A stretch of DNA of 64,000 nt, taken from Micromonospora sp. WMMD812. Its GTDB lineage: Bacteria > Actinomycetota > Actinomycetes > Mycobacteriales > Micromonosporaceae. The stretch spans positions 3,122,001 through 3,186,000 of the forward strand of contig NZ_CP114904.1 of NCBI RefSeq assembly GCF_027497215.1, in the 5' to 3' direction. This document shows positions 1-64,000 of this stretch, one piece after another. The position numbers were made by a program, and so were the translations under genes. Under the pieces are notes generated by a model. That model saw only the letters and a list, made by a program, of their open reading frames with translations. It was not told the DNA's origin and ran no database searches. Positions within the stretch are counted from its first letter, which is position 1; every line of letters begins with the position of its first letter.

Positions 1-1084
1 TCTGCCCCATGCCGGGCATCATCGACAGCACGTTGGCGATCGGACCCATCCGCCGGACGGCGATGAGCTGGTCGAGGAAGTCCTCCAGGGTGAACTGCTC
101 GCCGCCCATCAGCTTGGCGGTCATCTTCTCCTTCTGATCGGTGTCGAAGGCCGCCTCGGCCTGCTCGATCAGAGTGAGGACGTCGCCCATGCCGAGGATC
201 CGGCTGGCCATCCGGTCGGGGTGGAAGACGTCGAAGTCCTCCAGCTTCTCGCCGGTGGAGGCGAAGAGGATGGGCTGCCCGGTGACCTCCCGGACGGAGA
301 GGGCGGCACCGCCGCGGGCGTCGCCGTCGAGCTTGGAGAGGACCACACCGGTGATGCCGACGCCGTCGCGGAACGCCTCGGCCGTGCGGACGGCGTCCTG
401 ACCGACCATCGCGTCGATGACGAAGATGACCTCGTCGGGGTCGACCGCGTCGCGGATGTCGGCGGCCTGCTGCATCATCTCGGCGTCGATACCGAGTCGG
501 CCGGCGGTGTCGACGATGACGATGTCCCGGGCGGCCCGGCGGGCGTGCTCGATCGAGTCCCGCGCGACCCGCACCGGGTCGCCGACGCCGTTGCCGGGCT
601 CCGGGGCGTACACCTCGACGCCGGCCCGGCCACCGAGCACCTGGAGCTGCCCGACGGCGTTGGGACGCTGGAGGTCGGCGGCGACCAGCATCGGCTGGTG
701 GCCCTGGGCCTTCAGCCAGCGGGCCAGCTTGCCGGCGAGGGTCGTCTTACCGGAACCCTGGAGGCCGGCCAGCATGATCACGGTCGGCGGCTGCTTGGCG
801 AACTGGAGCCGTCGCCCCTCGCCGCCGAGGACGTTGATCAGCTCCTCGTTGACGATCTTGACGATCTGCTGGGCCGGGTTGAGCGCCTGGGAGACCTCCG
901 CGCCGCGCGCCCGCTCCTTGACGGCCGCGATGAAGCCCTTGACCACCGGCAGCGCGACGTCCGCCTCCAGCAGCGCGAGACGGATCTCGCGCGCGGTGGC
1001 GTCGATGTCGGCGTCGGTGAGCCGGCCCTTGCCGCGGAGCTTGGTGAAGATCCCGGAGAGGCGGTCACTCAAGGTGTCAAACAC
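1..1084 (-). CDS. ffh: Signal recognition particle GTPase Ffh (3' truncated)
   Basis: Ffh binds the SRP RNA and signal sequences of nascent membrane proteins and docks with FtsY at the membrane. The visible 361 codons start at a GTG (MFDTLSDRL...) and cover the N domain, the GTPase G domain with P-loop GLQGSGKTT, DTAGR and TKLDG-type motifs (here SKLDGDARGG), and the beginning of the methionine-rich M domain (LMGGEQFTLEDFLDQL, then MMPGMG at the edge). The rest of the M domain lies beyond the window start. Its receptor gene ftsY is about 9 kb away on the same strand. Identification is secure; only the C-terminus is missing. Confidence 0.97.
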   Translation of the reverse strand, partial: MFDTLSDRLSGIFTKLRGKGRLTDADIDATAREIRLALLEADVALPVVKGFIAAVKERARGAEVSQALNPAQQIVKIVNEELINVLGGEGRRLQFAKQPPTVIMLAGLQGSGKTTLAGKLARWLKAQGHQPMLVAADLQRPNAVGQLQVLGGRAGVEVYAPEPGNGVGDPVRVARDSIEHARRAARDIVIVDTAGRLGIDAEMMQQAADIRDAVDPDEVIFVIDAMVGQDAVRTAEAFRDGVGITGVVLSKLDGDARGGAALSVREVTGQPILFASTGEKLEDFDVFHPDRMASRILGMGDVLTLIEQAEAAFDTDQKEKMTAKLMGGEQFTLEDFLDQLIAVRRMGPIANVLSMMPGMGQ

Positions 1085-1235
1085 GCGAACATCCCGTTAG
1101 TCAGTCTTTCGGCGGGCACAAGTCGGCCGGCTCCGTCGAGTCCGGCCACCGCTAGGGTAGCCCGCCGCGCACACCCGCGCTCCACGCCGGCCCAGCCCCC
1201 GCGCCGTGCCGGGCGCCGCGCCCCCGCCTCGCGCC

Positions 1236-1303
1236 GATCTTGCACTTTCGGCCCACGACTCGCGGCGTTTGGTGGGGAATGTCGGGGCGGAAGGTGCAAG
1301 ATC
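1236..1303. repeat. Palindromic intergenic element, GATCTTGCAC ends
   Basis: Inverted repeat with perfect 10-bp ends GATCTTGCAC (1236-1245) and GTGCAAGATC (1294-1303); complementarity continues imperfectly inward for about 15 more bases. It begins 11 nt after the stop codon of the response regulator on the minus strand, so in RNA it would be a 3'-end hairpin between that gene and ffh. A similar palindrome follows coaD at 29547-29624. It may act as a terminator or be a dispersed REP/MITE-like element. Confidence 0.6.
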
Positions 1304-1313
1304 GCGGGGACGG

Positions 1314-1970
1314 TCAGGACGGGACCAGCCCCGACTGGTACGCGAAGACGACCAGCTGGGCCCGGTCCCGGGCGCCGAGCTTGACCATCGCCCGGCTGAC
1401 GTGGGTACGCGCGGTCGCCGGGCTGACCACCAGCCGCCCCGCGATCTCCTCGTTGCTGAGCCCCTCGCCGACCAGGCCGACCACCTCGCGCTCCCGATCG
1501 GTCAGCGTGCCGAGCCGGGGGTGCGGGCGGGGCACCCGGGCCGGGCGGGTGGCGAACTCGCGCACCACCCGGCGGGTCACCGACGGTGAGAGCAGCGCCT
1601 CCCCCTCGGCCACCAGCCGGACCGCCCGCAGCAGCTCGGCGGGGCGGGTGTCCTTGGTGAGGAACCCGCTGGCACCGTGGCGCAGCGCCTCGAAGACGTA
1701 CTCGTCCAGCTCGAAGGTGGTCAGCACGATCACCCGGGTGCCGGCCAGCTCCGGGTCGGCCACGATCCGCCGGGTCGCCTCGATCCCGTCCACGCCGGGC
1801 ATCCGGACGTCCATGAGGATCACGTCCGGGCGCTCCCGCCGGGCCAGCTCGACGGCGGCCAGGCCGTCGGCCGCCTCACCGACCAGCGCCAGGTCCTCCT
1901 CGCTCTCCACCAGGGCGCGCAGCCCGATCCGGACCAGGTCCTGGTCGTCCGCGATCAACACCCTGATCAT
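1314..1970 (-). CDS. LuxR-family two-component response regulator
   Basis: A 218-residue NarL/LuxR-type response regulator. An N-terminal receiver domain (about 1-120) carries the acidic pair in LIADDQ, the phosphoacceptor Asp54 in ILMDVRMPG and the conserved Lys in FLTKD. A C-terminal LuxR helix-turn-helix (about 155-215) contains LTDREREVVGLVGEGLSNEE. Its ATG overlaps the stop of the histidine kinase by 4 nt (ATGA), so the two are a translationally coupled pair. The adjacent ABC-2 exporter is the likely regulatory target, which is inference from context only. Confidence 0.93.
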   Translation of the reverse strand: MIRVLIADDQDLVRIGLRALVESEEDLALVGEAADGLAAVELARRERPDVILMDVRMPGVDGIEATRRIVADPELAGTRVIVLTTFELDEYVFEALRHGASGFLTKDTRPAELLRAVRLVAEGEALLSPSVTRRVVREFATRPARVPRPHPRLGTLTDREREVVGLVGEGLSNEEIAGRLVVSPATARTHVSRAMVKLGARDRAQLVVFAYQSGLVPS

Positions 1971-3118
1971 GACTGCTCCTCCACCGGCAACCTCGCGTGC
2001 ACCCGGAATCCGCCGCCGACGGTGGGCCCGGCCTCGAACGACCCGCCCAGCGCGACGATCCGCTCCCGCATCCCGGCCAGCCCGGAGCCGGCCGTCCCGT
2101 GAGCCGCCCCGACGACGCCGCGCCCGGTGTCGGCCACCTCCACCTCGACCCCGGTCGGGGTGTAGCGGATCCGCACGGCGGCGGTCGCCGGGCCGGCGTG
2201 CCGCAGCACGTTGGTCAACGACTCCTGGACCACCCGGTAGGCGGCGAGGTCCACCGCGACCGGCAGCGCCGCCGGCTCCCCGTCGACCTCGACCGTGACC
2301 GGCAGCCCGGTTCCGGCCAGCCGGTCGCGCAGCGCCGGGACCTGGGCCAGCCCCGGCGCGGGCGCCCGCTCGGCCGTGCCGTCGCCCCGGCGGACCACCG
2401 CCAGCGTGACCCGCAGCTCGTCGAGCGCCTCCTTGCTGGTCCGGCTGATCGCGGCGAGCGCCGTGTGCGCCTGCTCGGGCCGCTTCTCGAGCAGGTGCAG
2501 CGCGATCTCCGCCTGCAGGTGGATGGCGGCGAGACCGTGCCCAACCACGTCGTGCACCTCCTGGGCCACCCGCAGCCGCTCGCCGTCGGCCAGCCGGCGG
2601 GCCTCTTCCGCCCGGTTGCGGGAAGCCGCCTCCCGGGTGAGCCGGACGGTGGTCCCGACCGCGAAGGGCACCGCCACCCACGCCGCGGCGGGCATGAGCC
2701 CGAGCAGGCCCGGTGGCTGGACGCCGACGAAGACGTGCGTGGTCAGCAGCACGAGCGCGATCGCGCCGCCGGTGGCCGCCGGCCGCAGCGCCCGGTGCGC
2801 GGCGACCGTGTAGACCGCGACGAGGAACGACACCAGGATCGGCCCGTACGGGTAGCCGAGCAGCAGGTACGCCGTGGCCGCCACGGCCGCCACGGCCAGC
2901 GTGAGGAACGGCCACCGACGCCGGACCGCCAGCGCCAGCGCGGCGACCACCACCAGCGCGTACGCCTGCCCGTCGGCGTCGACGCCGCGTTCGGCGGCGG
3001 ACGGCCCGGTGCCGGCCAGCCCGAACGCGAGCACGACGAGGGCGAGGGCGGCGTCGCCGACGCTCTCCCGCCATCCGGGCCGTTCCCGGTCCACGCCGCC
3101 CCTCCCGTCGCTCCCCAT
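1967..3118 (-). CDS. Two-component sensor histidine kinase (HisKA_3)
   Basis: A 383-residue membrane kinase. The N-terminal half has several hydrophobic segments (for example ALALVVLAFGLAG and LTLAVAAVAATAYLLLGYP). The dimerisation/phosphotransfer region of the HisKA_3 class contains RVAQEVHDVVGHGLAAIHLQ, with the phosphoacceptor His in EVHD. A HATPase_c domain follows (QESLTNVLRHAG, then DTGRGV and GLAGMRERI). The ATG at 3118 was chosen because longer reading would run into the upstream permease gene, which ends at 3132. The signal sensed is not evident from sequence. Confidence 0.92.
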   Translation of the reverse strand: MGSDGRGGVDRERPGWRESVGDAALALVVLAFGLAGTGPSAAERGVDADGQAYALVVVAALALAVRRRWPFLTLAVAAVAATAYLLLGYPYGPILVSFLVAVYTVAAHRALRPAATGGAIALVLLTTHVFVGVQPPGLLGLMPAAAWVAVPFAVGTTVRLTREAASRNRAEEARRLADGERLRVAQEVHDVVGHGLAAIHLQAEIALHLLEKRPEQAHTALAAISRTSKEALDELRVTLAVVRRGDGTAERAPAPGLAQVPALRDRLAGTGLPVTVEVDGEPAALPVAVDLAAYRVVQESLTNVLRHAGPATAAVRIRYTPTGVEVEVADTGRGVVGAAHGTAGSGLAGMRERIVALGGSFEAGPTVGGGFRVHARLPVEEQS

Positions 3119-3131
3119 CGTGCCCGCCCGC

Positions 3132-3953
3132 CTAGTCGATGTCCCGCCGGCGCAGCAGCACCGCGCCGGCCGCCGCGAACGCGACCAGATAGCCGGCCAC
3201 CACCAGCGCGGCCTGCCCGCCACCGACCGACGTCGTCACCCCCGGCGTGTCCGAGGACGCGCCCAGCGCCGCCGCCAGTGACCCGGCGTTGGGACCGGGC
3301 AGGCCCTTCTGCAGCTGCGCCACCCAGTCCAGCAGCGGCGCGGCGATGGCGGCCAGCAGGTTCTGCACGGCGAGCATCCACACCAGGCCCAACCCGACCG
3401 GCAGGGCCACGGCGCGCAGGGCGACGGCCAGCACGACACCGAGCATCGCCCACATCATGGCGATGAGCCAGCCCGCCCCGACCCCGGTCAGCAGGTCGCC
3501 GAGCCCCGGCCAGTGCGCCGGCTGCGACTCGGCGGCGGCGATGAGCGCGCTGCCCACCGCGCCGACGCCGAACACGGCCAGGACGACGACCAATGCCGCG
3601 ACCCCCAGCGCCGCCAGCTTGCCGGCGTAGACGGCCGTGCGGGACGGCCCCTGCGACAGCACCGTCTTCCAGGTGCCCCAGCCGTACTCGCCGCCGACCA
3701 CGAGCACGCCGAGGATCAGCACGATCGCGCCGAGGAAGACCGGCAGCCCGCCGAGCGAGTTGCCGACCAACTGGTCCGGCAGCAGCGCGGGCAGTCCTCG
3801 CTCGCTGTTCGGGCCACCCGTGCCGCCGGCGTAGCCGGCGTACGGGAAGACGTACGTGAAGAGCGCCGCGAGCACCAGCGTGATGGCGAGCAGGAGCCAG
3901 GCGGCCGGCCGCCGCACCAGCTTGACCAGCTCGGCCCGGAAGCTACCGGACAT
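3132..3953 (-). CDS. ABC-2 type transporter permease
   Basis: A 273-residue integral membrane protein with about six hydrophobic segments and a cytoplasmic N-terminus (FRAELVKLVRRPAAWLLLAI), typical of ABC-2/YhgE-like export permeases that pair with a separate ATPase. The start overlaps the end of the upstream ATPase gene by 11 nt, and the histidine kinase follows 13 nt downstream. Substrate unknown; families with this layout usually export antibiotics or lipids, which is inference. Confidence 0.87.
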   Translation of the reverse strand: MSGSFRAELVKLVRRPAAWLLLAITLVLAALFTYVFPYAGYAGGTGGPNSERGLPALLPDQLVGNSLGGLPVFLGAIVLILGVLVVGGEYGWGTWKTVLSQGPSRTAVYAGKLAALGVAALVVVLAVFGVGAVGSALIAAAESQPAHWPGLGDLLTGVGAGWLIAMMWAMLGVVLAVALRAVALPVGLGLVWMLAVQNLLAAIAAPLLDWVAQLQKGLPGPNAGSLAAALGASSDTPGVTTSVGGGQAALVVAGYLVAFAAAGAVLLRRRDID

Positions 3954-4845
3954 CGGCCGTCTCCTTTCCGATCAGTTCGAAGAACACCTGCTCCAGGTCG
4001 CGCTCGCGGGGGCGCAGCTCCCGTACCGCCACCCCGGCCTGGACGAGTTCCGTGTTCAGCCAGGCCGCCCGTTCCGGTTCGACGGCCAGTTCCAGCCCGC
4101 CGTCGACCACCCGCACCCGGTCCGCGCCGAGGAGGGTCCTCGCGCGCTCGGCCGCGCCGTCCAGTGGCTCGGCCAGCACCCGCAGGCCGGCCGCGCCGCG
4201 CAGGTCCGCGACGCTGCCCTCGGCGACCAGCCGGCCCTGGGAGATCACTCCGACGCGGTCGCAGACCTGCTCGACCTCGCCGAGCAGGTGGCTGGAGAGG
4301 AGCACGGTGCAGCCGGCGGCACCGAGCCGGCGGATCAGCCGCCGCATGTCGGCCGTGCCGGCCGGGTCCAGTCCGTTGGTGGGTTCGTCGAGGATGAGCA
4401 GGCGCGGGTCCTTCAGCAGGGCGGCCGCCACCCCGAGGCGCTGCTTCATGCCGAGGGAGTAGCCGGCGTACCGGTCGCCGGCCCGCTGGGCGAGGTCGAC
4501 CAGGTCGAGCACCAGCGGCACCCGGTCGGCCGGGGCGCCGGCGTAGCGGGCCAGCACCCGCAGGTTCTCCCGCCCGGAGAGGTACGGATAGAAGGCCGGT
4601 CCCTCGATCAGCGCGCCCACCGAGGCGAGCTGCCCGGCGCCCGGTGGCCGCCCGAGCAGCCGGACGGTGCCGGCGGTGGGGCGGACCAGGCCGAGCAGCA
4701 TCCGCAGGGTGGTGGTCTTGCCGGCACCGTTGGGGCCGAGGAAGCCGTACACCTCGCCGGCCCGCACGGTCAGGTCGAGATCCCGCACGGCGGTCAGGCC
4801 GCCGTACCGCTTGGTGAGTCCTTCGGTCTGCACAGGCAGGTTCAT
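3943..4845 (-). CDS. ABC transporter ATP-binding protein
   Basis: A 300-residue ATPase of the CcmA/DrrA type. Walker A is GPNGAGKTTT, the signature is SLGMKQRL, Walker B is LLILDEPTNGLDP, followed by the switch His in LLSSHLL. The ATG at 4845 (MNLPVQTEGLTKRYGG) is preferred over an in-frame upstream codon because it starts exactly at the family N-terminus and the extra 40 residues are Arg-rich and unlike the family. It is the first gene of an ATPase-permease-kinase-regulator transcription unit. The 168 nt between it and glnD show no further gene. Confidence 0.93.
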   Translation of the reverse strand: MNLPVQTEGLTKRYGGLTAVRDLDLTVRAGEVYGFLGPNGAGKTTTLRMLLGLVRPTAGTVRLLGRPPGAGQLASVGALIEGPAFYPYLSGRENLRVLARYAGAPADRVPLVLDLVDLAQRAGDRYAGYSLGMKQRLGVAAALLKDPRLLILDEPTNGLDPAGTADMRRLIRRLGAAGCTVLLSSHLLGEVEQVCDRVGVISQGRLVAEGSVADLRGAAGLRVLAEPLDGAAERARTLLGADRVRVVDGGLELAVEPERAAWLNTELVQAGVAVRELRPRERDLEQVFFELIGKETADVR

Positions 4846-5013
4846 GCCATCGAGGGTTCCGCGCGGCGGGCGTCGGCGCGTCGGCCGGCGGGCGGCTCCG
4901 CGGCTACGCGACTGGACGTAGCGGGCGGGCGCGGACGCCGCCCGGCGGCGGCGAACCCCGGTCACACCGCGGCGAGGAGGGCATCCTCCACGCGGGTCCG
5001 GGTGCCGTCGTCG

Positions 5014-7287
5014 TCACACCGCGCCGAGGACAGCCGCCTCCAGGCGGGCGCGGGTGGCGTCGTCGGGCCAGCCGCCGACCAGGTAGAAGGCGTCCACCAC
5101 GTCGCCGCCGAGGGTGGAGATGCGGGCCGCCCGGACCTGGGCGCCGGCCTCGTCGAGCGCGCAGGTCACCCGGTAGAGCAGCCCGGCGGCGTCGGCGGCG
5201 CGCAGCTCCAACAGCGCCGCGTCGGTGGCCGCCTCCCGGTGCCAGACGACCCGGGGCGCGGCCCCCGAGCCGTGCGCCGCCAGGGCCCGGCCGCGCAGCC
5301 GCTGGGTGACGGAGACGTCGCCGGCGACCGCCCGGCGCAGGTCGGCGGTGAGCCCGATCGGGTCGGGCGCGAGGCCGTACCGGGGCTGTACCCGGCACTC
5401 GACCAGAGCGCGCCCGTCGACCGTCGAGGCGTCCGCGGAGATCACCTCCAGACGGTGCAGGGCCAGGCAGCCGGCCACCGTGGCGAGCAGGCCACGCCGG
5501 TCGGCCGCGGCGACGGCCACCCGGTCACCGCTGAGCTGGACCACCGGCAGGGGCTCGGCCAGCAGCGCCGGGTCCGGCGCGGGCGGGGCGGGCAGCACAC
5601 CGCTGTCCAGGGCGGTGTGGACCCGGCCGACCAGCTCGGCGACGAGCCGACCCTTCCAGTCCGACCAGGCGGCCGGCCCGGTCGCGGCGGCGTCCGCCCG
5701 GACCAGGGCGTGCAGCAGGTCGAGGGTGGCCGCGTCGCCGACCGCCTCGGCGACCCCGGAGATGGTGATCGGGTCGGCCAGGTCCCGGCGGGTGGCCACG
5801 TCGGGCAGCAGCAGGTGCAGCCGGACCAGCGTGCCGATCAGCGCCACCTCGGCCTCGGGCAGGCCGATCCGGGCGGCCACCGCCTCGGCGATCGGGGCAC
5901 CCACCGTGCTGTGGTCACCCGGAAGCCCCTTGCCGATGTCGTGCAGCAGGGCGCCGAGCAGCAGCAGGTCGGGCCGCTCCACGTCGCGGGAGTGGCGGCT
6001 GGCCTCGAACGCGGTCTGCACCAGGTGCCGGTCGAGGGTGAACCGGTGCACCGGGTTGTGCTGGGGCAGGCTGCGCACGCGGGTCCACTCGGGCAGCCAG
6101 CCGTCGACCAGGCCGTACCGGTCGCAGGTCTCCCAGGCGGGGACCAGTCCGGGGCCGGCGCCGAGCAGGGTGGTCAGCGCGGCCCGGGCGTCGGCCGGCC
6201 ACGGCGTGGGCAGCGGCGGGCAGTACGCGGCCAGCCACTCGCAGGTCGCCCGGGCGATCGGCAGCCGGGTGGTGGCCGCCGCGGCGGCCACCCGCAGGGA
6301 CAGGCTCGGATCCGGGCGGGCGCCGATCGCGGTCCGGGCGAGCACCAGCTCACCGTCGTGCTCCACCACGTCCCGGGCCACCGGGCGGCGGACCGGGCGG
6401 CCGGCGCCGACCCGGGACCGGCCGCCGCGCAGCCGATCGGCGGCGCGGAAGGCGTCGTCCAGGGCGTGGCTGACGGTACGGGCGTCGCCGGCCACCCGCC
6501 GCAGCAGGGCGTCGCCGTCCTCCAGCCCGAGCAGCGCGGCCACCCCGTCCCGCTCCTGGGCGACCAACCGGTCGACCCGGCGGCCGACCTGCTCGTGCAG
6601 CGCGTCCCGGACGTCCAGGAGCCGCAGGTGCGCGGCCCGGACGGCGGGACGCAGCGCGTCGGTGACGCCGGCGGTCGCGACGGCCCGCAGGATGCCCACG
6701 TCGCGCAGCCCGCCGGCGGCCTCCTTGAGGTCCCCTTCGAGCAGGAAGGCCAGTTCGCCGTGGGCCTGCCAGCGGGCGGCGGTGATCTCGCGCAGGTGCG
6801 GGAGCCGGCGGACGGCGGTGCGCCGCCAGTGGTCGGCGGCGCTGCGGATGAGCGACTCGGCGAGGGTGGGGTCGCCGGCGACCAGCCGGGCGTCCAGCAG
6901 CCCGAGAGCCACCTTCACGTCGTCCTGGGCGACCGAGAGGGCCTCGCCGACGGTGCGGACGGAGTGGTCGAGCCGCAGCCCGGCGTCCCACACCGGGTAC
7001 CAGATGGCGGCGGCCAACTCGTCGACGCCGGGCACGCCGGCGTGCAGCAGCACCAGGTCGAGGTCGCCGTGCGGGGCGCACTGCCGCCGCCCCAGCCCGC
7101 CGACGGCGAGCAGCGCCACCCCCGGCCGGGGCGGCAGCAGCGGCGCCAGGAACGCGTCGTACGCGCCGGCCCGCCGCTGCCGCGCCTCCGCGCCGACGCC
7201 GGAGATGGCGAGGACCCCGTCGACCGGGCGGGTCGCGCCTGCGGGAGCGGGGGTTCCCGGCGCGGCCCTCCCGGTCAACGAGGTCAT
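5014..7287 (-). CDS. glnD: PII uridylyl/adenylyltransferase GlnD
   Basis: GlnD modifies and demodifies the PII protein according to glutamine level. The 757-residue protein has the nucleotidyltransferase signature near residues 63-80 (GGLGRRQCAPHGDLDL, with Gly in place of the usual Ser before the catalytic Asp), an HD domain (LLLGALLHDIGKGLPGDHS) and two C-terminal ACT domains (around GDRVAVAAADRRGLLATVAG and LELRAADAAGLLYRV). In Streptomyces the homologue adenylylates rather than uridylylates GlnK; the same is plausible here but cannot be read from sequence. It follows glnB by 11 nt in the amtB-glnB-glnD operon. Confidence 0.95.
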   Translation of the reverse strand: MTSLTGRAAPGTPAPAGATRPVDGVLAISGVGAEARQRRAGAYDAFLAPLLPPRPGVALLAVGGLGRRQCAPHGDLDLVLLHAGVPGVDELAAAIWYPVWDAGLRLDHSVRTVGEALSVAQDDVKVALGLLDARLVAGDPTLAESLIRSAADHWRRTAVRRLPHLREITAARWQAHGELAFLLEGDLKEAAGGLRDVGILRAVATAGVTDALRPAVRAAHLRLLDVRDALHEQVGRRVDRLVAQERDGVAALLGLEDGDALLRRVAGDARTVSHALDDAFRAADRLRGGRSRVGAGRPVRRPVARDVVEHDGELVLARTAIGARPDPSLSLRVAAAAATTRLPIARATCEWLAAYCPPLPTPWPADARAALTTLLGAGPGLVPAWETCDRYGLVDGWLPEWTRVRSLPQHNPVHRFTLDRHLVQTAFEASRHSRDVERPDLLLLGALLHDIGKGLPGDHSTVGAPIAEAVAARIGLPEAEVALIGTLVRLHLLLPDVATRRDLADPITISGVAEAVGDAATLDLLHALVRADAAATGPAAWSDWKGRLVAELVGRVHTALDSGVLPAPPAPDPALLAEPLPVVQLSGDRVAVAAADRRGLLATVAGCLALHRLEVISADASTVDGRALVECRVQPRYGLAPDPIGLTADLRRAVAGDVSVTQRLRGRALAAHGSGAAPRVVWHREAATDAALLELRAADAAGLLYRVTCALDEAGAQVRAARISTLGGDVVDAFYLVGGWPDDATRARLEAAVLGAV

Positions 7288-7298
7288 CGTGGCTTCTC

Positions 7299-7661
<363 letters not shown>

Positions 7662-9074
7662 TTAACCGGCGACCTTTTCGCTGACCGGCTCGGCGGGCTC
7701 CGCCGCCGCGGGCTCGCCCGCCGCCGGCTTGGCGCCGCTCGGCGCGATGCCGGCCATCGCGAACGCGCCGCCGCTGCCGCCGCCCGCCGGGGAGAGGTCG
7801 TAGCCGCTCTCCGCGTGCTCGGCGATGTCGATACCCCCGACCTCGTCCTCCGAACGGACCCGGAAGCCGATGGTCTTCTCGATCGCGAACGCGATCAGCC
7901 AGGCGATCCCGAAGGACCAGACGCTCACGATCACACCGGCCAGAGCCTGCCGACCCAGCTGCGTCACCCCGCCGCCGTAGAAGAGGCCGTCGGAGGCGCC
8001 GACCACGTCGGTGATCGCGGCGTTGACCGAGTTGGTGGCGAACAGGCCCAGCCAGAGCGAGCCGATCCAACCGCCGACGAAGTGCACGCCGACGACGTCG
8101 AGGGAGTCGTCGTAGCCCAGCTTGTACTTGAGGCTGACCGCGAGCGCGCAGACCGCGCCGGCCACCAGGCCGAGCAGCACCGACGCCCAGGGGGCGATGA
8201 AGCCGCACGCCGGCGTGATGGCGACCAGACCGGCGATCGCGCCCGAGGAGGCGCCCACCATCGTCGGCTTCCGGTCCTTGATCCACTCCACCACGATCCA
8301 GCCGAGCACGGCGGCGGCCGTGGCGAGCTGGGTGTTGATGAAGGCCAGGCCGGCGACGGAGTCGACGGTCAGCTCCGAGCCGGCGTTGAAGCCGAACCAG
8401 CCGAACCAGAGCAGCCCGGCGCCGAGCGCGACCAGCGGGATGTTGTGCGGCTTCATGCCCTCCCGCGGCCAGCCCAGCCGCTTGCCGAGCACCAGCGCGA
8501 CGGCCAGGGCCGCGGCTCCGGCGTTGATGTGCACGGCGGTACCGCCGGCGAAGTCCAGCGCGTGGATGTCGCCGCCGATGATGCCGCCGCCCCAGACCCA
8601 GTGCGCGACCGGGAAGTAGACCAGGGTCGCCCAGCCGAAGGCGAACAGCAGCCAACCGGCGATCTTGGCGCGGTCGGCGATGGCGCCACTGATCAGCGCG
8701 ACGGTGATCACCGCGAAGACCATCTGGAACGCCATGAAGACGTACAGCGGGACGCCGATGCCGCTCGGGTTCTCGGCGGTCGCGCCCCAGAGGTCGGTCT
8801 CGGCGAGGAAGGTCTTGGTGCCGAGGTAGGCCGCCGGGTCGCCCCAGAAGCCGTTGACATCGCTACCGAACGCGATGCTGAAGCCGTAGAACCACCACAG
8901 AACAGAGATGAGCCCGATCGCCGTGAAGCTCATCATCATCATGTTGAGTACGCCCTTGGCCCGGTTGAGGCCGCCATAGAACAGCGCCAGTCCCGGTGTC
9001 ATAAGGAGCACGAGCGCGGTCGACACCAGCAGCCATACGGTGTTGCCGGAGTCGATCGTCGGTGCTTCAGGCAC
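7662..9074 (-). CDS. amtB: Ammonium transporter AmtB
   Basis: A 470-residue Amt/Rh channel with about eleven membrane segments starting NTVWLLVSTALVLLMTPGLA. Both pore histidines are visible (GGTAVHINAGAAALA and GVHFVGGWIGSLW), as is the Phe gate region (MAFQMVFAVIT). After the last helix there is an extra Gly/Ala/Glu-rich tail of about 50 residues. It is first in the amtB-glnB-glnD operon, under two GlnR-like boxes at 9187-9223, so expression is expected under nitrogen limitation. Confidence 0.96.
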   Translation of the reverse strand: MPEAPTIDSGNTVWLLVSTALVLLMTPGLALFYGGLNRAKGVLNMMMMSFTAIGLISVLWWFYGFSIAFGSDVNGFWGDPAAYLGTKTFLAETDLWGATAENPSGIGVPLYVFMAFQMVFAVITVALISGAIADRAKIAGWLLFAFGWATLVYFPVAHWVWGGGIIGGDIHALDFAGGTAVHINAGAAALAVALVLGKRLGWPREGMKPHNIPLVALGAGLLWFGWFGFNAGSELTVDSVAGLAFINTQLATAAAVLGWIVVEWIKDRKPTMVGASSGAIAGLVAITPACGFIAPWASVLLGLVAGAVCALAVSLKYKLGYDDSLDVVGVHFVGGWIGSLWLGLFATNSVNAAITDVVGASDGLFYGGGVTQLGRQALAGVIVSVWSFGIAWLIAFAIEKTIGFRVRSEDEVGGIDIAEHAESGYDLSPAGGGSGGAFAMAGIAPSGAKPAAGEPAAAEPAEPVSEKVAG

Positions 9075-9186
9075 GCTGGCCTCCTAAGGTGAAGTTCCCT
9101 CCTTCGCGGCTTCCGGGGCAGCGTCGCCCGTAGGCCGGTTGCGCGGAAGCTTGGTTGCCTGCTGTTTCACCGAGGGTCCCATGCCG

Positions 9187-9223
9187 GTTTCCGTTCGGTG
9201 ACGGGTTGTTTCGTACGTGTGAA
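9187..9223 (-). promoter_or_regulatory. Tandem GlnR-like binding boxes upstream of amtB
   Basis: On the minus strand the sequence reads TTCAC-N6-GAAAC (9208-9223), then 5 nt, then GTCAC-N6-GAAAC (9187-9202). The known actinobacterial GlnR box is gTnAc-n6-GaAAc; the second copy is a full match and the first deviates at one base. The pair lies 113-149 nt upstream of the amtB start. GlnR activates amtB-glnK-glnD in Streptomyces and mycobacteria, so the placement fits. Confidence 0.8.
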
Positions 9224-9315
9224 GCGGGTTGTCCGTCGGGCGTCATGGACGGCGGTGGATCGCCCGTACGGCCGGCGTCGATGTCCGACCGGCCGGCACG
9301 GTCCACCGCCCCCTC

Positions 9316-10179
9316 TCAGCGCAGCGCGTGCTCCAGGGCGTGCCGCTCATAGTCGAGCAGCCGCAGGTCGCGCATCGGGCGGCGCAGGTGCCCCTTGTGC
9401 ACGATCCGGACGAAGGCCGGCTCGCCGGCGGCGGCCATCCGCCGGATCCCCTCGACGTGGTCGACGATCCGCTTGCGGATGGTCCGGATCAGCCGGTGCC
9501 GGTCGCGCGGGATCAGACCGTACGCGTCGGCGAAGAGCCGGAGGCGACGGGGGCGGTCCGGGTGCTTCCAGCCGAGGGTGATCGAGTCCCGGTCGGAGAA
9601 GATCGGCACCCAGGTCCACGCCGCGTACGCGACGTCGTAGATCCGGGCGCCGGGCGAGGCCAGGTCGAAGTCGATCAGGCCGAGCGTGCCGTCCGGCCGC
9701 CAGATGACGTTGTGCGGGGCGGCGTCGTGATGGCAGATCACCTCGGTGTCCGGCGGCGGCGGGCCGAACGAGCGCCAGACGGCGTTCGGTGGCGGGACGA
9801 AGCCGTACTGCGCGTCGTGGAACATCCGCAGCATGGTGGCGACGGTCACCAGGGCCTCGTCGGTCACCCAGTGCGGGGCGAGCGGGTACTCCCCGCACTC
9901 CCCCTCCAGGTACGACAGCACCTCGCGGTTGCGCTCGTCCATGCCGAGCGCGCGGGGGGCGCCGGTGAACCCGACGTACTCCAGATGGCGCAGCAGGGCG
10001 TGCACCGAGGGAGTCCACGGCCCGGCGTTGCGCCGGACCGTGTCGCCGACCCGGACCACGGTGCTCACGTTCCCGCCGTGCAGCGGGATCTCCTGTGACG
10101 TCACGTACGGTCTCCCCAGGCGCTGTGAGGGGTGGCTCGGGTCGCGCCAGCCCGCGTACGCGCGATCGTCGGTGGTCAC
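9316..10179 (-). CDS. APH-family phosphotransferase-like protein
   Basis: A 287-residue protein of the aminoglycoside phosphotransferase/kinase-like fold. The Brenner-type motif CHHDAAPHNVIW supplies the catalytic Asp and Asn, and LIDFDLA the metal-binding Asp. These small-molecule kinases often have unknown substrates, and antibiotic resistance should not be assumed. It starts 6 nt after the ftsY stop, so it is probably cotranscribed with ftsY, and is followed by 241 nt holding the amtB control region. Confidence 0.85.
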   Translation of the reverse strand: MTTDDRAYAGWRDPSHPSQRLGRPYVTSQEIPLHGGNVSTVVRVGDTVRRNAGPWTPSVHALLRHLEYVGFTGAPRALGMDERNREVLSYLEGECGEYPLAPHWVTDEALVTVATMLRMFHDAQYGFVPPPNAVWRSFGPPPPDTEVICHHDAAPHNVIWRPDGTLGLIDFDLASPGARIYDVAYAAWTWVPIFSDRDSITLGWKHPDRPRRLRLFADAYGLIPRDRHRLIRTIRKRIVDHVEGIRRMAAAGEPAFVRIVHKGHLRRPMRDLRLLDYERHALEHALR

Positions 10180-10185
10180 CCGAGA

Positions 10186-11373
10186 CTACGCGTCCCGTGC
10201 GGCGGCTTCGGTGCCCAGCAGAGCGTCGACGAACTGTGCCGGGTCGAACGGCGCCAGGTCGTCCGGCCCCTCGCCGAGGCCGACGAGCTTCACCGGGATG
10301 CCGAGCTTGCGCTGCACCGCGATCACGATGCCGCCCTTGGCGGTGCCGTCGAGCTTGGTCAGCACCACGCCGGTCACGTTGACCACCTCGGTGAACACCC
10401 GGGCCTGCTCCAGGCCGTTCTGCCCGGTCGTGGCGTCCAGGATCAGGATCGTCTCGTCGATCGGGCCGTGCTTCTCCACCACCCGCTTGACCTTGCCCAG
10501 CTCGTCCATCAGGCCGACCTTGTTCTGCAGCCGGCCGGCGGTGTCGATCAGCACCGTGTCGACCCCGGTGTCGATGCCGCGCCGGACCGCGTCGAAGGCG
10601 ACGCTCGCCGGGTCGGCGCCCTCGGGGCCGCGCACCGTCTCGGCGCCGACCCGCCCGGCCCAGGTCTCCAGCTGGTCCGCGGCGGCGGCCCGGAAGGTGT
10701 CCGCGGCGCCGAGCACCACGCTGCGGCCGTCCGCGACCAGCACCCGGGCGATCTTGCCGCAGGTGGTGGTCTTGCCGGCGCCGTTGACGCCGACCACCAG
10801 CAGCACGGCGGGCACGCCGTCCTTGCGCTCCGTCCGGAGCGCGCGGTCCAGGGTCGGGTCGAGCGCGTTTACCAGCTCGGCGGCGAGCAGCGCGCGCAGC
10901 TCCCCGGCGGTGCGGGTGCCCAGCACCCGGGTGCGCTCGCGCAGCCGGTCGACGATCTCGCGTGTGGCGTCGATGCCGACGTCGGCGGTGATCAGGCTGT
11001 CCTCGATCTCCTCCCAGGTGTCCTCGTCCAGGTGGTCCCGGCTGAGCAGCCCGAGCAGGCTCTTGCCGAAGACGCCCTGCGAGCGGGAGAGCCGGCTGCG
11101 CAGCCGGACCAGTCGCCCGGCGGTCGGCTCCGGGACCTCCAGCACCGGCGCCGGAACCTCCACCACGGGCGGCTCGACCAGCACTCCGGTGGCGAGTTCG
11201 GCCTCCGGCGCCTCGACCGGTGGGCCGGCGAGGTCCTCCTCCGCCCGTGTCTCGACCTCCGTCGTCGGAAGCGGTGGCTCCGGGCGGCGGCGCAGGCGCG
11301 GTACGACCAGCCCGAGGGCGCCGAGGATCAGCACGCCGAGCAGGGCGAGTGCGATGAGGAGGTATTCCGTCAT
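10186..11373 (-). CDS. ftsY: SRP receptor FtsY
   Basis: The membrane-associated GTPase that receives the Ffh-ribosome complex. The 395-residue protein starts with a hydrophobic helix (YLLIALALLGVLILGALGL), as in other actinobacterial FtsY proteins, followed by an acidic/Pro-rich linker and the NG domain: P-loop GVNGAGKTTTCGKIA, DTFRAAAADQLETWA, DTAGR, and TKLDGTAKGG. In many actinobacteria it lies next to smc; here five unrelated genes separate the two. The 151 nt upstream separate it from the divergent phosphatase gene. Confidence 0.97.
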   Translation of the reverse strand: MTEYLLIALALLGVLILGALGLVVPRLRRRPEPPLPTTEVETRAEEDLAGPPVEAPEAELATGVLVEPPVVEVPAPVLEVPEPTAGRLVRLRSRLSRSQGVFGKSLLGLLSRDHLDEDTWEEIEDSLITADVGIDATREIVDRLRERTRVLGTRTAGELRALLAAELVNALDPTLDRALRTERKDGVPAVLLVVGVNGAGKTTTCGKIARVLVADGRSVVLGAADTFRAAAADQLETWAGRVGAETVRGPEGADPASVAFDAVRRGIDTGVDTVLIDTAGRLQNKVGLMDELGKVKRVVEKHGPIDETILILDATTGQNGLEQARVFTEVVNVTGVVLTKLDGTAKGGIVIAVQRKLGIPVKLVGLGEGPDDLAPFDPAQFVDALLGTEAAARDA

Positions 11374-11524
11374 GCCGAAATCCTGTCAGATGCCGGCGAC
11401 GGCGTCCCCATCACGCCACCCCGAACCCCTCGGGAAGCGGCGGTAGGCTCGGTCACAGCCAGCAGTGGTGCGACCGCCGGCCGGGTAGTAAAGATGAAGT
11501 CCGCTCGTCCCCGGAGGTCCCGTC

Positions 11525-13237
11525 ATGCCCGCCCCACACCTGCTCATCGGCCCGCTGCTGCGCCGGGTCGTCGGCACGCGGGCCACCGTCTGGGTCGAGA
11601 CCGGCGCGCCCGCGGTGGTCACCGTCCGCACCGCCGACGGCGCCACCGGCATCGCGCCCACCTTCACCGCGTACGACCACCACTACGCTCTGGTGGTGGT
11701 GGAGGGGCTGACCCCGGACAGCACGACCACCTACCAGGTGCTGGTCGACGACGAGGTGGTGTGGCCGGAGCCCCGGTCCGGGTTCCCGCCGAGCGTGATC
11801 CGCACCCGGGCCGCCGACGACCGCGACCAGCCGGTCCGGATGATCTTCGGCTCCTGCCGGGAGACCACCCAGCACGCCACCACCCGCAAGCTCCCGCCCG
11901 ACGCGCTCGACGCGTACGCCCGGCGGCTGATGGCCGACCCCGACCCGGACGGGCGTCCCGACCTGCTGGTGCTGCTCGGCGACCAGGTCTACGCGGACAT
12001 CACCTCGCCCACGGTGCGCAAGCTGCTCCGGCGCCGCCGGCGGCGGCCGGAGGGCGCGCCGGCCGACCAGGTGGTGAGCTTCGACGAGTACACCAAGCTC
12101 TACCTGGAGTCATGGCGCGACCCGGAGATCCGGTGGCTGCTCTCCACCGTGCCGAGCGTGATGATCTTCGACGACCACGAGATCATCGACGACTGGAACA
12201 CCTCGGCGTCCTGGCGGGCCGACGCCCGGGCGCAGCCGTGGTGGGCGGAGCGGATCTGCAGCGGCCTCGCGTCGTACTGGGTCTACCAGCACCTGGGCAA
12301 CCTGTCGCCGGACGAGGTCGCCGCCGATCCGGTCTTCGCCAAGGTCAGCGCCGCCGAGGACGCGACCGGGGTGCTGCGCGAGTTCGGGCAGCGGGTGGAC
12401 CAGGAGTCCGACCTCGCACACGACACGGAACGGTGGCGCGCGGTGCAGTACCAGTGGAGCTACGCGCTCGACCTGGGCCGGACCCGCCTCGTCATGCTCG
12501 ACAACCGGTGCAGCCGGGTGCTCGACACGGGCAAGCGGGCGATGCTGCCACCCGGCGAGTGGTCGTGGTTCCTCGACCAGGCGCACGGCGTCTACGACCA
12601 CCTGGTGGTCGGCGCGTCGCTGCCCTGGCTGCTGCCGCCCGGCATCCACCACGTCGAGGCGTGGAACGAGCGGCTGGCGGACTCCCGGCGGCAATGGGTG
12701 GCCCGCCTGGGCGAGAAGCTGCGCCGGGCGCTGGACCTGGAACACTGGGCCGCCTTCCGCCGGTCGTTCGAGGCGCTCGGCGCCACCTTCGCGCGGATCG
12801 GCAGCGGCACCCCGGGCGCCCCGGGCGACCGGGTCGGCGCCGGCCCGGCGTACGCGCCACCGGCGTCGATCAGCGTGCTCTCCGGTGACGTGCACCACTC
12901 GTACGTGGCCCGTGCCCGGTTCGGCGACCCGGCGGTCACCACCCCGGTGCACCAGCTGACCTGCTCGCCGATCCACAACCAGGTGCCGGCCGCGATGCGC
13001 CCGCTGATGCGGCTCGGCTGGTCGTCGGGCCCGGCCACGGCCACCCGGGCGCTGGCCCGCTCGGCCGGGGTGCGCCGGCCCGGGGTGCGGTGGCGCAAGC
13101 TGGCCGGCCCGTACTTCGGCAACGCGGTGGCGACCCTGGTGCACCGGGGCCGCTCCGCCGAGGTCACCATCGAGGGCACCACCAGCGACGGGCATCTGCG
13201 GCCGGTGATGCGGCAACGGCTCACCGACGCCGCCTGA
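11525..13237 (+). CDS. PhoD-like alkaline phosphatase family protein
   Basis: A 570-residue metallophosphatase of the PhoD-like family with an N-terminal beta-sandwich (VVGTRATVWVETGAPAVV...). Metal-binding motifs visible are FGSCRE, LLGDQVYAD, FDDHEIIDDWN and SGDVHHSY. There is no obvious signal peptide, so it may be cytoplasmic, unlike secreted PhoD. A GGAGG ribosome-binding site precedes the ATG. Substrate not predictable from sequence. A marR gene follows 24 nt downstream on the same strand. Confidence 0.88.
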   Translation: MPAPHLLIGPLLRRVVGTRATVWVETGAPAVVTVRTADGATGIAPTFTAYDHHYALVVVEGLTPDSTTTYQVLVDDEVVWPEPRSGFPPSVIRTRAADDRDQPVRMIFGSCRETTQHATTRKLPPDALDAYARRLMADPDPDGRPDLLVLLGDQVYADITSPTVRKLLRRRRRRPEGAPADQVVSFDEYTKLYLESWRDPEIRWLLSTVPSVMIFDDHEIIDDWNTSASWRADARAQPWWAERICSGLASYWVYQHLGNLSPDEVAADPVFAKVSAAEDATGVLREFGQRVDQESDLAHDTERWRAVQYQWSYALDLGRTRLVMLDNRCSRVLDTGKRAMLPPGEWSWFLDQAHGVYDHLVVGASLPWLLPPGIHHVEAWNERLADSRRQWVARLGEKLRRALDLEHWAAFRRSFEALGATFARIGSGTPGAPGDRVGAGPAYAPPASISVLSGDVHHSYVARARFGDPAVTTPVHQLTCSPIHNQVPAAMRPLMRLGWSSGPATATRALARSAGVRRPGVRWRKLAGPYFGNAVATLVHRGRSAEVTIEGTTSDGHLRPVMRQRLTDAA

Positions 13238-13261
13238 CCCCCGCCCCGTACTCTCTACGCC

Positions 13262-13702
13262 GTGGATGAGCAGCACGCGGAGACCCTGCGCGCGGTCGAG
13301 CACGAGCTGACCGCGCTGCTACGGCGGGGCCGGGCGGTCTCCTGGGAGGTCGCCCGGGAGGTGCACCAGAACCTCGAACCGAACGCGTACGGGCTGCTGC
13401 TCTGGCTGCGCCGCTGCGACTCGGTGCGGCTGACGGACCTGGCCACCCGCCTCGGCATCGGCAAGGGGACGCTGAGCCGGCAGATTCGCGGGCTGGAGAC
13501 GCTCGGCCTGGTCCGGCGGGTCCCGGATCCGACCGACCGGCGGGCGGCGCAGCTGAGCCTCACCGAGGAGGGGCAGCGCCGGTTCGACGCGGCGCGGGCG
13601 GCGCGGATGGGGCACATCCGGGGCACGCTGGAGAGCTGGCCGGCCGAGGACGTGGCGGAGTTCGCCCGGCTGCTCGGCCGCTTCAACGACGCCTGGTCCT
13701 GA
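13262..13702 (+). CDS. MarR-family transcriptional regulator
   Basis: A 146-residue MarR-type winged-helix repressor starting at a GTG. The DNA-binding core is LTDLATRLGIGKGTLSRQIRGLETLGLVRRVPDPTD, with the wing at DRRAAQLSLTEEGQ, flanked by helical dimerisation ends. It lies 24 nt after the PhoD-like gene and is probably cotranscribed with it. Ligand and targets are unknown. Confidence 0.9.
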   Translation: MDEQHAETLRAVEHELTALLRRGRAVSWEVAREVHQNLEPNAYGLLLWLRRCDSVRLTDLATRLGIGKGTLSRQIRGLETLGLVRRVPDPTDRRAAQLSLTEEGQRRFDAARAARMGHIRGTLESWPAEDVAEFARLLGRFNDAWS

Positions 13703-13721
13703 TCGCGTCCGTGGGCGGTGT

Positions 13722-13757
13722 GCACCGCGGCCGGCCGGCGGGGCCGGCGGCCGGTGC
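13722..13757 (+). terminator. GC-rich stem-loop after marR
   Basis: Imperfect GC-rich hairpin with GCACCG/CGGTGC ends about 20 nt after the marR stop. No T-tract follows. It is a plausible terminator for the phosphatase-marR unit. Confidence 0.35.
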
Positions 13758-13774
13758 GCCCCGTGCGACACCCA

Positions 13775-13793
13775 GGGATGTCCGGAACATCCC
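13775..13793. promoter_or_regulatory. Inverted repeat upstream of usp
   Basis: GGGATGT-N5-ACATCCC, a 7-bp inverted repeat about 160 nt upstream of the universal stress gene. Its arm composition differs from the GGGAC-N4-GTCCC core of the DosR box. It could be an operator for the stress gene. A possible -10 (TATGGT) lies near 13832. Confidence 0.35.
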
Positions 13794-13954
13794 ACTCGCC
13801 GCTCGTGTTGTTGCTTTGGGCAACCAAGTCCTATGGTGGCCTGGGAACCCGTCCGGATCCGAGCGATAGTGGAGAGCGCGCACGGCCACGGCCGCGGGCT
13901 GGCCGCCCGGCACCCCCGTGGTCGGCACCGGCGAGCGGAGATGAGGAGGCGGCC

Positions 13955-14449
13955 GTGAGCGTGGGAGCACCCGACCGGGAGGAGTACGGTCCGGAGGCCC
14001 GACCGCTGCCGTTCGAGCGCGGCACGGACGGCCCCCGCGTGGTGCTGGTCGGCGTGGACGGCACGCGCACCTCCGCGCGGGCCGGGTGGTACGCCGCCGG
14101 GCTGGCGCGTCGGCAGGGTGCGGCGCTCGTGGTCGTCTTCGTCAGCGCGCCGAACGGGCTCACCGCGCTGATGCCCGGCGTGGACGCCGGGGCGATCCAG
14201 CGGGCCCAGGACGAGCTGGCCGCCGAGCTGCGCCGGGACTTCCGCCGCGGCGCCGACGAGCTGAACCTGCCGGTCACGTTCGTCTGCCGGCGCGGGGACG
14301 CGTACACCGAACTGCGGGACGCGGCCGACGAGTTCCAGGCGGACCTGGTGGTGGTCGGCACCTCCGAGCAGGCCGGGCACCGGCTCGTCGGGTCGGTGGC
14401 GACCCGCCTGGTGCGCACCGGCCGCTGGCCGGTCGTCGTGGTCCCCTGA
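13955..14449 (+). CDS. Universal stress protein (UspA family)
   Basis: A 164-residue single-domain Usp. The ATP-binding fold is indicated by VVLVGVDGTRTSARAGWYAA at the N-terminus and VVGTSEQAGHRLVGSVATRLVRTGRWPVVVVP at the C-terminus (a variant of the G-2X-G-9X-G(S/T) loop). The GTG at 13955 is preferred because a GAGGAGG ribosome-binding site ends 5 nt before it, and the upstream in-frame sequence is not conserved-looking. It stands alone, with its own 250-nt upstream region. Confidence 0.88.
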   Translation: MSVGAPDREEYGPEARPLPFERGTDGPRVVLVGVDGTRTSARAGWYAAGLARRQGAALVVVFVSAPNGLTALMPGVDAGAIQRAQDELAAELRRDFRRGADELNLPVTFVCRRGDAYTELRDAADEFQADLVVVGTSEQAGHRLVGSVATRLVRTGRWPVVVVP

Positions 14450-14477
14450 TATCCGGTCGCCGGGTGTCAGGATTCCC

Positions 14478-15014
14478 GTGGATCATGTCGGGATGACCTG
14501 GAGAGCACCTGAGATCACCCGCACCCCCGAGCCGTACGTCGCCGACGAGCGCACGATGCTGGAGGGCTGGCTCGACTACCACCGGCAGACCCTGCTGCTG
14601 AAGTGCGCCGGCCTGACCCGCGAGCAGTTGACCACGCCGAGCGTCGAGCCGTCCGGGCTGACCCTGCTCGGGCTGGTCCGCCACCTGGCCGAGGTGGAGG
14701 CCTGGTGGTTCCGGGAGAACTTCGCCGGCCAGAAGGTCGACTACCCGTACTTCACCCCGGAGCAGCCGGACGCCGATTTCGACGCCGGCGCCGGCGACCC
14801 GGAGGCCGACTTCGCCATCTTCCATCGGGAGGTCGAGCTGGCCCGGGCCGCGGCGGCCGGCCGGTCCCTCGACGAGACGTTCACCGAGGTGGGCCCGAAG
14901 GCCCGGGTGTTCAACCTGCGCTGGATCTACGTGCACCTGATCGAGGAGTACGCCCGGCACAACGGCCACGCCGACCTGATCCGCGAACGCCTCGACGGCG
15001 TCACCGGCGAGTGA
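14478..15014 (+). CDS. DinB-family protein (DUF664)
   Basis: A 178-residue four-helix-bundle protein of the DinB/DUF664 type common in actinobacteria. Visible marks are ADERTMLEGWLDYHRQTLLLKCAGL, LLGLVRHLAEVEAWWFR with the first metal-type His, and HLIEEYARHNGHADLIRE with the C-terminal His residues. Such proteins may be thiol-dependent transferases (mycothiol or bacillithiol class), but the function of this one is unknown. The GTG start at 14478 has AGGA 5 nt upstream; an ATG at 14493 is an alternative. Confidence 0.85.
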   Translation: MDHVGMTWRAPEITRTPEPYVADERTMLEGWLDYHRQTLLLKCAGLTREQLTTPSVEPSGLTLLGLVRHLAEVEAWWFRENFAGQKVDYPYFTPEQPDADFDAGAGDPEADFAIFHREVELARAAAAGRSLDETFTEVGPKARVFNLRWIYVHLIEEYARHNGHADLIRERLDGVTGE

Positions 15015-15036
15015 CCGGCGCCCCCGGCCGCCCGCC

Positions 15037-15657
15037 TCAGTACGCCAGCGCGGCCCGGAGGTAGCGCAGGTCGCCGGGCCCCGTCCAGCGGTGGGCGGAG
15101 AGCCCGGCGGCCCGGGCCCCCCGGACCGACCAGTCCTCGTCGTCGGTGAAGAGCACCCGGTCCGGCGGGGTCGCCACCGCCTGGCAGGCCGCCTGGAAGT
15201 ACTCCTTGGCCGGCTTGTTCACCCCGAGCCGGTACGAGTTGACCACCGCGTCGAACTCGCCGGTCAGGTCGAGCGCGGCCAGGTCGTCGTCGAGCCGGTC
15301 GGTGGCGTTGGTGGCGAGCCCCACCCGGACGCCGCCGGCCCGCGCCTCCCGGATGAAGTCCAGCACCTCGGCGTCCACCTCGCCGCGGTAGGTCTGCCAC
15401 TCCTCGACCGCCGCCCGGGCCCGCTCCGGCCCGCCGGCCGGCTCGGCCAGCGCGTCGGCCACGCTGGTCATCCAGTCGGCGTGGCTGACCTGGCCGGTGA
15501 GCACCGGCTGGAGGCGTCCCCACTGCATGGCGATCTCGGTGAGCACCCCGCCGGCGAGGCCGTACCGCTGCTCCACCCCGGCCGCGACCGCCGGGTCCCA
15601 GCGTCGCAGGACGCCGTCGAAGTCCACCAGGAGCGCCTTCGCACGTTCCCGAGCCAC
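15037..15657 (-). CDS. HAD-superfamily hydrolase
   Basis: A 206-residue haloacid dehalogenase-like phosphatase. Motif I is LLVDFDGVL, motif II TNATD, motif III the Lys in VNKPAKEYF, and motif IV LFTDDEDW. A small helical cap lies between motifs I and II. The GTG start overlaps the last base of the smc stop codon, so it is translationally coupled to smc. Substrate unknown. Confidence 0.88.
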   Translation of the reverse strand: MARERAKALLVDFDGVLRRWDPAVAAGVEQRYGLAGGVLTEIAMQWGRLQPVLTGQVSHADWMTSVADALAEPAGGPERARAAVEEWQTYRGEVDAEVLDFIREARAGGVRVGLATNATDRLDDDLAALDLTGEFDAVVNSYRLGVNKPAKEYFQAACQAVATPPDRVLFTDDEDWSVRGARAAGLSAHRWTGPGDLRYLRAALAY

Positions 15658-18600
15658 TACCCGTTCTCCTCGCCGCGGCCCTGCCGCTCGTTCTCCTCGT
15701 CGGCCCGGCTGAGCCGCTGGCTGATCACCTGGGTGACCCCGCCGCGCATGGTCACGCCGTACAGCGCGTCGGCGACTTCCATGGTCCGCTTCTGGTGCGT
15801 GATGACGATCAACTGGCTCTTCTCCCGCAGCTGCGCCAGCAGCGTGATCAGCCGGCCGAGGTTCACGTCGTCGAGCGCCGCCTCCACCTCGTCCATGATG
15901 TAGAACGGGCTGGGTCGTGCGCGGAAGATCGCCACCAACATGGCCACCGCGGTCAGCGACCGCTCACCGCCGGAGAGCAGCGACAGCCGCTTGATCTTCT
16001 TGCCCGGGGGCCGGGCCTCCACCTCCACGCCCGTGGTGAGCAGGTCGTCCGGGTCGGTGAGCACCAGCCGTCCCTCGCCGCCGGGGAAGAGCACGGTGAA
16101 GACCTGCTCGAACTCCCGGGCCGTGTCGGCGAACGCGCTGGCGAAGACCTCCAGGATCCGGTCGTCGACGTCCTTGACCACCGTGAGCAGGTCCCGCCGC
16201 GTGGCCTTGAGGTCCTCCAGCTGCTCGGAGAGGAACTTGAAGCGCTCCTCCAGCGCGGCGAACTCCTCCAGCGCGAGCGGGTTCACCTTGCCGAGCAGGG
16301 CCAGCTCGCGCTCCGCCTTCGCGGCCCGCTTCTCCTGCACCGGCCTCTCGTACCGGACCGGCTCGGGCACCGGCAGGCCGTCCCGCTCGGCCGCGGCGAC
16401 GTCCGCCTGGGTCGGCGGGACGGGCTGGGTCGGACCGTACTCGGCGACCAGCGTCTCCACGTCCAGGCCGAAGTCCTCGGCCGCCTTCGCCTCCAGCTGC
16501 TCGATGCGCAGCCGCTGCTCGGCACGGGCCACCTCGTCGCGGTGCACCTGGCTGGTCAGCCGCTCCAGTTCGGTGCCGAGCCGCTTGGCCGCGCCGCGTA
16601 CCTCCTGGAGCTCGGCCTCCCGCGCGGCGCGCTCCCGCGCCACCGCGTCCCGGTGCTCCTCGGCCGTGGCGATCGAGGTGGTCAGTCGGGTGAGCGCCTC
16701 CCGCGCTCCGCCGGCGACCGCCCGGGCGATCGCCGCGCCGCGGGTCCGCGCGGCGCGGCGGGCGGCGGCCCGCTCCCGCGCGGCGCGCTCGGCGGTGGCC
16801 TGCCGGCGCAGTGAGTCCGCGCGCCCGGCGATCGAGGAGACGCGCTCCTCGGCGGTACGCACCGCCAGCCGGACCTCCATCTCGTTCTGCCGGGCCTGCG
16901 GCGCCATCGCGGCCAGCTGGTCCCGGTCCTCGGTGGAGGGCTCGGCGTCGACCGGGGTCTCCTCGGCCAGCCGCAGCCGCTCCTCAAGCTCGGCCAGGGC
17001 CAGCAGGTCACGTTCCCGGGCCGCCTCCGCGCGGGCCCGGGACTCGCCGAGCCGGTCGGTCTCCGCCTTCGCCGATCGGGCCGCCGCGCCCAGCTCGGCG
17101 AGCCGGCGGGCGGCGGCGTTGCGGTGGCTCTCCGCCTCCCGCTTCGCCGCGGCCGCGTGCTGCACCGCCTCCTTGGCGGCGGCCACCTCGGCCCGCGCCT
17201 CGACGAGTTGCTCGCGCAGCTCGCCGCCGGTCCGCTCGGCGGCGATCCGGTTCGCCCGCGCCTCCTCGACGGCGGCCTGCACCTCGATGAAACTGGGCGC
17301 CTTGGCCGACCCGCCGGCCGCCGCGTACGCCCCGACCACGTCGCCCTCCGGGGTGACCGCCCGCAGCTCGGGATTGGTGGCGACCAGCTCGGCCGCGACG
17401 GCCAGATCGTCGACGAGGACCACGTCGCGCAGCGCCCGGTGCACCGCCGGCCGCAGCTGCTCGCCGCACTCCACCAGGTCCGGCGCCCAGCGCGCGCCGG
17501 CGGGCAGCGCCGGACGCAGCGCGTCGGTCGGGCCGTCCATGCCGGGGCCGGCCGGGCTGCCGACCAGCAGTCCGGCCCGCCCGGCGTCGGAGATCTTCAG
17601 CAGCCGCATCGCCTCGATCGCCTCGTCCACGCCGCTCACCGCGACGGCGTCGGCCAGACCGCCGAGCGCGGCGGCCAGCGCGGCCTCGTGCCCCGGCGCG
17701 ACGGTGAGCAGCCCGGAGAGGCTGCCGAGCAGGCCGGGCACCTCCCCGGCCCGGGCCAGCAGGGCGCCCGCGCCGTCCTTGCGGCGCAGGCCGAGCGCGA
17801 GTGCCTCCTCGCGCGCCTTCCAGGTGGCGGCGTCCTTCTCGGCGGCACGCTCGGCGTCGGACAGCGACCGGACGGCGGCCTGGGCCCGTTCCTGCACGGC
17901 GACCGCCTCGTCGTGCCGAGCGTCCAGGTCGGCGTTGTCCCGGTCCGCCTCGGTGGACTGGGCGGCCACCGCGTCCAGGTCGGCCTGGGCCTTCTCGGCC
18001 CGGCCCAGCGCGTCGGCGTGCGCGACGGCGAGCCGCTCGATCTCCTCGCCCGCGCTGGTGGTCCGGGCCCGGGCGGAGTTGACCTGGCCGGTCAGCCGGG
18101 CCAGCCCCTCCCGGCGGTCGGCGATCGCCTTGGCCGCGGCGACCAGTTCCCGCTCGGCGGCGGCGAGCTGGCGCTCCAGCTCCTGGCGGTGCTCCACCGC
18201 CTCGGCCAGCCGGATCTGGTCGTCGGTGAGCGCCGCGCGCAGCTCCTCCTCCTGCTCGCGGACCCGCTCCGCCTCCGCCTCCAGCTGGGCCGGGTCGCGG
18301 CCGGGACGCTCGTCGTCGGGGGTGGCGCTGAGGTGGCGCAGCCGCTCCCGGGCGAGTTGCTCGATCGACCGGAACCGCTCCTGCAGGGCGGACAGCTTGT
18401 ACCAGGTGTCCTGGGCGGCGGCGAGCAGTGGCGCGTCCTCCGCCAGGGCCGCCTCCAGCTCGCCGAGGCGCTGCTGCACCTCGCCGTGCTCCGCCTCGAC
18501 CTGCTCCCGCCGGTCCCGCAGCGCGGTCTCGTCGGCGATCTCCTTGTCCAGGGTGGCGCGCAGGGTGGCCAGGTCGTCGGCGAGCAGCCGCAGCCGGGCG

Positions 18601-19271
18601 TCGCGCAGGTTGGCCTGGATGGCCGCGGCCCGCCGGGCCACCTCGGCCTGTCGGCCGAGCGGCTTGAGCTGGCGGCGCAGTTCGGTGGTGAGGTCGGTCA
18701 GCCGGTTCAGGTTGGTCTGCATCGCGTCGAGCTTGCGCAGCGCCTTTTCCTTGCGCTTGCGGTGCTTGAGGACGCCGGCGGCCTCCTCGATGAACGCGCG
18801 CCGGTCCTCCGGCTTGGCGTGCAGCATGCCGTCGAGCCGGCCCTGGCCGACGATGATGTGCATCTCCCGGCCGATGCCGGAGTCGGACAGGAGTTCCTGG
18901 ATGTCGAGCAGCCGGCAGGAGTTGCCGTTGATCTCGTACTCGCTCTCGCCGGAGCGGAACATCCGGCGGGTGATGGACACCTCGGTGTACTCGATGGGCA
19001 GCGCGCCGTCGGTGTTGTCGATCGTGAGCGTGACCTCGGCCCGGCCCAGCGGCGCCCGGCCCGCGGTGCCGGCGAAGATGACGTCCTCCATCTTGCCGCC
19101 GCGCAGCGCCTTGGCACCCTGCTCGCCCAGCACCCAGGCGATGGCGTCGACGACGTTGGACTTGCCGGAGCCGTTCGGGCCGACCACGCAGGTGATCCCC
19201 GGCTCCAGCTTCAGCGTCGTCGCGGAGGCGAAGGACTTGAAGCCCTTCACCGTCAGGCTCTTGAGATGCAC
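15657..19271 (-). CDS. smc: Chromosome segregation ATPase SMC
   Basis: SMC homodimers with ScpAB organise and segregate the chromosome. The 1204-residue protein has Walker A GPNGSGKSN (31-39), two long coiled coils rich in Ala/Arg/Glu, a central hinge near residues 500-640 (LLGSLSGLLTVAPGHEAALA onward), the ABC signature LSLLSGGERSLTAVAML and Walker B FYIMDEVEAALDD. Start MHLKSLTVKGFKSF is standard. scpA/scpB are not in the window. The HAD gene follows with a 1-nt overlap. Confidence 0.97.
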   Translation of the reverse strand: MHLKSLTVKGFKSFASATTLKLEPGITCVVGPNGSGKSNVVDAIAWVLGEQGAKALRGGKMEDVIFAGTAGRAPLGRAEVTLTIDNTDGALPIEYTEVSITRRMFRSGESEYEINGNSCRLLDIQELLSDSGIGREMHIIVGQGRLDGMLHAKPEDRRAFIEEAAGVLKHRKRKEKALRKLDAMQTNLNRLTDLTTELRRQLKPLGRQAEVARRAAAIQANLRDARLRLLADDLATLRATLDKEIADETALRDRREQVEAEHGEVQQRLGELEAALAEDAPLLAAAQDTWYKLSALQERFRSIEQLARERLRHLSATPDDERPGRDPAQLEAEAERVREQEEELRAALTDDQIRLAEAVEHRQELERQLAAAERELVAAAKAIADRREGLARLTGQVNSARARTTSAGEEIERLAVAHADALGRAEKAQADLDAVAAQSTEADRDNADLDARHDEAVAVQERAQAAVRSLSDAERAAEKDAATWKAREEALALGLRRKDGAGALLARAGEVPGLLGSLSGLLTVAPGHEAALAAALGGLADAVAVSGVDEAIEAMRLLKISDAGRAGLLVGSPAGPGMDGPTDALRPALPAGARWAPDLVECGEQLRPAVHRALRDVVLVDDLAVAAELVATNPELRAVTPEGDVVGAYAAAGGSAKAPSFIEVQAAVEEARANRIAAERTGGELREQLVEARAEVAAAKEAVQHAAAAKREAESHRNAAARRLAELGAAARSAKAETDRLGESRARAEAARERDLLALAELEERLRLAEETPVDAEPSTEDRDQLAAMAPQARQNEMEVRLAVRTAEERVSSIAGRADSLRRQATAERAARERAAARRAARTRGAAIARAVAGGAREALTRLTTSIATAEEHRDAVARERAAREAELQEVRGAAKRLGTELERLTSQVHRDEVARAEQRLRIEQLEAKAAEDFGLDVETLVAEYGPTQPVPPTQADVAAAERDGLPVPEPVRYERPVQEKRAAKAERELALLGKVNPLALEEFAALEERFKFLSEQLEDLKATRRDLLTVVKDVDDRILEVFASAFADTAREFEQVFTVLFPGGEGRLVLTDPDDLLTTGVEVEARPPGKKIKRLSLLSGGERSLTAVAMLVAIFRARPSPFYIMDEVEAALDDVNLGRLITLLAQLREKSQLIVITHQKRTMEVADALYGVTMRGGVTQVISQRLSRADEENERQGRGEENG

Positions 19272-19641
19272 TTCCCGATCCTCGTCCGGTGGCCGCCGTA
19301 CCGTCGCCGGCTGCGCGGACCTGGGTGAACCCGCAGACTAACCCGCGCCGCCCGCGTGCGCGCCACGCGACCCGCCTTCCGATCCCGCCGACGGTGCGGT
19401 TCCAGCCCGCTCGGGGCGGCCACGGAACGGTCATCGGTACGCCGCGGCAAAGGCGATCGCCGTTCACGCGACGGATCCGGAGCGCCGTTTTCCCGGAAAG
19501 TGTCGACGCAGTTCCGCACCGGATCACGGCAAGATCGAATAAATGGCGGCCGGAAAAAGTGTGGAGACAGAGCTGCGCGCCGGCACACAGTGTCGGCGCG
19601 CGTTTTCTGCGTGGTGCGATTCAGTTTTTCGACGTGGCGGG
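19272..19641. other. Gene-free interval upstream of smc
   Basis: A 370-nt stretch between the small coiled-coil gene and smc on the same strand. It should hold the smc promoter, but no clear -35/-10 pair stands out. The only marked structure is the hairpin at 19575-19601. Parts are less GC-rich than the surroundings (for example near 19535-19560 and 19605-19635). Confidence 0.5.
19575..19601 (-). terminator. Hairpin downstream of the small coiled-coil gene
   Basis: Perfect 8-bp stem GCGCGCCG / CGGCGCGC with an 11-nt loop, about 40 nt after the stop of the 64-residue gene on the minus strand. A T5 run follows about 20 nt further downstream. Probable terminator separating that gene from smc. 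Confidence 0.45.
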
Positions 19642-19836
19642 TCAGGTGAGCGCGGGCTCGGCGAGCCGGAGCAGATCGTCCGCCTCGCTCGCGGCCGCGG
19701 CGAGCCGATCATTTTCGGCACGCAGACGCGTGAGCTCGAACTCGAGTGCCTGAACCCTGGCACGCAGTCGGGTGACCTCGTCGAGCAGACGCCGGTCGGG
19801 CGCTGCACCTACGTGGCCGTAGAGGGCCTTCGCCAT
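19642..19836 (-). CDS. Small coiled-coil protein (64 aa), unknown function
   Basis: A 64-residue protein starting MAKALYGHVG and ending EPALT. The middle is a heptad-rich coiled coil (LLDEVTRLRARVQALEFELT, then RLRAENDRLAAA). The ATG at 19836 has a strong AAGGAG ribosome-binding site 6 nt upstream, and a plausible promoter lies about 110 nt upstream. Small proteins of this form occur in other actinobacteria as far as I recall, but I know no function. It stands alone between smc and the CAP-domain gene. Confidence 0.75.
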   Translation of the reverse strand: MAKALYGHVGAAPDRRLLDEVTRLRARVQALEFELTRLRAENDRLAAAASEADDLLRLAEPALT

Positions 19837-19947
19837 GTTGACTCCTTGATATGCGCTGCCGGAAAGCCGGCCAACGCGCGCCCACGTGTTCGCGACTGCC
19901 ATTCCAGCTGTATCTGGGCATGACCGGGCGCGACTGGCGACACCTAT

Positions 19948-19977
19948 ATATTGAGCCGCAAACCCCCCCTTCGTCAA
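19948..19977 (-). promoter_or_regulatory. Predicted promoter of the small coiled-coil gene
   Basis: On the minus strand: -35 TTGACG (19972-19977), 18-nt spacer, -10-like CAATAT (19948-19953), in a locally AT-rich patch. This implies a leader of about 100 nt before the ATG at 19836. Confidence 0.4.
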
Positions 19978-20043
19978 GTTCTCGCAGGCCGTAGATCATC
20001 TCTACGTCGGCCTGACCACTCGCCGGGGGGCTGCCACGCGGCA

Positions 20044-20119
20044 CGGACACGCTCTGTCCGGACGCCTTAACTGTACGCCTCCATTGCTGGGAAGTCCGCA
20101 CCGGGGCGTCCGACTTCCC
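20044..20119. promoter_or_regulatory. Two inverted repeats in the divergent control region
   Basis: CGGACA-N5-TGTCCG (20044-20060) and GGGAAGTC-N15-GACTTCCC (20089-20119) lie between the divergent small coiled-coil gene and the CAP-domain gene. They may be operators or transcript hairpins. The remaining part of the 370-nt interval 19837-20206 shows no gene. Confidence 0.35.
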
Positions 20120-20206
20120 CTTAACTCTTTCTTAGCCACGTTGCCGCAGGTCGCGAGGCACCCGTAGCGTCACCCCGGCCCGTAACCGACCCCTGGAGGC
20201 CAAGGC

Positions 20207-21712
20207 GTGTACGGCTGGACCGACCCGAACGAACCGGATGGCGCCGCCCGGCGTCCGGAGCCGCCGATGGGCGACCCGGCCTGGCTGACCGACCGCCCGG
20301 AGCCACGGTCGGCCTACCTGTTCGGTGACGACCCCGAGCAGCCGGCCGACGACGCGCGCCGCGAACGGCCGGCCGAAGCATGGCGCGAGCAGCCGACCGG
20401 CCGCTGGTCCGCCGAGCCGACGCCGCGGGACGAGCAACCGACCGGCAGCTGGCACCGGGACCTCCCCACCGGTGACTGGCGGGACGAGTCGACCACGCAC
20501 TGGTCCGCCGAGCGGACCGGGCGGTGGGCGGCGGACCAGTCCACCGGTCGGCCGTACGGTCCAGCCGCCGGGGACGGCGCCGCAGAGCCGTCCACCGGCG
20601 GCTGGACCGCCCAGACGACCGGCGACTGGGCCACCGGGTCCACCGCGGCCGGCCCGGCCTACGGCGACCGGCCGGCCGACCGGTACGCCGGCCCGGCGAC
20701 CGGCGCCTGGGCGGCGTACCACGACACCGACCCGGCGACCGGGACCTGGTCGGCGCACGGCGAGCGAGACACCGCGGCGACCGACACCTGGCCGGCGTAC
20801 CGCGCCGGGAACGCCGCGCCCGCGACCGACGGGTGGGCGGCGTACGGCGACCGGGACGGCGGTCCGGTGCCCGGCGGGTGGCCGGCGGACGACGCCACCG
20901 CCCCGATCTCGCCGGCCGCGGGGCGCGACGCCGACGGCGGGCAGGGCGACGCCGAGGGGCGCCACCGCTCCCGTCGCCGGTTCCCTCGGCCACTGGTCAT
21001 CGGCGGCGCCGCCGCGGCGGCCACCCTCGTCGTGAGCCTCGGCGTCGGCGCGCTCGCCATGCCCGGCGGCGACACGGCTGACCCGTCCGCCGTCGACGAC
21101 ACCGTTGCCGCCGGTCCCGCGCTGCCGACCGACGAGACCTTCCCCGGCGACGCGCTGGCCGCTCCCTCCGCGACCGCCTCGCCCACCACCGCGCGCCCCA
21201 CGCCGTCGGCGAGCCGGACCAGCCGACCCACCCCGGCGCCGTCCCGGACCACCGCGCCGTCGCGGCGCAACGTCGACCGGAGCAGCGCGCCGAGCGCCGG
21301 CGGCACCACGACCGCGCCGAGCGGCACCGTCAGCGCCCAGGCGCGCGAGGTGGTCGACCTGGTCAACGCCGAGCGGGCCAAGGCCGGCTGCAAGGCACTG
21401 ACCATCGACGACAAGCTGATGACCGCGGCCCAGCGGCACAGCCAGGACCAGGCCGACCACCGGAACATGTCGCACACCGGCAGCGACGGCAGCAACGCCG
21501 GGACCCGGATCGAGCGGGTGGGCTACCAGTGGCGCACCTACGGCGAGAACGTGGCCTGGAACCAGAAGACCCCGGCCGCGGTGATGGACGCCTGGATGAA
21601 CAGCTCCGGGCACCGGGCCAACATCCTGAACTGCGCGTTCACCGAGATCGGGGTGGGCATCGCGAGCAGCAACGGACCGTACTGGACCCAGGTCTTCGCC
21701 GCGCCGCGCTGA
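20207..21712 (+). CDS. CAP-domain membrane protein with N-terminal Trp repeats
   Basis: A 501-residue protein in four parts. Residues 1-250 are disordered and acidic with about twelve degenerate T-G-x-W units (Trp at 67, 82, 91, 99, 107, 133, 141, 168, 181, 195, 210, 225). A basic stretch RHRSRRRFPRP precedes one membrane helix (about 263-285). A Ser/Thr/Pro-rich linker (about 300-375) leads to a C-terminal CAP/SCP domain (about 378-501) with AQRHSQDQADHRNMSHTG, GENVAW and SGHRANILN motifs. The topology predicts a cytoplasmic repeat region and an extracellular CAP domain. Function unknown. Confidence 0.88.
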   Translation: MYGWTDPNEPDGAARRPEPPMGDPAWLTDRPEPRSAYLFGDDPEQPADDARRERPAEAWREQPTGRWSAEPTPRDEQPTGSWHRDLPTGDWRDESTTHWSAERTGRWAADQSTGRPYGPAAGDGAAEPSTGGWTAQTTGDWATGSTAAGPAYGDRPADRYAGPATGAWAAYHDTDPATGTWSAHGERDTAATDTWPAYRAGNAAPATDGWAAYGDRDGGPVPGGWPADDATAPISPAAGRDADGGQGDAEGRHRSRRRFPRPLVIGGAAAAATLVVSLGVGALAMPGGDTADPSAVDDTVAAGPALPTDETFPGDALAAPSATASPTTARPTPSASRTSRPTPAPSRTTAPSRRNVDRSSAPSAGGTTTAPSGTVSAQAREVVDLVNAERAKAGCKALTIDDKLMTAAQRHSQDQADHRNMSHTGSDGSNAGTRIERVGYQWRTYGENVAWNQKTPAAVMDAWMNSSGHRANILNCAFTEIGVGIASSNGPYWTQVFAAPR

Positions 21713-21824
21713 CCGGGCGAGTCGTCGGCGGCACCGCACTCGTTTCCCCGGGTGAGGTGCGCCGACGTGGGGGCGGCGTACCGGTGGGGACGGCGGGACG
21801 CCGTCCGGGACCCGGGAGCTGCCG

Positions 21825-22667
21825 ATGCGGATCCGGCTGCGCGAACGCGCCGCCCGGTGCCGGCTGCGCCGGGCGGTGTCCGCGGCCGCCGTGCTGCTCC
21901 TGCTGATTCCGGCGTACGGGTGCCGGATGGAGATCACCCCGCCCGGGGCGCCGACCCCGTGGCCGTCCGAGTCGGCCCGCCGCTGGCAGTGGCAGTGGCA
22001 GCTCAGCGGCCGGCTCGACCCGGGCGTGGACGCGGACGTGTTCCTGCTGGACCCCGTCCGCACCACGACCGCGGAGACCGCCGAGCTGCGGTCACGCGAC
22101 CGGCGCCTGGCCTGCCAGGTGCACGTCGGCTCCGTGCTGGCGACCGACCCGGACGCGAGCCGCCTGCCGGACCCGGTGCGCGGCGCGGCCGGCCACCGGC
22201 CGCAGAGCCGCTGGCTGGACGTCCGGCAGTGGGACACGCTCGAGCCGGTGCTGGCCGACCGGTTCCGGCTCTGTCGGGGCAAGGGGTTCGGCGCGGTGGC
22301 GCTGGCCGACGCGGACGGCTACCTGTACCGATCCGGCTTTCCGCTCGACTTCGACGACCAACTGGTCTTCAACCGCCGGCTGGCCACGCTTGCGCGGTCG
22401 CTGGACCTCTCCCCCGGGCTGATGAACGACGTGCCGCAGCTCGCGGCGCTGGCCCCGGACTTCGACTTCGCGGTCAACGAGGAGTGCGTCCGGCTCGGCC
22501 AGTGCGCCAAGCTGCTGCCCTTCATCGAGGCCGGCAAGCCCGTCTTCCACGTCGAGTACACCGGCTCGACCGCCGACTTCTGCGTCACGACGGTGGGCTA
22601 CGGCTTCGCCTCGATCCGCAAGGAGCGTGCGCTCGACGCCGGGCGGGTCTCCTGCCCGCTGCCCTGA
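21825..22667 (+). CDS. GH114-like secreted protein, possibly inactive
   Basis: A 280-residue protein related to glycoside hydrolase family 114 (endo-alpha-1,4-polygalactosaminidase). Recognisable family blocks are SRWLDVRQWDTLEPVLADRF, GLMNDVPQLAALAPDFDFAV, NEECVRLGQCAKLLPFIEAG and FHVEYTG. A hydrophobic N-terminus ends in IPAYGC33, so it is probably a lipoprotein. The family segment GVEPDNVDGY reads AVALADADGY here (157-166), losing conserved acidic residues, while NE (218-219) is kept. A GGGAG ribosome-binding site precedes the ATG. Confidence 0.75.
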   Translation: MRIRLRERAARCRLRRAVSAAAVLLLLIPAYGCRMEITPPGAPTPWPSESARRWQWQWQLSGRLDPGVDADVFLLDPVRTTTAETAELRSRDRRLACQVHVGSVLATDPDASRLPDPVRGAAGHRPQSRWLDVRQWDTLEPVLADRFRLCRGKGFGAVALADADGYLYRSGFPLDFDDQLVFNRRLATLARSLDLSPGLMNDVPQLAALAPDFDFAVNEECVRLGQCAKLLPFIEAGKPVFHVEYTGSTADFCVTTVGYGFASIRKERALDAGRVSCPLP

Positions 22668-22720
22668 CCGGGACGCCCGGACCGTCAGGCGGGGCCGGAC
22701 CTCAGGGGGTCGGACCGTCA

Positions 22721-22757
22721 GGCGGGGTCGGACCGCCTGGTGCGGCCCGACCCCGCC
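22721..22757. terminator. Bidirectional terminator between convergent genes
   Basis: Perfect 11-bp stem GGCGGGGTCGG / CCGACCCCGCC with an inner CCGC/GCGG stem in the 15-nt loop. It sits between the ends of the GH114-like gene (+) and the MMPL gene (-). A 23-nt motif beginning CGGACCGTCAGGCGGGG occurs twice in direct orientation (22678-22700 and 22711-22733) and overlaps the left arm. Confidence 0.7.
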
Positions 22758-22764
22758 GAGTGGG

Positions 22765-24981
22765 TCAGCGGACGCCGACCAACTCCGGCGTGGGCGCCGG
22801 CGGGTCGGTCGGCGTGGGCGAGGACCGGCCGCGCAGGAAGCGCGGGGCCCACCAGTTCGCCTCGCCGAGCATGGTCATCAGAGCCGGCAGCACCACCGCG
22901 CGGATGATCGTGGCGTCCAGCAGGATCGCCGCCGCGAGGCCGATGCCGAGCTGCTTCATGTCGATCGTGCTGAGCGTCCCGAAGATCGCGAAGACGCCGA
23001 CCATCACGATCGCCGCGCTGGTCACCACGCCGGCCGACGAGGTGATGCCGTATGCCACCGCGTCCCGGTTGGACATCCCGGCGCGGATTCCCTCGCGGAT
23101 CCGGCTGACCACGAAGACGTGGTAGTCCATCGAGAGGCCGAAGAGCACCACGAACAGGAACAGCGGCAGCCAGGAGACGATCGCGCCCATCGAGGTGAAG
23201 CCGAGCAGGTCGTCCGCCCAGCCGCCCTGGAAGACCAGCACCAGCAGCCCGTACGCGGCGCCCGCCGAGAGCAGGTTCAGCACGATCGAGCTGATCGCCA
23301 CCACCACCGACCGGAAGGTCAGCGTCATCACCAGGAACGTGAGCACCAGCACGAAGCCCATCACCAGCGGGAGCTTGTCCCGGACGTGAGCCGCGTAGTC
23401 CTCGCTGGCGGCGACGCCGCCGCCGACCGCGTACTCGATGCCGGGGATCCCGCGTAGCTCGGCCGGGGCCAGGTCGTCGCGGAGCCGGTGCAGCGAGTCG
23501 ACCGCCTTGTCCTCACGGCTCGCGTACGGGGTCGCCACCTCCAGCACCGACACCCGCCGGTCGTCCGAGACCTGGATCTTCGGGCCGTCCGCCTCGACCG
23601 GCGCGAAGAGCGGGTCGCCGCCGGCACGGCCGGCCAGATCGGTCAGCGCGGCCCGCACCCGGTCGGCCTCGGCCGCCGGCGCCCGCACCGCCACGGTGTG
23701 GCTGGTGCCGTTGCTGGGGAAGGCGGCGGTCAGCCGGTCGTACGCCTGCATCGCCGGCGTGCTGCGGGGCAGGTCCTCCATGCCGGGGAACTTCAGCTTC
23801 ATGCCGAGCGCCGGCGCCGCGAGGGCGAGCAGCAGCCCGACCGAGATCACCAGCGTCGCCACCGGCGCCCGCAGCGCGGGCCGGAGCACGGCCGGCCAGA
23901 ACCGCGGCGCCGCCTCCCCGTGCCGCCCGGTACGCGGCGCGGTCAACCGCCACAGCAGTGGCACCCGGGGCCGGTCGACCCAGCGGCCGAGCTTCGCCAG
24001 CAGCGCCGGCAGCACGGTCAGCGAGCCGACCACCGCGACCGCGACCACCAGGATCGAGCCCACCGCGAGGGAGGAGAAGACCGCGTCGCCGGCGAGCAGC
24101 AGGCCGGCCATCGAGATGATCACGGCGAAGCCGGAGACCACGACGGCGTGGCCGGAGGTCTCCGCGGCGATCTCCACGGCGTCCAGGCCGGAGCGTCCCT
24201 TGGCCCGCTCCTCGCGTTCCCGGCGCACATAGAAGAGCGAGTAGTCCACGCCCACCGCCATGCCGATCAACAGGATGACGCTGGCCGTGACGTCGGTCGC
24301 CGGTACCAGGTGCGAGGCCAGAGTGGAGAGTCCCATCGCGGCGGCCACCGAGGAGAGCGCCAGCAGCACCGGCACGCCCGCCGCGATCAGCGCGCCGAAC
24401 GCGATGATCAGGATGGCCAGGGTCACCGGCAGGCTGAGCAGCTCGGCCCGCTGGAAGTCCTTGCCGAGGGTGTCGTCCAGCGCCTTGTTGATCGACGGCC
24501 CGCCGACCTGCTCGACCCGCAGCTGCGGGTGGGCGTCCTGCACGCCGGCCGTCGCGTCCCGCAGCGGCTGCAGCCGGTCCGAGGCGGTCTCCGGGTCGCC
24601 GGACATCGTGATCGGCAGCAGCAGGGCCAAGCCGTCCCGCGCCGGCACCGGCTGCCCCACCTCGGCCACGCCGGTCACCGACCGCATCCGGGCCGCCGCG
24701 TCGTCGGCCGCCGCCTTCGCCGCCGCCTGATCCAGAGCACCGGCCCGCGGCGTGATCAGGATGTTCTCCACCGCCGGCTCGTGGAAGTCACCCGCCTCCA
24801 CGATCACCCCGGCCCGGCCCGACTCACCGATCGCCTGGTCGGAGTCGCTGGCCTCGTTGAGGCCGGCGGCGTTGCCCCCCACGAAGCCGACCGCCACGAA
24901 CACCACCCACAGCGCGATGGCACGCCACGGATGTTCGGCGCTCCAGCGCGCCAACCGGACCGTCACCGGTCTCGCCCCCAT
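22765..24981 (-). CDS. MMPL-family RND transporter
   Basis: A 738-residue exporter with two repeats of one helix, a large extracytoplasmic loop and a bundle of helices. Marks include HPWRAIALWVVFVAVGFVGG at the N-terminus, GMAVGVDYSLFYVRRERE in the first repeat and FGLSMDYHVFVVSRIREG in the second, both with the proton-relay Asp-Tyr. It resembles mycobacterial MmpL/ActII-3-like lipid or drug exporters. It stands alone, with a possible operator at 25000-25027. Confidence 0.9.
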   Translation of the reverse strand: MGARPVTVRLARWSAEHPWRAIALWVVFVAVGFVGGNAAGLNEASDSDQAIGESGRAGVIVEAGDFHEPAVENILITPRAGALDQAAAKAAADDAAARMRSVTGVAEVGQPVPARDGLALLLPITMSGDPETASDRLQPLRDATAGVQDAHPQLRVEQVGGPSINKALDDTLGKDFQRAELLSLPVTLAILIIAFGALIAAGVPVLLALSSVAAAMGLSTLASHLVPATDVTASVILLIGMAVGVDYSLFYVRREREERAKGRSGLDAVEIAAETSGHAVVVSGFAVIISMAGLLLAGDAVFSSLAVGSILVVAVAVVGSLTVLPALLAKLGRWVDRPRVPLLWRLTAPRTGRHGEAAPRFWPAVLRPALRAPVATLVISVGLLLALAAPALGMKLKFPGMEDLPRSTPAMQAYDRLTAAFPSNGTSHTVAVRAPAAEADRVRAALTDLAGRAGGDPLFAPVEADGPKIQVSDDRRVSVLEVATPYASREDKAVDSLHRLRDDLAPAELRGIPGIEYAVGGGVAASEDYAAHVRDKLPLVMGFVLVLTFLVMTLTFRSVVVAISSIVLNLLSAGAAYGLLVLVFQGGWADDLLGFTSMGAIVSWLPLFLFVVLFGLSMDYHVFVVSRIREGIRAGMSNRDAVAYGITSSAGVVTSAAIVMVGVFAIFGTLSTIDMKQLGIGLAAAILLDATIIRAVVLPALMTMLGEANWWAPRFLRGRSSPTPTDPPAPTPELVGVR

Positions 24982-24999
24982 TTGCTGGTCCCCCTGTCA

Positions 25000-25040
25000 C
25001 GTCAGCCCTCTGCCAACGGTGCTGACGCTAGGGGCGTGAC
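25000..25040. promoter_or_regulatory. Possible operator upstream of the MMPL gene
   Basis: CGTCAGC (25000-25006) and GCTGACG (25021-25027) form an inverted repeat, with GTCACG / CGTGAC pairing outside it, 20-60 nt upstream of the MMPL start. The 236-nt gap to mutM shows no gene. The position suits a repressor site, but no regulator gene is adjacent. Confidence 0.35.
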
Positions 25041-25217
25041 GAGGCGGGGACATCCGGGTGCGGCCCCGGCCCGTCCCCGGTATCCACCCCGGAGGGTCGA
25101 ACGGCCGGCCGGCATGGGCAAAGCGGGGTGGGACCCGCCGAAGGGCGCGGTTCCCGGGGGCGCGTCCCGGAACGGCCCGGGGCGACGCGCCGCGCGCGTC
25201 CCCGAGCCGGCTCAGGG

Positions 25218-26075
25218 TCATCCCCTCCGGGCACTCCGGGGCCGGGGCTGGCAGCGCGGGCAGCTGTACGACGACCGGTTCATGAACGGCTCGCGGCGGA
25301 TCGGCGTGCCGCAGCGTCGGCAGGGCTCGTCCTCCCGGCCGTACACGTTCAGCGACCGGTCGAAGTAGCCGCTCTCGCCGTTGACGTTGACGTAGAGGGC
25401 GTCGAAGCTGGTGCCGCCCTCCTTGATCGCCTCGCCCAGCACGTCACGGACGTGCCCGAGCAGCCGCTGCGCGGCCGGACCGGTCAGCGCGTCGGTGGGC
25501 CGCGCCCCGTGCAAGCCCGCCCGCCAGAGCGCCTCGTCGGCGTAGATGTTGCCCACCCCGGAGATCAGGGTCTGGTCCAGCAGCGCCCGCTTCACCTCGG
25601 TACGCCGGCGACGCAGCGCGGTCACGAACCCGGCGTCGGAGAACTGGGGGTCCATCGGGTCCCGAGCGATGTGCGCGATCTCCGCCGGCAGCTCGGCCCC
25701 GCCCTCGCTGACCGCGAGCCCGCCGAACGTGCGCTGGTCGACGAAGCGCAGCTCCGGGCCGTCGTCCGCGAAGCGGAACCGGATCCGCAGGTGCGTCTCG
25801 TCGGGCGCGTCGGCCGGTTGCAGCAGGAGCTGGCCGGACATGCCGAGGTGTCCGACCACGGCGTCACCGCTGTCCAGCGGCAGCCAGAGGTACTTGCCGC
25901 GGCGGCGTACGTCGAGCACCGTCCGGCCGGCGAGCACGTCGGCGAAGTGCTCGCCGCCGGGCGTGTGCCGGCGGACGGCCCTCGGGTGGCGCACCTCGAC
26001 GGAGTCGATCCGCCGCCCGATCACCCACTGGGCCAGGCCCTGCCGGACGGTCTCGACCTCGGGCAGCTCAGGCAC
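25218..26075 (-). CDS. mutM: Formamidopyrimidine-DNA glycosylase MutM/Fpg
   Basis: Removes oxidised purines such as 8-oxoguanine. The GTG at 26075 gives the required N-terminus (M)[10 protein letters not shown], in which Pro2 is the nucleophile after Met removal and Glu3 is catalytic; this decides the start. Lys in RRRGKYLWL and the H2TH region ([15 protein letters not shown]) are present. The zinc finger CRRC...CPRC is intact. The start overlaps the rnc stop by 8 nt, making rnc-mutM coupled as in mycobacteria. Confidence 0.96.
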
Positions 26076-26964
26076 GCGCCGGCCCCGCATCCCCCGCCGC
26101 TTCCGCGTCGGGGTCACCGGCGTCACCCGGAGCGCCGTCCGGGACGCCGGCATCGCTCGATCCCGCGCCGGCGGGGCCGGCGCCGTTGCCGTTGCCGCTG
26201 GCGGCGCCGGGGCGGGCCGCGCTCGCGCCGCCGTCCCCCTCGTCGGCCCGTTCGGCCTGCTCGGTGAGGGTTCGCCAGGCCGCCTCGGCGGCCCGCTGCT
26301 CGGCCTCCTTCTTGCTCCGCCCCTCGGCGCCGCCGTAGCGGTTGCCGGCGACCACCACCCAGGCGGTGAAGGTCTTCAGGTGGTCGGGGCCGGTGCCCTC
26401 GATCCGGTACTCGGGCACACCCAGCCCGAGCGCCGCGGTCAACTCCTGAAGGCTGGTCTTCCAGTCCAGCGCGGCGCCCCGGCCCGCCGACTCCGCCATC
26501 AGCGGGTCGAAGAGCCGGTGGATGACGATGGCGGCGGTGTCCAGGCCGTACTGGAGGTAGATCGCCCCGAGCAGCGCCTCCAACGTGTCGGCGAGGATGC
26601 TCGCCTTGTCCCGGCCGCCGGTGGTCTCCTCGCCCTTGCCGAGCAGCAGGTAGGCGCCGAGCCCGTCCGGGCCGAGGCCGCGGGCCACGTCGGCCAGGGC
26701 GCGCATGTTGACCACGCTGGCCCGCAGCTTGGCCAGCTGCCCCTCGGGCAGGTCCGGGTGGTTGTGGAACAGCGCCGTGGTGATCACCACGCCGAGCACG
26801 GAGTCCCCGAGGAACTCCAGCCGCTCGTTGGTGGGCAGGCCGCCGTTCTCGTACGCGTACGAGCGGTGGGTCAGCGCGCGCTCCAGCAGCTCCGGGTCGA
26901 GCGTCACGCCGAACGCGGCTTCGAGGTGACCGACGGACGTCCGCCGCCGCTTGTCGTTGCTCAT
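26068..26964 (-). CDS. rnc: Ribonuclease III
   Basis: Double-strand-specific RNase for rRNA and mRNA processing. The 298-residue protein has the signature [13 protein letters not shown], the second acidic site [12 protein letters not shown] and a C-terminal dsRNA-binding domain ([13 protein letters not shown] through [13 protein letters not shown]). A further 60-residue Gly/Ala/Asp/Pro tail is low-complexity and outside the family core. It overlaps plsX by 4 nt. Confidence 0.95.
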
Positions 26965-28052
26965 GGTGTGGCTACCTCATCGGTGGTGCGGTCGGTGCGG
27001 TCGTGGCCGGCCGGAGCGTCGCCGGCGAGCAGCGCGGCGACGGCGTCGGTGGCGCGGCGCCGCCACAGGTGGGCGGCGAGGGCGATGCCGGAGGCGACGT
27101 CGTCGGCGGTGGCCGAGCCGTGGCAGACGACCACCGTCCCGGCGACGCCGAGCAGGGCCGCGGCACGGGGTGCGCCGCCGCTGGCGGGGGGACCGCCGGC
27201 CATCGCGTACGCGCCCTCGATCGCCTTGAGCAGCACGTTACCGGTGAAACCGTCGGTGACCACCACGTCGGCGCGCGCGCCGACGGACACGTCGTACCCC
27301 TCGACGAGGCCGACGTAGCGGGCGTCGCAGGGCAGCGGTTCGGCGGCGAGCACCGGATCGGCGGCCCGGCGGACCCGGTCGCCCTTGCCCGCCTCGACGC
27401 CGACGGAGAGCAGCCCGACCCGGGGCGCGGTCACCGCGTGCGCCACAGCGGCGTAGGCGGCGCCGAGCACGGCGTGACGGGCGAGGGTGGCCGGACGGGG
27501 TTCCAGGGAGCCACCGACGTCGAGCAGGACGACGGGACCGTCGAGTGCCGGGAGGGTGGCGACCAGGGCCGGGCGGCGGACGGCCGGCCAGCGGCCGAGC
27601 CCGAGCGCGGCGGCGGTGACGGTGGCGCCGGTCGAGCCGGCGGACACCAGGGCGTCGGCGGTGCCGTCCCGGACGGCGGTGACGGCGGCCCGCACGGTGC
27701 TCTCGGCCCGCGCCGCGCTCGGATGGTCGGCCATGCCGACCGCGTCGCGCACCGGCCGCACGGTGATCCGGGCCCGCTGGGCCGGTTCGAGGGCGGCGAT
27801 CAGCCCGTCGGCGACCTCGGCGGGGCCGACGAGCAGCAGGTGAAGGTCGGGGTCGGCGCGCACGGCCCGCAGAGCGCCGTCAACCACGACGGCGGGAGCA
27901 TCGTCCCCGCCGAGGAGGTCAACGGCGATCCGCGCGGTGCCCGGCTCCACCGGTACGCCGGCCGGAGCAAACCGGCCGACGTCGGAGGGAGCCGGGACAC
28001 CGGGCGAGTGCCAGGGTGCGCGCGCAGCCCGACCTGAGGTCGGGGGCGTCAC
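26961..28052 (-). CDS. plsX: Phosphate acyltransferase PlsX
   Basis: PlsX makes acyl-phosphate from acyl-ACP for phosphatidic acid synthesis. Family motifs are [39 protein letters not shown] and [16 protein letters not shown]. The GTG at 28052 lies 12 nt after rpmF and gives 363 residues; a GTG at 27950, just before the conserved core, is an alternative, because the first 34 residues look unlike the family. Its 3' end overlaps rnc by 4 nt. Confidence 0.92.
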
Positions 28053-28064
28053 TCGGCGTCCAGG

Positions 28065-28238
28065 TCAGACCTCGAGGACCTGGCGGCCGTTGTAGGTCCC
28101 GCAGACGGAGCAGGCGGCGTGCGGCAGCTTCGGGGACTTGCACTGCGGGCACGCGACAGTCGCGACCGCGGTCGCCTTCCAGTTCGCCCGGCGGGACCGG
28201 GTGTTGCTGCGCGACATCTTGCGCTTGGGGACGGCCAC
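28065..28238 (-). CDS. rpmF: 50S ribosomal protein L32
   Basis: A 57-residue L32 starting [17 protein letters not shown]. It has the zinc-binding pairs CPQC (30-33) and CSVC (43-46), so it is the zinc-containing form. It lies between the DUF177 gene (5-nt gap) and plsX, the usual rpmF-plsX arrangement. The start is a GTG. Confidence 0.96.
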
Positions 28239-28243
28239 GGTTC

Positions 28244-28807
28244 TTACTCCTCTTTACGGGTCAGTTGCGACAGGCCAGCCCATCGCGGGTCGATCTGCTG
28301 GTGGCTGTGATCGGCCGGCAGATCGTCCCAGTGCACCCCGCAGTCGGGGCACAGGCCTGGGCAGTCCTCCCGGCAGAGCGGGTTGGTCGGCAGTGTGAGC
28401 ACCACCGCGTCCCGCAGCGCCGGTTCCAGGTCGATCAGATCGCCCTGCATCCGGCCCACCTCGTCCTCGTCGGTCGTGGTGTCCGTGGTGCTGTTCTCGT
28501 ACGCGTACAGCTCCTGGACCCGCACGGCCACCGAGTCGTTGATCTCGCGCAGGCAACGGCCGCACTCGCCCCGGACGGGACCGCTGATGGTCCCGGAGAC
28601 GAGCACGCCCTCGGACACCGACTCCAGCCTCAGGTCGAGGTCGAGGTCCGCGCCCTCCGGCACGCCGATCAACTCCACGCCGAGGTCCGCCGGTGCCGGC
28701 ACGACCCGCTTGACCGTACGCAACGCACCAGGCCGACGCGGCAGGTCCCTCGTGTCGAGGACCAGCGGCGACCTGGGGTCGAGTAGTGAAGGCGAGTGTT
28801 TGGGCAT
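28244..28807 (-). CDS. DUF177 (YceD) protein
   Basis: A 187-residue DUF177/YceD protein, the family encoded next to rpmF in most bacteria and linked to 23S rRNA accumulation. Visible marks are CGRCLREI and the Cys-rich block [13 protein letters not shown], which probably binds zinc. The ATG at 28807 ([20 protein letters not shown]) matches the family N-terminus; codons further upstream are not conserved-looking. Confidence 0.92.
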
Positions 28808-28916
28808 AGTCAGACTCCGGCCGGTGAGAGGCCGACAAAAAAGGTTACCTGGACGACCGCCGGACCGTCGAATCGGGGGCGACGCCCGCCCCGAATGTCG
28901 GCTGCTGAGGTGCCGG

Positions 28917-29414
28917 TCAGAAGGGTAGCGGGCGTTCCGCCTCATCCCCAGCGAAGGTGCCGATCTCCCGGAGCGCGTGCATCTTGTCCCGGCCGCGCTC
29001 GATCGAGGCGAGCGCCCGGGTGAGGAACTGCTCGAAGTTGGCGAGCGCGGTGTCGACGTAGTCGTCGACCTCCTCGCGCAGCCGCTGCGCCTCGGCCCGG
29101 GCCTCGGCGATGATCCGCGCGCCCTCGTGCTCGGCGGAGACCGTGATCTCGTTCACGGAGACCAGCCGCGCGTGTTCCGCCTCACCCTCGCTGATGATCC
29201 GGTCGGCCTCCCGCTTGCCGGCCTCCATGATCTTGTCGCGCTCCTCCAGCAGGGCCGCCGCGCGGCGCAGGTCGGCGGGGAGCTCGGCGCGCATCTCGTC
29301 CAGGGCCGCGATCATCTCGCCCCGGTCGACCATGCAGTTGTTCCGCGACATCGGGACGGACCGCGCCGTCTCCACCATGGCGATCAGTTCGTCGATGCGA
29401 TCGAGCGGGTCCAC
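28917..29414 (-). CDS. sepIVA: SepIVA-like DivIVA-related septum protein
   Basis: A 165-residue helical protein starting (M)DPLDRIDELIAMVETARSV, with long coiled coils rich in Glu/Arg/Ala. Sequence type and position, next to DUF177-rpmF-plsX-rnc-mutM and coaD-rsmD, match SepIVA (Rv2927c) of mycobacteria, a DivIVA-like factor for septation and polar growth. The GTG at 29414 has GAGG about 6 nt upstream. Older labels such as ATP synthase subunit b-like reflect only the coiled coil. Confidence 0.85.
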   Translation of the reverse strand: MDPLDRIDELIAMVETARSVPMSRNNCMVDRGEMIAALDEMRAELPADLRRAAALLEERDKIMEAGKREADRIISEGEAEHARLVSVNEITVSAEHEGARIIAEARAEAQRLREEVDDYVDTALANFEQFLTRALASIERGRDKMHALREIGTFAGDEAERPLPF

Positions 29415-29546
29415 CGGTACCTCACCCCTGTCGTTCGTCGGCCGACCTACATGATGCGGGCTACGGCCGGGTTCCCGCTCCACTCATCATCCCGCGCACC
29501 CCACCGCGCACCCACACGCCATGCCCCCGGCGCGTCGCGCCGCGCT

Positions 29547-29624
29547 GATCTTGCCCGGACCGCGCCGGCAGATCGCCCGTCGCGGGGCGGATCGCGGGCC
29601 GGAGCGGCGAGATCGCGGGACGTC
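29547..29624. repeat. Palindromic intergenic element after coaD
   Basis: GATCTTGCC (29547-29555) and GGCGAGATC (29616-29624) form an 8-of-9 inverted repeat. It starts 13 nt after the coaD stop on the minus strand, the same position as the element at 1236-1303 after the response regulator. Both share GATCTTGC ends and a GAGATCGCGGG-like flank. The rest of the 223-nt gap to sepIVA shows nothing else. Confidence 0.5.
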
Positions 29625-29637
29625 GGGATGGGTACGG

Positions 29638-30126
29638 TCAGGGGCGCGACGGCGGCGAGAGTCGGGCCTGGAGCTCGGTGCGGACCCGGTCCGGCACGTG
29701 CGCGGAGATGTCGCCACCCCACTTGGCCACGTCCTTGACGAGGCTCGAGGAGAGGAACGAGTAGAGCGGGTTGGTCGGCATGAAGAGCGTCTCGACGCCG
29801 GCCAGGCCGATGTTCATCTGCGCCATCTGGAGCTCGTAGTCGAAGTCGCTGACCGCTCGCAGGCCCTTGATCAGCACGCTCGCGTGCTGCGCGCGGCAGA
29901 AGTCGACCAGCAGCCCGCGGAAGGACTCCACCCGCACGTTGTCGTACGAGGTGGTCACCTCGCGGAGCATGTCGATCCGCTCCTCGACCGTGAACAGGCC
30001 GCTCTTCGACTGGTTCACCAGCACCCCGACGATCACCTCGTCGAACAGTCGGCTGGCTCGGCCGATGATGTCGAGGTGTCCGTTGGTGACCGGGTCGAAC
30101 GAACCGGGACACACCGCACGTCTCAT
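29638..30126 (-). CDS. coaD: Phosphopantetheine adenylyltransferase CoaD
   Basis: Fourth step of coenzyme A synthesis. The 162-residue protein has the nucleotidyl-transferase motif CPGSFDPVTNGHLDII, the RGLRAVSDFDYE block (here KGLRAVSDFDYE) and the C-terminal SFLSSSLVKDVAKWGGD. The ATG at 30126 overlaps the rsmD stop by 4 nt, the usual rsmD-coaD pair. Confidence 0.97.
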   Translation of the reverse strand: MRRAVCPGSFDPVTNGHLDIIGRASRLFDEVIVGVLVNQSKSGLFTVEERIDMLREVTTSYDNVRVESFRGLLVDFCRAQHASVLIKGLRAVSDFDYELQMAQMNIGLAGVETLFMPTNPLYSFLSSSLVKDVAKWGGDISAHVPDRVRTELQARLSPPSRP

Positions 30127-30686
30127 GATCGGCGACCGTACCAAAGGGTGGTCTCGCCGTAGCGACGGCTGCGCCCGCCGGTGATGCCCGGCACCCAGGC
30201 GAGTGGAGTGCCCCGACTGGACCGCTCCACCACGACGAGCGCGTCGGGGCCCAGCCACCCCCGGTCCACGAGCGCGGCCAGCACGGCGCTGATCTCCGCG
30301 TCCGGCACCGCGTACGGCGGGTCGGCGAAGACCACGTCGTACGGCTCCCCGTCCGGGCCGCCGGCCAGCGCCGTGGCGACCTTGCCGGTGACCAGCCGGG
30401 CGCTGGATGCGGCGCCCAGCGTGGCGATGTTCTCCCGGATGACCCGGGCCGCCCGCGGGTCGGACTCGACCAGCAGCACGTGCGCGGCGCCCCGGGAGAG
30501 CGCCTCCAGCCCGACCGCGCCCGACCCGGCGTAGAGGTCGGCGACGCGGGCCCCGTCGAGGTCGACCTCGGCCTGGATCGCGCTGAACAACGCCTCCCGC
30601 ACCCGATCCGACGTGGGGCGGGTGCCGGCGCCGGGTGGCGCGGCGATGCGCCGACCGCCGAGCGCCCCACCCACGATCCGGGTCAC
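30123..30686 (-). CDS. rsmD: 16S rRNA (guanine966-N2)-methyltransferase RsmD
   Basis: A 187-residue SAM-dependent methylase. It begins MTRIVGGALGGRRI, has the RPTSDRVREALFSAI block, the SAM motif VADLYAGSGAVGLEALSRGA and the catalytic VFADPPYAV. A GGAGG sequence lies a few bases before the GTG start. It precedes coaD with a 4-nt overlap. Confidence 0.96.
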   Translation of the reverse strand: MTRIVGGALGGRRIAAPPGAGTRPTSDRVREALFSAIQAEVDLDGARVADLYAGSGAVGLEALSRGAAHVLLVESDPRAARVIRENIATLGAASSARLVTGKVATALAGGPDGEPYDVVFADPPYAVPDAEISAVLAALVDRGWLGPDALVVVERSSRGTPLAWVPGITGGRSRRYGETTLWYGRRS

Positions 30687-31000
30687 CCTCTCCTCCCGCT
30701 CATGCCCACGACGCTACGCGACGGCGGGACACCGGCGGCCGACACCGCCGGTACCGCTGGAGCGATGAGTGGATCACGCAACGTATATCAATGATCTCAC
30801 ATTCATAACATCAGTCTTAGCGGATGCTGAGGGCTGTAATAGGGACGTCGATCTCGCTAGGGTCTGCCGGGTGTCGGTGACGCAACACTGACCCAGCCAG
30901 CGGAGAGGTGCTCGAATCGGACGCGCGGCGCTCGTCAGCGACGGTCCGGCCGCATCTTCCGCCCCACATCCCTGACGCATCTTTCACCCCGGGAGTACGC
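30687..31000. other. Divergent intergenic region rsmD / LPxTG gene
   Basis: A 314-nt region between divergent genes. It contains the inverted repeat ACCGGCGG-N6-CCGCCGGT (30731-30752), an AT-rich patch (about 30775-30830) that probably holds promoter elements, and a GGGAG ribosome-binding site at 30991-30995. I could not assign a convincing -35/-10 pair. Confidence 0.5.
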
Positions 31001-32503
31001 GTGATCCGTCCCAAGCTGTCGCTGCGGCGACCGCTGGCCGTCCTGGGGGCCGTCCTGCTCGGCCTCACCGGGGCCGTCGCGGTGGCCGCCCCAGCCAGCG
31101 CCCACCACACCACCATCACCGCCGTGGTCGACTGCGACCAGCTCAGCGGTGAGCGCGTGATCACCTGGACCGTGGAGAACAGCGAGCGCGACAAGGCCGC
31201 GACGCTGAAGAAGGTGACCGCCGAGCCGAACACCCCGGTGAAGCTGAAGACCGACGAGACCAAGACGCTCGAGGGCGCGGTCATCATCAAGGGCGGCAGC
31301 CTGCAGGCCGTCCAGCGGGTTCCCGGCGACACCGCGAGCGCCAAGCTCACGGTGCACGCCAAGTGGAAGAAGAACGGCATGGAGGCCACGAACGAGGGCA
31401 GCATCACCCTCCCGGCCGACAAGCCGTGCACCCCGGCACCGAAGTGTGTGGACGCCAGCAAGGCGAAGTACAGCCACACCTTCGACGGGCCGAAGGGCAC
31501 CGCGACCGTCAAGCTCGACGGCAACCTGCCGCTCTGCGGCGACAGCAAGCAGTACTTCACCCTGGTCTCGTACTTCGCGCCGCGGCCGCAGTTCGCCACC
31601 CCGCAGTACGTCTACGGCACGCCGGACAGCGACTGGATCGGCGGCACCCAGACCGAGATCGAGCTGAACGTCGAGATCCCGAACTGCCACACCCAGGTCG
31701 ACCTCATCTGGGGTGACAAGGACCAGGTCATCGACCCGCTGGTCGAGGGCGGCAAGCGCTACGACAACCTGAAGCTCGGCGCCCCCGGCGCCCCGGGCAA
31801 CCGGTCCACCGGCCCGCAGGGCTGGTACAACGGCGGCGACAAGAGCTGCACCACCCCGGCGTCGACCTTCGCGTCCAACTGCGACGGCACCGTCACCGTG
31901 TCGCTGAGCAACGACGGCAAGATCAGCAAGTACCCGGTCGAGTTCGAGGTCAAGGGCGAGAACGGCTGGTCCAAGAAGGTCACCGTCGAGCCCGGCAAGG
32001 CCAACAACGACACCAAGGTGCCCGCCGAGAACGCCGGCAAGATCGAGGTGCTGGTCGACGGCCAGGTGATCGAGAACGGCACGTACGCGTGGGAGCGTCC
32101 CGAGGACTGCCCGCTGCCGACGGTGACCACCGAGGCCGACTGCAAGAACTTCACCCTGACCGCGTCCAACCCCGAGGGTGGCCTGCCGGTCAAGGTCGAG
32201 TTCACCTACGGCGGCAAGACCGAGACCCGCACGGTGGCGCCGGGCAAGTCCGAGTCGGTCACCTTCGCGGCCGGCAAGGACGAGAGCGCGCTCGTCGCCC
32301 TCCCCGAGCTGGAGCTGGAGATGGAGGCCGTCTACGCCCCCGAGGGTGAGTGCGGCGGCGGCGGGGCCGGCGGCGAGGAGCCGGGCCTGCCGGTGACCGG
32401 CGCGGCGGCCGGCGGCATCGCCGCGGGCGCCGTGGCCCTGCTGGCCCTGGGCGCGGTGCTCTTCGTCATCGCCCGCCGGCGTCGGGTGACCTTCACCGCC
32501 TGA
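31001..32503 (+). CDS. LPxTG-anchored surface protein
   Basis: A 500-residue secreted protein. It has a signal peptide (RRPLAVLGAVLLGLTGAVAV...ASA), an extracellular region of beta-sandwich-like segments, several with paired Cys residues, and a C-terminal sorting signal: LPVTG at about 463, a hydrophobic stretch and RRRR. The GTG at 31001 has GGGAG 5 nt upstream. Lys and Asn are used more than in neighbouring proteins. No sortase gene is in the window. Function unknown. Confidence 0.88.
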   Translation: MIRPKLSLRRPLAVLGAVLLGLTGAVAVAAPASAHHTTITAVVDCDQLSGERVITWTVENSERDKAATLKKVTAEPNTPVKLKTDETKTLEGAVIIKGGSLQAVQRVPGDTASAKLTVHAKWKKNGMEATNEGSITLPADKPCTPAPKCVDASKAKYSHTFDGPKGTATVKLDGNLPLCGDSKQYFTLVSYFAPRPQFATPQYVYGTPDSDWIGGTQTEIELNVEIPNCHTQVDLIWGDKDQVIDPLVEGGKRYDNLKLGAPGAPGNRSTGPQGWYNGGDKSCTTPASTFASNCDGTVTVSLSNDGKISKYPVEFEVKGENGWSKKVTVEPGKANNDTKVPAENAGKIEVLVDGQVIENGTYAWERPEDCPLPTVTTEADCKNFTLTASNPEGGLPVKVEFTYGGKTETRTVAPGKSESVTFAAGKDESALVALPELELEMEAVYAPEGECGGGGAGGEEPGLPVTGAAAGGIAAGAVALLALGAVLFVIARRRRVTFTA

Positions 32504-32519
32504 TCCGGTAGCGACCCGC

Positions 32520-32553
32520 GAGGGCGCGTCGACCGCACGGTCGACGCGCCCTC
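32520..32553. terminator. Strong stem-loop terminator
   Basis: Perfect 15-bp stem GAGGGCGCGTCGACC / GGTCGACGCGCCCTC with a GCAC loop, 16 nt after the LPxTG gene stop and in the gap to convergent recG. It may work in both directions. Confidence 0.85.
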
Positions 32554-32692
32554 GTCGTATTCCCGCGTCGGTCTCCGGGGGCGGCACCCATCGCTGCCCC
32601 TGAACGAGCCGTTCGGTGGCGTGTCCGGTCGCCCCGCCGCCATCGATCCGGTCGCTCCGCCACCGACGACGGTGACCGCACGCGGGCGCCGG

Positions 32693-34900
32693 TCAGCCCT
32701 TCTCGAGGTACTCCGCCCGCTCCTCGTCGACCAGGGCGGCCACCGAGGCGGCCAGCGCCGGGTGCCGGATCAGCTCCGGGTCCTCCTCGACCAACGCGAT
32801 CGCCTCCGCGCGGGCGTCGCGGATCAGATCTGCGTCGCGCAGCAGCGAGAGCAGCCGCAGGTGCGAGCGGCGCCCGGACTGGGTGGCGCCGAGGACGTCA
32901 CCCTCGCGGCGCTGCTCCAGGTCGAGCTCGGCGAGCTTGAAGCCGTCCGTCGTGGAGGCGACCGCGTCGAGCCGCTCCCGGGCCGGGCTGCCCTCCGGCG
33001 CCTCGGTCACCAGCAGGCAGAGCCCCGCCGCCGCGCCCCGGCCGACCCGGCCGCGGAGCTGATGCAGCTGGGAGACGCCGAACCGGTCGGCGTCCAGCAC
33101 GATCATCACCGTCGCGTTCGGCACGTCGACGCCTACCTCGACCACCGTGGTGGCCACCAGCACGTCGAGCTGGCCGGCGGCGAACGAGCGCATCACCGCG
33201 TCCTTCTCGTCGGCCGGCAACCGGCCGTGCAGCACGCCGATCCGCAGCCCGTGCAGCGGACCCTCGGCGAGCAGCGGCGCCACCTCGGTCACCGCCAGCG
33301 GCGGGCGACGGCCGTTGTCGTCGACCGGTGGCGGCTCCTCGTCGCTCTGCGGCCCCTCGCCGATGCGCGGGCAGACCACGTACGCCTGGTGCCCGGCGGC
33401 CACCTCCTCGCGGAGCCGGCGCCAGGCCCGGTCGAGGAACGCCGGCTTCTCCGCCGCGGGCACCACGTGCGAGCCGATCGGCGAGCGCCCCCGAGGCAGC
33501 TGGGAGAGCGTGGAGATCTCCAGGTCGCCGTAGACGGTCATCGCCACGGTGCGCGGAATCGGGGTGGCCGTCATCACCAGCACGTGCGGCGGCTGGTCGG
33601 CCTTGGCGCGCAGCGCGTCCCGCTGCTCGACGCCGAAGCGGTGCTGCTCGTCGACCACCACCAGGCCGAGGTCGGCGAAGTCGACGCCCTCGTAGAGCAG
33701 GGCGTGGGTGCCGAGCACAATGCCCGCCCGGCCCTCGGCAACCTCCGCGAGGGCGCGCCGCCGAGCGGCCGCGCCGAGCGAGCCGGTGACCAGCTCCACG
33801 CGGGTGGCGTGCTCGGCCGCGTCGAGCTCGCCGGCCCGGCCGAGCGGCCCGAGCAGGTCGCGCATGCCCCGGTGGTGCTGGGCGGCGAGCACCTCGGTGG
33901 GTGCGAGCAGCGCGGCCTGACCGCCGGCGTCGACCACCTGGAGCATCGCCCGCAGCGCGACGACCGTCTTGCCCGAGCCGACCTCGCCCTGGAGCAACCG
34001 GTGCATCGGGTGCGGGGTGGCCAGGTCCGCGGCGATCTCCCGGCCGACGTCGCGCTGGCCGGGGGTCAGCTCGTACGGCAGCCGGGCGTCGAACGCGTCC
34101 AGCAGGCCACCGGAGCGCCCGGACCGAGGCCGGGCCGGCCAGTCGGCGGCCCGGTGCTTGCGCTGCACCAGGGTCAGCTGCACCGCGAACGCCTCGTCCC
34201 ACTTGAGCCGCCGCCGAGCCCGGTAGAGCTCCTCCTTGCTGGACGGGCGATGGATCTCGCGCAGCGCGGCGCCCAGCCCGACCAGGTTGCGGCTGGCCCG
34301 CACGGTCGCCGGCAGCGGATCGTCGGGCGGGGCGACGGTGTCCAGCACCACCCGGACACACCGGGCGATCACCCAGGTGGGCACGGCCGCGGCCGCCGGG
34401 TAGACCGGGATCAGCGCGCCGGCGAACTCCTCGACCTCCTCGTTGGCCGCCGCCTCCCCGTCGCCGCCCTCGCCGAGCAGCACGTACTCGGGGCCGTTGA
34501 GCTGGCGCTTGCCCCGGAACTCGGTGACCTTGCCGGCGAAGAGTCCCCACCGCCCGGGGCGCAGCTCCCGCTCGCGCCAGGCCTGGTTGCCGAAGAAGGT
34601 GAGGGTGAGCACCCCGCCGGAGCCGTCGCCGACGGTCACCTCGAGCAGGTTGCCCCGGCGCTGGCGCATCGGCCGCACCGCGGTGCGCTGCACCTGGGCC
34701 AGCACCGTGACCTGCTCGCCGACGTCCAGCGAGCGGATGTCGGTGTGCTCCCCACGCTCGTCGTAGCGGCGCGGGAAGTGGTACATCAGGTCGCCGGCGG
34801 TGTGCAGGTCGAGGTGGGCGGCGAGCGCCTTGGCGGTCTTCTCCCCGACCAGCTTCTTCAACGGCGTGTCCACCGTCGCCAGCTCGCTGCGCTCGCTCAT
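32693..34900 (-). CDS. recG: ATP-dependent DNA helicase RecG
   Basis: RecG remodels stalled forks and Holliday junctions. The 735-residue protein has an N-terminal wedge/OB domain, Walker A LLQGEVGSGKTVVA, the DExH box VVDEQHRFGVEQR, motif III VMTATPIPRT and the helicase C block VGVDVPNATVMIV...QLRGRVGRG. The native-looking sequence begins at TPLKKLVGEKTAKAL; the preceding MSERSELATVD is supplied by the repeat element that abuts the start codon. Probably cotranscribed with the DAK2 gene upstream. Confidence 0.96.
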   Translation of the reverse strand: MSERSELATVDTPLKKLVGEKTAKALAAHLDLHTAGDLMYHFPRRYDERGEHTDIRSLDVGEQVTVLAQVQRTAVRPMRQRRGNLLEVTVGDGSGGVLTLTFFGNQAWRERELRPGRWGLFAGKVTEFRGKRQLNGPEYVLLGEGGDGEAAANEEVEEFAGALIPVYPAAAAVPTWVIARCVRVVLDTVAPPDDPLPATVRASRNLVGLGAALREIHRPSSKEELYRARRRLKWDEAFAVQLTLVQRKHRAADWPARPRSGRSGGLLDAFDARLPYELTPGQRDVGREIAADLATPHPMHRLLQGEVGSGKTVVALRAMLQVVDAGGQAALLAPTEVLAAQHHRGMRDLLGPLGRAGELDAAEHATRVELVTGSLGAAARRRALAEVAEGRAGIVLGTHALLYEGVDFADLGLVVVDEQHRFGVEQRDALRAKADQPPHVLVMTATPIPRTVAMTVYGDLEISTLSQLPRGRSPIGSHVVPAAEKPAFLDRAWRRLREEVAAGHQAYVVCPRIGEGPQSDEEPPPVDDNGRRPPLAVTEVAPLLAEGPLHGLRIGVLHGRLPADEKDAVMRSFAAGQLDVLVATTVVEVGVDVPNATVMIVLDADRFGVSQLHQLRGRVGRGAAAGLCLLVTEAPEGSPARERLDAVASTTDGFKLAELDLEQRREGDVLGATQSGRRSHLRLLSLLRDADLIRDARAEAIALVEEDPELIRHPALAASVAALVDEERAEYLEKG

Positions 34901-34980
34901 GCCGGCACTCCGCTCCGCTGCGCGCCGCCACGAGGCACCGCCGCACCGAGCCTGATGATTCGCTCGCTGCGCTCGCTCAT
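34897..34980 (-). CDS. 27-codon coupling mini-ORF, MSERSER element copy A
   Basis: An ATG-TGA frame of 27 codons starting MSERSERIIRLG and ending AQRSGVPA. Its ATG overlaps the stop of the DAK2 gene (ATGA) and its TGA overlaps the start of recG (ATGA). The first 19 nt of the element (ATGAGCGAGCGCAGCGAGC) recur exactly at the recG start, 80 nt away. Copy B at 49860-49943 has the same length, frame layout and overlaps. Whether a peptide is made, or the frame only passes ribosomes on to recG, is unknown. Confidence 0.6.
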   Translation of the reverse strand: MSERSERIIRLGAAVPRGGAQRSGVPA

Positions 34981-36584
34981 TCGACGCCTACCAGGAGCGG
35001 GTAGCGCGGTTGCCCACCCGGATAGGCCTGCACCTCGACGAACGGCCAGTGCTGCCCGACGTGGGCACTGATCGCCTCGACGAGGCCGGCCGGGGCGTCG
35101 GCGCCGGAGATCAGGGTCACCAGCTCGCCGCCGCCGCCGAGCATCCGGTCGACCACCGCGGCGCAGGTGTCGGTCAGGTCGGTGCCGATCAGGTGAACCT
35201 CCCCGTCGACCAGGGCGAGCACGTCGCCGGGCTGGCAGGGCCCGGCGACGGTCAGCGCCTCGCGGCTGGCGTAGCAGACCTCGGCGTAGCGGCAGGCGCC
35301 CGCCGCCTCGGCCATCGCGATGACGTCGTCCTCGAACCGGCGACCCGAATCGCGGACCGCCAGGGCGGCCAGCGCCTGCACCGGCGACCGGGTGGGCACC
35401 ACGCTGACCTTGACCCCGAGCCGGTGCGCCTCCTTGGCGGCGGCGCCCGCCACGGCCTGGGTGTTCGGGTCGTTGGGGAGCACCACCACCCGGGCCGCGC
35501 CCGTGGCCCGGATCGCGTCGAGCAGCTCGCCGGTGGACGGGTTGCCCGGGACCACCGTGGCGCCCTCACCGCCGAACAGCTCGGCGATGCCCGCACCGGG
35601 GGCGACCACCACCGCCGACCGCGCGGCCGGTGCGAGGACCGGCGGCGTCTGGTCGGCGAAGCGGGTCACCGAGATCTGGTGCGGGCGGCCGGCGACCACG
35701 CCCGCCTCGATCGCCGCCCCGACGTCGTTGACGTGCACGTGCACGTTCCAGGTCGGTGCTGGCCCGGCGCCGTCACCGACGATCACGAGGGAGTCGCCCA
35801 GCCCGGCGAGCACGTCGCGCATCCGGTCGACCGCCTCCGGCCCGGCGTCGAGCAGGAACTGCACCTCATAGGCGTACCGGTCGGAGCCGGTCTCGCGGAC
35901 GGCGGTGGCCGGCGAGGCGGACGCCCGCGGGGCGGGGGCCACCCGGGCCGGGCGCTCCCCCGTGACCACCTCGACCAGCGCGTCGAGCAGCAGGCACAGG
36001 CCGCGGCCGCCGGCATCCACCACGCCGGCCCGGGCCAGCGCGGGCAGCTGCTCCGGGGTGCGCGCCAACGCCTCCGCGGCCTCCCCGGCCGCCGCCCCGG
36101 CCACCGCGCACAGGTCGTCGCTGTCGGCCCGCTCGGCGCCGGTGGCGGCCGCGGCGACCACGCTCAGCAGCGTGCCCTCGACCGGCCGGGCGACCGCGGT
36201 GTAGGCGGCCGCGGTGGCGTCGCGCAACGCCGCCGCCAGCTCGCGGCCGCGCAGCGCCGGCACGACCGCGGCCGCGTCGGCGAAGCCGCGCAGGATCTGC
36301 GAGAGGATCACGCCGGAGTTGCCCCGGGCGCCGAGCAGCGCGCCCCGGGCCATCAGCCGCAACGCGTGCCCGTGCGGGGTGGCCTCGCCGTCGGGGAGGG
36401 TGTCCAGGTCCATGGCGAGCGCCTGCTGCGCGGAGGTCAGCGTGAGCACCAGGTTGGTGCCCGTGTCGCCGTCGGGCACCGGGTAGACGTTGAGCTGGTC
36501 GATCTCGGTCTGGTGCCGCTTGAGCGCGGCCAGCCCGCCCGCGCACCAGCGGCGTACCGCGGCGGCGTCGAGGGTGTCCAGCAC
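34977..36584 (-). CDS. DAK2-domain protein, FakA/YloV-like
   Basis: A 535-residue protein with an N-terminal DhaL/DAK2 domain (HQTEIDQLNVYPVPDGDTGTN and RGALLGARGNSGVILSQ, the ADP/Mg-binding motifs) and a C-terminal FakA-like domain. In Firmicutes the homologue FakA phosphorylates fatty acids bound by FakB (DegV). The GTG at 36584 (VLDTLDAAAVRRW) was chosen on family similarity; a GTG ten codons upstream is possible. The gene pair DAK2-recG, divergent from rpmB, is conserved in actinobacteria. Confidence 0.88.
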   Translation of the reverse strand: MLDTLDAAAVRRWCAGGLAALKRHQTEIDQLNVYPVPDGDTGTNLVLTLTSAQQALAMDLDTLPDGEATPHGHALRLMARGALLGARGNSGVILSQILRGFADAAAVVPALRGRELAAALRDATAAAYTAVARPVEGTLLSVVAAAATGAERADSDDLCAVAGAAAGEAAEALARTPEQLPALARAGVVDAGGRGLCLLLDALVEVVTGERPARVAPAPRASASPATAVRETGSDRYAYEVQFLLDAGPEAVDRMRDVLAGLGDSLVIVGDGAGPAPTWNVHVHVNDVGAAIEAGVVAGRPHQISVTRFADQTPPVLAPAARSAVVVAPGAGIAELFGGEGATVVPGNPSTGELLDAIRATGAARVVVLPNDPNTQAVAGAAAKEAHRLGVKVSVVPTRSPVQALAALAVRDSGRRFEDDVIAMAEAAGACRYAEVCYASREALTVAGPCQPGDVLALVDGEVHLIGTDLTDTCAAVVDRMLGGGGELVTLISGADAPAGLVEAISAHVGQHWPFVEVQAYPGGQPRYPLLVGVE

Positions 36585-36777
36585 GGCGAGAAGCCTACTG
36601 GCGCACGCCGACACGCGGGTGGGCTCGTCCGGCGTGTCCGAGGCTCCGGGCTGCCCGCGCTACTCTCGCGGGGGTCCGGGCGCGGCACCGGGGAGGCCGG
36701 GCGACCGGGGCACCTCGTCGGCGGCTTCCGCCGGCACCCGCCCACAGCCCGGTTGGGCGTCCCGGCCGGGCATCGGG

Positions 36778-36796
36778 TAACCTGACCAGGTTGCCC
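36778..36796 (+). promoter_or_regulatory. Possible rpmB -10 and inverted repeat
   Basis: GGGTAACCT-GACC-AGGTTGCCC (36775-36796) is a 9-bp inverted repeat with one mismatch; it includes the -10-like TAACCT at 36778-36783. A weak -35 (TTGGGC) lies about 19 nt upstream. A transcription start near 36790 would give a leader of about 60 nt for rpmB. Confidence 0.4.
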
Positions 36797-36847
36797 GGGC
36801 AGCGCCTGCCGGCGACCTCATGAACGTTTCAATCCCAGGAGTATCCC

Positions 36848-37039
36848 GTGGCTAGCGTGTGCGACGTCTGTGGCAAGGGGCCGGGCTTCGGCCACAACGT
36901 GTCCCACTCGCACCGGCGGACCAACCGCCGCTGGAACCCGAACATCCAGTCGGTGCGTACCCCGGCCGGTGGTGGCACGACCAAGAAGCTGCAGGTCTGC
37001 ACCTCGTGCATCAAGGCCGGCAAGGTCACCCGCGCCTGA
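36848..37039 (+). CDS. rpmB: 50S ribosomal protein L28
   Basis: A 63-residue L28 with [20 protein letters not shown] and a second CxxC (CTSC) near the C-terminus, so it is the zinc-ribbon form. The GTG start has AGGAG upstream at good spacing. It is monocistronic, with its own promoter region and a strong terminator at 37070-37097. Confidence 0.96.
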
Positions 37040-37069
37040 TCCGGCGCAGACCAACCTGATCGACGGCAC

Positions 37070-37097
37070 AGCCGGCGGACCATGCGGTCCGCCGGCT
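37070..37097 (+). terminator. rpmB terminator
   Basis: Perfect 12-bp stem AGCCGGCGGACC / GGTCCGCCGGCT with an ATGC loop, 30 nt after the rpmB stop, followed by CTGTCATGTT. Typical GC-rich actinobacterial terminator without a long T-tract. Confidence 0.85.
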
Positions 37098-37217
37098 CTG
37101 TCATGTTCGCCGCCCGCTCGCTGACGGGTACGCGACGCCCTGTCGACTACGGCCCTACGCCCGGTTAGGGTCTCCCTGCGCCGGGCCCGCCGGCGGAGCG
37201 ACCAGGGGAGGGCGAGC

Positions 37218-38474
37218 GTGCGGCTGGACCTGGGCCCGGACGACCTGATCATCATCGGGGCCTCACACGGCATGCTGCGCTGGTTCGTCGACGACCTTCC
37301 CGCCGACAGCGTGGTGCTCGTCGAGGAACCCGACGTGATCCACCGCCGCGACGTCGATCTCCTCGCCGAGCAGTTGCCCTTCGTCTCCCGGGTCGTCCCG
37401 GTCGAGTACCAGACCGGTCTCGACGTGGCGGCGCTGCTCGCCCGCGAGCCCGGGCTCGCCGCCGCCCGGTTGGTGATGCCCGGCCTGGAGTACGCGGTGG
37501 GCGCGGCCGCGCGGCTGGCCGACGCGCTCGGCCTGCCCGGAGCCGGCGGCGCCGCCGCCGAGGTGTTCTCCGACAAGCACCGGATGCGGCTGCTGGCGGC
37601 CGAAGCCGGCCTGGCCAATCCCGCCTTCGAACTGGTCGACGACCCGGCGGTGGCCGCCGCGTTCGCCCGCCGCCACGGCGGGCGGTGCGTGCTGAAGCCC
37701 ACCCGCCGCTCCGGCAGCCTCGGCGTGCAGATCCTCACCGACCCCGAACAGGTCGCCGGCGCCTGGGCGGAAACCGCCACTCCGGAGGAGCCGCCGGACG
37801 CCACCCGCCGCGGGCTGCCCAGCGCCGTCCTCGTCGAGCAGGTCCTCGACGGCCGGGAGCACAGCGTCGAGCTGCTGGTCGCCGACGGCGAGGTCATTTT
37901 CGGCAACGTGACCGACAAGCGGGTGCAGGCCGGGCGCCGCCCCGTCGAGACGGGGCACACCGTCCCGTCCCTGCTGCCCGGCGGCGTCCAGCGGGACCTG
38001 CTCGACGCGGCCAACCGGCTGGCCCGGGCGGCCGGCTTCCGCACCGGCGTGCTGCACAGCGAGTGGATCGTGGCCGACGGCGTGCCGACGCTCATCGAGT
38101 GCGCCGCCCGGCTGCCCGGCGACATGATCACCGCGTTGATCTCGATCGCCTACGAGTGCGGCTTCATCGAGGCGTACCTGCGGACGCTGCGCGGCGAGCG
38201 GCCGGTGCTGCCCGCGCGGCCGACCGGCGGAGCGGCGGTGGAGTTCCTGCTGGCGACACCGGGCACGGTCACCGGCATCGACGGCGTCCGGGCGGCCCGC
38301 CGCGTGTCCGGGGTGCTGAACGTCCAGCTCGACGTCGCGCCCGGGGCCGAGGTCGGCGAGGTCACCAACTCGCTGGCCCGAAGCGGGCACGTGCTGGTGT
38401 GGGGGGCCGACGCGACCGAGGCGACCGGGGCGGCGGCCAAGGCCGCCGAGCAGATCCGCATCACCACCGGCTGA
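37218..38474 (+). CDS. ATP-grasp domain carboxylate-amine ligase-like protein
   Basis: A 418-residue ATP-grasp protein. The N-terminal third is a Rossmann-like preATP-grasp region (DLIIIGASHGMLRWFVDD). The ATP-grasp core has CVLKPTRRSGSLGVQIL (nucleotide loop), VLVEQVLDGREHSVELLVADG and LIECAARLPGDM with metal ligands. It resembles the broad group containing L-amino-acid ligases and carbamoyl-phosphate synthase-like enzymes. No pathway genes adjoin it, so the substrate is unknown. A GGGAGGG ribosome-binding site precedes the GTG. Confidence 0.82.
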   Translation: MRLDLGPDDLIIIGASHGMLRWFVDDLPADSVVLVEEPDVIHRRDVDLLAEQLPFVSRVVPVEYQTGLDVAALLAREPGLAAARLVMPGLEYAVGAAARLADALGLPGAGGAAAEVFSDKHRMRLLAAEAGLANPAFELVDDPAVAAAFARRHGGRCVLKPTRRSGSLGVQILTDPEQVAGAWAETATPEEPPDATRRGLPSAVLVEQVLDGREHSVELLVADGEVIFGNVTDKRVQAGRRPVETGHTVPSLLPGGVQRDLLDAANRLARAAGFRTGVLHSEWIVADGVPTLIECAARLPGDMITALISIAYECGFIEAYLRTLRGERPVLPARPTGGAAVEFLLATPGTVTGIDGVRAARRVSGVLNVQLDVAPGAEVGEVTNSLARSGHVLVWGADATEATGAAAKAAEQIRITTG

Positions 38475-38488
38475 GCCGGCTCCGCGAC

Positions 38489-38956
38489 CTAGAGGGTGCG
38501 GCCGAAGGAGATGCAGCCCGGCTCGTCCTTGTAGAAGCCGAAGTTCGGGATCCGCTCGTAGCCGGACGCGGTGTACATGCCGATCGCCTCGGGCTGCCGG
38601 TCGCCGCACTCCAGGATCATCCGCTTGCGCCCGTGCTCGCGCGCGGACCGCTCGACCGCCGCCAGCACCGCGCGTGCCACACCGCGACCGCGCGCCGTCG
38701 GCGCGGTGTACATCCGCTTCAGCTCGGCGGTCTCCCCCGTCTCGCCGTGACTGCGCCAGCCGCCGCAGCCGACCGGCTCGCCGTCGAGGTGGGCGATGAG
38801 GAAGGCACCGACCGGCGGGGCGAACTCGGCGGCGTCGACCGGGGTCTCGTCGCCGCTGCCGCCGTAGCGGGCACCCAGGTCGGCCAGCGCGTCCCGGATC
38901 AGTCGCTGGGCCACCGGCGAGTCGAACCGCACGGCGTGGATCTCGATGTCGCTCAC
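38489..38956 (-). CDS. GNAT-family N-acetyltransferase
   Basis: A 155-residue GNAT protein. Motif A is ELKRMYTAPTARGRGVARAVLAAVE (the R/Q-x-x-G-x-G/A acetyl-CoA loop is RGRGVA) and motif B is AIGMYTASGYERIPNFGFY. The gene lies 28 nt after thiL and is probably cotranscribed with it; it converges on the ATP-grasp gene. Substrate unknown. Confidence 0.88.
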   Translation of the reverse strand: MSDIEIHAVRFDSPVAQRLIRDALADLGARYGGSGDETPVDAAEFAPPVGAFLIAHLDGEPVGCGGWRSHGETGETAELKRMYTAPTARGRGVARAVLAAVERSAREHGRKRMILECGDRQPEAIGMYTASGYERIPNFGFYKDEPGCISFGRTL

Positions 38957-38984
38957 CGGTAAAGGGTACGACCTGGGCTGGCCC

Positions 38985-39923
38985 TTACCGGAAGTGATCC
39001 CAGCCGGCCGGCCCGGCGTACGGCTCGCCGTCGACGGTGACCCCCGTCCCAGCCGCCACCGTGCCGATCGGCCGCCACAGCGGCGGCAGCGCCACCGCCG
39101 GCGGGAAGGTGGCGGCCAGGGCGTGATCGTCGCCCCCGGCGAGGACCCAGGAGTACGCGTCCACGCCGAGCGCCTGCGCCGCGTCGCGCATCTGGCGGGG
39201 CACCTCGAACGCGTCCCGGCGCAGGTCGATCACGACACCGCTGGCCTTCGCCACGTGCCCGAGGTCGGCGAGCAGACCGTCCGACACGTCGATCATCGAG
39301 GTGGCGCCGAGCCGCGCGGCCTGCGGGCCGGCCTCGTACGGCACCTCGGGCCGCCGGTACGCCTCGACCAGCAGTCGGGGTGTGCGGAAGCCGCGGGAGA
39401 GCACGGTCAGCCCGGCCGCCGCGTAGCCGGTGCGCCCGGCGAGGGCGACCACGTCGCCCGCCCGCGCCCCGGAGCGCACCACGGGAGCACGGCCACCGAG
39501 ATCGCCGAGGGCGGTCACCGCGATGGTCAGCGTGGGGCTGGACGACATGTCCCCACCCACCACGCTGGCGCCCACCGTCGCCGCCTCGGCCGCCAGCCCG
39601 TCGGCCAACTCCTCCGCCCAGCGCGACTCCAGCTCCGGCGGCATGCACAGGGCCACCAGCAGGGCGGTGGGGTCGGCGCCCATGGCCACGATGTCCGCCA
39701 GGTTCGCCGCCGCCGCCCGGTGACCGACGTCGCGGGCGCTGGACCAGTCCCGCCGGAAGTGCCGCCCCTCGACCAGCACGTCGGTCGACGCGGTGACCCG
39801 GGCGTCCGGCGCGGCGATCACCGCCGCGTCGTCGCCGGGCCCGAGCAGGGTGGCCGGCCCGTACGCGAGCCGGGCCGTCACCCTCTCGATCAGCCCGAAC
39901 TCGCCGACCCCTGCGACGCTCAC
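38985..39923 (-). CDS. thiL: Thiamine-monophosphate kinase ThiL
   Basis: Makes thiamine diphosphate from thiamine monophosphate. The 312-residue protein has GEFGLIERVTARL at the N-terminus, LGPGDDAAVI, TDVLVEGRHF, AANLADIVAMGADP, MIDVSDGLLADLGH and VLAGGDDHALAATF, all AIR-synthase/ThiL motifs. The GTG at 39923 (MSVAGVGEFG) fits the family; in-frame ATG codons upstream would add an Arg-rich extension. It is divergent from the AsnC-domain gene. Confidence 0.94.
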   Translation of the reverse strand: MSVAGVGEFGLIERVTARLAYGPATLLGPGDDAAVIAAPDARVTASTDVLVEGRHFRRDWSSARDVGHRAAAANLADIVAMGADPTALLVALCMPPELESRWAEELADGLAAEAATVGASVVGGDMSSSPTLTIAVTALGDLGGRAPVVRSGARAGDVVALAGRTGYAAAGLTVLSRGFRTPRLLVEAYRRPEVPYEAGPQAARLGATSMIDVSDGLLADLGHVAKASGVVIDLRRDAFEVPRQMRDAAQALGVDAYSWVLAGGDDHALAATFPPAVALPPLWRPIGTVAAGTGVTVDGEPYAGPAGWDHFR

Positions 39924-40067
39924 CCCGCCACCTCGTTCCGCTCCTGCCGCCCGGCCCCGCCGTGCTCGTTCTGGCATCTCCCCGACCACCGATAGGGATC
40001 GGGCCTGCTCCGTACGGTAGTTTCACCCTTCGGGCCGCCCCAGGCGGCGACGGAGGGAGGTCGAGTC

Positions 40068-40301
40068 GTGGTACAGGCGTACATCCTCATCCAGACCGAG
40101 GTCGGCCGCGCACGTGACGTGGCCGGTCTCATCGCGGACCTCGCCGGCGTGGTGCGCGTCGACGCCGTCACCGGGCCGTACGACGTGGTCGTCCTCACTG
40201 AGGCGAACACGGTCGACGAGCTCGGCAAACTCATCGTCAGCAAGGTGCAGATGGTGCCCGGCATCACCCGCACCCTCACGTGTTCGGTGGTGCGGCTGTA
40301 A
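40068..40301 (+). CDS. Stand-alone Lrp/AsnC ligand-binding domain (RAM) protein
   Basis: A 77-residue protein corresponding only to the effector-binding RAM domain of Lrp/AsnC regulators (MVQAYILIQTEVGRARDVAG ... VVRL), without a helix-turn-helix. Such small proteins are common in actinobacteria and may bind amino acids or partner with full-length Lrp proteins. A strong GGAGGGAGG sequence precedes the GTG start. The DUF3515 gene begins directly after its stop. Confidence 0.88.
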   Translation: MVQAYILIQTEVGRARDVAGLIADLAGVVRVDAVTGPYDVVVLTEANTVDELGKLIVSKVQMVPGITRTLTCSVVRL

Positions 40302-40952
40302 GTGGACAAGATCACTACCTCGTCCGTCGACGACCGGGACCGGGCCGACGAGAGTCCGGCCACGGTCGGCGACGGCACCGGACCGGGTCGGGACCGGACG
40401 AACCGGCGCGCGGCCCTGATCGCGACGCTGGTGGCGCTGCCGATCACCCTGCTGGTGGCCGGGGTGACCTTCGCCCGGCTCGCTCCGGACGACCCGGCGC
40501 CCGCACCCTCCCCGTCGGCGACCACCGCCCGGGCCCAGTCCACCGCGCCGGTCGAGATGGCCGCCCCGGCCCTGGCCGAGCGACCGGCCGTTCTCTGCCG
40601 TGCCCTGCTCTCCCAGCTGCCGCCGACCGTGGGCGACCTGAACCAGCGCCCGGTCACCGCCGGTCCCGAGCAGAACGCCGCGTACGGCGACCCCGCGCTC
40701 ACCCTGGCCTGCGGCGGCGCCGAGCCGACCGTCCCGGCCACCGGCGACGTGTGGATGGTCAACAAGGTCTGCTGGTACGCGGCCGAGCAGGCCGACGCCA
40801 CGGTGCTCACCACCGTGGACCGGGAGACCGCGGTGGCGGTCCGGGTGCCACGCGAGTACGGGCAGCCGTTGCAGCGGGTCGCTCCGATCTCGGACACGGT
40901 CGTGGCCGCGGTGCCCTCCGGCGGCGACATTCCCACCGGCTGCCGGGGCTGA
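40302..40952 (+). CDS. DUF3515 membrane-anchored protein
   Basis: A 216-residue actinobacterial DUF3515 protein. A cytoplasmic N-terminus of about 35 residues precedes one membrane helix (AALIATLVALPITLLVAGVTF), then a Pro/Ala-rich linker and an extracellular domain with four Cys (VLCRALL, LACGG, NKVCWYAAE, PTGCRG). The gene beside ddl in mycobacteria (Rv2980) is of the same family and position. Function unknown. The GTG start follows the preceding TAA without a gap. Confidence 0.87.
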   Translation: MDKITTSSVDDRDRADESPATVGDGTGPGRDRTNRRAALIATLVALPITLLVAGVTFARLAPDDPAPAPSPSATTARAQSTAPVEMAAPALAERPAVLCRALLSQLPPTVGDLNQRPVTAGPEQNAAYGDPALTLACGGAEPTVPATGDVWMVNKVCWYAAEQADATVLTTVDRETAVAVRVPREYGQPLQRVAPISDTVVAAVPSGGDIPTGCRG

Positions 40953-40976
40953 CCCGCCCCGGCTCCACCGCGGCGG

Positions 40977-42119
<1,143 letters not shown>

Positions 42120-42227
42120 CCGGTTGACCTTACTGTGCGTGGCGGCGGACCGAGGGCATACCCGGTGAGACGCGGCGCGATACCGCAATCGGTCAGCAGC
42201 CGATATACGGTGCGTAATCGCCCCTCC

Positions 42228-42298
42228 GGTCGGGGCGGCGAGTCGCGGCCGGCGTGGCGGAGCGGGTCGGGGCGGCGAATCGCCGGTGCGGTGGAGCG
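42228..42298. repeat. Short tandem repeat in the ddl/AAA+ intergenic region
   Basis: Two imperfect units of 37 and 34 nt (42228-42264 and 42265-42298) each begin GGTCGGGGCGGCGA and end GGAGCG; a third partial unit (GGTCGG) follows. They lie just upstream of the AAA+ gene start. Confidence 0.6.
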
Positions 42299-42339
42299 GG
42301 TCGGCGGTCCGGCCGCTCGCCCCACTACGCTGCTCGGCT

Positions 42340-43620
42340 GTGAGCTCCGACGCCCTCATCGAGTCCCTGTCGGCCGCGATCGACGCGCGCCCGGACGACC
42401 TGCCGCTCCGCTTGCACCTCGCCACGATGCTGCTGGACGCCGGTCGCGGTGGTGAGGCGATCGCCCAGGTCGGCCAGGCGCTCGCCCGGGACCCGGGCAA
42501 CGAGCAGGCGCAGGCGCTGATGCAGCGGGCGCTCGGCGCCGCCGTACCCCCGCCGCCGCCCACGCCCGACGCGGCGTCGGCCGGCCCGGCGCCCGCCGCG
42601 CCGGCGCAGCGTCCGGCCCCCGCCGGTGCCGCGGGTGACGATCCGCTGGCGGCCTACGAGCAGGAGCTGGCCGACGTCGTGCCGCCGCGCTTCGCCCGGG
42701 CCGGCGACGAGCCGGAACCCGTGGCCGGCGACCACGACCGGGTGTATGACGTCGAGACCGCCACGATCCGGCTGGCCGATGTGGGCGGCATGTCGGCGGT
42801 GAAGGAGCGGTTGGAGCTGGCCTTCCTCGGCCCGCTGCGCAACCCGCAGCTGCGCAAGATGTACGGCAAGAGCCTGCGCGGCGGCCTGATGCTCTACGGG
42901 CCGCCCGGCTGCGGCAAGACGTTCCTCGCCCGCGCCGTGGCCGGGGAGATGGGCGCCAAGTTCATCTCGCTGTCCATCGTGGATGTGCTGGACATGTGGA
43001 TGGGCAACTCGGAGCGGAATCTGCACGAGCTGTTCCAGGCGGCCCGCCGGAACGCGCCGTGCGTGCTGTTCCTCGACGAGGTCGACGCGCTCGGTCACAA
43101 GCGCTCCCAGGTCAGTTCCAGCTCGATGCGGACGCTGGGCAACCAGCTGCTGGCCGAACTGGACGGCATGGAGGGCAGCAACGAGGGCGTCTTCGTGCTC
43201 GCCGCGACCAACACGCCGTGGGACGTCGACCCGGCGCTGCGCCGCCCGGGCCGCCTCGACCGGGTGGTCCTGGTCCTGCCGCCGGACGCGGAGGCCCGCC
43301 GGGCCATCCTCGAGTACCACCTGCGGGAGCGGCCGATCGCCGGCATCGACCTGCACAAGGTGGTCGCGGCCACCGAGGACCTGTCCGGCGCGGACCTGGC
43401 CCACCTCTGCGAGACCGCCGCCGAGTACGCGATGGCCGACTCGGTCCGCAGCGGCGAGGTACGGATGATCGAGCAGCGGGACTTCGACCGGGCGCTGAAG
43501 GAGGTCCGGCCGTCGACCCGGCCCTGGATGTCCACGGCCCGCAACGTGGCGATGTTCGCCAACGAGGGCGGCGTCTACGACGACCTGGTCGCCTACCTCA
43601 AGAAGCGCAAGCTGCTCTGA
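42340..43620 (+). CDS. TPR-AAA+ ATPase (Cdc48/VCP-like AAA module)
   Basis: A 426-residue protein. The N-terminus has TPR-like helices (ALIESLSAAIDARPDDLPLR and GEAIAQVGQALARDPGNEQA), followed by a Pro/Ala linker and a classical AAA domain: Walker A GPPGCGKT (187-194), Walker B CVLFLDEVDAL, second region of homology ATNTPWDVDPALRRPGRLDR, and the C-terminal lid. A conserved tail ends DLVAYLKKRKLL. Likely a hexameric unfoldase or remodeller; the target is unknown. The GTG was chosen because the TPR begins there. Confidence 0.87.
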   Translation: MSSDALIESLSAAIDARPDDLPLRLHLATMLLDAGRGGEAIAQVGQALARDPGNEQAQALMQRALGAAVPPPPPTPDAASAGPAPAAPAQRPAPAGAAGDDPLAAYEQELADVVPPRFARAGDEPEPVAGDHDRVYDVETATIRLADVGGMSAVKERLELAFLGPLRNPQLRKMYGKSLRGGLMLYGPPGCGKTFLARAVAGEMGAKFISLSIVDVLDMWMGNSERNLHELFQAARRNAPCVLFLDEVDALGHKRSQVSSSSMRTLGNQLLAELDGMEGSNEGVFVLAATNTPWDVDPALRRPGRLDRVVLVLPPDAEARRAILEYHLRERPIAGIDLHKVVAATEDLSGADLAHLCETAAEYAMADSVRSGEVRMIEQRDFDRALKEVRPSTRPWMSTARNVAMFANEGGVYDDLVAYLKKRKLL

Positions 43621-43698
43621 CCGCCTGGCGGACCGGTCCGACGGCGACCGCGCCCGGCTCACGGCGGACGTTCGGCCCCGGTCTGCGCCCCGGCGCCG

Positions 43699-43917
43699 TC
43701 AGTCGCGGGCGTGCCGCCGGCCCACGGCGATCACCTTCACCCGCTGGCGGCCGGCCCGCACCATGCCCAGCGCCATGAACGCGCCGGCGATCCGGTCGGC
43801 CGCCTCGCGGCTGCTTGCGCCGACCACCTGGCGGCGCCGCTCCGGGCTGGTCCGCTCGTTGCGGCCGGGCCCCTCGAAGGGGCGCACGTCGGTGAGCACC
43901 ACCAGGAAGCGGGTCAT
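43699..43917 (-). CDS. Small basic protein (72 aa), unknown function
   Basis: A 72-residue basic protein starting MTRFLVVLTDVRPFEGPGRN and ending AVGRRHARD. It looks like a small alpha/beta fold (strand MTRFLVVLTDV, helix SSREAADRIAGAFMALGMV, strand RVKVIAVGRR). The ATG at 43917 sits at the beginning of the compositionally normal part of the frame. I recognise no family. It lies alone between the AAA+ gene and the XRE gene, convergent with the former. Confidence 0.5.
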   Translation of the reverse strand: MTRFLVVLTDVRPFEGPGRNERTSPERRRQVVGASSREAADRIAGAFMALGMVRAGRQRVKVIAVGRRHARD

Positions 43918-44109
43918 CGCCGGCCCCCGGGCTGGCCGGCGTGGACGTGCGGACCGCTGGGCACGCTGACTCCCTTCGGACGGGCCGGGACGGCGCGGCA
44001 CGCGGCGACCGGGTACGGGGGAGAAACCCGATCGCCGCGCGCCCCATCCCCTCCGGTCGCTCACCGCCACCGTCGCCACGACAACCGGCGGTGAGGACGC
44101 GGTAACAGA

Positions 44110-44125
44110 TTGACAGCTGTACAGC
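44110..44125. promoter_or_regulatory. TTGACA -35 overlapping a perfect palindrome
   Basis: TTGACA (44110-44115) directly abuts GCTGTACAGC (44116-44125), a perfect 10-bp palindrome, 67-82 nt upstream of the XRE regulator start. No good -10 is found at the usual spacing. The position suits autoregulation by the downstream regulator. The stretch 43918-44191 holds no other feature. Confidence 0.4.
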
Positions 44126-44191
44126 CATGAATGCAACTCTCATCGGCGTTCTCTCATGTACCGACTCCCAAATGTGTGTAACTATCGATGC

Positions 44192-45037
44192 ATGGCCCCC
44201 AAGACCGCCCGCGCCCGCCGCCTCGGCATGGCCCTGCGCACCCACCGGGAGGCCGCCGGCCTGACCCTGGAGACGGCGGCGGACGAGATCAACAGCACCC
44301 GCAGCACACTGTCCCGCTACGAGAACGCCCAGACGCTGGTCAGCCCGGCCACCGTGCGCGCGCTGCTCACCCTCTACGGGGTCGCCCCGGAGGACGTCGC
44401 CGCGGCCGTCGAGCTGGCCAAGGACGCCCGCAAGCCGGGCTGGTGGGTCTCCTACTCGTACCTGCTGGACCGCCGCACCATCGACTTCATCGCGTTCGAG
44501 TCCGAGGCGACCGGCATCGCCAACTTCGAGCCCTCCGTGGTCCCGGGCCTGCTGCAGACCGCCGACTACATCCGCGGCGTGATGCGCGGCGGCCCGCACA
44601 CCCTCGGCGACGATCAGGTCGAACAGCGGGTCAAGTTCCGGCTGGACCGTCAACAGCGGCTCACCGCCAAGGAGCCGCCCATCCTCGACGCCATCATCGA
44701 CGAGGGCGCGCTCCTGCGGCCGGTGGGCGACCGGTCGGTCATGGAGGGCCAACTGCGGCACCTGGTGAAGATGGCCGAGTTGCCGAACATCACCGTCCAG
44801 GTGATCCCGCTGGCCGCCGGCTACCACCGCGGCACCCGGGGGTCCCTGCACATCCTGGAGTTCGCCGACCCGGAGGACCCGATCATCGCCTCGGTGGAGA
44901 CGGTGGCCGGTCAGATGATCCTCGACCGCCCCGGCGACCTCCGCACCTGCACCAAGATCATGGAACACCTGCGGACGGTCGCGCTGAGCCCGGCCGACAG
45001 CCGCGACCAGCTCCTCCAACTCCTGAAGGGACGGTAG
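44192..45037 (+). CDS. XRE-family regulator with DUF5753 domain
   Basis: A 281-residue regulator with an N-terminal helix-turn-helix (MALRTHREAAGLTLETAADE ... STRSTLSRYENAQTLVSP) and a C-terminal DUF5753 domain (FEPSVVPGLLQTADYIRGVM, RQQRLTAKEPPILDAIIDEG, LRHLVKMAELPNITVQVIPL). These WhiJ-like proteins are abundant in Streptomyces and Micromonospora and are usually encoded beside a DUF397 protein, as here (5-nt gap). ATG start MAPKTARARR at 44192. Confidence 0.92.
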   Translation: MAPKTARARRLGMALRTHREAAGLTLETAADEINSTRSTLSRYENAQTLVSPATVRALLTLYGVAPEDVAAAVELAKDARKPGWWVSYSYLLDRRTIDFIAFESEATGIANFEPSVVPGLLQTADYIRGVMRGGPHTLGDDQVEQRVKFRLDRQQRLTAKEPPILDAIIDEGALLRPVGDRSVMEGQLRHLVKMAELPNITVQVIPLAAGYHRGTRGSLHILEFADPEDPIIASVETVAGQMILDRPGDLRTCTKIMEHLRTVALSPADSRDQLLQLLKGR

Positions 45038-45042
45038 GACCG

Positions 45043-45243
45043 ATGACACCGACGATCAGCGCGGCGCTGGCCGCGGCGGGCTGGCGCAAGAGCAGCCGCA
45101 GCGGCGACGAGGGTGCCTGCGTGGAGGTGGCGGTGATCCCCCAGCTGGTCGCCGTCCGCGACTCCAAGGACCCGGCCGGCCCGGCGCTGCTCTTCGCGCC
45201 GGCCGCCTGGGCCGCGTTCGCCCAGGCGCCGCCGCGCCGCTGA
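45043..45243 (+). CDS. DUF397 protein
   Basis: A 66-residue DUF397 protein with the hallmark WRKSSRSGDEGACVEVA and VRDSKDPAGPALLF blocks. DUF397 proteins are small partners of WhiJ-type XRE regulators; antagonism between the two has been reported in Streptomyces development. It starts 5 nt after the XRE stop. Confidence 0.92.
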   Translation: MTPTISAALAAAGWRKSSRSGDEGACVEVAVIPQLVAVRDSKDPAGPALLFAPAAWAAFAQAPPRR

Positions 45244-45289
45244 CCCCGCCCGGGGCCGGCCGTCGGTGGGCGGCGGCCGGCCCTGGGCG

Positions 45290-45324
45290 CTCGGCCGGCC
45301 GCCGGTGGGCGGCGGCCGGCCGAG
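45290..45324. terminator. Strong stem-loop between DUF397 and ROK genes
   Basis: Perfect 14-bp stem CTCGGCCGGCCGCC / GGCGGCCGGCCGAG with a 7-nt loop, between convergent genes. The segment GGCCGGCCGYCGGTGGGCGG plus 9 more bases occurs twice in direct orientation (from about 45255 and 45293), so this gap also contains a 29-bp repeat. Confidence 0.75.
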
Positions 45325-45340
45325 CCGGTTCGCGTCGGCC

Positions 45341-46390
45341 TCAGGCGACCACGGGTCGAGGCGCCGGGCCGCTCCGCAGCGCCTCCAGCGCCGCGATGGC
45401 CACCCCCCGCGCGCCGGCCATGTCCCGGTCCGGCACCAGCGCGAACGCGGCCACGGCGGCCTGTTCCTCCCGGAGCACGGTGTGCTCGCGGACGGTGGCC
45501 AGGAACCAGTCGCGGAACTCCGGCGCCGCCTCCACCACCCCACCTCCGACGAAGTACGCGTGCGGGTCGGTGAAGTTGGCGGCGATGGTGAAGAGCCGGC
45601 CGAGCGCCATCGCCTGCTGGGTGAAGATCGCCCGGGCCAGCTCGTCGCCCCGCTCGCCGTAGGCACGGACCAGCTTGGCGGCCCGGGCCGGCGGCTCGGC
45701 GGCGAGCGGGTGACCGGCGTACCGGGTCAGCCAGTACGGCAACAGGTTTCGCTCGATAGCGGTCAGCGACGCGATGCTCTCCGTGTCCCCGGCGAAGCCG
45801 CAGGCACAGGTCGGCACGGGCTGCTCCGGCGCGAGCAACCCGTGCAGCGGGATGTGCACGTGGCCCAGCTCGCCCGCCATCCCGGCCGCTCCGGCGACCA
45901 CCCGGCCCGCCTCGACCACGCCGCCGCCCAGCCCGGTGCCGACGATCGCGGAGACCGACGAGCGGACCATCGCGTCGGCTCCGAAGTGGACGTGGTGGGC
46001 GTAGAGCGCCGCCGCGTTGCCGTCGTTGTGATAGAGCACCGGCAGGCCGAGCCGGCGTTCGAGCGCACCCCGCACGTCGAAGCCGCGCCAGGCCGGCTGG
46101 GAAAAGTTCGTCGAGCCGCGCGAGGAGATCACGCCGGTGGCGCTGGCCGGCCCCGGCGTGTCCAACCCGACCGCCCGAACCAGCTCGCGCGGCACGCCGG
46201 TGCGGGCCAGGATGCCGTCGAGCGCACGGGCGAGCGCCTCGATCGCCGCGTCCGGCCCGTCCTGCACCTCACTCGGTATCTCCACCAGCCCGTCGACCAG
46301 GAACCGCCCGTCCAGGGTGAGAACCGTCGCGTTGTTGCTGGTGCCGCCGTTGTCCAACCCGACGACCACCGGCACGCCTGCGCTGCCCAC
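45341..46390 (-). CDS. ROK-family sugar kinase
   Basis: A 349-residue ROK kinase without the HTH domain found in ROK repressors. The ATP site is VVVGLDNGGTSNNATVLTLD, the substrate block LYHNDGNAAALYAH, then IVGTGLGGGVVEAG and the metal/sugar motif GELGHVHIPL. The CxCG motif is CACGFAGDTES, where the third usual Cys is Asp. The GTG at 46390 is chosen because GGGAGG lies 6 nt upstream. Probable substrate glucose or an amino sugar (inference). Confidence 0.88.
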   Translation of the reverse strand: MGSAGVPVVVGLDNGGTSNNATVLTLDGRFLVDGLVEIPSEVQDGPDAAIEALARALDGILARTGVPRELVRAVGLDTPGPASATGVISSRGSTNFSQPAWRGFDVRGALERRLGLPVLYHNDGNAAALYAHHVHFGADAMVRSSVSAIVGTGLGGGVVEAGRVVAGAAGMAGELGHVHIPLHGLLAPEQPVPTCACGFAGDTESIASLTAIERNLLPYWLTRYAGHPLAAEPPARAAKLVRAYGERGDELARAIFTQQAMALGRLFTIAANFTDPHAYFVGGGVVEAAPEFRDWFLATVREHTVLREEQAAVAAFALVPDRDMAGARGVAIAALEALRSGPAPRPVVA

Positions 46391-46496
46391 GAACCGCCTC
46401 CCGTCCCTCGTCACGCCGGTCCTACCCGTGTACCACCACAGCGGACCGGCGGGCCCTGAGCCGAGGGTGCGCAACTGCCGGCGAATTCTCTATGCG

Positions 46497-46525
46497 ATCA
46501 TAGTTCTAATTTTTATTCATGTCGT
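46497..46525 (-). promoter_or_regulatory. Predicted promoter of the ROK gene
   Basis: On the minus strand: -35 ACGACA (46520-46525), 17-nt spacer that is AT-rich, -10 TATGAT (46497-46502). The -10 matches five of six consensus bases. Predicted start near 46490 gives a leader of about 100 nt. A CTATGCGATCATAG palindrome overlaps the -10 and could be an operator. Confidence 0.6.
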
Positions 46526-46670
46526 GCTGCGGTTGGTCCCGGTACTGAGGACCACATAGGGAACCTGAGACGCTAGTGCCCGTTCCCAGCGCTCAGGATG
46601 GGGCCGCCCCTCGGCATCGGGCTGCTCGCTGTGCGGGGGCGGGCATGGACGGACATGTCATCCAAAGCGC

Positions 46671-46702
46671 TGACTCTGAGGCAGAAATATGCCTCAGAGT
46701 CA
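46671..46702. terminator. Perfect 13-bp hairpin after the methylase gene
   Basis: TGACTCTGAGGCA / TGCCTCAGAGTCA with a GAAATA loop, 66 nt past the stop of the PrmC-related gene on the minus strand. The stem is less GC-rich than other terminators here. It is probably that gene's terminator, though no T-tract follows. Confidence 0.6.
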
Positions 46703-46767
46703 TGACGCTCACCCGTGGTCCGTCTGCCGGGCCCCGACACCGCGGCCAGCCAGCCGACGCGGCGCGG

Positions 46768-47556
46768 TCAGGCCGGGCGGCGGGCGGTCACCGCGGTCGC
46801 CTCCAGGTCCTCGTCGTGCCGCACGCTGGGCACCAGCCCGGCGGCGGTCAGCTCGGCGCAGAGGGCGCCGGTCTGCCGTGCGGCCGCCTCGACCACCAGG
46901 TGCCCGCCGGGTGCCAGCCAGCGGGCCGCTCCGGCGGCCACCCGGCGCAGCACGGCCAGCCCGTCCGGGCCGCCGTCCAGGGCCACCGGCGCCTCGTGTA
47001 GCCGTGCCTCCGGGGGCATCAGCGCCACCGCCGCGGTCGGCACGTACGGGGCGTTGGCGACGACCAGGTCCAACCGTCCCTGCCAGCGGTTCGGCAGCGG
47101 CGCGAACAGATCCCCCTGGAACACCGGCACGTCGAGGGCGGCGAGGTTGCGCCGGGCGCACGCCACCGCGGCCGGGTCGATGTCGGCGGCGGCCAGCCAG
47201 CGTGGCGCGAGCCGCCGTGCCAGGGCCAGGGTGGTGGCCCCGGAGCCGCAGCAGAGGTCCACGACGGCTGGTGCCGGGCCGGTGACCGCCGCGGCGGCCG
47301 CGACCAGCAGGGCGGTCCGCCCGCGTGGCACGAAGACGCCGGGGTCGAGGGACACCCGCAGGCCGCAGAACTCCGCCCAGCCGAGCAGGTGTTCCAGCGG
47401 CGTCCCGGCGATGCGACGGTCGACGAGGTCGGCCAGCGCGGTCGGCGAGTCGGCGGCGTCGAGGAGCAGGTCCGCCTCGTCCTCGGCGTAGACGCAGCCG
47501 GCGGCGCGCAGCTGGCGTACGAGGGAGGGGCGGTCGGGAGAGAACGGCACGGTCAT
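46768..47556 (-). CDS. PrmC-related protein N5-glutamine methyltransferase
   Basis: A 262-residue HemK/PrmC-like methylase of the actinobacterial side family. The SAM site is AVVDLCCGSGATTLALARRL, and the catalytic motif is NAPY (VVANAPYVPT) where PrmC has NPPY. N-terminal helices (YAEDEADLLLDAADSPTALA) resemble the PrmC substrate-recognition domain. GGAGG lies 6 nt before the ATG at 47556. Its substrate may not be a release factor. It is preceded by a structured leader (47580-47665). Confidence 0.83.
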   Translation of the reverse strand: MTVPFSPDRPSLVRQLRAAGCVYAEDEADLLLDAADSPTALADLVDRRIAGTPLEHLLGWAEFCGLRVSLDPGVFVPRGRTALLVAAAAAVTGPAPAVVDLCCGSGATTLALARRLAPRWLAAADIDPAAVACARRNLAALDVPVFQGDLFAPLPNRWQGRLDLVVANAPYVPTAAVALMPPEARLHEAPVALDGGPDGLAVLRRVAAGAARWLAPGGHLVVEAAARQTGALCAELTAAGLVPSVRHDEDLEATAVTARRPA

Positions 47557-47579
47557 GGCAAGCCTCCGGATGCGCTCGT

Positions 47580-47632
47580 CGGCGCTCCCGGTGGCCGCTA
47601 TCGGCGCGGCGTGGATCCGGGAGGGAGCGCCG
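47580..47632 (-). promoter_or_regulatory. Stem-loop in the leader of the methylase gene
   Basis: Perfect 10-bp stem CGGCGCTCCC (47580-47589) / GGGAGCGCCG (47623-47632) in the 161-nt gap between the PLP lyase and the methylase, 24 nt before the methylase start. Just upstream on the minus strand is a strong Shine-Dalgarno-like AGGAGGTGAG (47656-47665) with no suitably spaced start codon. It could be an attenuator or the lyase terminator. Confidence 0.45.
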
Positions 47633-47717
47633 GTCCTGCTGTCTGGTGGATCGGACTCACCTCCTCTGGTCGGGGCCTTCGACAGGCAACCCGAACGATA
47701 ACCCGCCCGGTCGTCGG

Positions 47718-48839
47718 TCAGTCCGCCGGCCCGCTGGCGTCGAGCGCGGCGGCGATGTCGGCCGCCAGGTCCGCGGTGTCCTCCACCCCGCACGAGAGCC
47801 GGACGAAGCCCGGCGCCGTGTCGTCGCCCCACTGGGCCCGCCGGTCCGCGGTGGTGTGCAGCCCGCCGAACGAGGTGGCCGCGACGACCAGCCGGGCGGC
47901 GTCGACGAACCGGCCGACCCGGTCGGCGTCGCCGAGGTCGAAGGAGAGCACGCCGGGCATCCGGCGCATCTGGGCCGAGGCCACCGGGTACGCCGGGTCC
48001 TCCGGCCGGCCGGGCCAGCGAAGGCCGGTCACGTCCGTGCGGCCGGCGAGCAGCGCCGCGACGGCAGCCGCGTTGGCGGTCTGCCGGGCCAGCCGCAGGT
48101 CCAGGGTGGCCAGCGACCGGTGGGCCAGCCACGCGTCGAATGGGCCGGGAATCGCCCCGGTCAGGTTGCGCCACCCGGTCAGCGCGTCGAGCAGCTTCGC
48201 GGACCGGCTGGCCAGGTAGCCGAGCAGCAGGTCGGAGTGGCCGGTGAGCGCCTTCGTGCCGGAGGCGACGACCAGGTCCGCGCCGAGGTCCAGCGGCCGC
48301 TGGCCGAGCGGGGTGGCGGTGGTGTTGTCCACCGCGAGCAGCGCGCCCGCCGCGTGCGCCTGGTGCGCCAGGGCGGCCACGTCGACCACGTCCAGGCCCG
48401 GGTTCGCCGGGGTCTCCACCAGCACCAGCCGGACGCCGTCCAGGGCTGGGTAGGGCCCGACGGTCGGCGCGTAGCGCACGCGTACGCCCAGTTCCGCCAG
48501 CACGTCGGTGGCGAACGCTCGCACCGGGAAGTACCCGTCGGTGGGGAGGACCACGGTGTCCCCCGGCCGCAGCACGGTCAGCAGCAGCCCGGTGATCGCC
48601 GCCTGCCCACTGGCGAAGACCCGGCAGTCGCCGCCCTCCAGCTCGCCGATGGCCGCCTCCAGCAGCCGCCGGGTCGGGTTGTCGGGCCGGCCGTAGCCGT
48701 TCGGTGCCGCCGAGGGGCCCTGGAACGGGTCGAGGTGGTACGGCGCGGCGAAGACCGGGCCGGGCAGGAAAGGCTGCCCGGGCTCGGGTTCCGGCAGGCC
48801 GGCGTGCACGCAGCGTGTGCCGTCCCCCATGTCGCTCAT
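47718..48839 (-). CDS. Cys/Met metabolism PLP-dependent enzyme (cystathionine lyase/synthase-like)
   Basis: A 373-residue member of the Cys/Met metabolism PLP family. Marks: TRCVHAGLPEPE at the N-terminus, YGRPDNPTRRLLEAAIGELEGG, FASGQAAITGLLL, VETPANPGLDVVD, AVDNTTATPLGQRPLDLGAD and the PLP lysine in VASGTKALTGHSDLLLG. It is probably a cystathionine gamma-lyase or -synthase; specificity cannot be decided. It starts 7 nt after the gpsA stop, with GAGG upstream, in the plsC-gpsA unit. Confidence 0.88.
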   Translation of the reverse strand: MSDMGDGTRCVHAGLPEPEPGQPFLPGPVFAAPYHLDPFQGPSAAPNGYGRPDNPTRRLLEAAIGELEGGDCRVFASGQAAITGLLLTVLRPGDTVVLPTDGYFPVRAFATDVLAELGVRVRYAPTVGPYPALDGVRLVLVETPANPGLDVVDVAALAHQAHAAGALLAVDNTTATPLGQRPLDLGADLVVASGTKALTGHSDLLLGYLASRSAKLLDALTGWRNLTGAIPGPFDAWLAHRSLATLDLRLARQTANAAAVAALLAGRTDVTGLRWPGRPEDPAYPVASAQMRRMPGVLSFDLGDADRVGRFVDAARLVVAATSFGGLHTTADRRAQWGDDTAPGFVRLSCGVEDTADLAADIAAALDASGPAD

Positions 48840-48846
48840 CAGATCC

Positions 48847-49863
48847 TCACTCGTACGACTCGGGCTTGGCGGTGCGGCTCATCAGGGTGTCCACGGCGAG
48901 ACGCGGGTCCATCCCCTCGTGGCAGATCCGCTCGACCTGCTCGGTGATCGGCATCTCCACGCCGTGGGCCCGGGCCAGGTCACGGATGGCCAGGCAGCTC
49001 TTCACGCCCTCGGCGGTCTGCCGGGTCGCGGTCTGCGCCTGCTCCAGTGTCTCGCCGCGGCCCAGGTGTTCGCCGAACGTGCGGTTGCGGGCCAACGGGG
49101 ACGAGCAGGAGGCCACCAGGTCACCCATTCCGGCCAGGCCGGCGAAGGTGATCGGGTCCGCGCCGAGCGCCACGCCCAGCCGGGCGGTCTCGGCCAGGCC
49201 TCGGGTCATCAGCATCGCCCGGGTGTTGTCGCCGAAACCCATCGCGGTCGCGATGCCGTACGCCAGGGCGATCACGTTCTTGACCGCCCCGCCCAGCTCG
49301 CAGCCGATCACGTCGTCGTTGGTGTAGGGGCGGAAGTACGGCGTCCGGATCGACGACTGCACGAGCGTGGTCCGCCGGCTGTCCGTCCCGGCGACCACGG
49401 TCGCGGCCGGCTGCTCGCCCGCGATCTCCGGGGCGAGGTTCGGGCCGGAAACCACCACGACCCGGTCGGCCGCCACCCCGGCGGTCTCCACGATCACCTC
49501 GCTCATCCGGCGGGTGGTGCCCAGCTCGATGCCCTTCATCAGCGATACCAGTGTGGCGTCCGGGTGCAGGTGCCCGGCCCACTCGGCGAGGTTGCCCCGC
49601 AGGGTCTGCGACGGCACCGCCAGCACCACCAGCTCGGCGCCGGCGATGGCCTCGGCGGCGTCCCCGGTCGCGGTCACCCGGGCCGGCAGGACCAGCTCCG
49701 GCAGGTACTCCGGGTTACGCCGCTCGGCGCGCAGGGCGTCGGCGATCCGCTGCCGCCGGGCCCAGATCGTGACGTCCCGGCCCGCGTCGGCGAGGATCTT
49801 GGCGAACGCGGTGCCCCACGAGCCCGCACCCAGCACCGCGACGTGCCCACTCCGCTCGCTCAC
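48847..49863 (-). CDS. gpsA: Glycerol-3-phosphate dehydrogenase [NAD(P)+]
   Basis: Supplies glycerol-3-phosphate for phospholipids. The 338-residue enzyme has the NAD site [28 protein letters not shown] with a catalytic Lys, GPNLAPEIA and [20 protein letters not shown]. The start is the GTG at 49863, giving [17 protein letters not shown] comes from the repeat element fused to the start. It overlaps mini-ORF copy B by 4 nt and follows plsC. Neighbouring ddl and fbiD match the mycobacterial order. Confidence 0.95.
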
Positions 49864-49943
49864 GCCGCCGCTCCGCTTCGCTCCGCGGCGCCGTGAGGCG
49901 CCCCGCTGCTGTGCCCGATGGTTCGCTCGCTCCGCTCGCTCAC
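49860..49943 (-). CDS. 27-codon coupling mini-ORF, MSERSER element copy B
   Basis: A GTG-TGA frame of 27 codons starting [12 protein letters not shown] and ending AERSGAAA. Its GTG overlaps the plsC stop (GTGA) and its TGA overlaps the gpsA start (GTGA). The start sequence GTGAGCGAGCGGAG recurs at the gpsA start 80 nt downstream. By hand alignment about 61 of 80 positions equal copy A without gaps. The centre forms a GGCGCC-TCAC-GGCGCC hairpin. Coding status unproven. Confidence 0.6.
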
Positions 49944-50737
49944 GCCACATCGCCCTGCTGCTGGCGCTGCGCCCGACCAGGTCGCTCCCAGAGCGGCGGC
50001 GGCGTGCCGCCGCGGATGTCGGCGACCATGTCGCGCAGGCGCAGCATGATCACGTCCGTCATCTCCTCGAGGGTGGCCCGGGTCGGCTGGGCGCCGGCCC
50101 AGCGGGTCAGGTCGATCGGCGGGCCGGCCACCACGGTCACCGGGATCCGCGGGCGCAGGCTGAGCCGGGCCGTCCGCGGGTCGAAGATCCGCTCCGGCCC
50201 CCACATGGCCACCGGGACGACCGGCGCGCCCGTGGCCAGCGCCAGCCGCGCGGCGCCGGTCTTGCCCCTCATCGGCCACAGCTCCGGTTCGCGGGTGGTG
50301 GTGCCCTCGGGGTAGATCACCACGGCGCCGCCCGCGTTGACCGCGGCGACCAGCGCGTCCAGCGACCTGGCCGCGTCCACCGTGCCGCGCTCCACGGGGA
50401 TCTGCCGGCAGCGGTGCAGGATCCAACCGACCACCGGCACCCGGAACACGCTCGCCTTGCCCAGGTACTGCGGCCAGCGCCCGGCGTCGTAGATGAAGTG
50501 CGCGGAGACCAGTGGATCGGCGTGCGACAGGTGGTTCGGCACGATGATCATGCCGCCGTCCCGGCGGAGGTGCTCCATGCCGCGCCAGGTCCGCCGGGTC
50601 CACACGGTCATCAGCGGCTTCACCAGCACCACGGCAAACCGTGCCCAGAACCCCAGCCTCCGCCGTGCCACCGCGCCTCCTCGTGCCGCCCGGGCCCCGG
50701 CACCGGACCCGCCGGTGCCACCCGCAGCCGAAATCAT
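49940..50737 (-). CDS. plsC: 1-acyl-sn-glycerol-3-phosphate acyltransferase (PlsC family)
   Basis: A 265-residue acyltransferase for phosphatidic acid synthesis. Motif I is [13 protein letters not shown] (NHxxxxD), then PVERG and the EGT motif [20 protein letters not shown], then [13 protein letters not shown] hydrophobic stretch near the N-terminus ([17 protein letters not shown]) may attach it to the membrane. GGGGGAG precedes the ATG. It starts the plsC - mini-ORF - gpsA unit, and is divergent from fbiD. Confidence 0.92.
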
Positions 50738-50798
50738 GCCTGCTCCCCCGTGGTACGGGCCAGTGAGGGTACCGCCGTCCGGCTGGCAGGATTGCGGT

Positions 50799-51443
50799 GT
50801 GAGTCAGCCGAGGTGGACCGTGGTGGTGCCGGTGAAGCCCCTGGCCGCGGCGAAGAGCCGGCTGCGGGGGGCCCTGCCGGGCGTACCCCACGAGGAGCTG
50901 GCGCTCGCCCTGGCGGCCGACACGGTCCGCGCGGTGCTGGCCTGCCCGGCGGTCGCCGGGGTGGTGGTCGTCACTGACGACACCCGCGTGGGCGCGGTGG
51001 CCCGGGAGGCGGGTGCGCGGGTGCTGCCGGACCTGCCGGACGCCGGGTTGAACGCGGCGTTCCGGCACGGCGCCTCCGCCGCGCCCGGCGGGTGGGTCGC
51101 CGGCCTCACCGCCGACCTGCCCGCGCTGCGCCCGGCCGAGCTGGCCGCCGCGCTGCGGGCGGCGCAGGACGGCCCGCCCGTACGCCGGTTCGTGGCCGAC
51201 GCCCCCGGCGACGGCACCGTGCTGCTCGCCGCGCCGCCGGGGGTGCCGCTGGACCCCCGGTTCGGGGTCGGCTCGGCCGCGGCGCACCTGGCCAGCGGGG
51301 CGCTGCCGCTGGTTGGCGACTGGCCGAGCCTGCGCCGGGACGTGGACACCGCGGACGACCTCGCCGCCGCGGTCGGGCTCGGGTTGGGGCCGCGCACCGC
51401 CGGCCTCGCCGGACCCCGCTGCCCGGCCGCCACGCCGGGCTGA
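50799..51443 (+). CDS. fbiD: F420 biosynthesis guanylyltransferase FbiD/CofC
   Basis: A 214-residue nucleotidyltransferase activating phosphoenolpyruvate (actinobacterial FbiD) or 2-phospholactate (archaeal CofC) with GTP for coenzyme F420. The signature is VVPVKPLAAAKSRLRGAL; then ALALAADTVRAVLACPAV and LTADLPALRPAEL. Rv2983 of M. tuberculosis is the homologue in the same gene order (gpsA, fbiD, ppk). The GTG at 50799 matches the family N-terminus. Confidence 0.92.
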   Translation: MSQPRWTVVVPVKPLAAAKSRLRGALPGVPHEELALALAADTVRAVLACPAVAGVVVVTDDTRVGAVAREAGARVLPDLPDAGLNAAFRHGASAAPGGWVAGLTADLPALRPAELAAALRAAQDGPPVRRFVADAPGDGTVLLAAPPGVPLDPRFGVGSAAAHLASGALPLVGDWPSLRRDVDTADDLAAAVGLGLGPRTAGLAGPRCPAATPG

Positions 51444-51472
51444 GCGTGCCCCGTCCGGTGTACGGTGCTGGC

Positions 51473-51670
51473 ATGCAGGGCACGGTGGCCACCTACGACG
51501 CGGCGACCCGCAGCGGCGTGCTGCTGCTCGACGACGGGACCGAGCTCGCGTTCCCGACCCGCGCCTTCGACGCCTCCGGGCTGCGCCTGCTGCGGCTCGG
51601 CCAGCGGCTCCGGGTGGAGACCGACGCGGCCGGCGACGTGATACGGGTGACGTTGCCGACGATGAGCTGA
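51473..51670 (+). CDS. Small cold-shock-like OB-fold protein (65 aa)
   Basis: A 65-residue protein MQGTVATYDAATRSGVLLLD... that follows the cold-shock-domain pattern (xGTVxxYDxxTxxGxLxxDDG), but lacks the RNP1 KGFGFI aromatic residues. It may be a degenerate CSD protein. The ATG at 51473 starts 29 nt after fbiD. Position between fbiD and ppk is suggestive of a conserved actinobacterial small gene; function unknown. Confidence 0.7.
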   Translation: MQGTVATYDAATRSGVLLLDDGTELAFPTRAFDASGLRLLRLGQRLRVETDAAGDVIRVTLPTMS

Positions 51671-51684
51671 CGCGTCGCCGCCAA

Positions 51685-51718
51685 GTTCATTTTGCGTTCA
51701 CTGAAATCGGGTGATTAT
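51685..51718 (+). promoter_or_regulatory. PHO box and -10 of a probable leaderless ppk transcript
   Basis: Two adjacent 11-nt direct repeats, GTTCATTTTGC (51685-51695) and GTTCACTGAAA (51696-51706), match the actinobacterial PhoP PHO-box pattern (GTTCA-initial 11-mers). A -10-like GATTAT follows at 51713-51718, ending 6 nt before the GTG at 51725. With no ribosome-binding site at that GTG, the transcript may start at the start codon. Confidence 0.65.
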
Positions 51719-51724
51719 GAGCAG

Positions 51725-54073
51725 GTGAGCACCCCTCGCGAGAACCCCGCCCAGCCCGCGACCGAGCGCTCCGCGGCCCGCAACGGCACCCGCCTGCGCG
51801 GCGCCGACGGCCGATTTCGCCCGGACGACCTGCCCGACGACCTGAACCAGGCCGAGCAATCCTCGGCCGCCCGCACCGACGTCCCCGACTCCGACGCGCC
51901 GGCCGCCTCCTCTGGGCTGGACGAGGTGCTGGACCCGGTCGCCACCCCCGGTCCCGCCACCCCGGGCCCGGTTCCGGGCCTGCCCGACGACGAACCACCG
52001 GTCGTCGAGCCGCTGCCCGAGGACCGGTTCCTCAACCGCGAGCTCTCCTGGCTCGACTTCAACGCCCGGGTGCTGACGCTCGCCGAGGACCCCCGCACGC
52101 CGCTGCTGGAGCGGGCCAAGTTCCTGGCCATCTTCGCGAGCAACCTGGACGAGTTCTACATGGTGCGGGTCGCCGGGCTGAAGCGCCGGCTGCAGGCCGG
52201 CCTGCCGGTCCGCGGTGGCGACCGGATGCCGCTGCGGACCCAGCTGGAGCAGGTCTCGGAGAAGACCGCGGCGCTGGTCGCCCGGCACGCCGCGTGCTTC
52301 GTCGACGACGTGCTGCCGAAGCTCGCCGCCGAGGACATCCGGATCCTGCGCTGGAGCGACCTGGACGACGCCGAGCGGGAGCGGCTGCGCACGTACTTCC
52401 GCGAGCAGATCTTCCCGGTCCTGACGCCGCTCGCGGTCGACCCGGCGCACCCGTTCCCGTACATCTCCGGACGGTCGCTCAACCTGGCCGTCGCGGTACG
52501 CGATCCGGACGGCGGGTCGGAGCTGTTCGCCCGGGTGAAGGTGCCGAACAACGTGCCCCGGTTCGTCCGGGTCGCCCGGGACCAGCCCGGGCTGCGGATG
52601 CTGCCGGTGGAGGACCTGATCTCGGTGCACCTGGGGCAGCTGTTCTCCGGCATGCAGGTGGTCGAGTGCCACCTGTTCCGGGTCACCCGCAACGCCGAGG
52701 TGGAGGTCGACGAGGACCGCGACGAGGACCTGCTCCAGGCGCTCGAGCGGGAGCTGGCCCGGCGCCGGTTCGGCCCACCGGTGCGGCTGGAGGTGGCCGC
52801 GTCGATCACCGACCACACGCTCGAGCTGCTGGTCCGCGAGCTGGACATGGACGACCAGGACGTGCTGCGGGTGCCCGGCCTGCTCGACCTCTCCGCGCTC
52901 TGGCAGCTCTACAACGAGGCCGACCGGCCCGACCTGAAGGACAAGCCCTTCGTGCCGGCCACCCACCCGCGGCTCACCGAGGGCGAGGTGCCGCGCAGCG
53001 TCTTCGCGACCCTGCGCGACGGTGACATCCTCGTACACCACCCGTACCACTCGTTCGCGACCAGCGTGCAGCGCTTCATCGAGCAGGCGGCCGCCGACCC
53101 GAACGTGCTGGCCATCAAGCAGACGCTCTACCGCACCAGCGGCGACTCCCCCATCGTCGACGCCCTGGTCGACGCCGCCGCCGCGGGCAAGCAGGTGGTG
53201 GTGCTGGTGGAGGTGAAGGCGCGCTTCGACGAGGTGGCCAACATCGGCTGGGCAAGGACGCTGGAACGCGCCGGCTGCCACGTGGTGTACGGCCTGGTCG
53301 GGCTGAAGACGCACTGCAAGACGGCGCTCGTCGTCCGGCAGGAGGGCAACCAGATCCGTCGCTACTGCCACATCGGTACCGGCAACTACCACCCGAAGAC
53401 CGCCCGGCTCTACGAGGACTTCGGCATGCTCACCGCCGACCCGGAGATCGGGGCCGACCTGACCGACCTGTTCAACGTCCTCACCGGCTACAGCCGGCAG
53501 ACCGCGTACCGGCGGCTGCTGGTGGCCCCGCAGGGCATCCGCAGCGGGCTCATCGAACGGATCGAACGGGAGATCTCGCACGTCCGGCTCGGCATGCCCG
53601 GCCTGGTGCAGTTCAAGGTGAACTCGCTGGTCGACGAGCAGATCACCGACGCCCTCTACCGTGCCTCCCGGGCCGGGGTCCACGTCGACCTGTTGATCCG
53701 GGGCATGTGCACGCTGCGGCCCGGGGTGTCCGGGCTGTCGGAGAACATCCGGGTCCGCTCGATCCTCGGCCGGTTCCTGGAGCACTCGCGGATCTTCCGA
53801 TTCGGCAACAACGGTGACGCCGAGTTCTGGATCGGGTCGGCGGACCTGATGCACCGCAACCTGGACCGCCGGGTGGAGGCGCTGGTGCAGGTCACGGACC
53901 CGGTCGCCCGGGCCGAGCTGGACCATGTGGTGACCGCCGCGATGAGCCCGGACGTGGAGGCGTTCGAGCTGTCCGCGGACGGCACGTGGTTCCGGCGGAC
54001 GGGCACCGCGGAGGAGCCGCTGGCCCACCTGCAGGAGCTGTTGCTGCGCCGAGTGGGCGGCACCGCCGGCTGA
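51725..54073 (+). CDS. ppk: Polyphosphate kinase 1
   Basis: Makes polyphosphate from ATP. The 782-residue PPK1 has a disordered N-terminus (about 95 residues), then [20 protein letters not shown] and [19 protein letters not shown]. The phospho-accepting His is in [19 protein letters not shown], with the second His/Lys block [12 protein letters not shown]. The GTG at 51725 is preceded by the PHO box rather than a ribosome-binding site. The CYTH-CHAD gene follows after 22 nt. Confidence 0.96.
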
Positions 54074-54095
54074 CCGCGAGGCATAGGCTGACGGG

Positions 54096-55625
54096 ATGGT
54101 GGAGGAGGAGCGAAAGTACGAGGTGGACGACACCTTCGTGCTGCCCGACCTGGCCAGCGCCGCACCGTCCGGCGGCGGAGTCCGGGCCCGGCCGCCGGTC
54201 ACCCTGGTCGCCACCTACTTCGACACGGTCGACCTGCGGCTGGCCCGGGCCGGCGTCTCGCTGCGCCGCCGTGAGGGCGACGAGCTGCCGTGGACGGTGA
54301 AGCTGCCCACCGACATCCCGGGCATCCGGCAGGAGATCTCCCGTCCCGGGCCGGCCGGTGACCCGCCCGCGGAGCTGGCCGGGCTGGTCAGCGTCCACGC
54401 CCGGGGCGCGCCGCTGGCCCCGGCCACGGTGGTACGCACCGAGCGGCACGCGTACGACGTCGTGGGGGCGGGCGGCGAGGTGCTCGCCGAGGTGGTCGAC
54501 GACCGGGTGACCACGCTCGCCGGCGACGGGTCCACCACCGGCGCCTTCCGGGAGTTGGAGGTGGAGCGGAAGGCCGGCGGTCGGGCGCTGCTGGACCGGG
54601 TCGGGTCGGTGCTGCGGGCGGCCGGGGCGCGGGGCGGCTCGTTCGTGCCGAAGCACGTCCGCGCGCTCGGCCCGGCGGCCCAGGGCGAGCCCGACCTCAC
54701 CGCGCCCGCCGGCCTGCCGGCCCACCCGACCGCCGGGGACGTGGTGACCCAGGCGGTCCGGCACGGCGTACGACGGCTGGTGGAGCACGACCCGCTGGTC
54801 CGGCTCCGCGTACCGCTGGACGGCGACACCCCGGTGCACCAGATGCGGGTGGCCTGCCGGCGGCTCCGCAGCGACCTGCGGACCTTCGCCCCGGTGCTGC
54901 GGTCGGCGTGGTCCCGCCCGCTCCGCGACGAGCTGCGCTGGCTCGCCGGGGTGCTCGGCGCGGCCCGCGACGCCGAGGTGCTGCGTGACCGGTTGCGGCG
55001 CACCGCCACGGCCGACCCCACCAGCCCGCTCGACCCGGCCGCCGTGGACCGGCTGGACGCCGCGCTCGCCGACCGGCAGGAGCGGGCGCTCGCGGCGGTG
55101 GACGAGGCGCTCGGCTCCCCGCGCTATCTGGCCCTGGTGGACGCCCTGGTGCTGGCCGCCCGGGCGCCCCGGCTCACGCCGGAGGCGGCAGAGCCCGCCA
55201 CCCGGGTGCTGCCCAGGCTGGTCGCGAAGCCCTGGCGGCGGCTCGCCGGCGGGAAGGACCGTCCGGGCGAGGTGGCGTCGCTCGACCCGACCGGCCCGGA
55301 CGACCGGTGGCACGCGGTGCGCAAGCAGGGCAAGCAGGCCCGGTACGCCGTGGGCGCCGTCGCGCCGGTGCTCGGCGGGGGCGCCCGGAAGCTCGCCACC
55401 GCGCTGGCCCGGGTGCAGGACCTGCTCGGCGAGCACCAGGACGCGGCGGTCGCCGCGGAGACCTGGCTGGCCCTGGCCGCCGCGAATCCGACGGACCACG
55501 AACTGGCCGTGACCGCCGGCCGGCTCGCCGAACGGGAGCGGGCCACCGTACGCCGCGTGCGGGCGGAGTTCCCGGCCGCCTGGCACCGGGCGACCCGGCG
55601 GAAACGGACCAGGTGGCTGAGGTGA
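54096..55625 (+). CDS. CYTH-CHAD domain protein
   Basis: A 509-residue protein with an N-terminal CYTH domain (ExExK motif in MVEEERKYEV, acidic and basic strands including LRLARAGVSLRRREGDELPW and VELERKAGG-like EVERKAGGRALL) and a C-terminal CHAD domain (HQMRVACRRLRSDLRTFAPV and KQGKQARYAVGAV). CYTH enzymes hydrolyse triphosphates; CHAD binds polyphosphate. Its place 22 nt after ppk supports a polyphosphate role. It overlaps the mutT1-like gene by 4 nt. Confidence 0.92.
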   Translation: MVEEERKYEVDDTFVLPDLASAAPSGGGVRARPPVTLVATYFDTVDLRLARAGVSLRRREGDELPWTVKLPTDIPGIRQEISRPGPAGDPPAELAGLVSVHARGAPLAPATVVRTERHAYDVVGAGGEVLAEVVDDRVTTLAGDGSTTGAFRELEVERKAGGRALLDRVGSVLRAAGARGGSFVPKHVRALGPAAQGEPDLTAPAGLPAHPTAGDVVTQAVRHGVRRLVEHDPLVRLRVPLDGDTPVHQMRVACRRLRSDLRTFAPVLRSAWSRPLRDELRWLAGVLGAARDAEVLRDRLRRTATADPTSPLDPAAVDRLDAALADRQERALAAVDEALGSPRYLALVDALVLAARAPRLTPEAAEPATRVLPRLVAKPWRRLAGGKDRPGEVASLDPTGPDDRWHAVRKQGKQARYAVGAVAPVLGGGARKLATALARVQDLLGEHQDAAVAAETWLALAAANPTDHELAVTAGRLAERERATVRRVRAEFPAAWHRATRRKRTRWLR

Positions 55626-56491
55626 CCGAGATCCGGGCCGCCGGCGGCGTGGCCTGGCGGCCGACGCCGGCCGGGGTCGAGGTCTGCCTGGTGCACCGCC
55701 CCCGCTACGGCGACTGGTCGCTGCCGAAGGGAAAGCTGGAGCCGGCCGAGCACCCCTTGGTGGCGGCGGTACGCGAGGTTGCCGAGGAGACCGATGTACG
55801 CGCGGTGCCGCAGGTCCGGCTGCCGTCCGCCCACTACCGCAGCGAGGGCCAGCCCAAGGTGGTCGACTATTGGTCGATGCGGGCGGTCGCGAAGGGCGGC
55901 TTCCAGCCCGGCACCGAGGTCGACGAGGTGTGCTGGCTCGGCGTGGACGAGGCGATCCGGCTGGTCAGCTACCCGCACGACGCCGAGGTGCTGGCGGCGT
56001 TCGCCGCGCTGCCGCCGGTGACCGGGACGGTGGCCCTGTTCCGGCACGCGCACGCCGGGAAGCGGGGCACCTGGTCCGGGCCGGACACCGCCCGGCAGCT
56101 CGACGCCGAGGGCTGGGCGCAGGCGCGGGCGGTGGCGGCGCTGGTCGCGCTGGTACGGCCGACCCGGCTGGTCTCGGCGTCACCGCGCCGGTGCGTCCAA
56201 ACCCTCGACCCGGCCGCCGCCCAGCTCGACCTGCCGATCGAGATCTGCGGCGACCTGGACGAGCCCGGGCCGGGCCAGCAGCACGACGAGCGCACGCTCG
56301 CCCTCGCCGCCCGCCTGCTGGAGCTGGCCGGTGCCGACGAGCGGGTCGCGGTGTGCAGCCAGGGCAAGGTGATCCCCGGTGCTCTGGAGCGGCTCACCGG
56401 CCGCGTCGGGGAGGATTTCACCACGTCCAAGGGCGGCGGCTGGCTGCTCGCCTTCGCCGCCGACGGGCTGCTCTCCACCGAGCGCCTCTGA
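55622..56491 (+). CDS. mutT1: MutT1-like NUDIX / histidine phosphatase fusion
   Basis: A 289-residue two-domain hydrolase. The N-terminal NUDIX domain has GKLEPAEHPLVAAVREVAEE; the C-terminal histidine phosphatase domain starts VALFRHAHAGKR (RHx motif) and has LVSASPRRCVQTL and VAVCSQGKVIPG. Mycobacterial MutT1 (Rv2985), next to ppk and hupB, has the same architecture and cleans oxidised nucleotides and diadenosine polyphosphates. The GTG at 55622 overlaps the preceding stop (GTGA), with AGGTGG upstream. Confidence 0.93.
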   Translation: MTEIRAAGGVAWRPTPAGVEVCLVHRPRYGDWSLPKGKLEPAEHPLVAAVREVAEETDVRAVPQVRLPSAHYRSEGQPKVVDYWSMRAVAKGGFQPGTEVDEVCWLGVDEAIRLVSYPHDAEVLAAFAALPPVTGTVALFRHAHAGKRGTWSGPDTARQLDAEGWAQARAVAALVALVRPTRLVSASPRRCVQTLDPAAAQLDLPIEICGDLDEPGPGQQHDERTLALAARLLELAGADERVAVCSQGKVIPGALERLTGRVGEDFTTSKGGGWLLAFAADGLLSTERL

Positions 56492-56568
56492 CCGTCGTCG
56501 CGCCGGCCGGGCGCGGCCCGACGATTCTCCGCGCGGCGGTCGGCCGGGGCCGACGCCTGCGGGTACGC

Positions 56569-56604
56569 CGAAGGGCGCCCACCCGTTGCGGGGGACGCCC
56601 TTCG
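56569..56604. terminator. Bidirectional terminator between mutT1 and hupB
   Basis: Perfect 9-bp stem CGAAGGGCG / CGCCCTTCG with an inner GC pairing region, in the 124-nt gap between convergent genes. Confidence 0.75.
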
Positions 56605-56615
56605 AACCGGCCCGG

Positions 56616-57251
56616 TCAGCGCCGGGTGGTGGCCTTCTTAGCCGGCGCCTTCTTCGCCGGCGCCTTCTTGGCCGCCGTGGTCCTGCTGGCCGCCGTGGTG
56701 GTCTTCTTCGCCGCGGCGGTCCGGCCCGCCGCCGCGGTCTTCCGCGCCGGGGCGGCCTTCTTGCTGGCGGCGGCCTTCTTGGTGGTGGCGGCCTTGGTCG
56801 CCGCCGTGGTCTTCTTCGCCGCGGCGGTCTTCGTCGCGGTGGTGGTCTTCTTCGCCGCCGCCGTCTTCGCCGCTGCGGTCTTCTTGGCCGCCGTGGCCTT
56901 GGCGCCGGTCGCCTTCGCCCCGGTCGTCTTGGCGGCCGTGACGGTCTTCTTCGCCGCCGCCGTGGCCTTCGGCACCTTGCCGCTGGCCACCATCTCCTTG
57001 AACCCGGCCCCGGGTCGGAAACTCGGGACCGATGTCTTCTTGACCTTCACCGCCTCGCCGGTACGGGGGTTCCGGGCTGTTCGCGCGCCACGGACACGCT
57101 TTTCGAACGCTCCGAAACCGGTGATCGCCACCTTCTCGCCCTTGGTGACCGCCGCCTGGACCTCAGTGAGGACCGCCTCGAGCGCGGCCGACGCCGTCTT
57201 CCGGTCCCCCAGGCGAACAGCGAGCGCCTCGATGAGCTCGGCCTTGTTCAC
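56616..57251 (-). CDS. hupB: HU-family nucleoid protein HupB (extended tail)
   Basis: A 211-residue HU/HLP protein. Residues 1-90 are the HU fold ([54 protein letters not shown]). The rest is a Lys/Ala/Thr repeat tail (AAAKKT, KKAPAKK units) resembling histone H1 and mycobacterial HupB. The GTG at 57251 has GGAGG 5 nt upstream. The tail binds DNA non-specifically in homologues and may be acetylated. Confidence 0.96.
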
Positions 57252-57367
57252 GACTTCCTCCCGATTGTGCAACTGACTCGTCGCGAGCCATTCTGCGCGC
57301 ACGGTATGCCCTGTGCTGGCTGGACACAAACATTCGGTGGAAAAAAGCCCTTGTGTCGTAACGGATT

Positions 57368-57396
57368 CGCCCCCACCGGCGGGGCCGGTGGGGGCG
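57368..57396 (-). terminator. leuCD terminator
   Basis: Perfect 13-bp stem CGCCCCCACCGGC / GCCGGTGGGGGCG with a GGG loop, 28 nt after the leuD stop on the minus strand; a TTTTTT run lies further downstream. Separates leuCD from hupB. Confidence 0.8.
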
Positions 57397-57423
57397 GAAT
57401 CCGATGTGCGGTCGGGCGTACGG

Positions 57424-58011
57424 CTATGCCACGGACGGCAGGAACGGCCGTCGGCCGCCCTCGTAGGCGCCGATCTCGGCCTCGTGGCGAAGGGTGAGTC
57501 CAATGTCATCCAAGCCCTCCATCAAGCGCCAGCGGCTGAAATCGTCCAGCGGGAACGACCAGGTGGCGTCCCCGGCGCGGACCTCGCGGGCGGTCAGGTC
57601 GACGGTGACCGGCGTGCTCGGGTCGGACTCGACGGCGTTCCAGATTTCTTCGACGGCTTTCAATTCCAACTCGACCGGCAGCAGACCCTCCTTGAGCGAG
57701 TTGCCGCGGAAGATGTCACCGAAGCGGGGGGCGATCACCGCCCGGAACCCCCAGTCCCGCAGCGCCCAGACGGCATGCTCCCGGGAGGACCCGGTGCCGA
57801 ACTCCGGGCCGGCGACCAGAATCGACGCACCTGAATACGATTGATCGTTGAGAACGAATTCCGGATCTTCCCGCCAGGCGCTGAAGAGTCCGTCGGCGAA
57901 ACCGGTCCGGGTCACCCGCTTGAGGTACACGGCCGGGATGATCTGATCGGTGTCCACGTTGGAACGACGCAGCGGCACGGCGGTGCCGGTGTGGGTGGTG
58001 AACTTCTCCAT
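57424..58011 (-). CDS. leuD: 3-isopropylmalate dehydratase small subunit
   Basis: A 195-residue LeuD for leucine synthesis, pairing with LeuC. Marks: [38 protein letters not shown] and [14 protein letters not shown]. The ATG at 58011 (MEKFTTHTG) is the family start and lies 13 nt after the leuC stop; in-frame sequence further upstream belongs to leuC. Confidence 0.96.
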
Positions 58012-58024
58012 CAGCGGTGTCCCC

Positions 58025-59470
58025 TCACAGATCGGCGGGAGCGGCGAGCCGGCCGACCACGGCGGTCGCGGCGGCGACCGGCGGGGAGACCAGGTGCGTA
58101 CGCCCACCCCGTCCCTGACGGCCCTCGAAGTTGCGGTTGGAGGTGGAGGCGGAGCGCTCGCCCGGCTTGAGCGTGTCCGGGTTCATGCCCAGGCACATCG
58201 AACAACCGGCGAAGCGCCACTCGGCGCCGGCGTCGGTGAAGACCTTGTCCAGCCCCTCCGTCTCGGCCGCCTCACGGACCGCGGCCGATCCGGGCACGAC
58301 CAGCATCCGCACCCCGTCGGCCACCCGGTGCCCCCGGAGCACGTCGGCGGCGGCACGCAGATCCTCCAGCCGGCCGTTCGTGCAGGAGCCGACGAAGACC
58401 ACGTCGACCGGCAGGTCGCGCAGCGCCACGCCGGGGCGCAGGTCCATGTACTCCAGCGCCCGGCGGGCGGCCGCGCGCTCCGGCTCGCTGTGGAACTCCT
58501 CCGGGTCCGGCACCGACGCGCTCAGCGGCGCGCCCTGCCCCGGGTTGGTGCCCCAGGTGACGAACGGGGTGACCTCGCCGGCATCGAGAGTCACCTCGGC
58601 GTCGAAGGTCGCGCCCTCGTCGGTGGGCAGCGTCCGCCAGTACGCGACCGCCGCGTCCCAGTCCGCGCCCTGCGGCGCGTTCGGCCGCCCCTTGAGGTAC
58701 GCGAAGGTCGTCTCGTCCGGCGCGATCATGCCGGCCTTGGCGCCCCACTCGATGGACATGTTGGCGATCGTCATCCGGCCCTCCATGGAGAGGGCGCGGA
58801 TCGCCTCGCCGCGGTACTCGACGACGTGCCCGCGCCCGCCGCCGGTGCCCACCTTGGCGATCAGCGCGAGGACCAGGTCCTTGGCGGTGACGCCGGGGCC
58901 GAGCCGGCCGGTGACGGTGACGGCCATGGTCTTCGGTCGGCTCTGCGGCAGTGTCTGGGTGGCGAGCACGTGCTCGACCTCGCTGGTGCCGATGCCGAAG
59001 GCGAGGGCGCCGAACGCGCCGTGGGTGGCGGTGTGCGAGTCGCCGCAGACGATGGTCATGCCGGGCTGGGTCAGCCCGAGCTGCGGGCCGATGACGTGCA
59101 CGATGCCCTGGTTGTCGTCACCCAGCGGGTGCAGCCGCACGCCGAACTCGGCGCAGTTGCGGCGCAACGTCTCGATCTGGGTGCGCGAGGTGGGGTCGGC
59201 GATGGTGAGCAGGTCGCCGCGCCGCTGCCGGAACGCCGGATCGGCGTACCCGGTCGGCGTGTTGTGGTCCTCCGTCGCGATCGTCAGGTCCGGCCGACGC
59301 ACCGGGCGGCCGGCGAGCCGCAGCCCGTCGAAGGCCTGCGGGCTGGTCACCTCGTGCAGGAGGTGCAGGTCGATGTAGAGCAGGTCCGGCTCGCCCGCGG
59401 CGGATCGTACGACGTGCGCGTCCCACACCTTTTCGGCCAAGGTCCTTGGCCGGGGAGTGACTCCCACCAT
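58025..59470 (-). CDS. leuC: 3-isopropylmalate dehydratase large subunit
   Basis: A 481-residue aconitase-type isomerase of leucine synthesis. Marks: [33 protein letters not shown], the iron-sulfur ligands in [14 protein letters not shown] and CSMCLGMN. The ATG at 59470 lies 6 nt after a -10-like TAGGAT, so it may be leaderless. It is divergent from the IclR regulator across only 37 nt. Confidence 0.97.
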
Positions 59471-59476
59471 CTGGAC

Positions 59477-59501
59477 ATCCTAAATTCTGGGAGGTAAATT
59501 T
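59477..59501. promoter_or_regulatory. Overlapping divergent promoters/operator of leuC and iclR
   Basis: The 37-nt gap holds TAGGAT on the minus strand (59477-59482), 6 nt from the leuC ATG, and TAAATT on the plus strand (59495-59500), 7 nt from the iclR GTG. AAATT (59482-59486) and AATTT (59497-59501) form an inverted repeat. Both genes may be transcribed without leaders, with the IclR protein binding between them as NdgR does in Streptomyces. Confidence 0.55.
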
Positions 59502-59507
59502 CGGCTT

Positions 59508-60206
59508 GTGGGACACAGTATGAGCGGTGTCGGCGTTCTCGACAAGGCGGTGGTCATCCTGGCCGCCTGCGTCGACGGCGCCAGCCTGGCCGAACTCGTT
59601 GAACGCACGAAGCTGCCCCGGGCCACCGCGCACCGGTTGGCGCAGGCGCTGGAGATCCACCGGATGCTGGTCCGGGACACCCAGGGTCGCTGGCGTCCCG
59701 GGCCACGGCTGGGTGAGCTGGCCAACGCGGCGCCGGACGTCCTGCTGACCGCCGCGGAGCCGCTGCTGGCCGCGCTGCGCGACGCCACCGGCGAGAGCGC
59801 GCAGCTGTACCTGCGCCGCGCGGACGAGCGGATCTGCGTGGCCGCCGCCGAGCGGGCCAGCGGGCTGCGCGACACCGTGCCGGTGGGGTCGGTGCTGCCG
59901 ATGACGGCCGGATCGGCGGCCCAGATCCTGCTCGCCTGGGAGCCGCCGGAGGCCGTGATGCCGCTGCTGCCGCGATCCAAGTTCACCGGCCGCACGCTGG
60001 CCGAGGTCCGGCGCCGCGGCTGGGCGCAGAGCGTGGCCGAGCGGGAGGCCGGTGTGGCGAGCGTCTCGGCGCCGATCCGGGACCGCACCGGGCGGGTGAT
60101 CGCCGCGGTCAGCATCTCCGGCCCGATCGAGCGCCTCGGCCGCCGGCCGGGCGAACGCCACGCCATGGCCGTCGTCCGCGCCGGCCAACGCCTCTCCGGC
60201 CTCTAA
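59508..60206 (+). CDS. ndgR: IclR-family regulator (NdgR/LtbR-like)
   Basis: A 232-residue IclR-type regulator. The winged helix is VLDKAVVILAACVDGASLAE ... LPRATAHRLAQALE, and the effector domain has ESAQLYLRRADERICVAAAE, LRDTVPVGSVLPMTAGSAAQ and SVSAPIRDRTGRVIAAVSIS. NdgR/LtbR homologues (Rv2989 position) control leuCD and amino-acid genes. The GTG at 59508 fits a leaderless transcript; an ATG at 59520 is an alternative. Confidence 0.92.
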   Translation: MGHSMSGVGVLDKAVVILAACVDGASLAELVERTKLPRATAHRLAQALEIHRMLVRDTQGRWRPGPRLGELANAAPDVLLTAAEPLLAALRDATGESAQLYLRRADERICVAAAERASGLRDTVPVGSVLPMTAGSAAQILLAWEPPEAVMPLLPRSKFTGRTLAEVRRRGWAQSVAEREAGVASVSAPIRDRTGRVIAAVSISGPIERLGRRPGERHAMAVVRAGQRLSGL

Positions 60207-60223
60207 CCCCCACCCCCAAGCGC

Positions 60224-60290
60224 CTGTCGATCATGAGCTTTGCGGCGGATTCGGAGATCATCTTCGCCGTCTACCTCATGATCAACAGGT
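60224..60290. repeat. Palindromic element with GATCATGAG arms
   Basis: CCTGTCGATCATGAG (60224-60238) and CTCATGATCAACAGG (60276-60290) pair at 14 of 15 positions; CGGCGGA / TTCGCCG forms an inner stem. The 67-nt unit starts 18 nt after the iclR stop. It may be a dispersed REP-like element or iclR terminator. Confidence 0.65.
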
Positions 60291-60337
60291 GCGTGGGGGT
60301 GTGGCGGGGGCGGAGAGGGGTAAGTCGCGCAAAAGGC

Positions 60338-60373
60338 GAAGTGCCCGCCTCGCTAACGCGAGACGGGCACTTC
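60338..60373 (-). terminator. tRNA-Glu terminator
   Basis: 10-bp stem GAAGTGCCCG / CGGGCACTTC continued by CTCGC / GCGAG after one mismatch, TAAC loop. On the minus strand it follows tRNA-Glu within 7 nt and is followed by GCCTTTTG. Confidence 0.85.
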
Positions 60374-60379
60374 CTGCTG

Positions 60380-60452
60380 TAGCCCCGACCGGATTCGAAC
60401 CGGCGCTACCGCCTTGAGAGGGCGGCGTCCTGGGCCGCTAGACGACGGGGCC
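60380..60452 (-). tRNA. tRNA-Glu (CTC)
   Basis: A 73-nt cloverleaf on the minus strand. Acceptor GGCCCCG pairs with CGGGGCT; the anticodon stem-loop CCGCC-CTCTCAA-GGCGG carries CTC; the T arm contains GGTTCGAATCC. CCA is not encoded. It is followed by a terminator. Confidence 0.97.
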
Positions 60453-60586
60453 AGAACCATCTTTCCTTCGCCGCTCTGCCGAGCGGCGCCGCTGAAGTCT
60501 ACCAGAACTCTTTCCGCCCCCCTCGCGGGGGCCGGAGCGGAACTCCGACACACAGCAGCGACCGACATTCTCGCGAACACCGGTTG

Positions 60587-60658
60587 CTGGGGTACCAGGA
60601 CTCGAACCTAGACTAACTGAACCAGAATCAGTCGGGCTGCCAATTACCCCATACCCCA
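60587..60658 (-). tRNA. tRNA-Gln (CTG)
   Basis: A 72-nt cloverleaf on the minus strand. Acceptor TGGGGTA pairs with TACCCCA; the anticodon stem-loop ACTGA-TTCTGGT-TCAGT carries CTG; the T arm contains GGTTCGAGTCC. It lies 134 nt upstream of tRNA-Glu in the same direction; the two may share a transcript. Confidence 0.96.
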
Positions 60659-60767
60659 TTGGCCCCTTGCGGCGCCGGGAATGAACTTTACCCTCCCGCC
60701 GCCAGCAGGCCAAATCCAACCCCCTACGTCCCATCTGACCTGGGGTTTCGGGTTGTCGGACGCCGGA

Positions 60768-61571
60768 TCAGGCGACCGGCACCACCGGATTGGTGAGCTC
60801 GCCGATCCCCTCGATCCGCACGGTGACCGTATCCCCGTCGGTGAGCGGGCTAACCCCCGCCGGAGTGCCGGTGAGCACCACGTCGCCGGGCAGCAGCGTC
60901 ATCACGTGCGAGATGTACGACACCAGCGCCGGCACGTCGAAGACCATGTCACTGGTGCGACCGAGCTGGCGGACCTCCAGGGCGTCCGGGTCGGGCCCCA
61001 CCTCGCAGCGGACCTCCAGGTCGCGGACGTCCAGCCCGGTGGTGATCCACGGGCCGATCGGGCAGAACGAGTCGAACCCCTTGGCCCGGGTCCACTGGCC
61101 GTCGGAGCGCTGCAGGTCCCGAGCGGTCACGTCGTTGGCGCAGGTGTAGCCGAAGATGGCCTTCTCGGCGGCCGAGCGGTCGGCCCGGCGCGCGCCCGGC
61201 GCCCCGATCACCACCGCGAGCTCCGCCTCGTGCTCGACCTGCTTGGAGAAGATCGGCAGTCGGATCGCATCCCGCGGCCCGATCACCGAGGTGGACGGCT
61301 TGAGGAAGAGCAGCGGCTCCTTCGGCACCTCGCTGCCGTGCTCCGCGGCGTGCTCGGCGTAGTTGCGGCCGACGCAGACCACCTTGCTGGGCAGGATCGG
61401 CGAGAGCAGGCGGACGTCGGAGAGGGCCCAGCGGGCCCCACTGAAAGTGATCTTGCCGAACGGGTGGCCCTCGATCTCGGCGATGGTCAGGCCCTGCGGC
61501 CCGGCCTCCGACTCGCCCTCGACGACCCCGAACGACATTCCCTTGGCATGAGCGAAACGAGCGATACGCAC
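60768..61571 (-). CDS. Fumarylacetoacetate hydrolase family protein
   Basis: A 267-residue FAH-family hydrolase/isomerase/decarboxylase. Marks: VVCVGRNYAEHAAEHG, PLLFLKPSTSVIGP, the metal-binding EHEAELAVVIG, YTCANDVTARDLQ and VVLTGTPAGVSPLTDGD. The homologue at the same place in M. tuberculosis is Rv2993c. The GTG at 61571 (MRIARFAHAKG) fits the family; a TAGATT -10-like sequence 6 nt upstream suggests a leaderless transcript. Substrate uncertain. Confidence 0.92.
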   Translation of the reverse strand: MRIARFAHAKGMSFGVVEGESEAGPQGLTIAEIEGHPFGKITFSGARWALSDVRLLSPILPSKVVCVGRNYAEHAAEHGSEVPKEPLLFLKPSTSVIGPRDAIRLPIFSKQVEHEAELAVVIGAPGARRADRSAAEKAIFGYTCANDVTARDLQRSDGQWTRAKGFDSFCPIGPWITTGLDVRDLEVRCEVGPDPDALEVRQLGRTSDMVFDVPALVSYISHVMTLLPGDVVLTGTPAGVSPLTDGDTVTVRIEGIGELTNPVVPVA

Positions 61572-61732
61572 CAGCACAATCTATCCCCGCGCGCGGCCGG
61601 ACCGGGCCAGGCCGGCGGGTCGGGGGCGGCGACGCAGCCTACGCGAACGGCGGGTGAGCGGGGCCGGTTTCGCGACTTCGTACCCGCACGACGTGACCGC
61701 GCCCCTAGCGTCGGCCTCGGAGGTTCGTTCGT

Positions 61733-63097
61733 ATGCCTGCATCGACACGACCACACAAGGCCCTCGCGGTGTTCGTACACTGCCTCGGCATCCTCGCCGC
61801 CGTGCCGGCACTGCCCGCGGTGGTTCCCGGACCGGCGGCCGCGCAGCCGCGACCGGCGGCGGTGGCGGCGCCGGAGCCGTCGCCGTCGGAGGAGTCCGGC
61901 TCCTCGCCGTCCGGCTCGGCCGGACCGGGCATGCCCGCGGCGCCGCCGGCGATACCCACACCCACCCAGGCCCTGCCACCACCGCCCAAACCGCCGGTCA
62001 CCGTGGCGGTCGCGCCCGCCCCCACACCGGCGCCGGCCTACCGGATCCACGTCCGCAACACCGGGAACGCCCCGGTGGACACCACGATCCGCCAGGAACT
62101 GCCGGCCGGGACCGAACCCTCGGTCATCACCGCCGGCGGTCAGGCCACCCGGATGACCGGACAGTCGGCGAGCGAGGTCACCTGGCGGTTGAAGCTGCCG
62201 GCGCGGAGCGTCACGACGTTGAACACGTCGCTCGCCGCCGCCCCCGTGGGCCAGCCGGTGACCGCGCCGGCCTGCGCCTTCACGAGCGACGGCAGCCGGC
62301 CGTACGACTGCGCGACCGCCACCTGGAACGCGGCGGCCGGGCCGGTGACCCGTGACGAGGGGACGCCGGCATGGCAGCGGCCCCCGGTGCTCGTGGGCGC
62401 ACTGGTCGCGGTGCTGCTGCTCGCCGGAGTGAGCTGGTGGGTGTGGCGGCGCCGGCGTCGCCGCCCGGTGGCCGCCGCGCTCGCCGCCGACGCCGAGCCG
62501 CCCGCCGACCCTCGGCGCGGCAGGGGAACCGTCTACCCGCGGCCGGCGACGCCCCGGCCGGTATCCCGCCGGCGCACCCCGCCGGTGTGGCTGATCGTGC
62601 CGGTGGCCGTGGCGGTGCTCGCCGGTGTGGTGGGCCTGGCCGGCTGGACGGCCACCCGTGAGGTCGCCGCGATCGACACGGACAAGCAGCCGACCGCCGG
62701 CGCCTGGCGCGGGAAGGGGGTCTCCGGCGCGGTGGGCGTGCCGCTGCGCGAGACGGCGTTCGAGTTCACCGTGTACCGGGTCGCCTGTTCGGCCGCCGGC
62801 GCCGCCACCGGGCGGCAGTGCCAGGCCACGGTCGGTGTGCGCAACCTCACCCCGGAGCACCAGGCCTGGCACGGGCAGCTCCAGCGGGCGTACCTGCCCG
62901 GCGGCCGGTGGGTGGGCACCGACGAGCCGGCCACCCGGAAGGCGAACCTGGGGCGGGACGTCTTCGCCCAACCGGTGGCCGCCGGAAGCCGGGTGGTGCT
63001 GCCGCTGGTCTTCACCGTCGACGGGCGGGACCCGCCGAAGCAGCTCGAGCTGCGCAGCGGGGTGTTCTCCGCCGGGGTGCGGGTGGACGTGCCCTGA
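61733..63097 (+). CDS. Secreted Pro-rich two-helix membrane protein, unknown
   Basis: A 454-residue protein: signal peptide (ALAVFVHCLGILAAVPALPA ... AAAQ), a Pro/Ser/Ala linker, a beta-sandwich of the DUF11/conserved-repeat type (YRIHVRNTGNAPVDTTIRQE), a membrane helix (PVLVGALVAVLLLAGVSWWV) with an Arg-rich stop, a cytoplasmic Arg/Pro segment, a second helix (VWLIVPVAVAVLAGVVGLAG) and a C-terminal extracellular domain like DUF4352 (TVYRVACSAAG...GVRNLTPEHQAWHGQ). Function unknown. Confidence 0.75.
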   Translation: MPASTRPHKALAVFVHCLGILAAVPALPAVVPGPAAAQPRPAAVAAPEPSPSEESGSSPSGSAGPGMPAAPPAIPTPTQALPPPPKPPVTVAVAPAPTPAPAYRIHVRNTGNAPVDTTIRQELPAGTEPSVITAGGQATRMTGQSASEVTWRLKLPARSVTTLNTSLAAAPVGQPVTAPACAFTSDGSRPYDCATATWNAAAGPVTRDEGTPAWQRPPVLVGALVAVLLLAGVSWWVWRRRRRRPVAAALAADAEPPADPRRGRGTVYPRPATPRPVSRRRTPPVWLIVPVAVAVLAGVVGLAGWTATREVAAIDTDKQPTAGAWRGKGVSGAVGVPLRETAFEFTVYRVACSAAGAATGRQCQATVGVRNLTPEHQAWHGQLQRAYLPGGRWVGTDEPATRKANLGRDVFAQPVAAGSRVVLPLVFTVDGRDPPKQLELRSGVFSAGVRVDVP

Positions 63098-63131
63098 CCG
63101 GCTCGTGGGCGGCGGTCGTACCCTGGGGTCC

Positions 63132-64000
63132 GTGACCGCCGCCCTCGCCTCCACCACCGCGCTCGACGCGGCGGTCTGGCGCGCCCGGCGGGCGGCGCAC
63201 GAGGAACGGGTCGACGCCTGGCTCACCCCGCACCTGGCCCGGCGGCGCCGCGGCGAGAAGCATCCGGTGGAGGACTTCCTCTTCACCTACTACTCGTACC
63301 GTCCGGCCCAGCTGCGGCGCTGGCACCCCGGCGCGGGGGTCGAGCTGCGCGACGCGGCCCCGGCCGAGTTCGGCCGCGACTACCGCGCCGGCGCCGCCGG
63401 GGTCACGCTCGACACCGAGGCGGTACGCGCCCGGCGCGCCGAGTCGATCCACTGGATCCGGTCGCTGCTCGCGGCGACCGCCGGCCGGCCCGCGCACCTC
63501 GGCTGCTTCGGGATGCACGAGTGGGCGATGGTCTACCGGCAGACCCAGGCGGAGGTCCGGCACAACGCCTGGCCCCTGCGGCTCAGCCCGGAGCAGACCG
63601 CGCGGACGGTGGAGGAGAACCGGATCCGGTGCAGCCACTTCGACGCGTTCCGCTTCTTCACCGCGCCGGCCCGTCCCCTGAACCTGCTCAGCCCGACACG
63701 GGAGACCCAGCACGCGCACGAGCAGCCGGGCTGCCTGCACGCCAACATGGACCTCTATAAGTACGCAAGCAAGCTCTCACCGCTGACCTCCTCGGAACTC
63801 GTAGCCGACTGCTTCGAGCTGGCGAAGGAGATCCGGACGCTGGACATGCGCGCCTCTCCGTACGACCTCTCCGAACTGGGCTATCCGCCCATAAAGGTCG
63901 AGACCGTCGAGGGCAGGCACGAGTATGTGCGGGCCCAGCGGTCGTTCGCGGAACGGGCTGCGCCCCTGCGTTCGCGCCTGATCGCGGAATGCGACCGACT
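63132..64000 (+). CDS. Conserved protein often labelled 3-methyladenine glycosylase (3' truncated)
   Basis: An open frame from a GTG at 63132 to the window end (289 codons visible). It begins MTAALASTTALDAAVWRARR and contains EKHPVEDFLFTYYSYRPAQL, GCFGMHEWAMVYRQ and PGCLHANMDLYKYASKLSPL. I recall similar actinobacterial proteins labelled 3-methyladenine DNA glycosylase, but I see no helix-hairpin-helix or other glycosylase motif, so I give no function. Clusters of His, Cys and acidic residues hint at a metal enzyme. Confidence 0.75.
   Translation, partial: MTAALASTTALDAAVWRARRAAHEERVDAWLTPHLARRRRGEKHPVEDFLFTYYSYRPAQLRRWHPGAGVELRDAAPAEFGRDYRAGAAGVTLDTEAVRARRAESIHWIRSLLAATAGRPAHLGCFGMHEWAMVYRQTQAEVRHNAWPLRLSPEQTARTVEENRIRCSHFDAFRFFTAPARPLNLLSPTRETQHAHEQPGCLHANMDLYKYASKLSPLTSSELVADCFELAKEIRTLDMRASPYDLSELGYPPIKVETVEGRHEYVRAQRSFAERAAPLRSRLIAECDR

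Follow-up and report, generated by a model that had tools for sequence, protein, structure and literature searches.

A probable MIRU-type miniature mobile element with a bridging mini-ORF at ATGA and GTGA gene junctions in Micromonospora and other actinomycetes

A 27-codon frame that joins a DAK2/FakA-type gene to recG in the window (the whole 64,000-nt stretch of Micromonospora sp. WMMD812 DNA analysed here) belongs to a dispersed repeat family which is, in our judgment, probably a MIRU-type miniature mobile element; judging from its presence and absence between species, it would insert at the tetranucleotide DTGA and maintain translation of the following gene by way of a bridging mini-ORF. 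This copy, copy A, runs on the minus strand from 34980 to 34897 and reads MSERSERIIRLGAAVPRGGAQRSGVPA followed by a stop, with an ATGA overlap at either end, its ATG lying over the upstream stop and its TGA over the recG start, an arrangement which the first-pass annotation had described and which the sequence confirms. The DAK2/FakA-type gene ends on the minus strand in ...GTCGAATGA, and the ATG inside this end starts the 27-codon frame; the mini-ORF itself ends in ...GGCATGA at 34897, where the final ATG is the recG start. Domains found upstream of copy A are DAK2 and FakA-like, and those downstream are the RecG wedge and helicase. One further family member in the window, copy B, has the same layout but with GTGA at both ends, and separates genes for an acyltransferase and a glycerol-3-phosphate dehydrogenase. 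Both copies have 76 nt between the two DTGA; an empty site has one DTGA, and a filled site two. The features are:

34897..34980, minus strand: copy A, bridging mini-ORF of 27 codons with DTGA (ATGA) at both ends
34958..34980, minus strand: left end of copy A, ATGA plus the hairpin-forming motif GCGAGCGCAGCGAGCGAAT, model columns 1-23 (family-alignment covariation; no preference for it in nearest-neighbour folding)
34896..34934, minus strand: right end of copy A, predicted hairpin that takes in an SD-like GGAG and the start codon of recG (copy A fold and family statistics)
34882..34900, minus strand: 19 nt of the left end repeated where recG starts; compared with relatives, about 9 nt of this repeat are extra
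34977..36614, minus strand: DAK2/FakA-like gene upstream of copy A (domain matches)
32693..34900, minus strand: recG, downstream of copy A (domain matches)
49860..49943, minus strand: copy B, a 27-codon bridging mini-ORF bordered on either side by GTGA
49859..49897, minus strand: right end of copy B, predicted hairpin with SD-like motif and the downstream start codon (fold)
49940..50737, minus strand: acyltransferase gene (PlsC-like) upstream of copy B
48847..49863, minus strand: NAD-dependent glycerol-3-phosphate dehydrogenase gene (GpsA-like) downstream of copy B

Elsewhere in the window, 56642-56963 looks coding and contains direct repeats of 18 nt; it may encode a tail rich in lysine and alanine.

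Copies are numerous in this genome and reach well beyond it. A search for the core GAGCGAGCGNAGCGAGCG allowing at most 2 mismatches finds it 3 times in the window, where 0.22 matches are expected and none of 100 shuffles yields as many, and model R1, built from sequence only on 37 copies (alignment A1), scores 74.7 bits at copy A and 65.7 bits at 49942..49860, both window copies being part of its training set. When the complete genome (7.13 Mb, one contig) was searched for other copies, as the first-pass annotation had proposed, BLAST with copy A returned 43 matches at E<=10, including 12 below 1e-4, and R1 returned 29 at E<=0.1 and 24 at E<=0.0016. By hand count, 20 of these 24 carry an in-frame DTGA-to-DTGA ORF (84 nt in 11 copies, 75 nt in 7, 69 nt in 1, and 63 nt in 1); three of the other 4 are out of frame and one is truncated. 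Relatives carry copies as well, and most copies keep stop-start or start-codon overlaps, the former being a condition set by the first-pass annotation. The left-end pattern TGAGCGAGCGNAGCGAGCGNA, in which TGA is the only context prescribed, is present in 29/61 genomes of the genus and in 112/250 genomes and 19/44 genera of the Micromonosporaceae, and a reversed control pattern had 0 matches among those listed for the same family. R1 has matches in 68/160 genomes and 30/56 genera of the order, Micromonosporaceae included, at E<=0.01 per genome, a threshold at which one or two genomes are expected by chance, and in 24/148 genomes and 13/81 genera of the class at E<=0.001.

The case for movement comes from comparing junctions between species. 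At the DAK2-recG junction, relatives without the element have the bare ATGA overlap; specifically, Micromonospora noduli and its relatives read GTCGA-ATGA-GCGAACCAGCCACGGTGGAC, a direct overlap, and no full left-end core stands beside recG in any of 80 named recG loci from Micromonospora, Salinispora, and other Micromonosporaceae. At the copy B junction the best-matching relative (L350) has a bare GTGA, and two others (L205 and L210, flanks 86-87% identical) carry the element, there with ATGA, T at base 23, and ATGA where our copy has GTGA, C, and GTGA. The original suggestion of a repeat residing at ATGA/GTGA junctions, with the tetranucleotide on both sides and the chain of 4-nt overlaps kept, is upheld; relatives show the empty site. 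Its companion, that the start-codon context is duplicated, needs adjusting: the first 19 nt of copy A do recur at the recG start (34900..34882), but this repeat is rejected as a general part of the element because the right flank varies after DTGA among 69 non-tandem copies. In relatives without the element, recG lacks 9 of the 19 nt, and the 9 extra nt of our recG are the codons RSE. A target extended to DTGAG was likewise rejected, C or A following DTGA in 15/69 right flanks.

Seven recG junctions hold other material, as judged by eye (L114, L143, L154, L155, L158, L167, L170). In two of these, L114 and L143, the material starts with ATGAGCGAGC and is perhaps a shortened form related to the element. 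Phytohabitans suffuscus (L167) and two Plantactinospora (L154, L155) have unrelated-looking inserts between DAK2 and recG; those of L167 and L155 also run as ATGA-bordered short ORFs, and are perhaps other families of the same kind.

The fetched loci held 156 distinct copies, one of which was dropped with an ORF running off the locus; in the remaining 155 the left base is A in 105, G in 49, and C in 1, and there is no left TTGA. Outside the Micromonosporaceae, where 60 of 77 loci picked by R1 match yielded 70 left ends, T is the left base once. The left TGA closes the frame of highest third-position GC in 105/123 non-tandem copies, and a coding frame is entered at the right D in 88/94 copies without another copy behind, that is, the element lies on the strand of both its upstream and its downstream frame. 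A short ORF (<=100 nt) is found in 139/155 copies, always ending in ATGA (106) or GTGA (33); the other 16 have longer ORFs, mostly gene fusions or out-of-frame tandems. With right ends located without use of the frame (27/155 copies had none recognised), the border-to-border distance is 2 mod 3 in 127/128 measurable copies of the family, the one exception being 69, and falls in frame into the classes 65, 68, 71, 74, 77, 80, and 83. Beyond the family it is 2 mod 3 in 52/55 measurable copies (exceptions 79, 79, and 81), with further classes of 86, 101, 104, and 107, making eleven classes in all from 65 to 107; there, 53/57 copies open into an in-frame coding region, and of 65 short ORFs, 59 terminate in ATGA or GTGA, 3 in TTGA, and 3 in some other way. 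Tandem pairs are looser in their periods, 30/40 listed pairs being 2 mod 3 and 10 not (64, 69, 72, 75, 78). The right start is preceded at 4-8 nt by an SD-like motif in 119/128 distinct copies; before the left start one lies within 15 nt in 67/110, and 43/110 left flanks have none.

In four genomes (L069, L071, L311, L312) a copy sits on the start of a gene, probably rplX, whose product begins MKIKKG or MKVKKG and which has A after its start codon; in L069 and L071 the left TGA closes no upstream frame. A truncated element makes up the N-terminus of a 106-codon protein (321-nt ORF) in this genome and three relatives (G000:C1:4308265-4308310, L339; L005, L228, L230, L235), and insertions can therefore turn into protein starts.

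We propose that upon insertion the host gene's original start codon would come to start the mini-ORF, and the last four bases of the element would supply the host gene with a new one; a ribosome on the mini-ORF would open the right hairpin, terminate at the TGA, and pass to the downstream gene, via re-initiation or the uncovered start, and selection would act on the frame and not on the peptide. A start masked by structure and opened by a ribosome on the upstream frame corresponds to the RNA-unfolding model of coupling, presented as established in the relevant passages of PMC12548453. Counted against such a bridge are the 10/40 tandem pairs whose periods break the frame chain, the 3/24 copies of this genome that are out of frame and the one truncated copy, the 16/155 copies with long ORFs, and the 43/110 left flanks in which no SD-like motif is seen. 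The frame lock (127/128 measurable copies) and the conserved MSERSER start, though that start was in the search pattern, might be read as marks of a functional small peptide; yet 40 independent pairs of similar copies, the fixed left end excluded, differ 89, 84, and 78 times at codon positions 1, 2, and 3, and 44/151 single-change codons are synonymous (0.291 against a neutral expectation of 0.274), and the border distances span the whole range given above. On the codon counts we reject a functional peptide, which we now regard as scarcely credible.

Both ends can be drawn as hairpins. The left end takes the form D-T-GA-GC-GA-GC-GNA-GC-GA-GC-GA-A-Y, its loop being GNA and its stem containing G.A mismatches; in the right end, a GC-GNA-GC hairpin is enclosed by an outer stem, TCAYG/CRTGA. 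(In one other family, L414-L433, the inner right hairpin is by eye mostly GCC-loop-GGC, with GNA or GNNA loops.) Scored on the 37 copies from whose alignment it was derived, which favours the structure, pairing holds in 91.8% of cells against 86.0 in shuffles, cells changed on both sides number 29 against 6.3, and the covariation score is 0.205 against 0.113, in each case with 0/500 shuffles reaching the value; slid along the alignment, the structure scores 0.020-0.111. On the same scoring, further pair types are not raised (16 against 14.8, with 136/500 shuffles reaching 16), and pairs changed on both sides are barely above shuffles (7 against 3.8; 7/500).

The left D covaries with base 23. 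In 118 deduplicated non-tandem copies of the Micromonosporaceae the combinations are 68 A-T, 32 G-C, 4 A-C, 4 G-T, and 10 others (p 1e-18 on the 2x2 part), outside the family (n=70) 43 A-T, 16 G-C, 7 A-C, 2 G-T, and 2 others (p 2e-8), and for the right D against the Y of TCRYG 48 T-A, 17 C-G, 10 C-A, and 2 T-G, the motif being missing in 45/122 (p 2e-8); all of these p values are too small, because the copies are not independent events. Among nearest pairs, base 23 changed in 5/9 where the left D had also changed and in 1/41 where it had not (p 3e-4), and of 15 units with unlike left and right D, 12 have a base 23 that fits the left one. Left and right D are A/A in 49, G/G in 12, and mixed in 7 of 69 copies, with C on the left in 1. 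Folded as RNA, the last 43 nt have a mean of -19.4 kcal/mol (z -2.53; 69/111 below -2), and the unpaired value of the downstream start is 0.20, as against -13.5 (z -0.22; 7 below -2) and 0.65 for 105 native starts on the left side of the same copies. The left hairpin is unsupported by nearest-neighbour energies (mean z 0.31; 0/111 below -2). GNA loops closed by G-C pairs form very stable DNA mini-hairpins, according to PMC4686876, and we infer that energy models under-credit them. The paired hairpin ends may point to how such elements choose their sites.

What these pairings are for bears on how the element would move, and here two readings, either of which is compatible with insertion, must be weighed. 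Quite possibly the pairings at both ends exist only as RNA structure, under selection at the site of insertion to conceal starts and tighten coupling, insertion having followed another route that duplicates a 4-nt target: the right end folds far better than native starts do (-19.4 kcal/mol and z -2.53 against -13.5 and -0.22), RNA unfolding is an established coupling model in the text cited above (PMC12548453), left and right D agree (49 A/A and 12 G/G of 69), and copy B has changed in step when compared with the same junction in L205 and L210. This sits poorly with the RNA energies of the left hairpin, which do not favour it, and with G-T being no commoner than A-C (4 and 4 of 118, small numbers) though RNA accepts G-U. 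More tentatively, the ends may be what an HUH-type transposase (IS200/IS605 or REP/RAYT-like), still present or by now extinct, recognises as structured single-stranded DNA; internal bases would pair with the DTGA border and target and so choose ATGA or GTGA. This would add to the bridge rather than replace it. The pairing of left D with base 23 in 118 copies and an independent 70, its persistence in 12/15 units with differing D, and the GNA loop in both end hairpins, of a kind that stabilises DNA mini-hairpins in what PMC4686876 reports, all accord with this, as does IS608, which according to PMC5934647 reads its tetranucleotide through a guide beside a hairpin, the border tetranucleotide staying in the left flank. 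Unlike IS200/IS605 members, the element has no transposase, shows pairing for one base beyond the constant TGA, and has its guide 3′ rather than 5′ of the left hairpin. PF01797 occurs in 71/250 genomes of the family, and does not track the element, which is present in 31/71 genomes with it and 81/179 without (hand count); it is absent from our genome, and the 30 Y1 loci examined gave one weak motif match and no convincing element end. A resident Y1 transposase as mobiliser is not supported. Agreement of left and right D also fits plain target duplication, and the in-step change at copy B is also expected from in-place constraint. REP sequences, which go with RAYT transposases, resemble the element as short dispersed repeats with hairpin-forming ability; they differ in being extragenic and are not known to carry a bridging ORF.

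Some features of the family might suggest that nothing transposed at all, and that copies spread via slippage, recombination, or gene conversion among GC-rich start regions. Tandem arrays exist, and in a two-unit array at one locus shared by two species (L173 and L175, 95% identical flanks) the middle parts of the units are alike within but not between the species, as if homogenised. Similar units nevertheless stand at unrelated junctions, as in L173 and L176, which we rejected as one locus, their flanks not being alignable; entire units are found in one species and missing from another at a shared junction; and 88/94 copies open into a gene start. We consider an origin without transposition improbable, and return to a mobile element with a bridging mini-ORF.

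Such an element is not of an undescribed type, as the first-pass annotation had supposed. MIRUs (mycobacterial interspersed repetitive units) have already been described as mobile, inserting at start codons, and carrying an ORF coupled at -4 nt, in PMC12548453, which cites Supply et al. (1997) for this. Our element resembles them in being a short repeat at DTGA starts, with a 4-nt ORF overlap, both dispersed and in tandem, and oriented like the genes around it. As far as PMC7977185 gives the sequence, the MIRU292 unit is 53 bp long, again 2 mod 3, and in sense is a DTGA-bordered unit with a core GAGCGCAGCGA followed by AGGAG, both common to the element. A MIRU292 20-mer has five copies, all in 1/160 genomes of the order, and 4/5 MIRU copies there have a 57-nt bridging ORF ending in ATGA. 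In contrast, the left end and most of the sequence are unlike the element, and R1 on the five MIRU loci gives E 0.09 and 0.14 only, both in one locus; common descent of the element and the mycobacterial MIRU is therefore only plausible on sequence grounds.

Among the matches listed in a search of the open-access literature, we found no description of an element of this type outside mycobacteria. As far as searched, the reach beyond mycobacteria, the frame lock across eleven classes, the covarying ends, and the predicted masking of the downstream start are new. We would put forward, as a conjecture less likely to be right than wrong in its entirety, that there is a class-wide actinobacterial family of miniature elements of which MIRUs are the mycobacterial branch; that its target, ATGA or GTGA, is picked by internal guide bases pairing in a single-stranded hairpin; and that its insertion is disarmed by a frame-locked bridging ORF and a hairpin-masked start.

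To our knowledge, the mechanism of MIRU movement is not known. With plentiful copies, empty sites for comparison, and ends that covary, environmental actinomycetes are a setting in which the insertion mechanism and the bridging model alike are testable. Our results also suggest that protein starts of the MSERSER type are often leftovers of such insertions, and that start codons next to them are easily misannotated.
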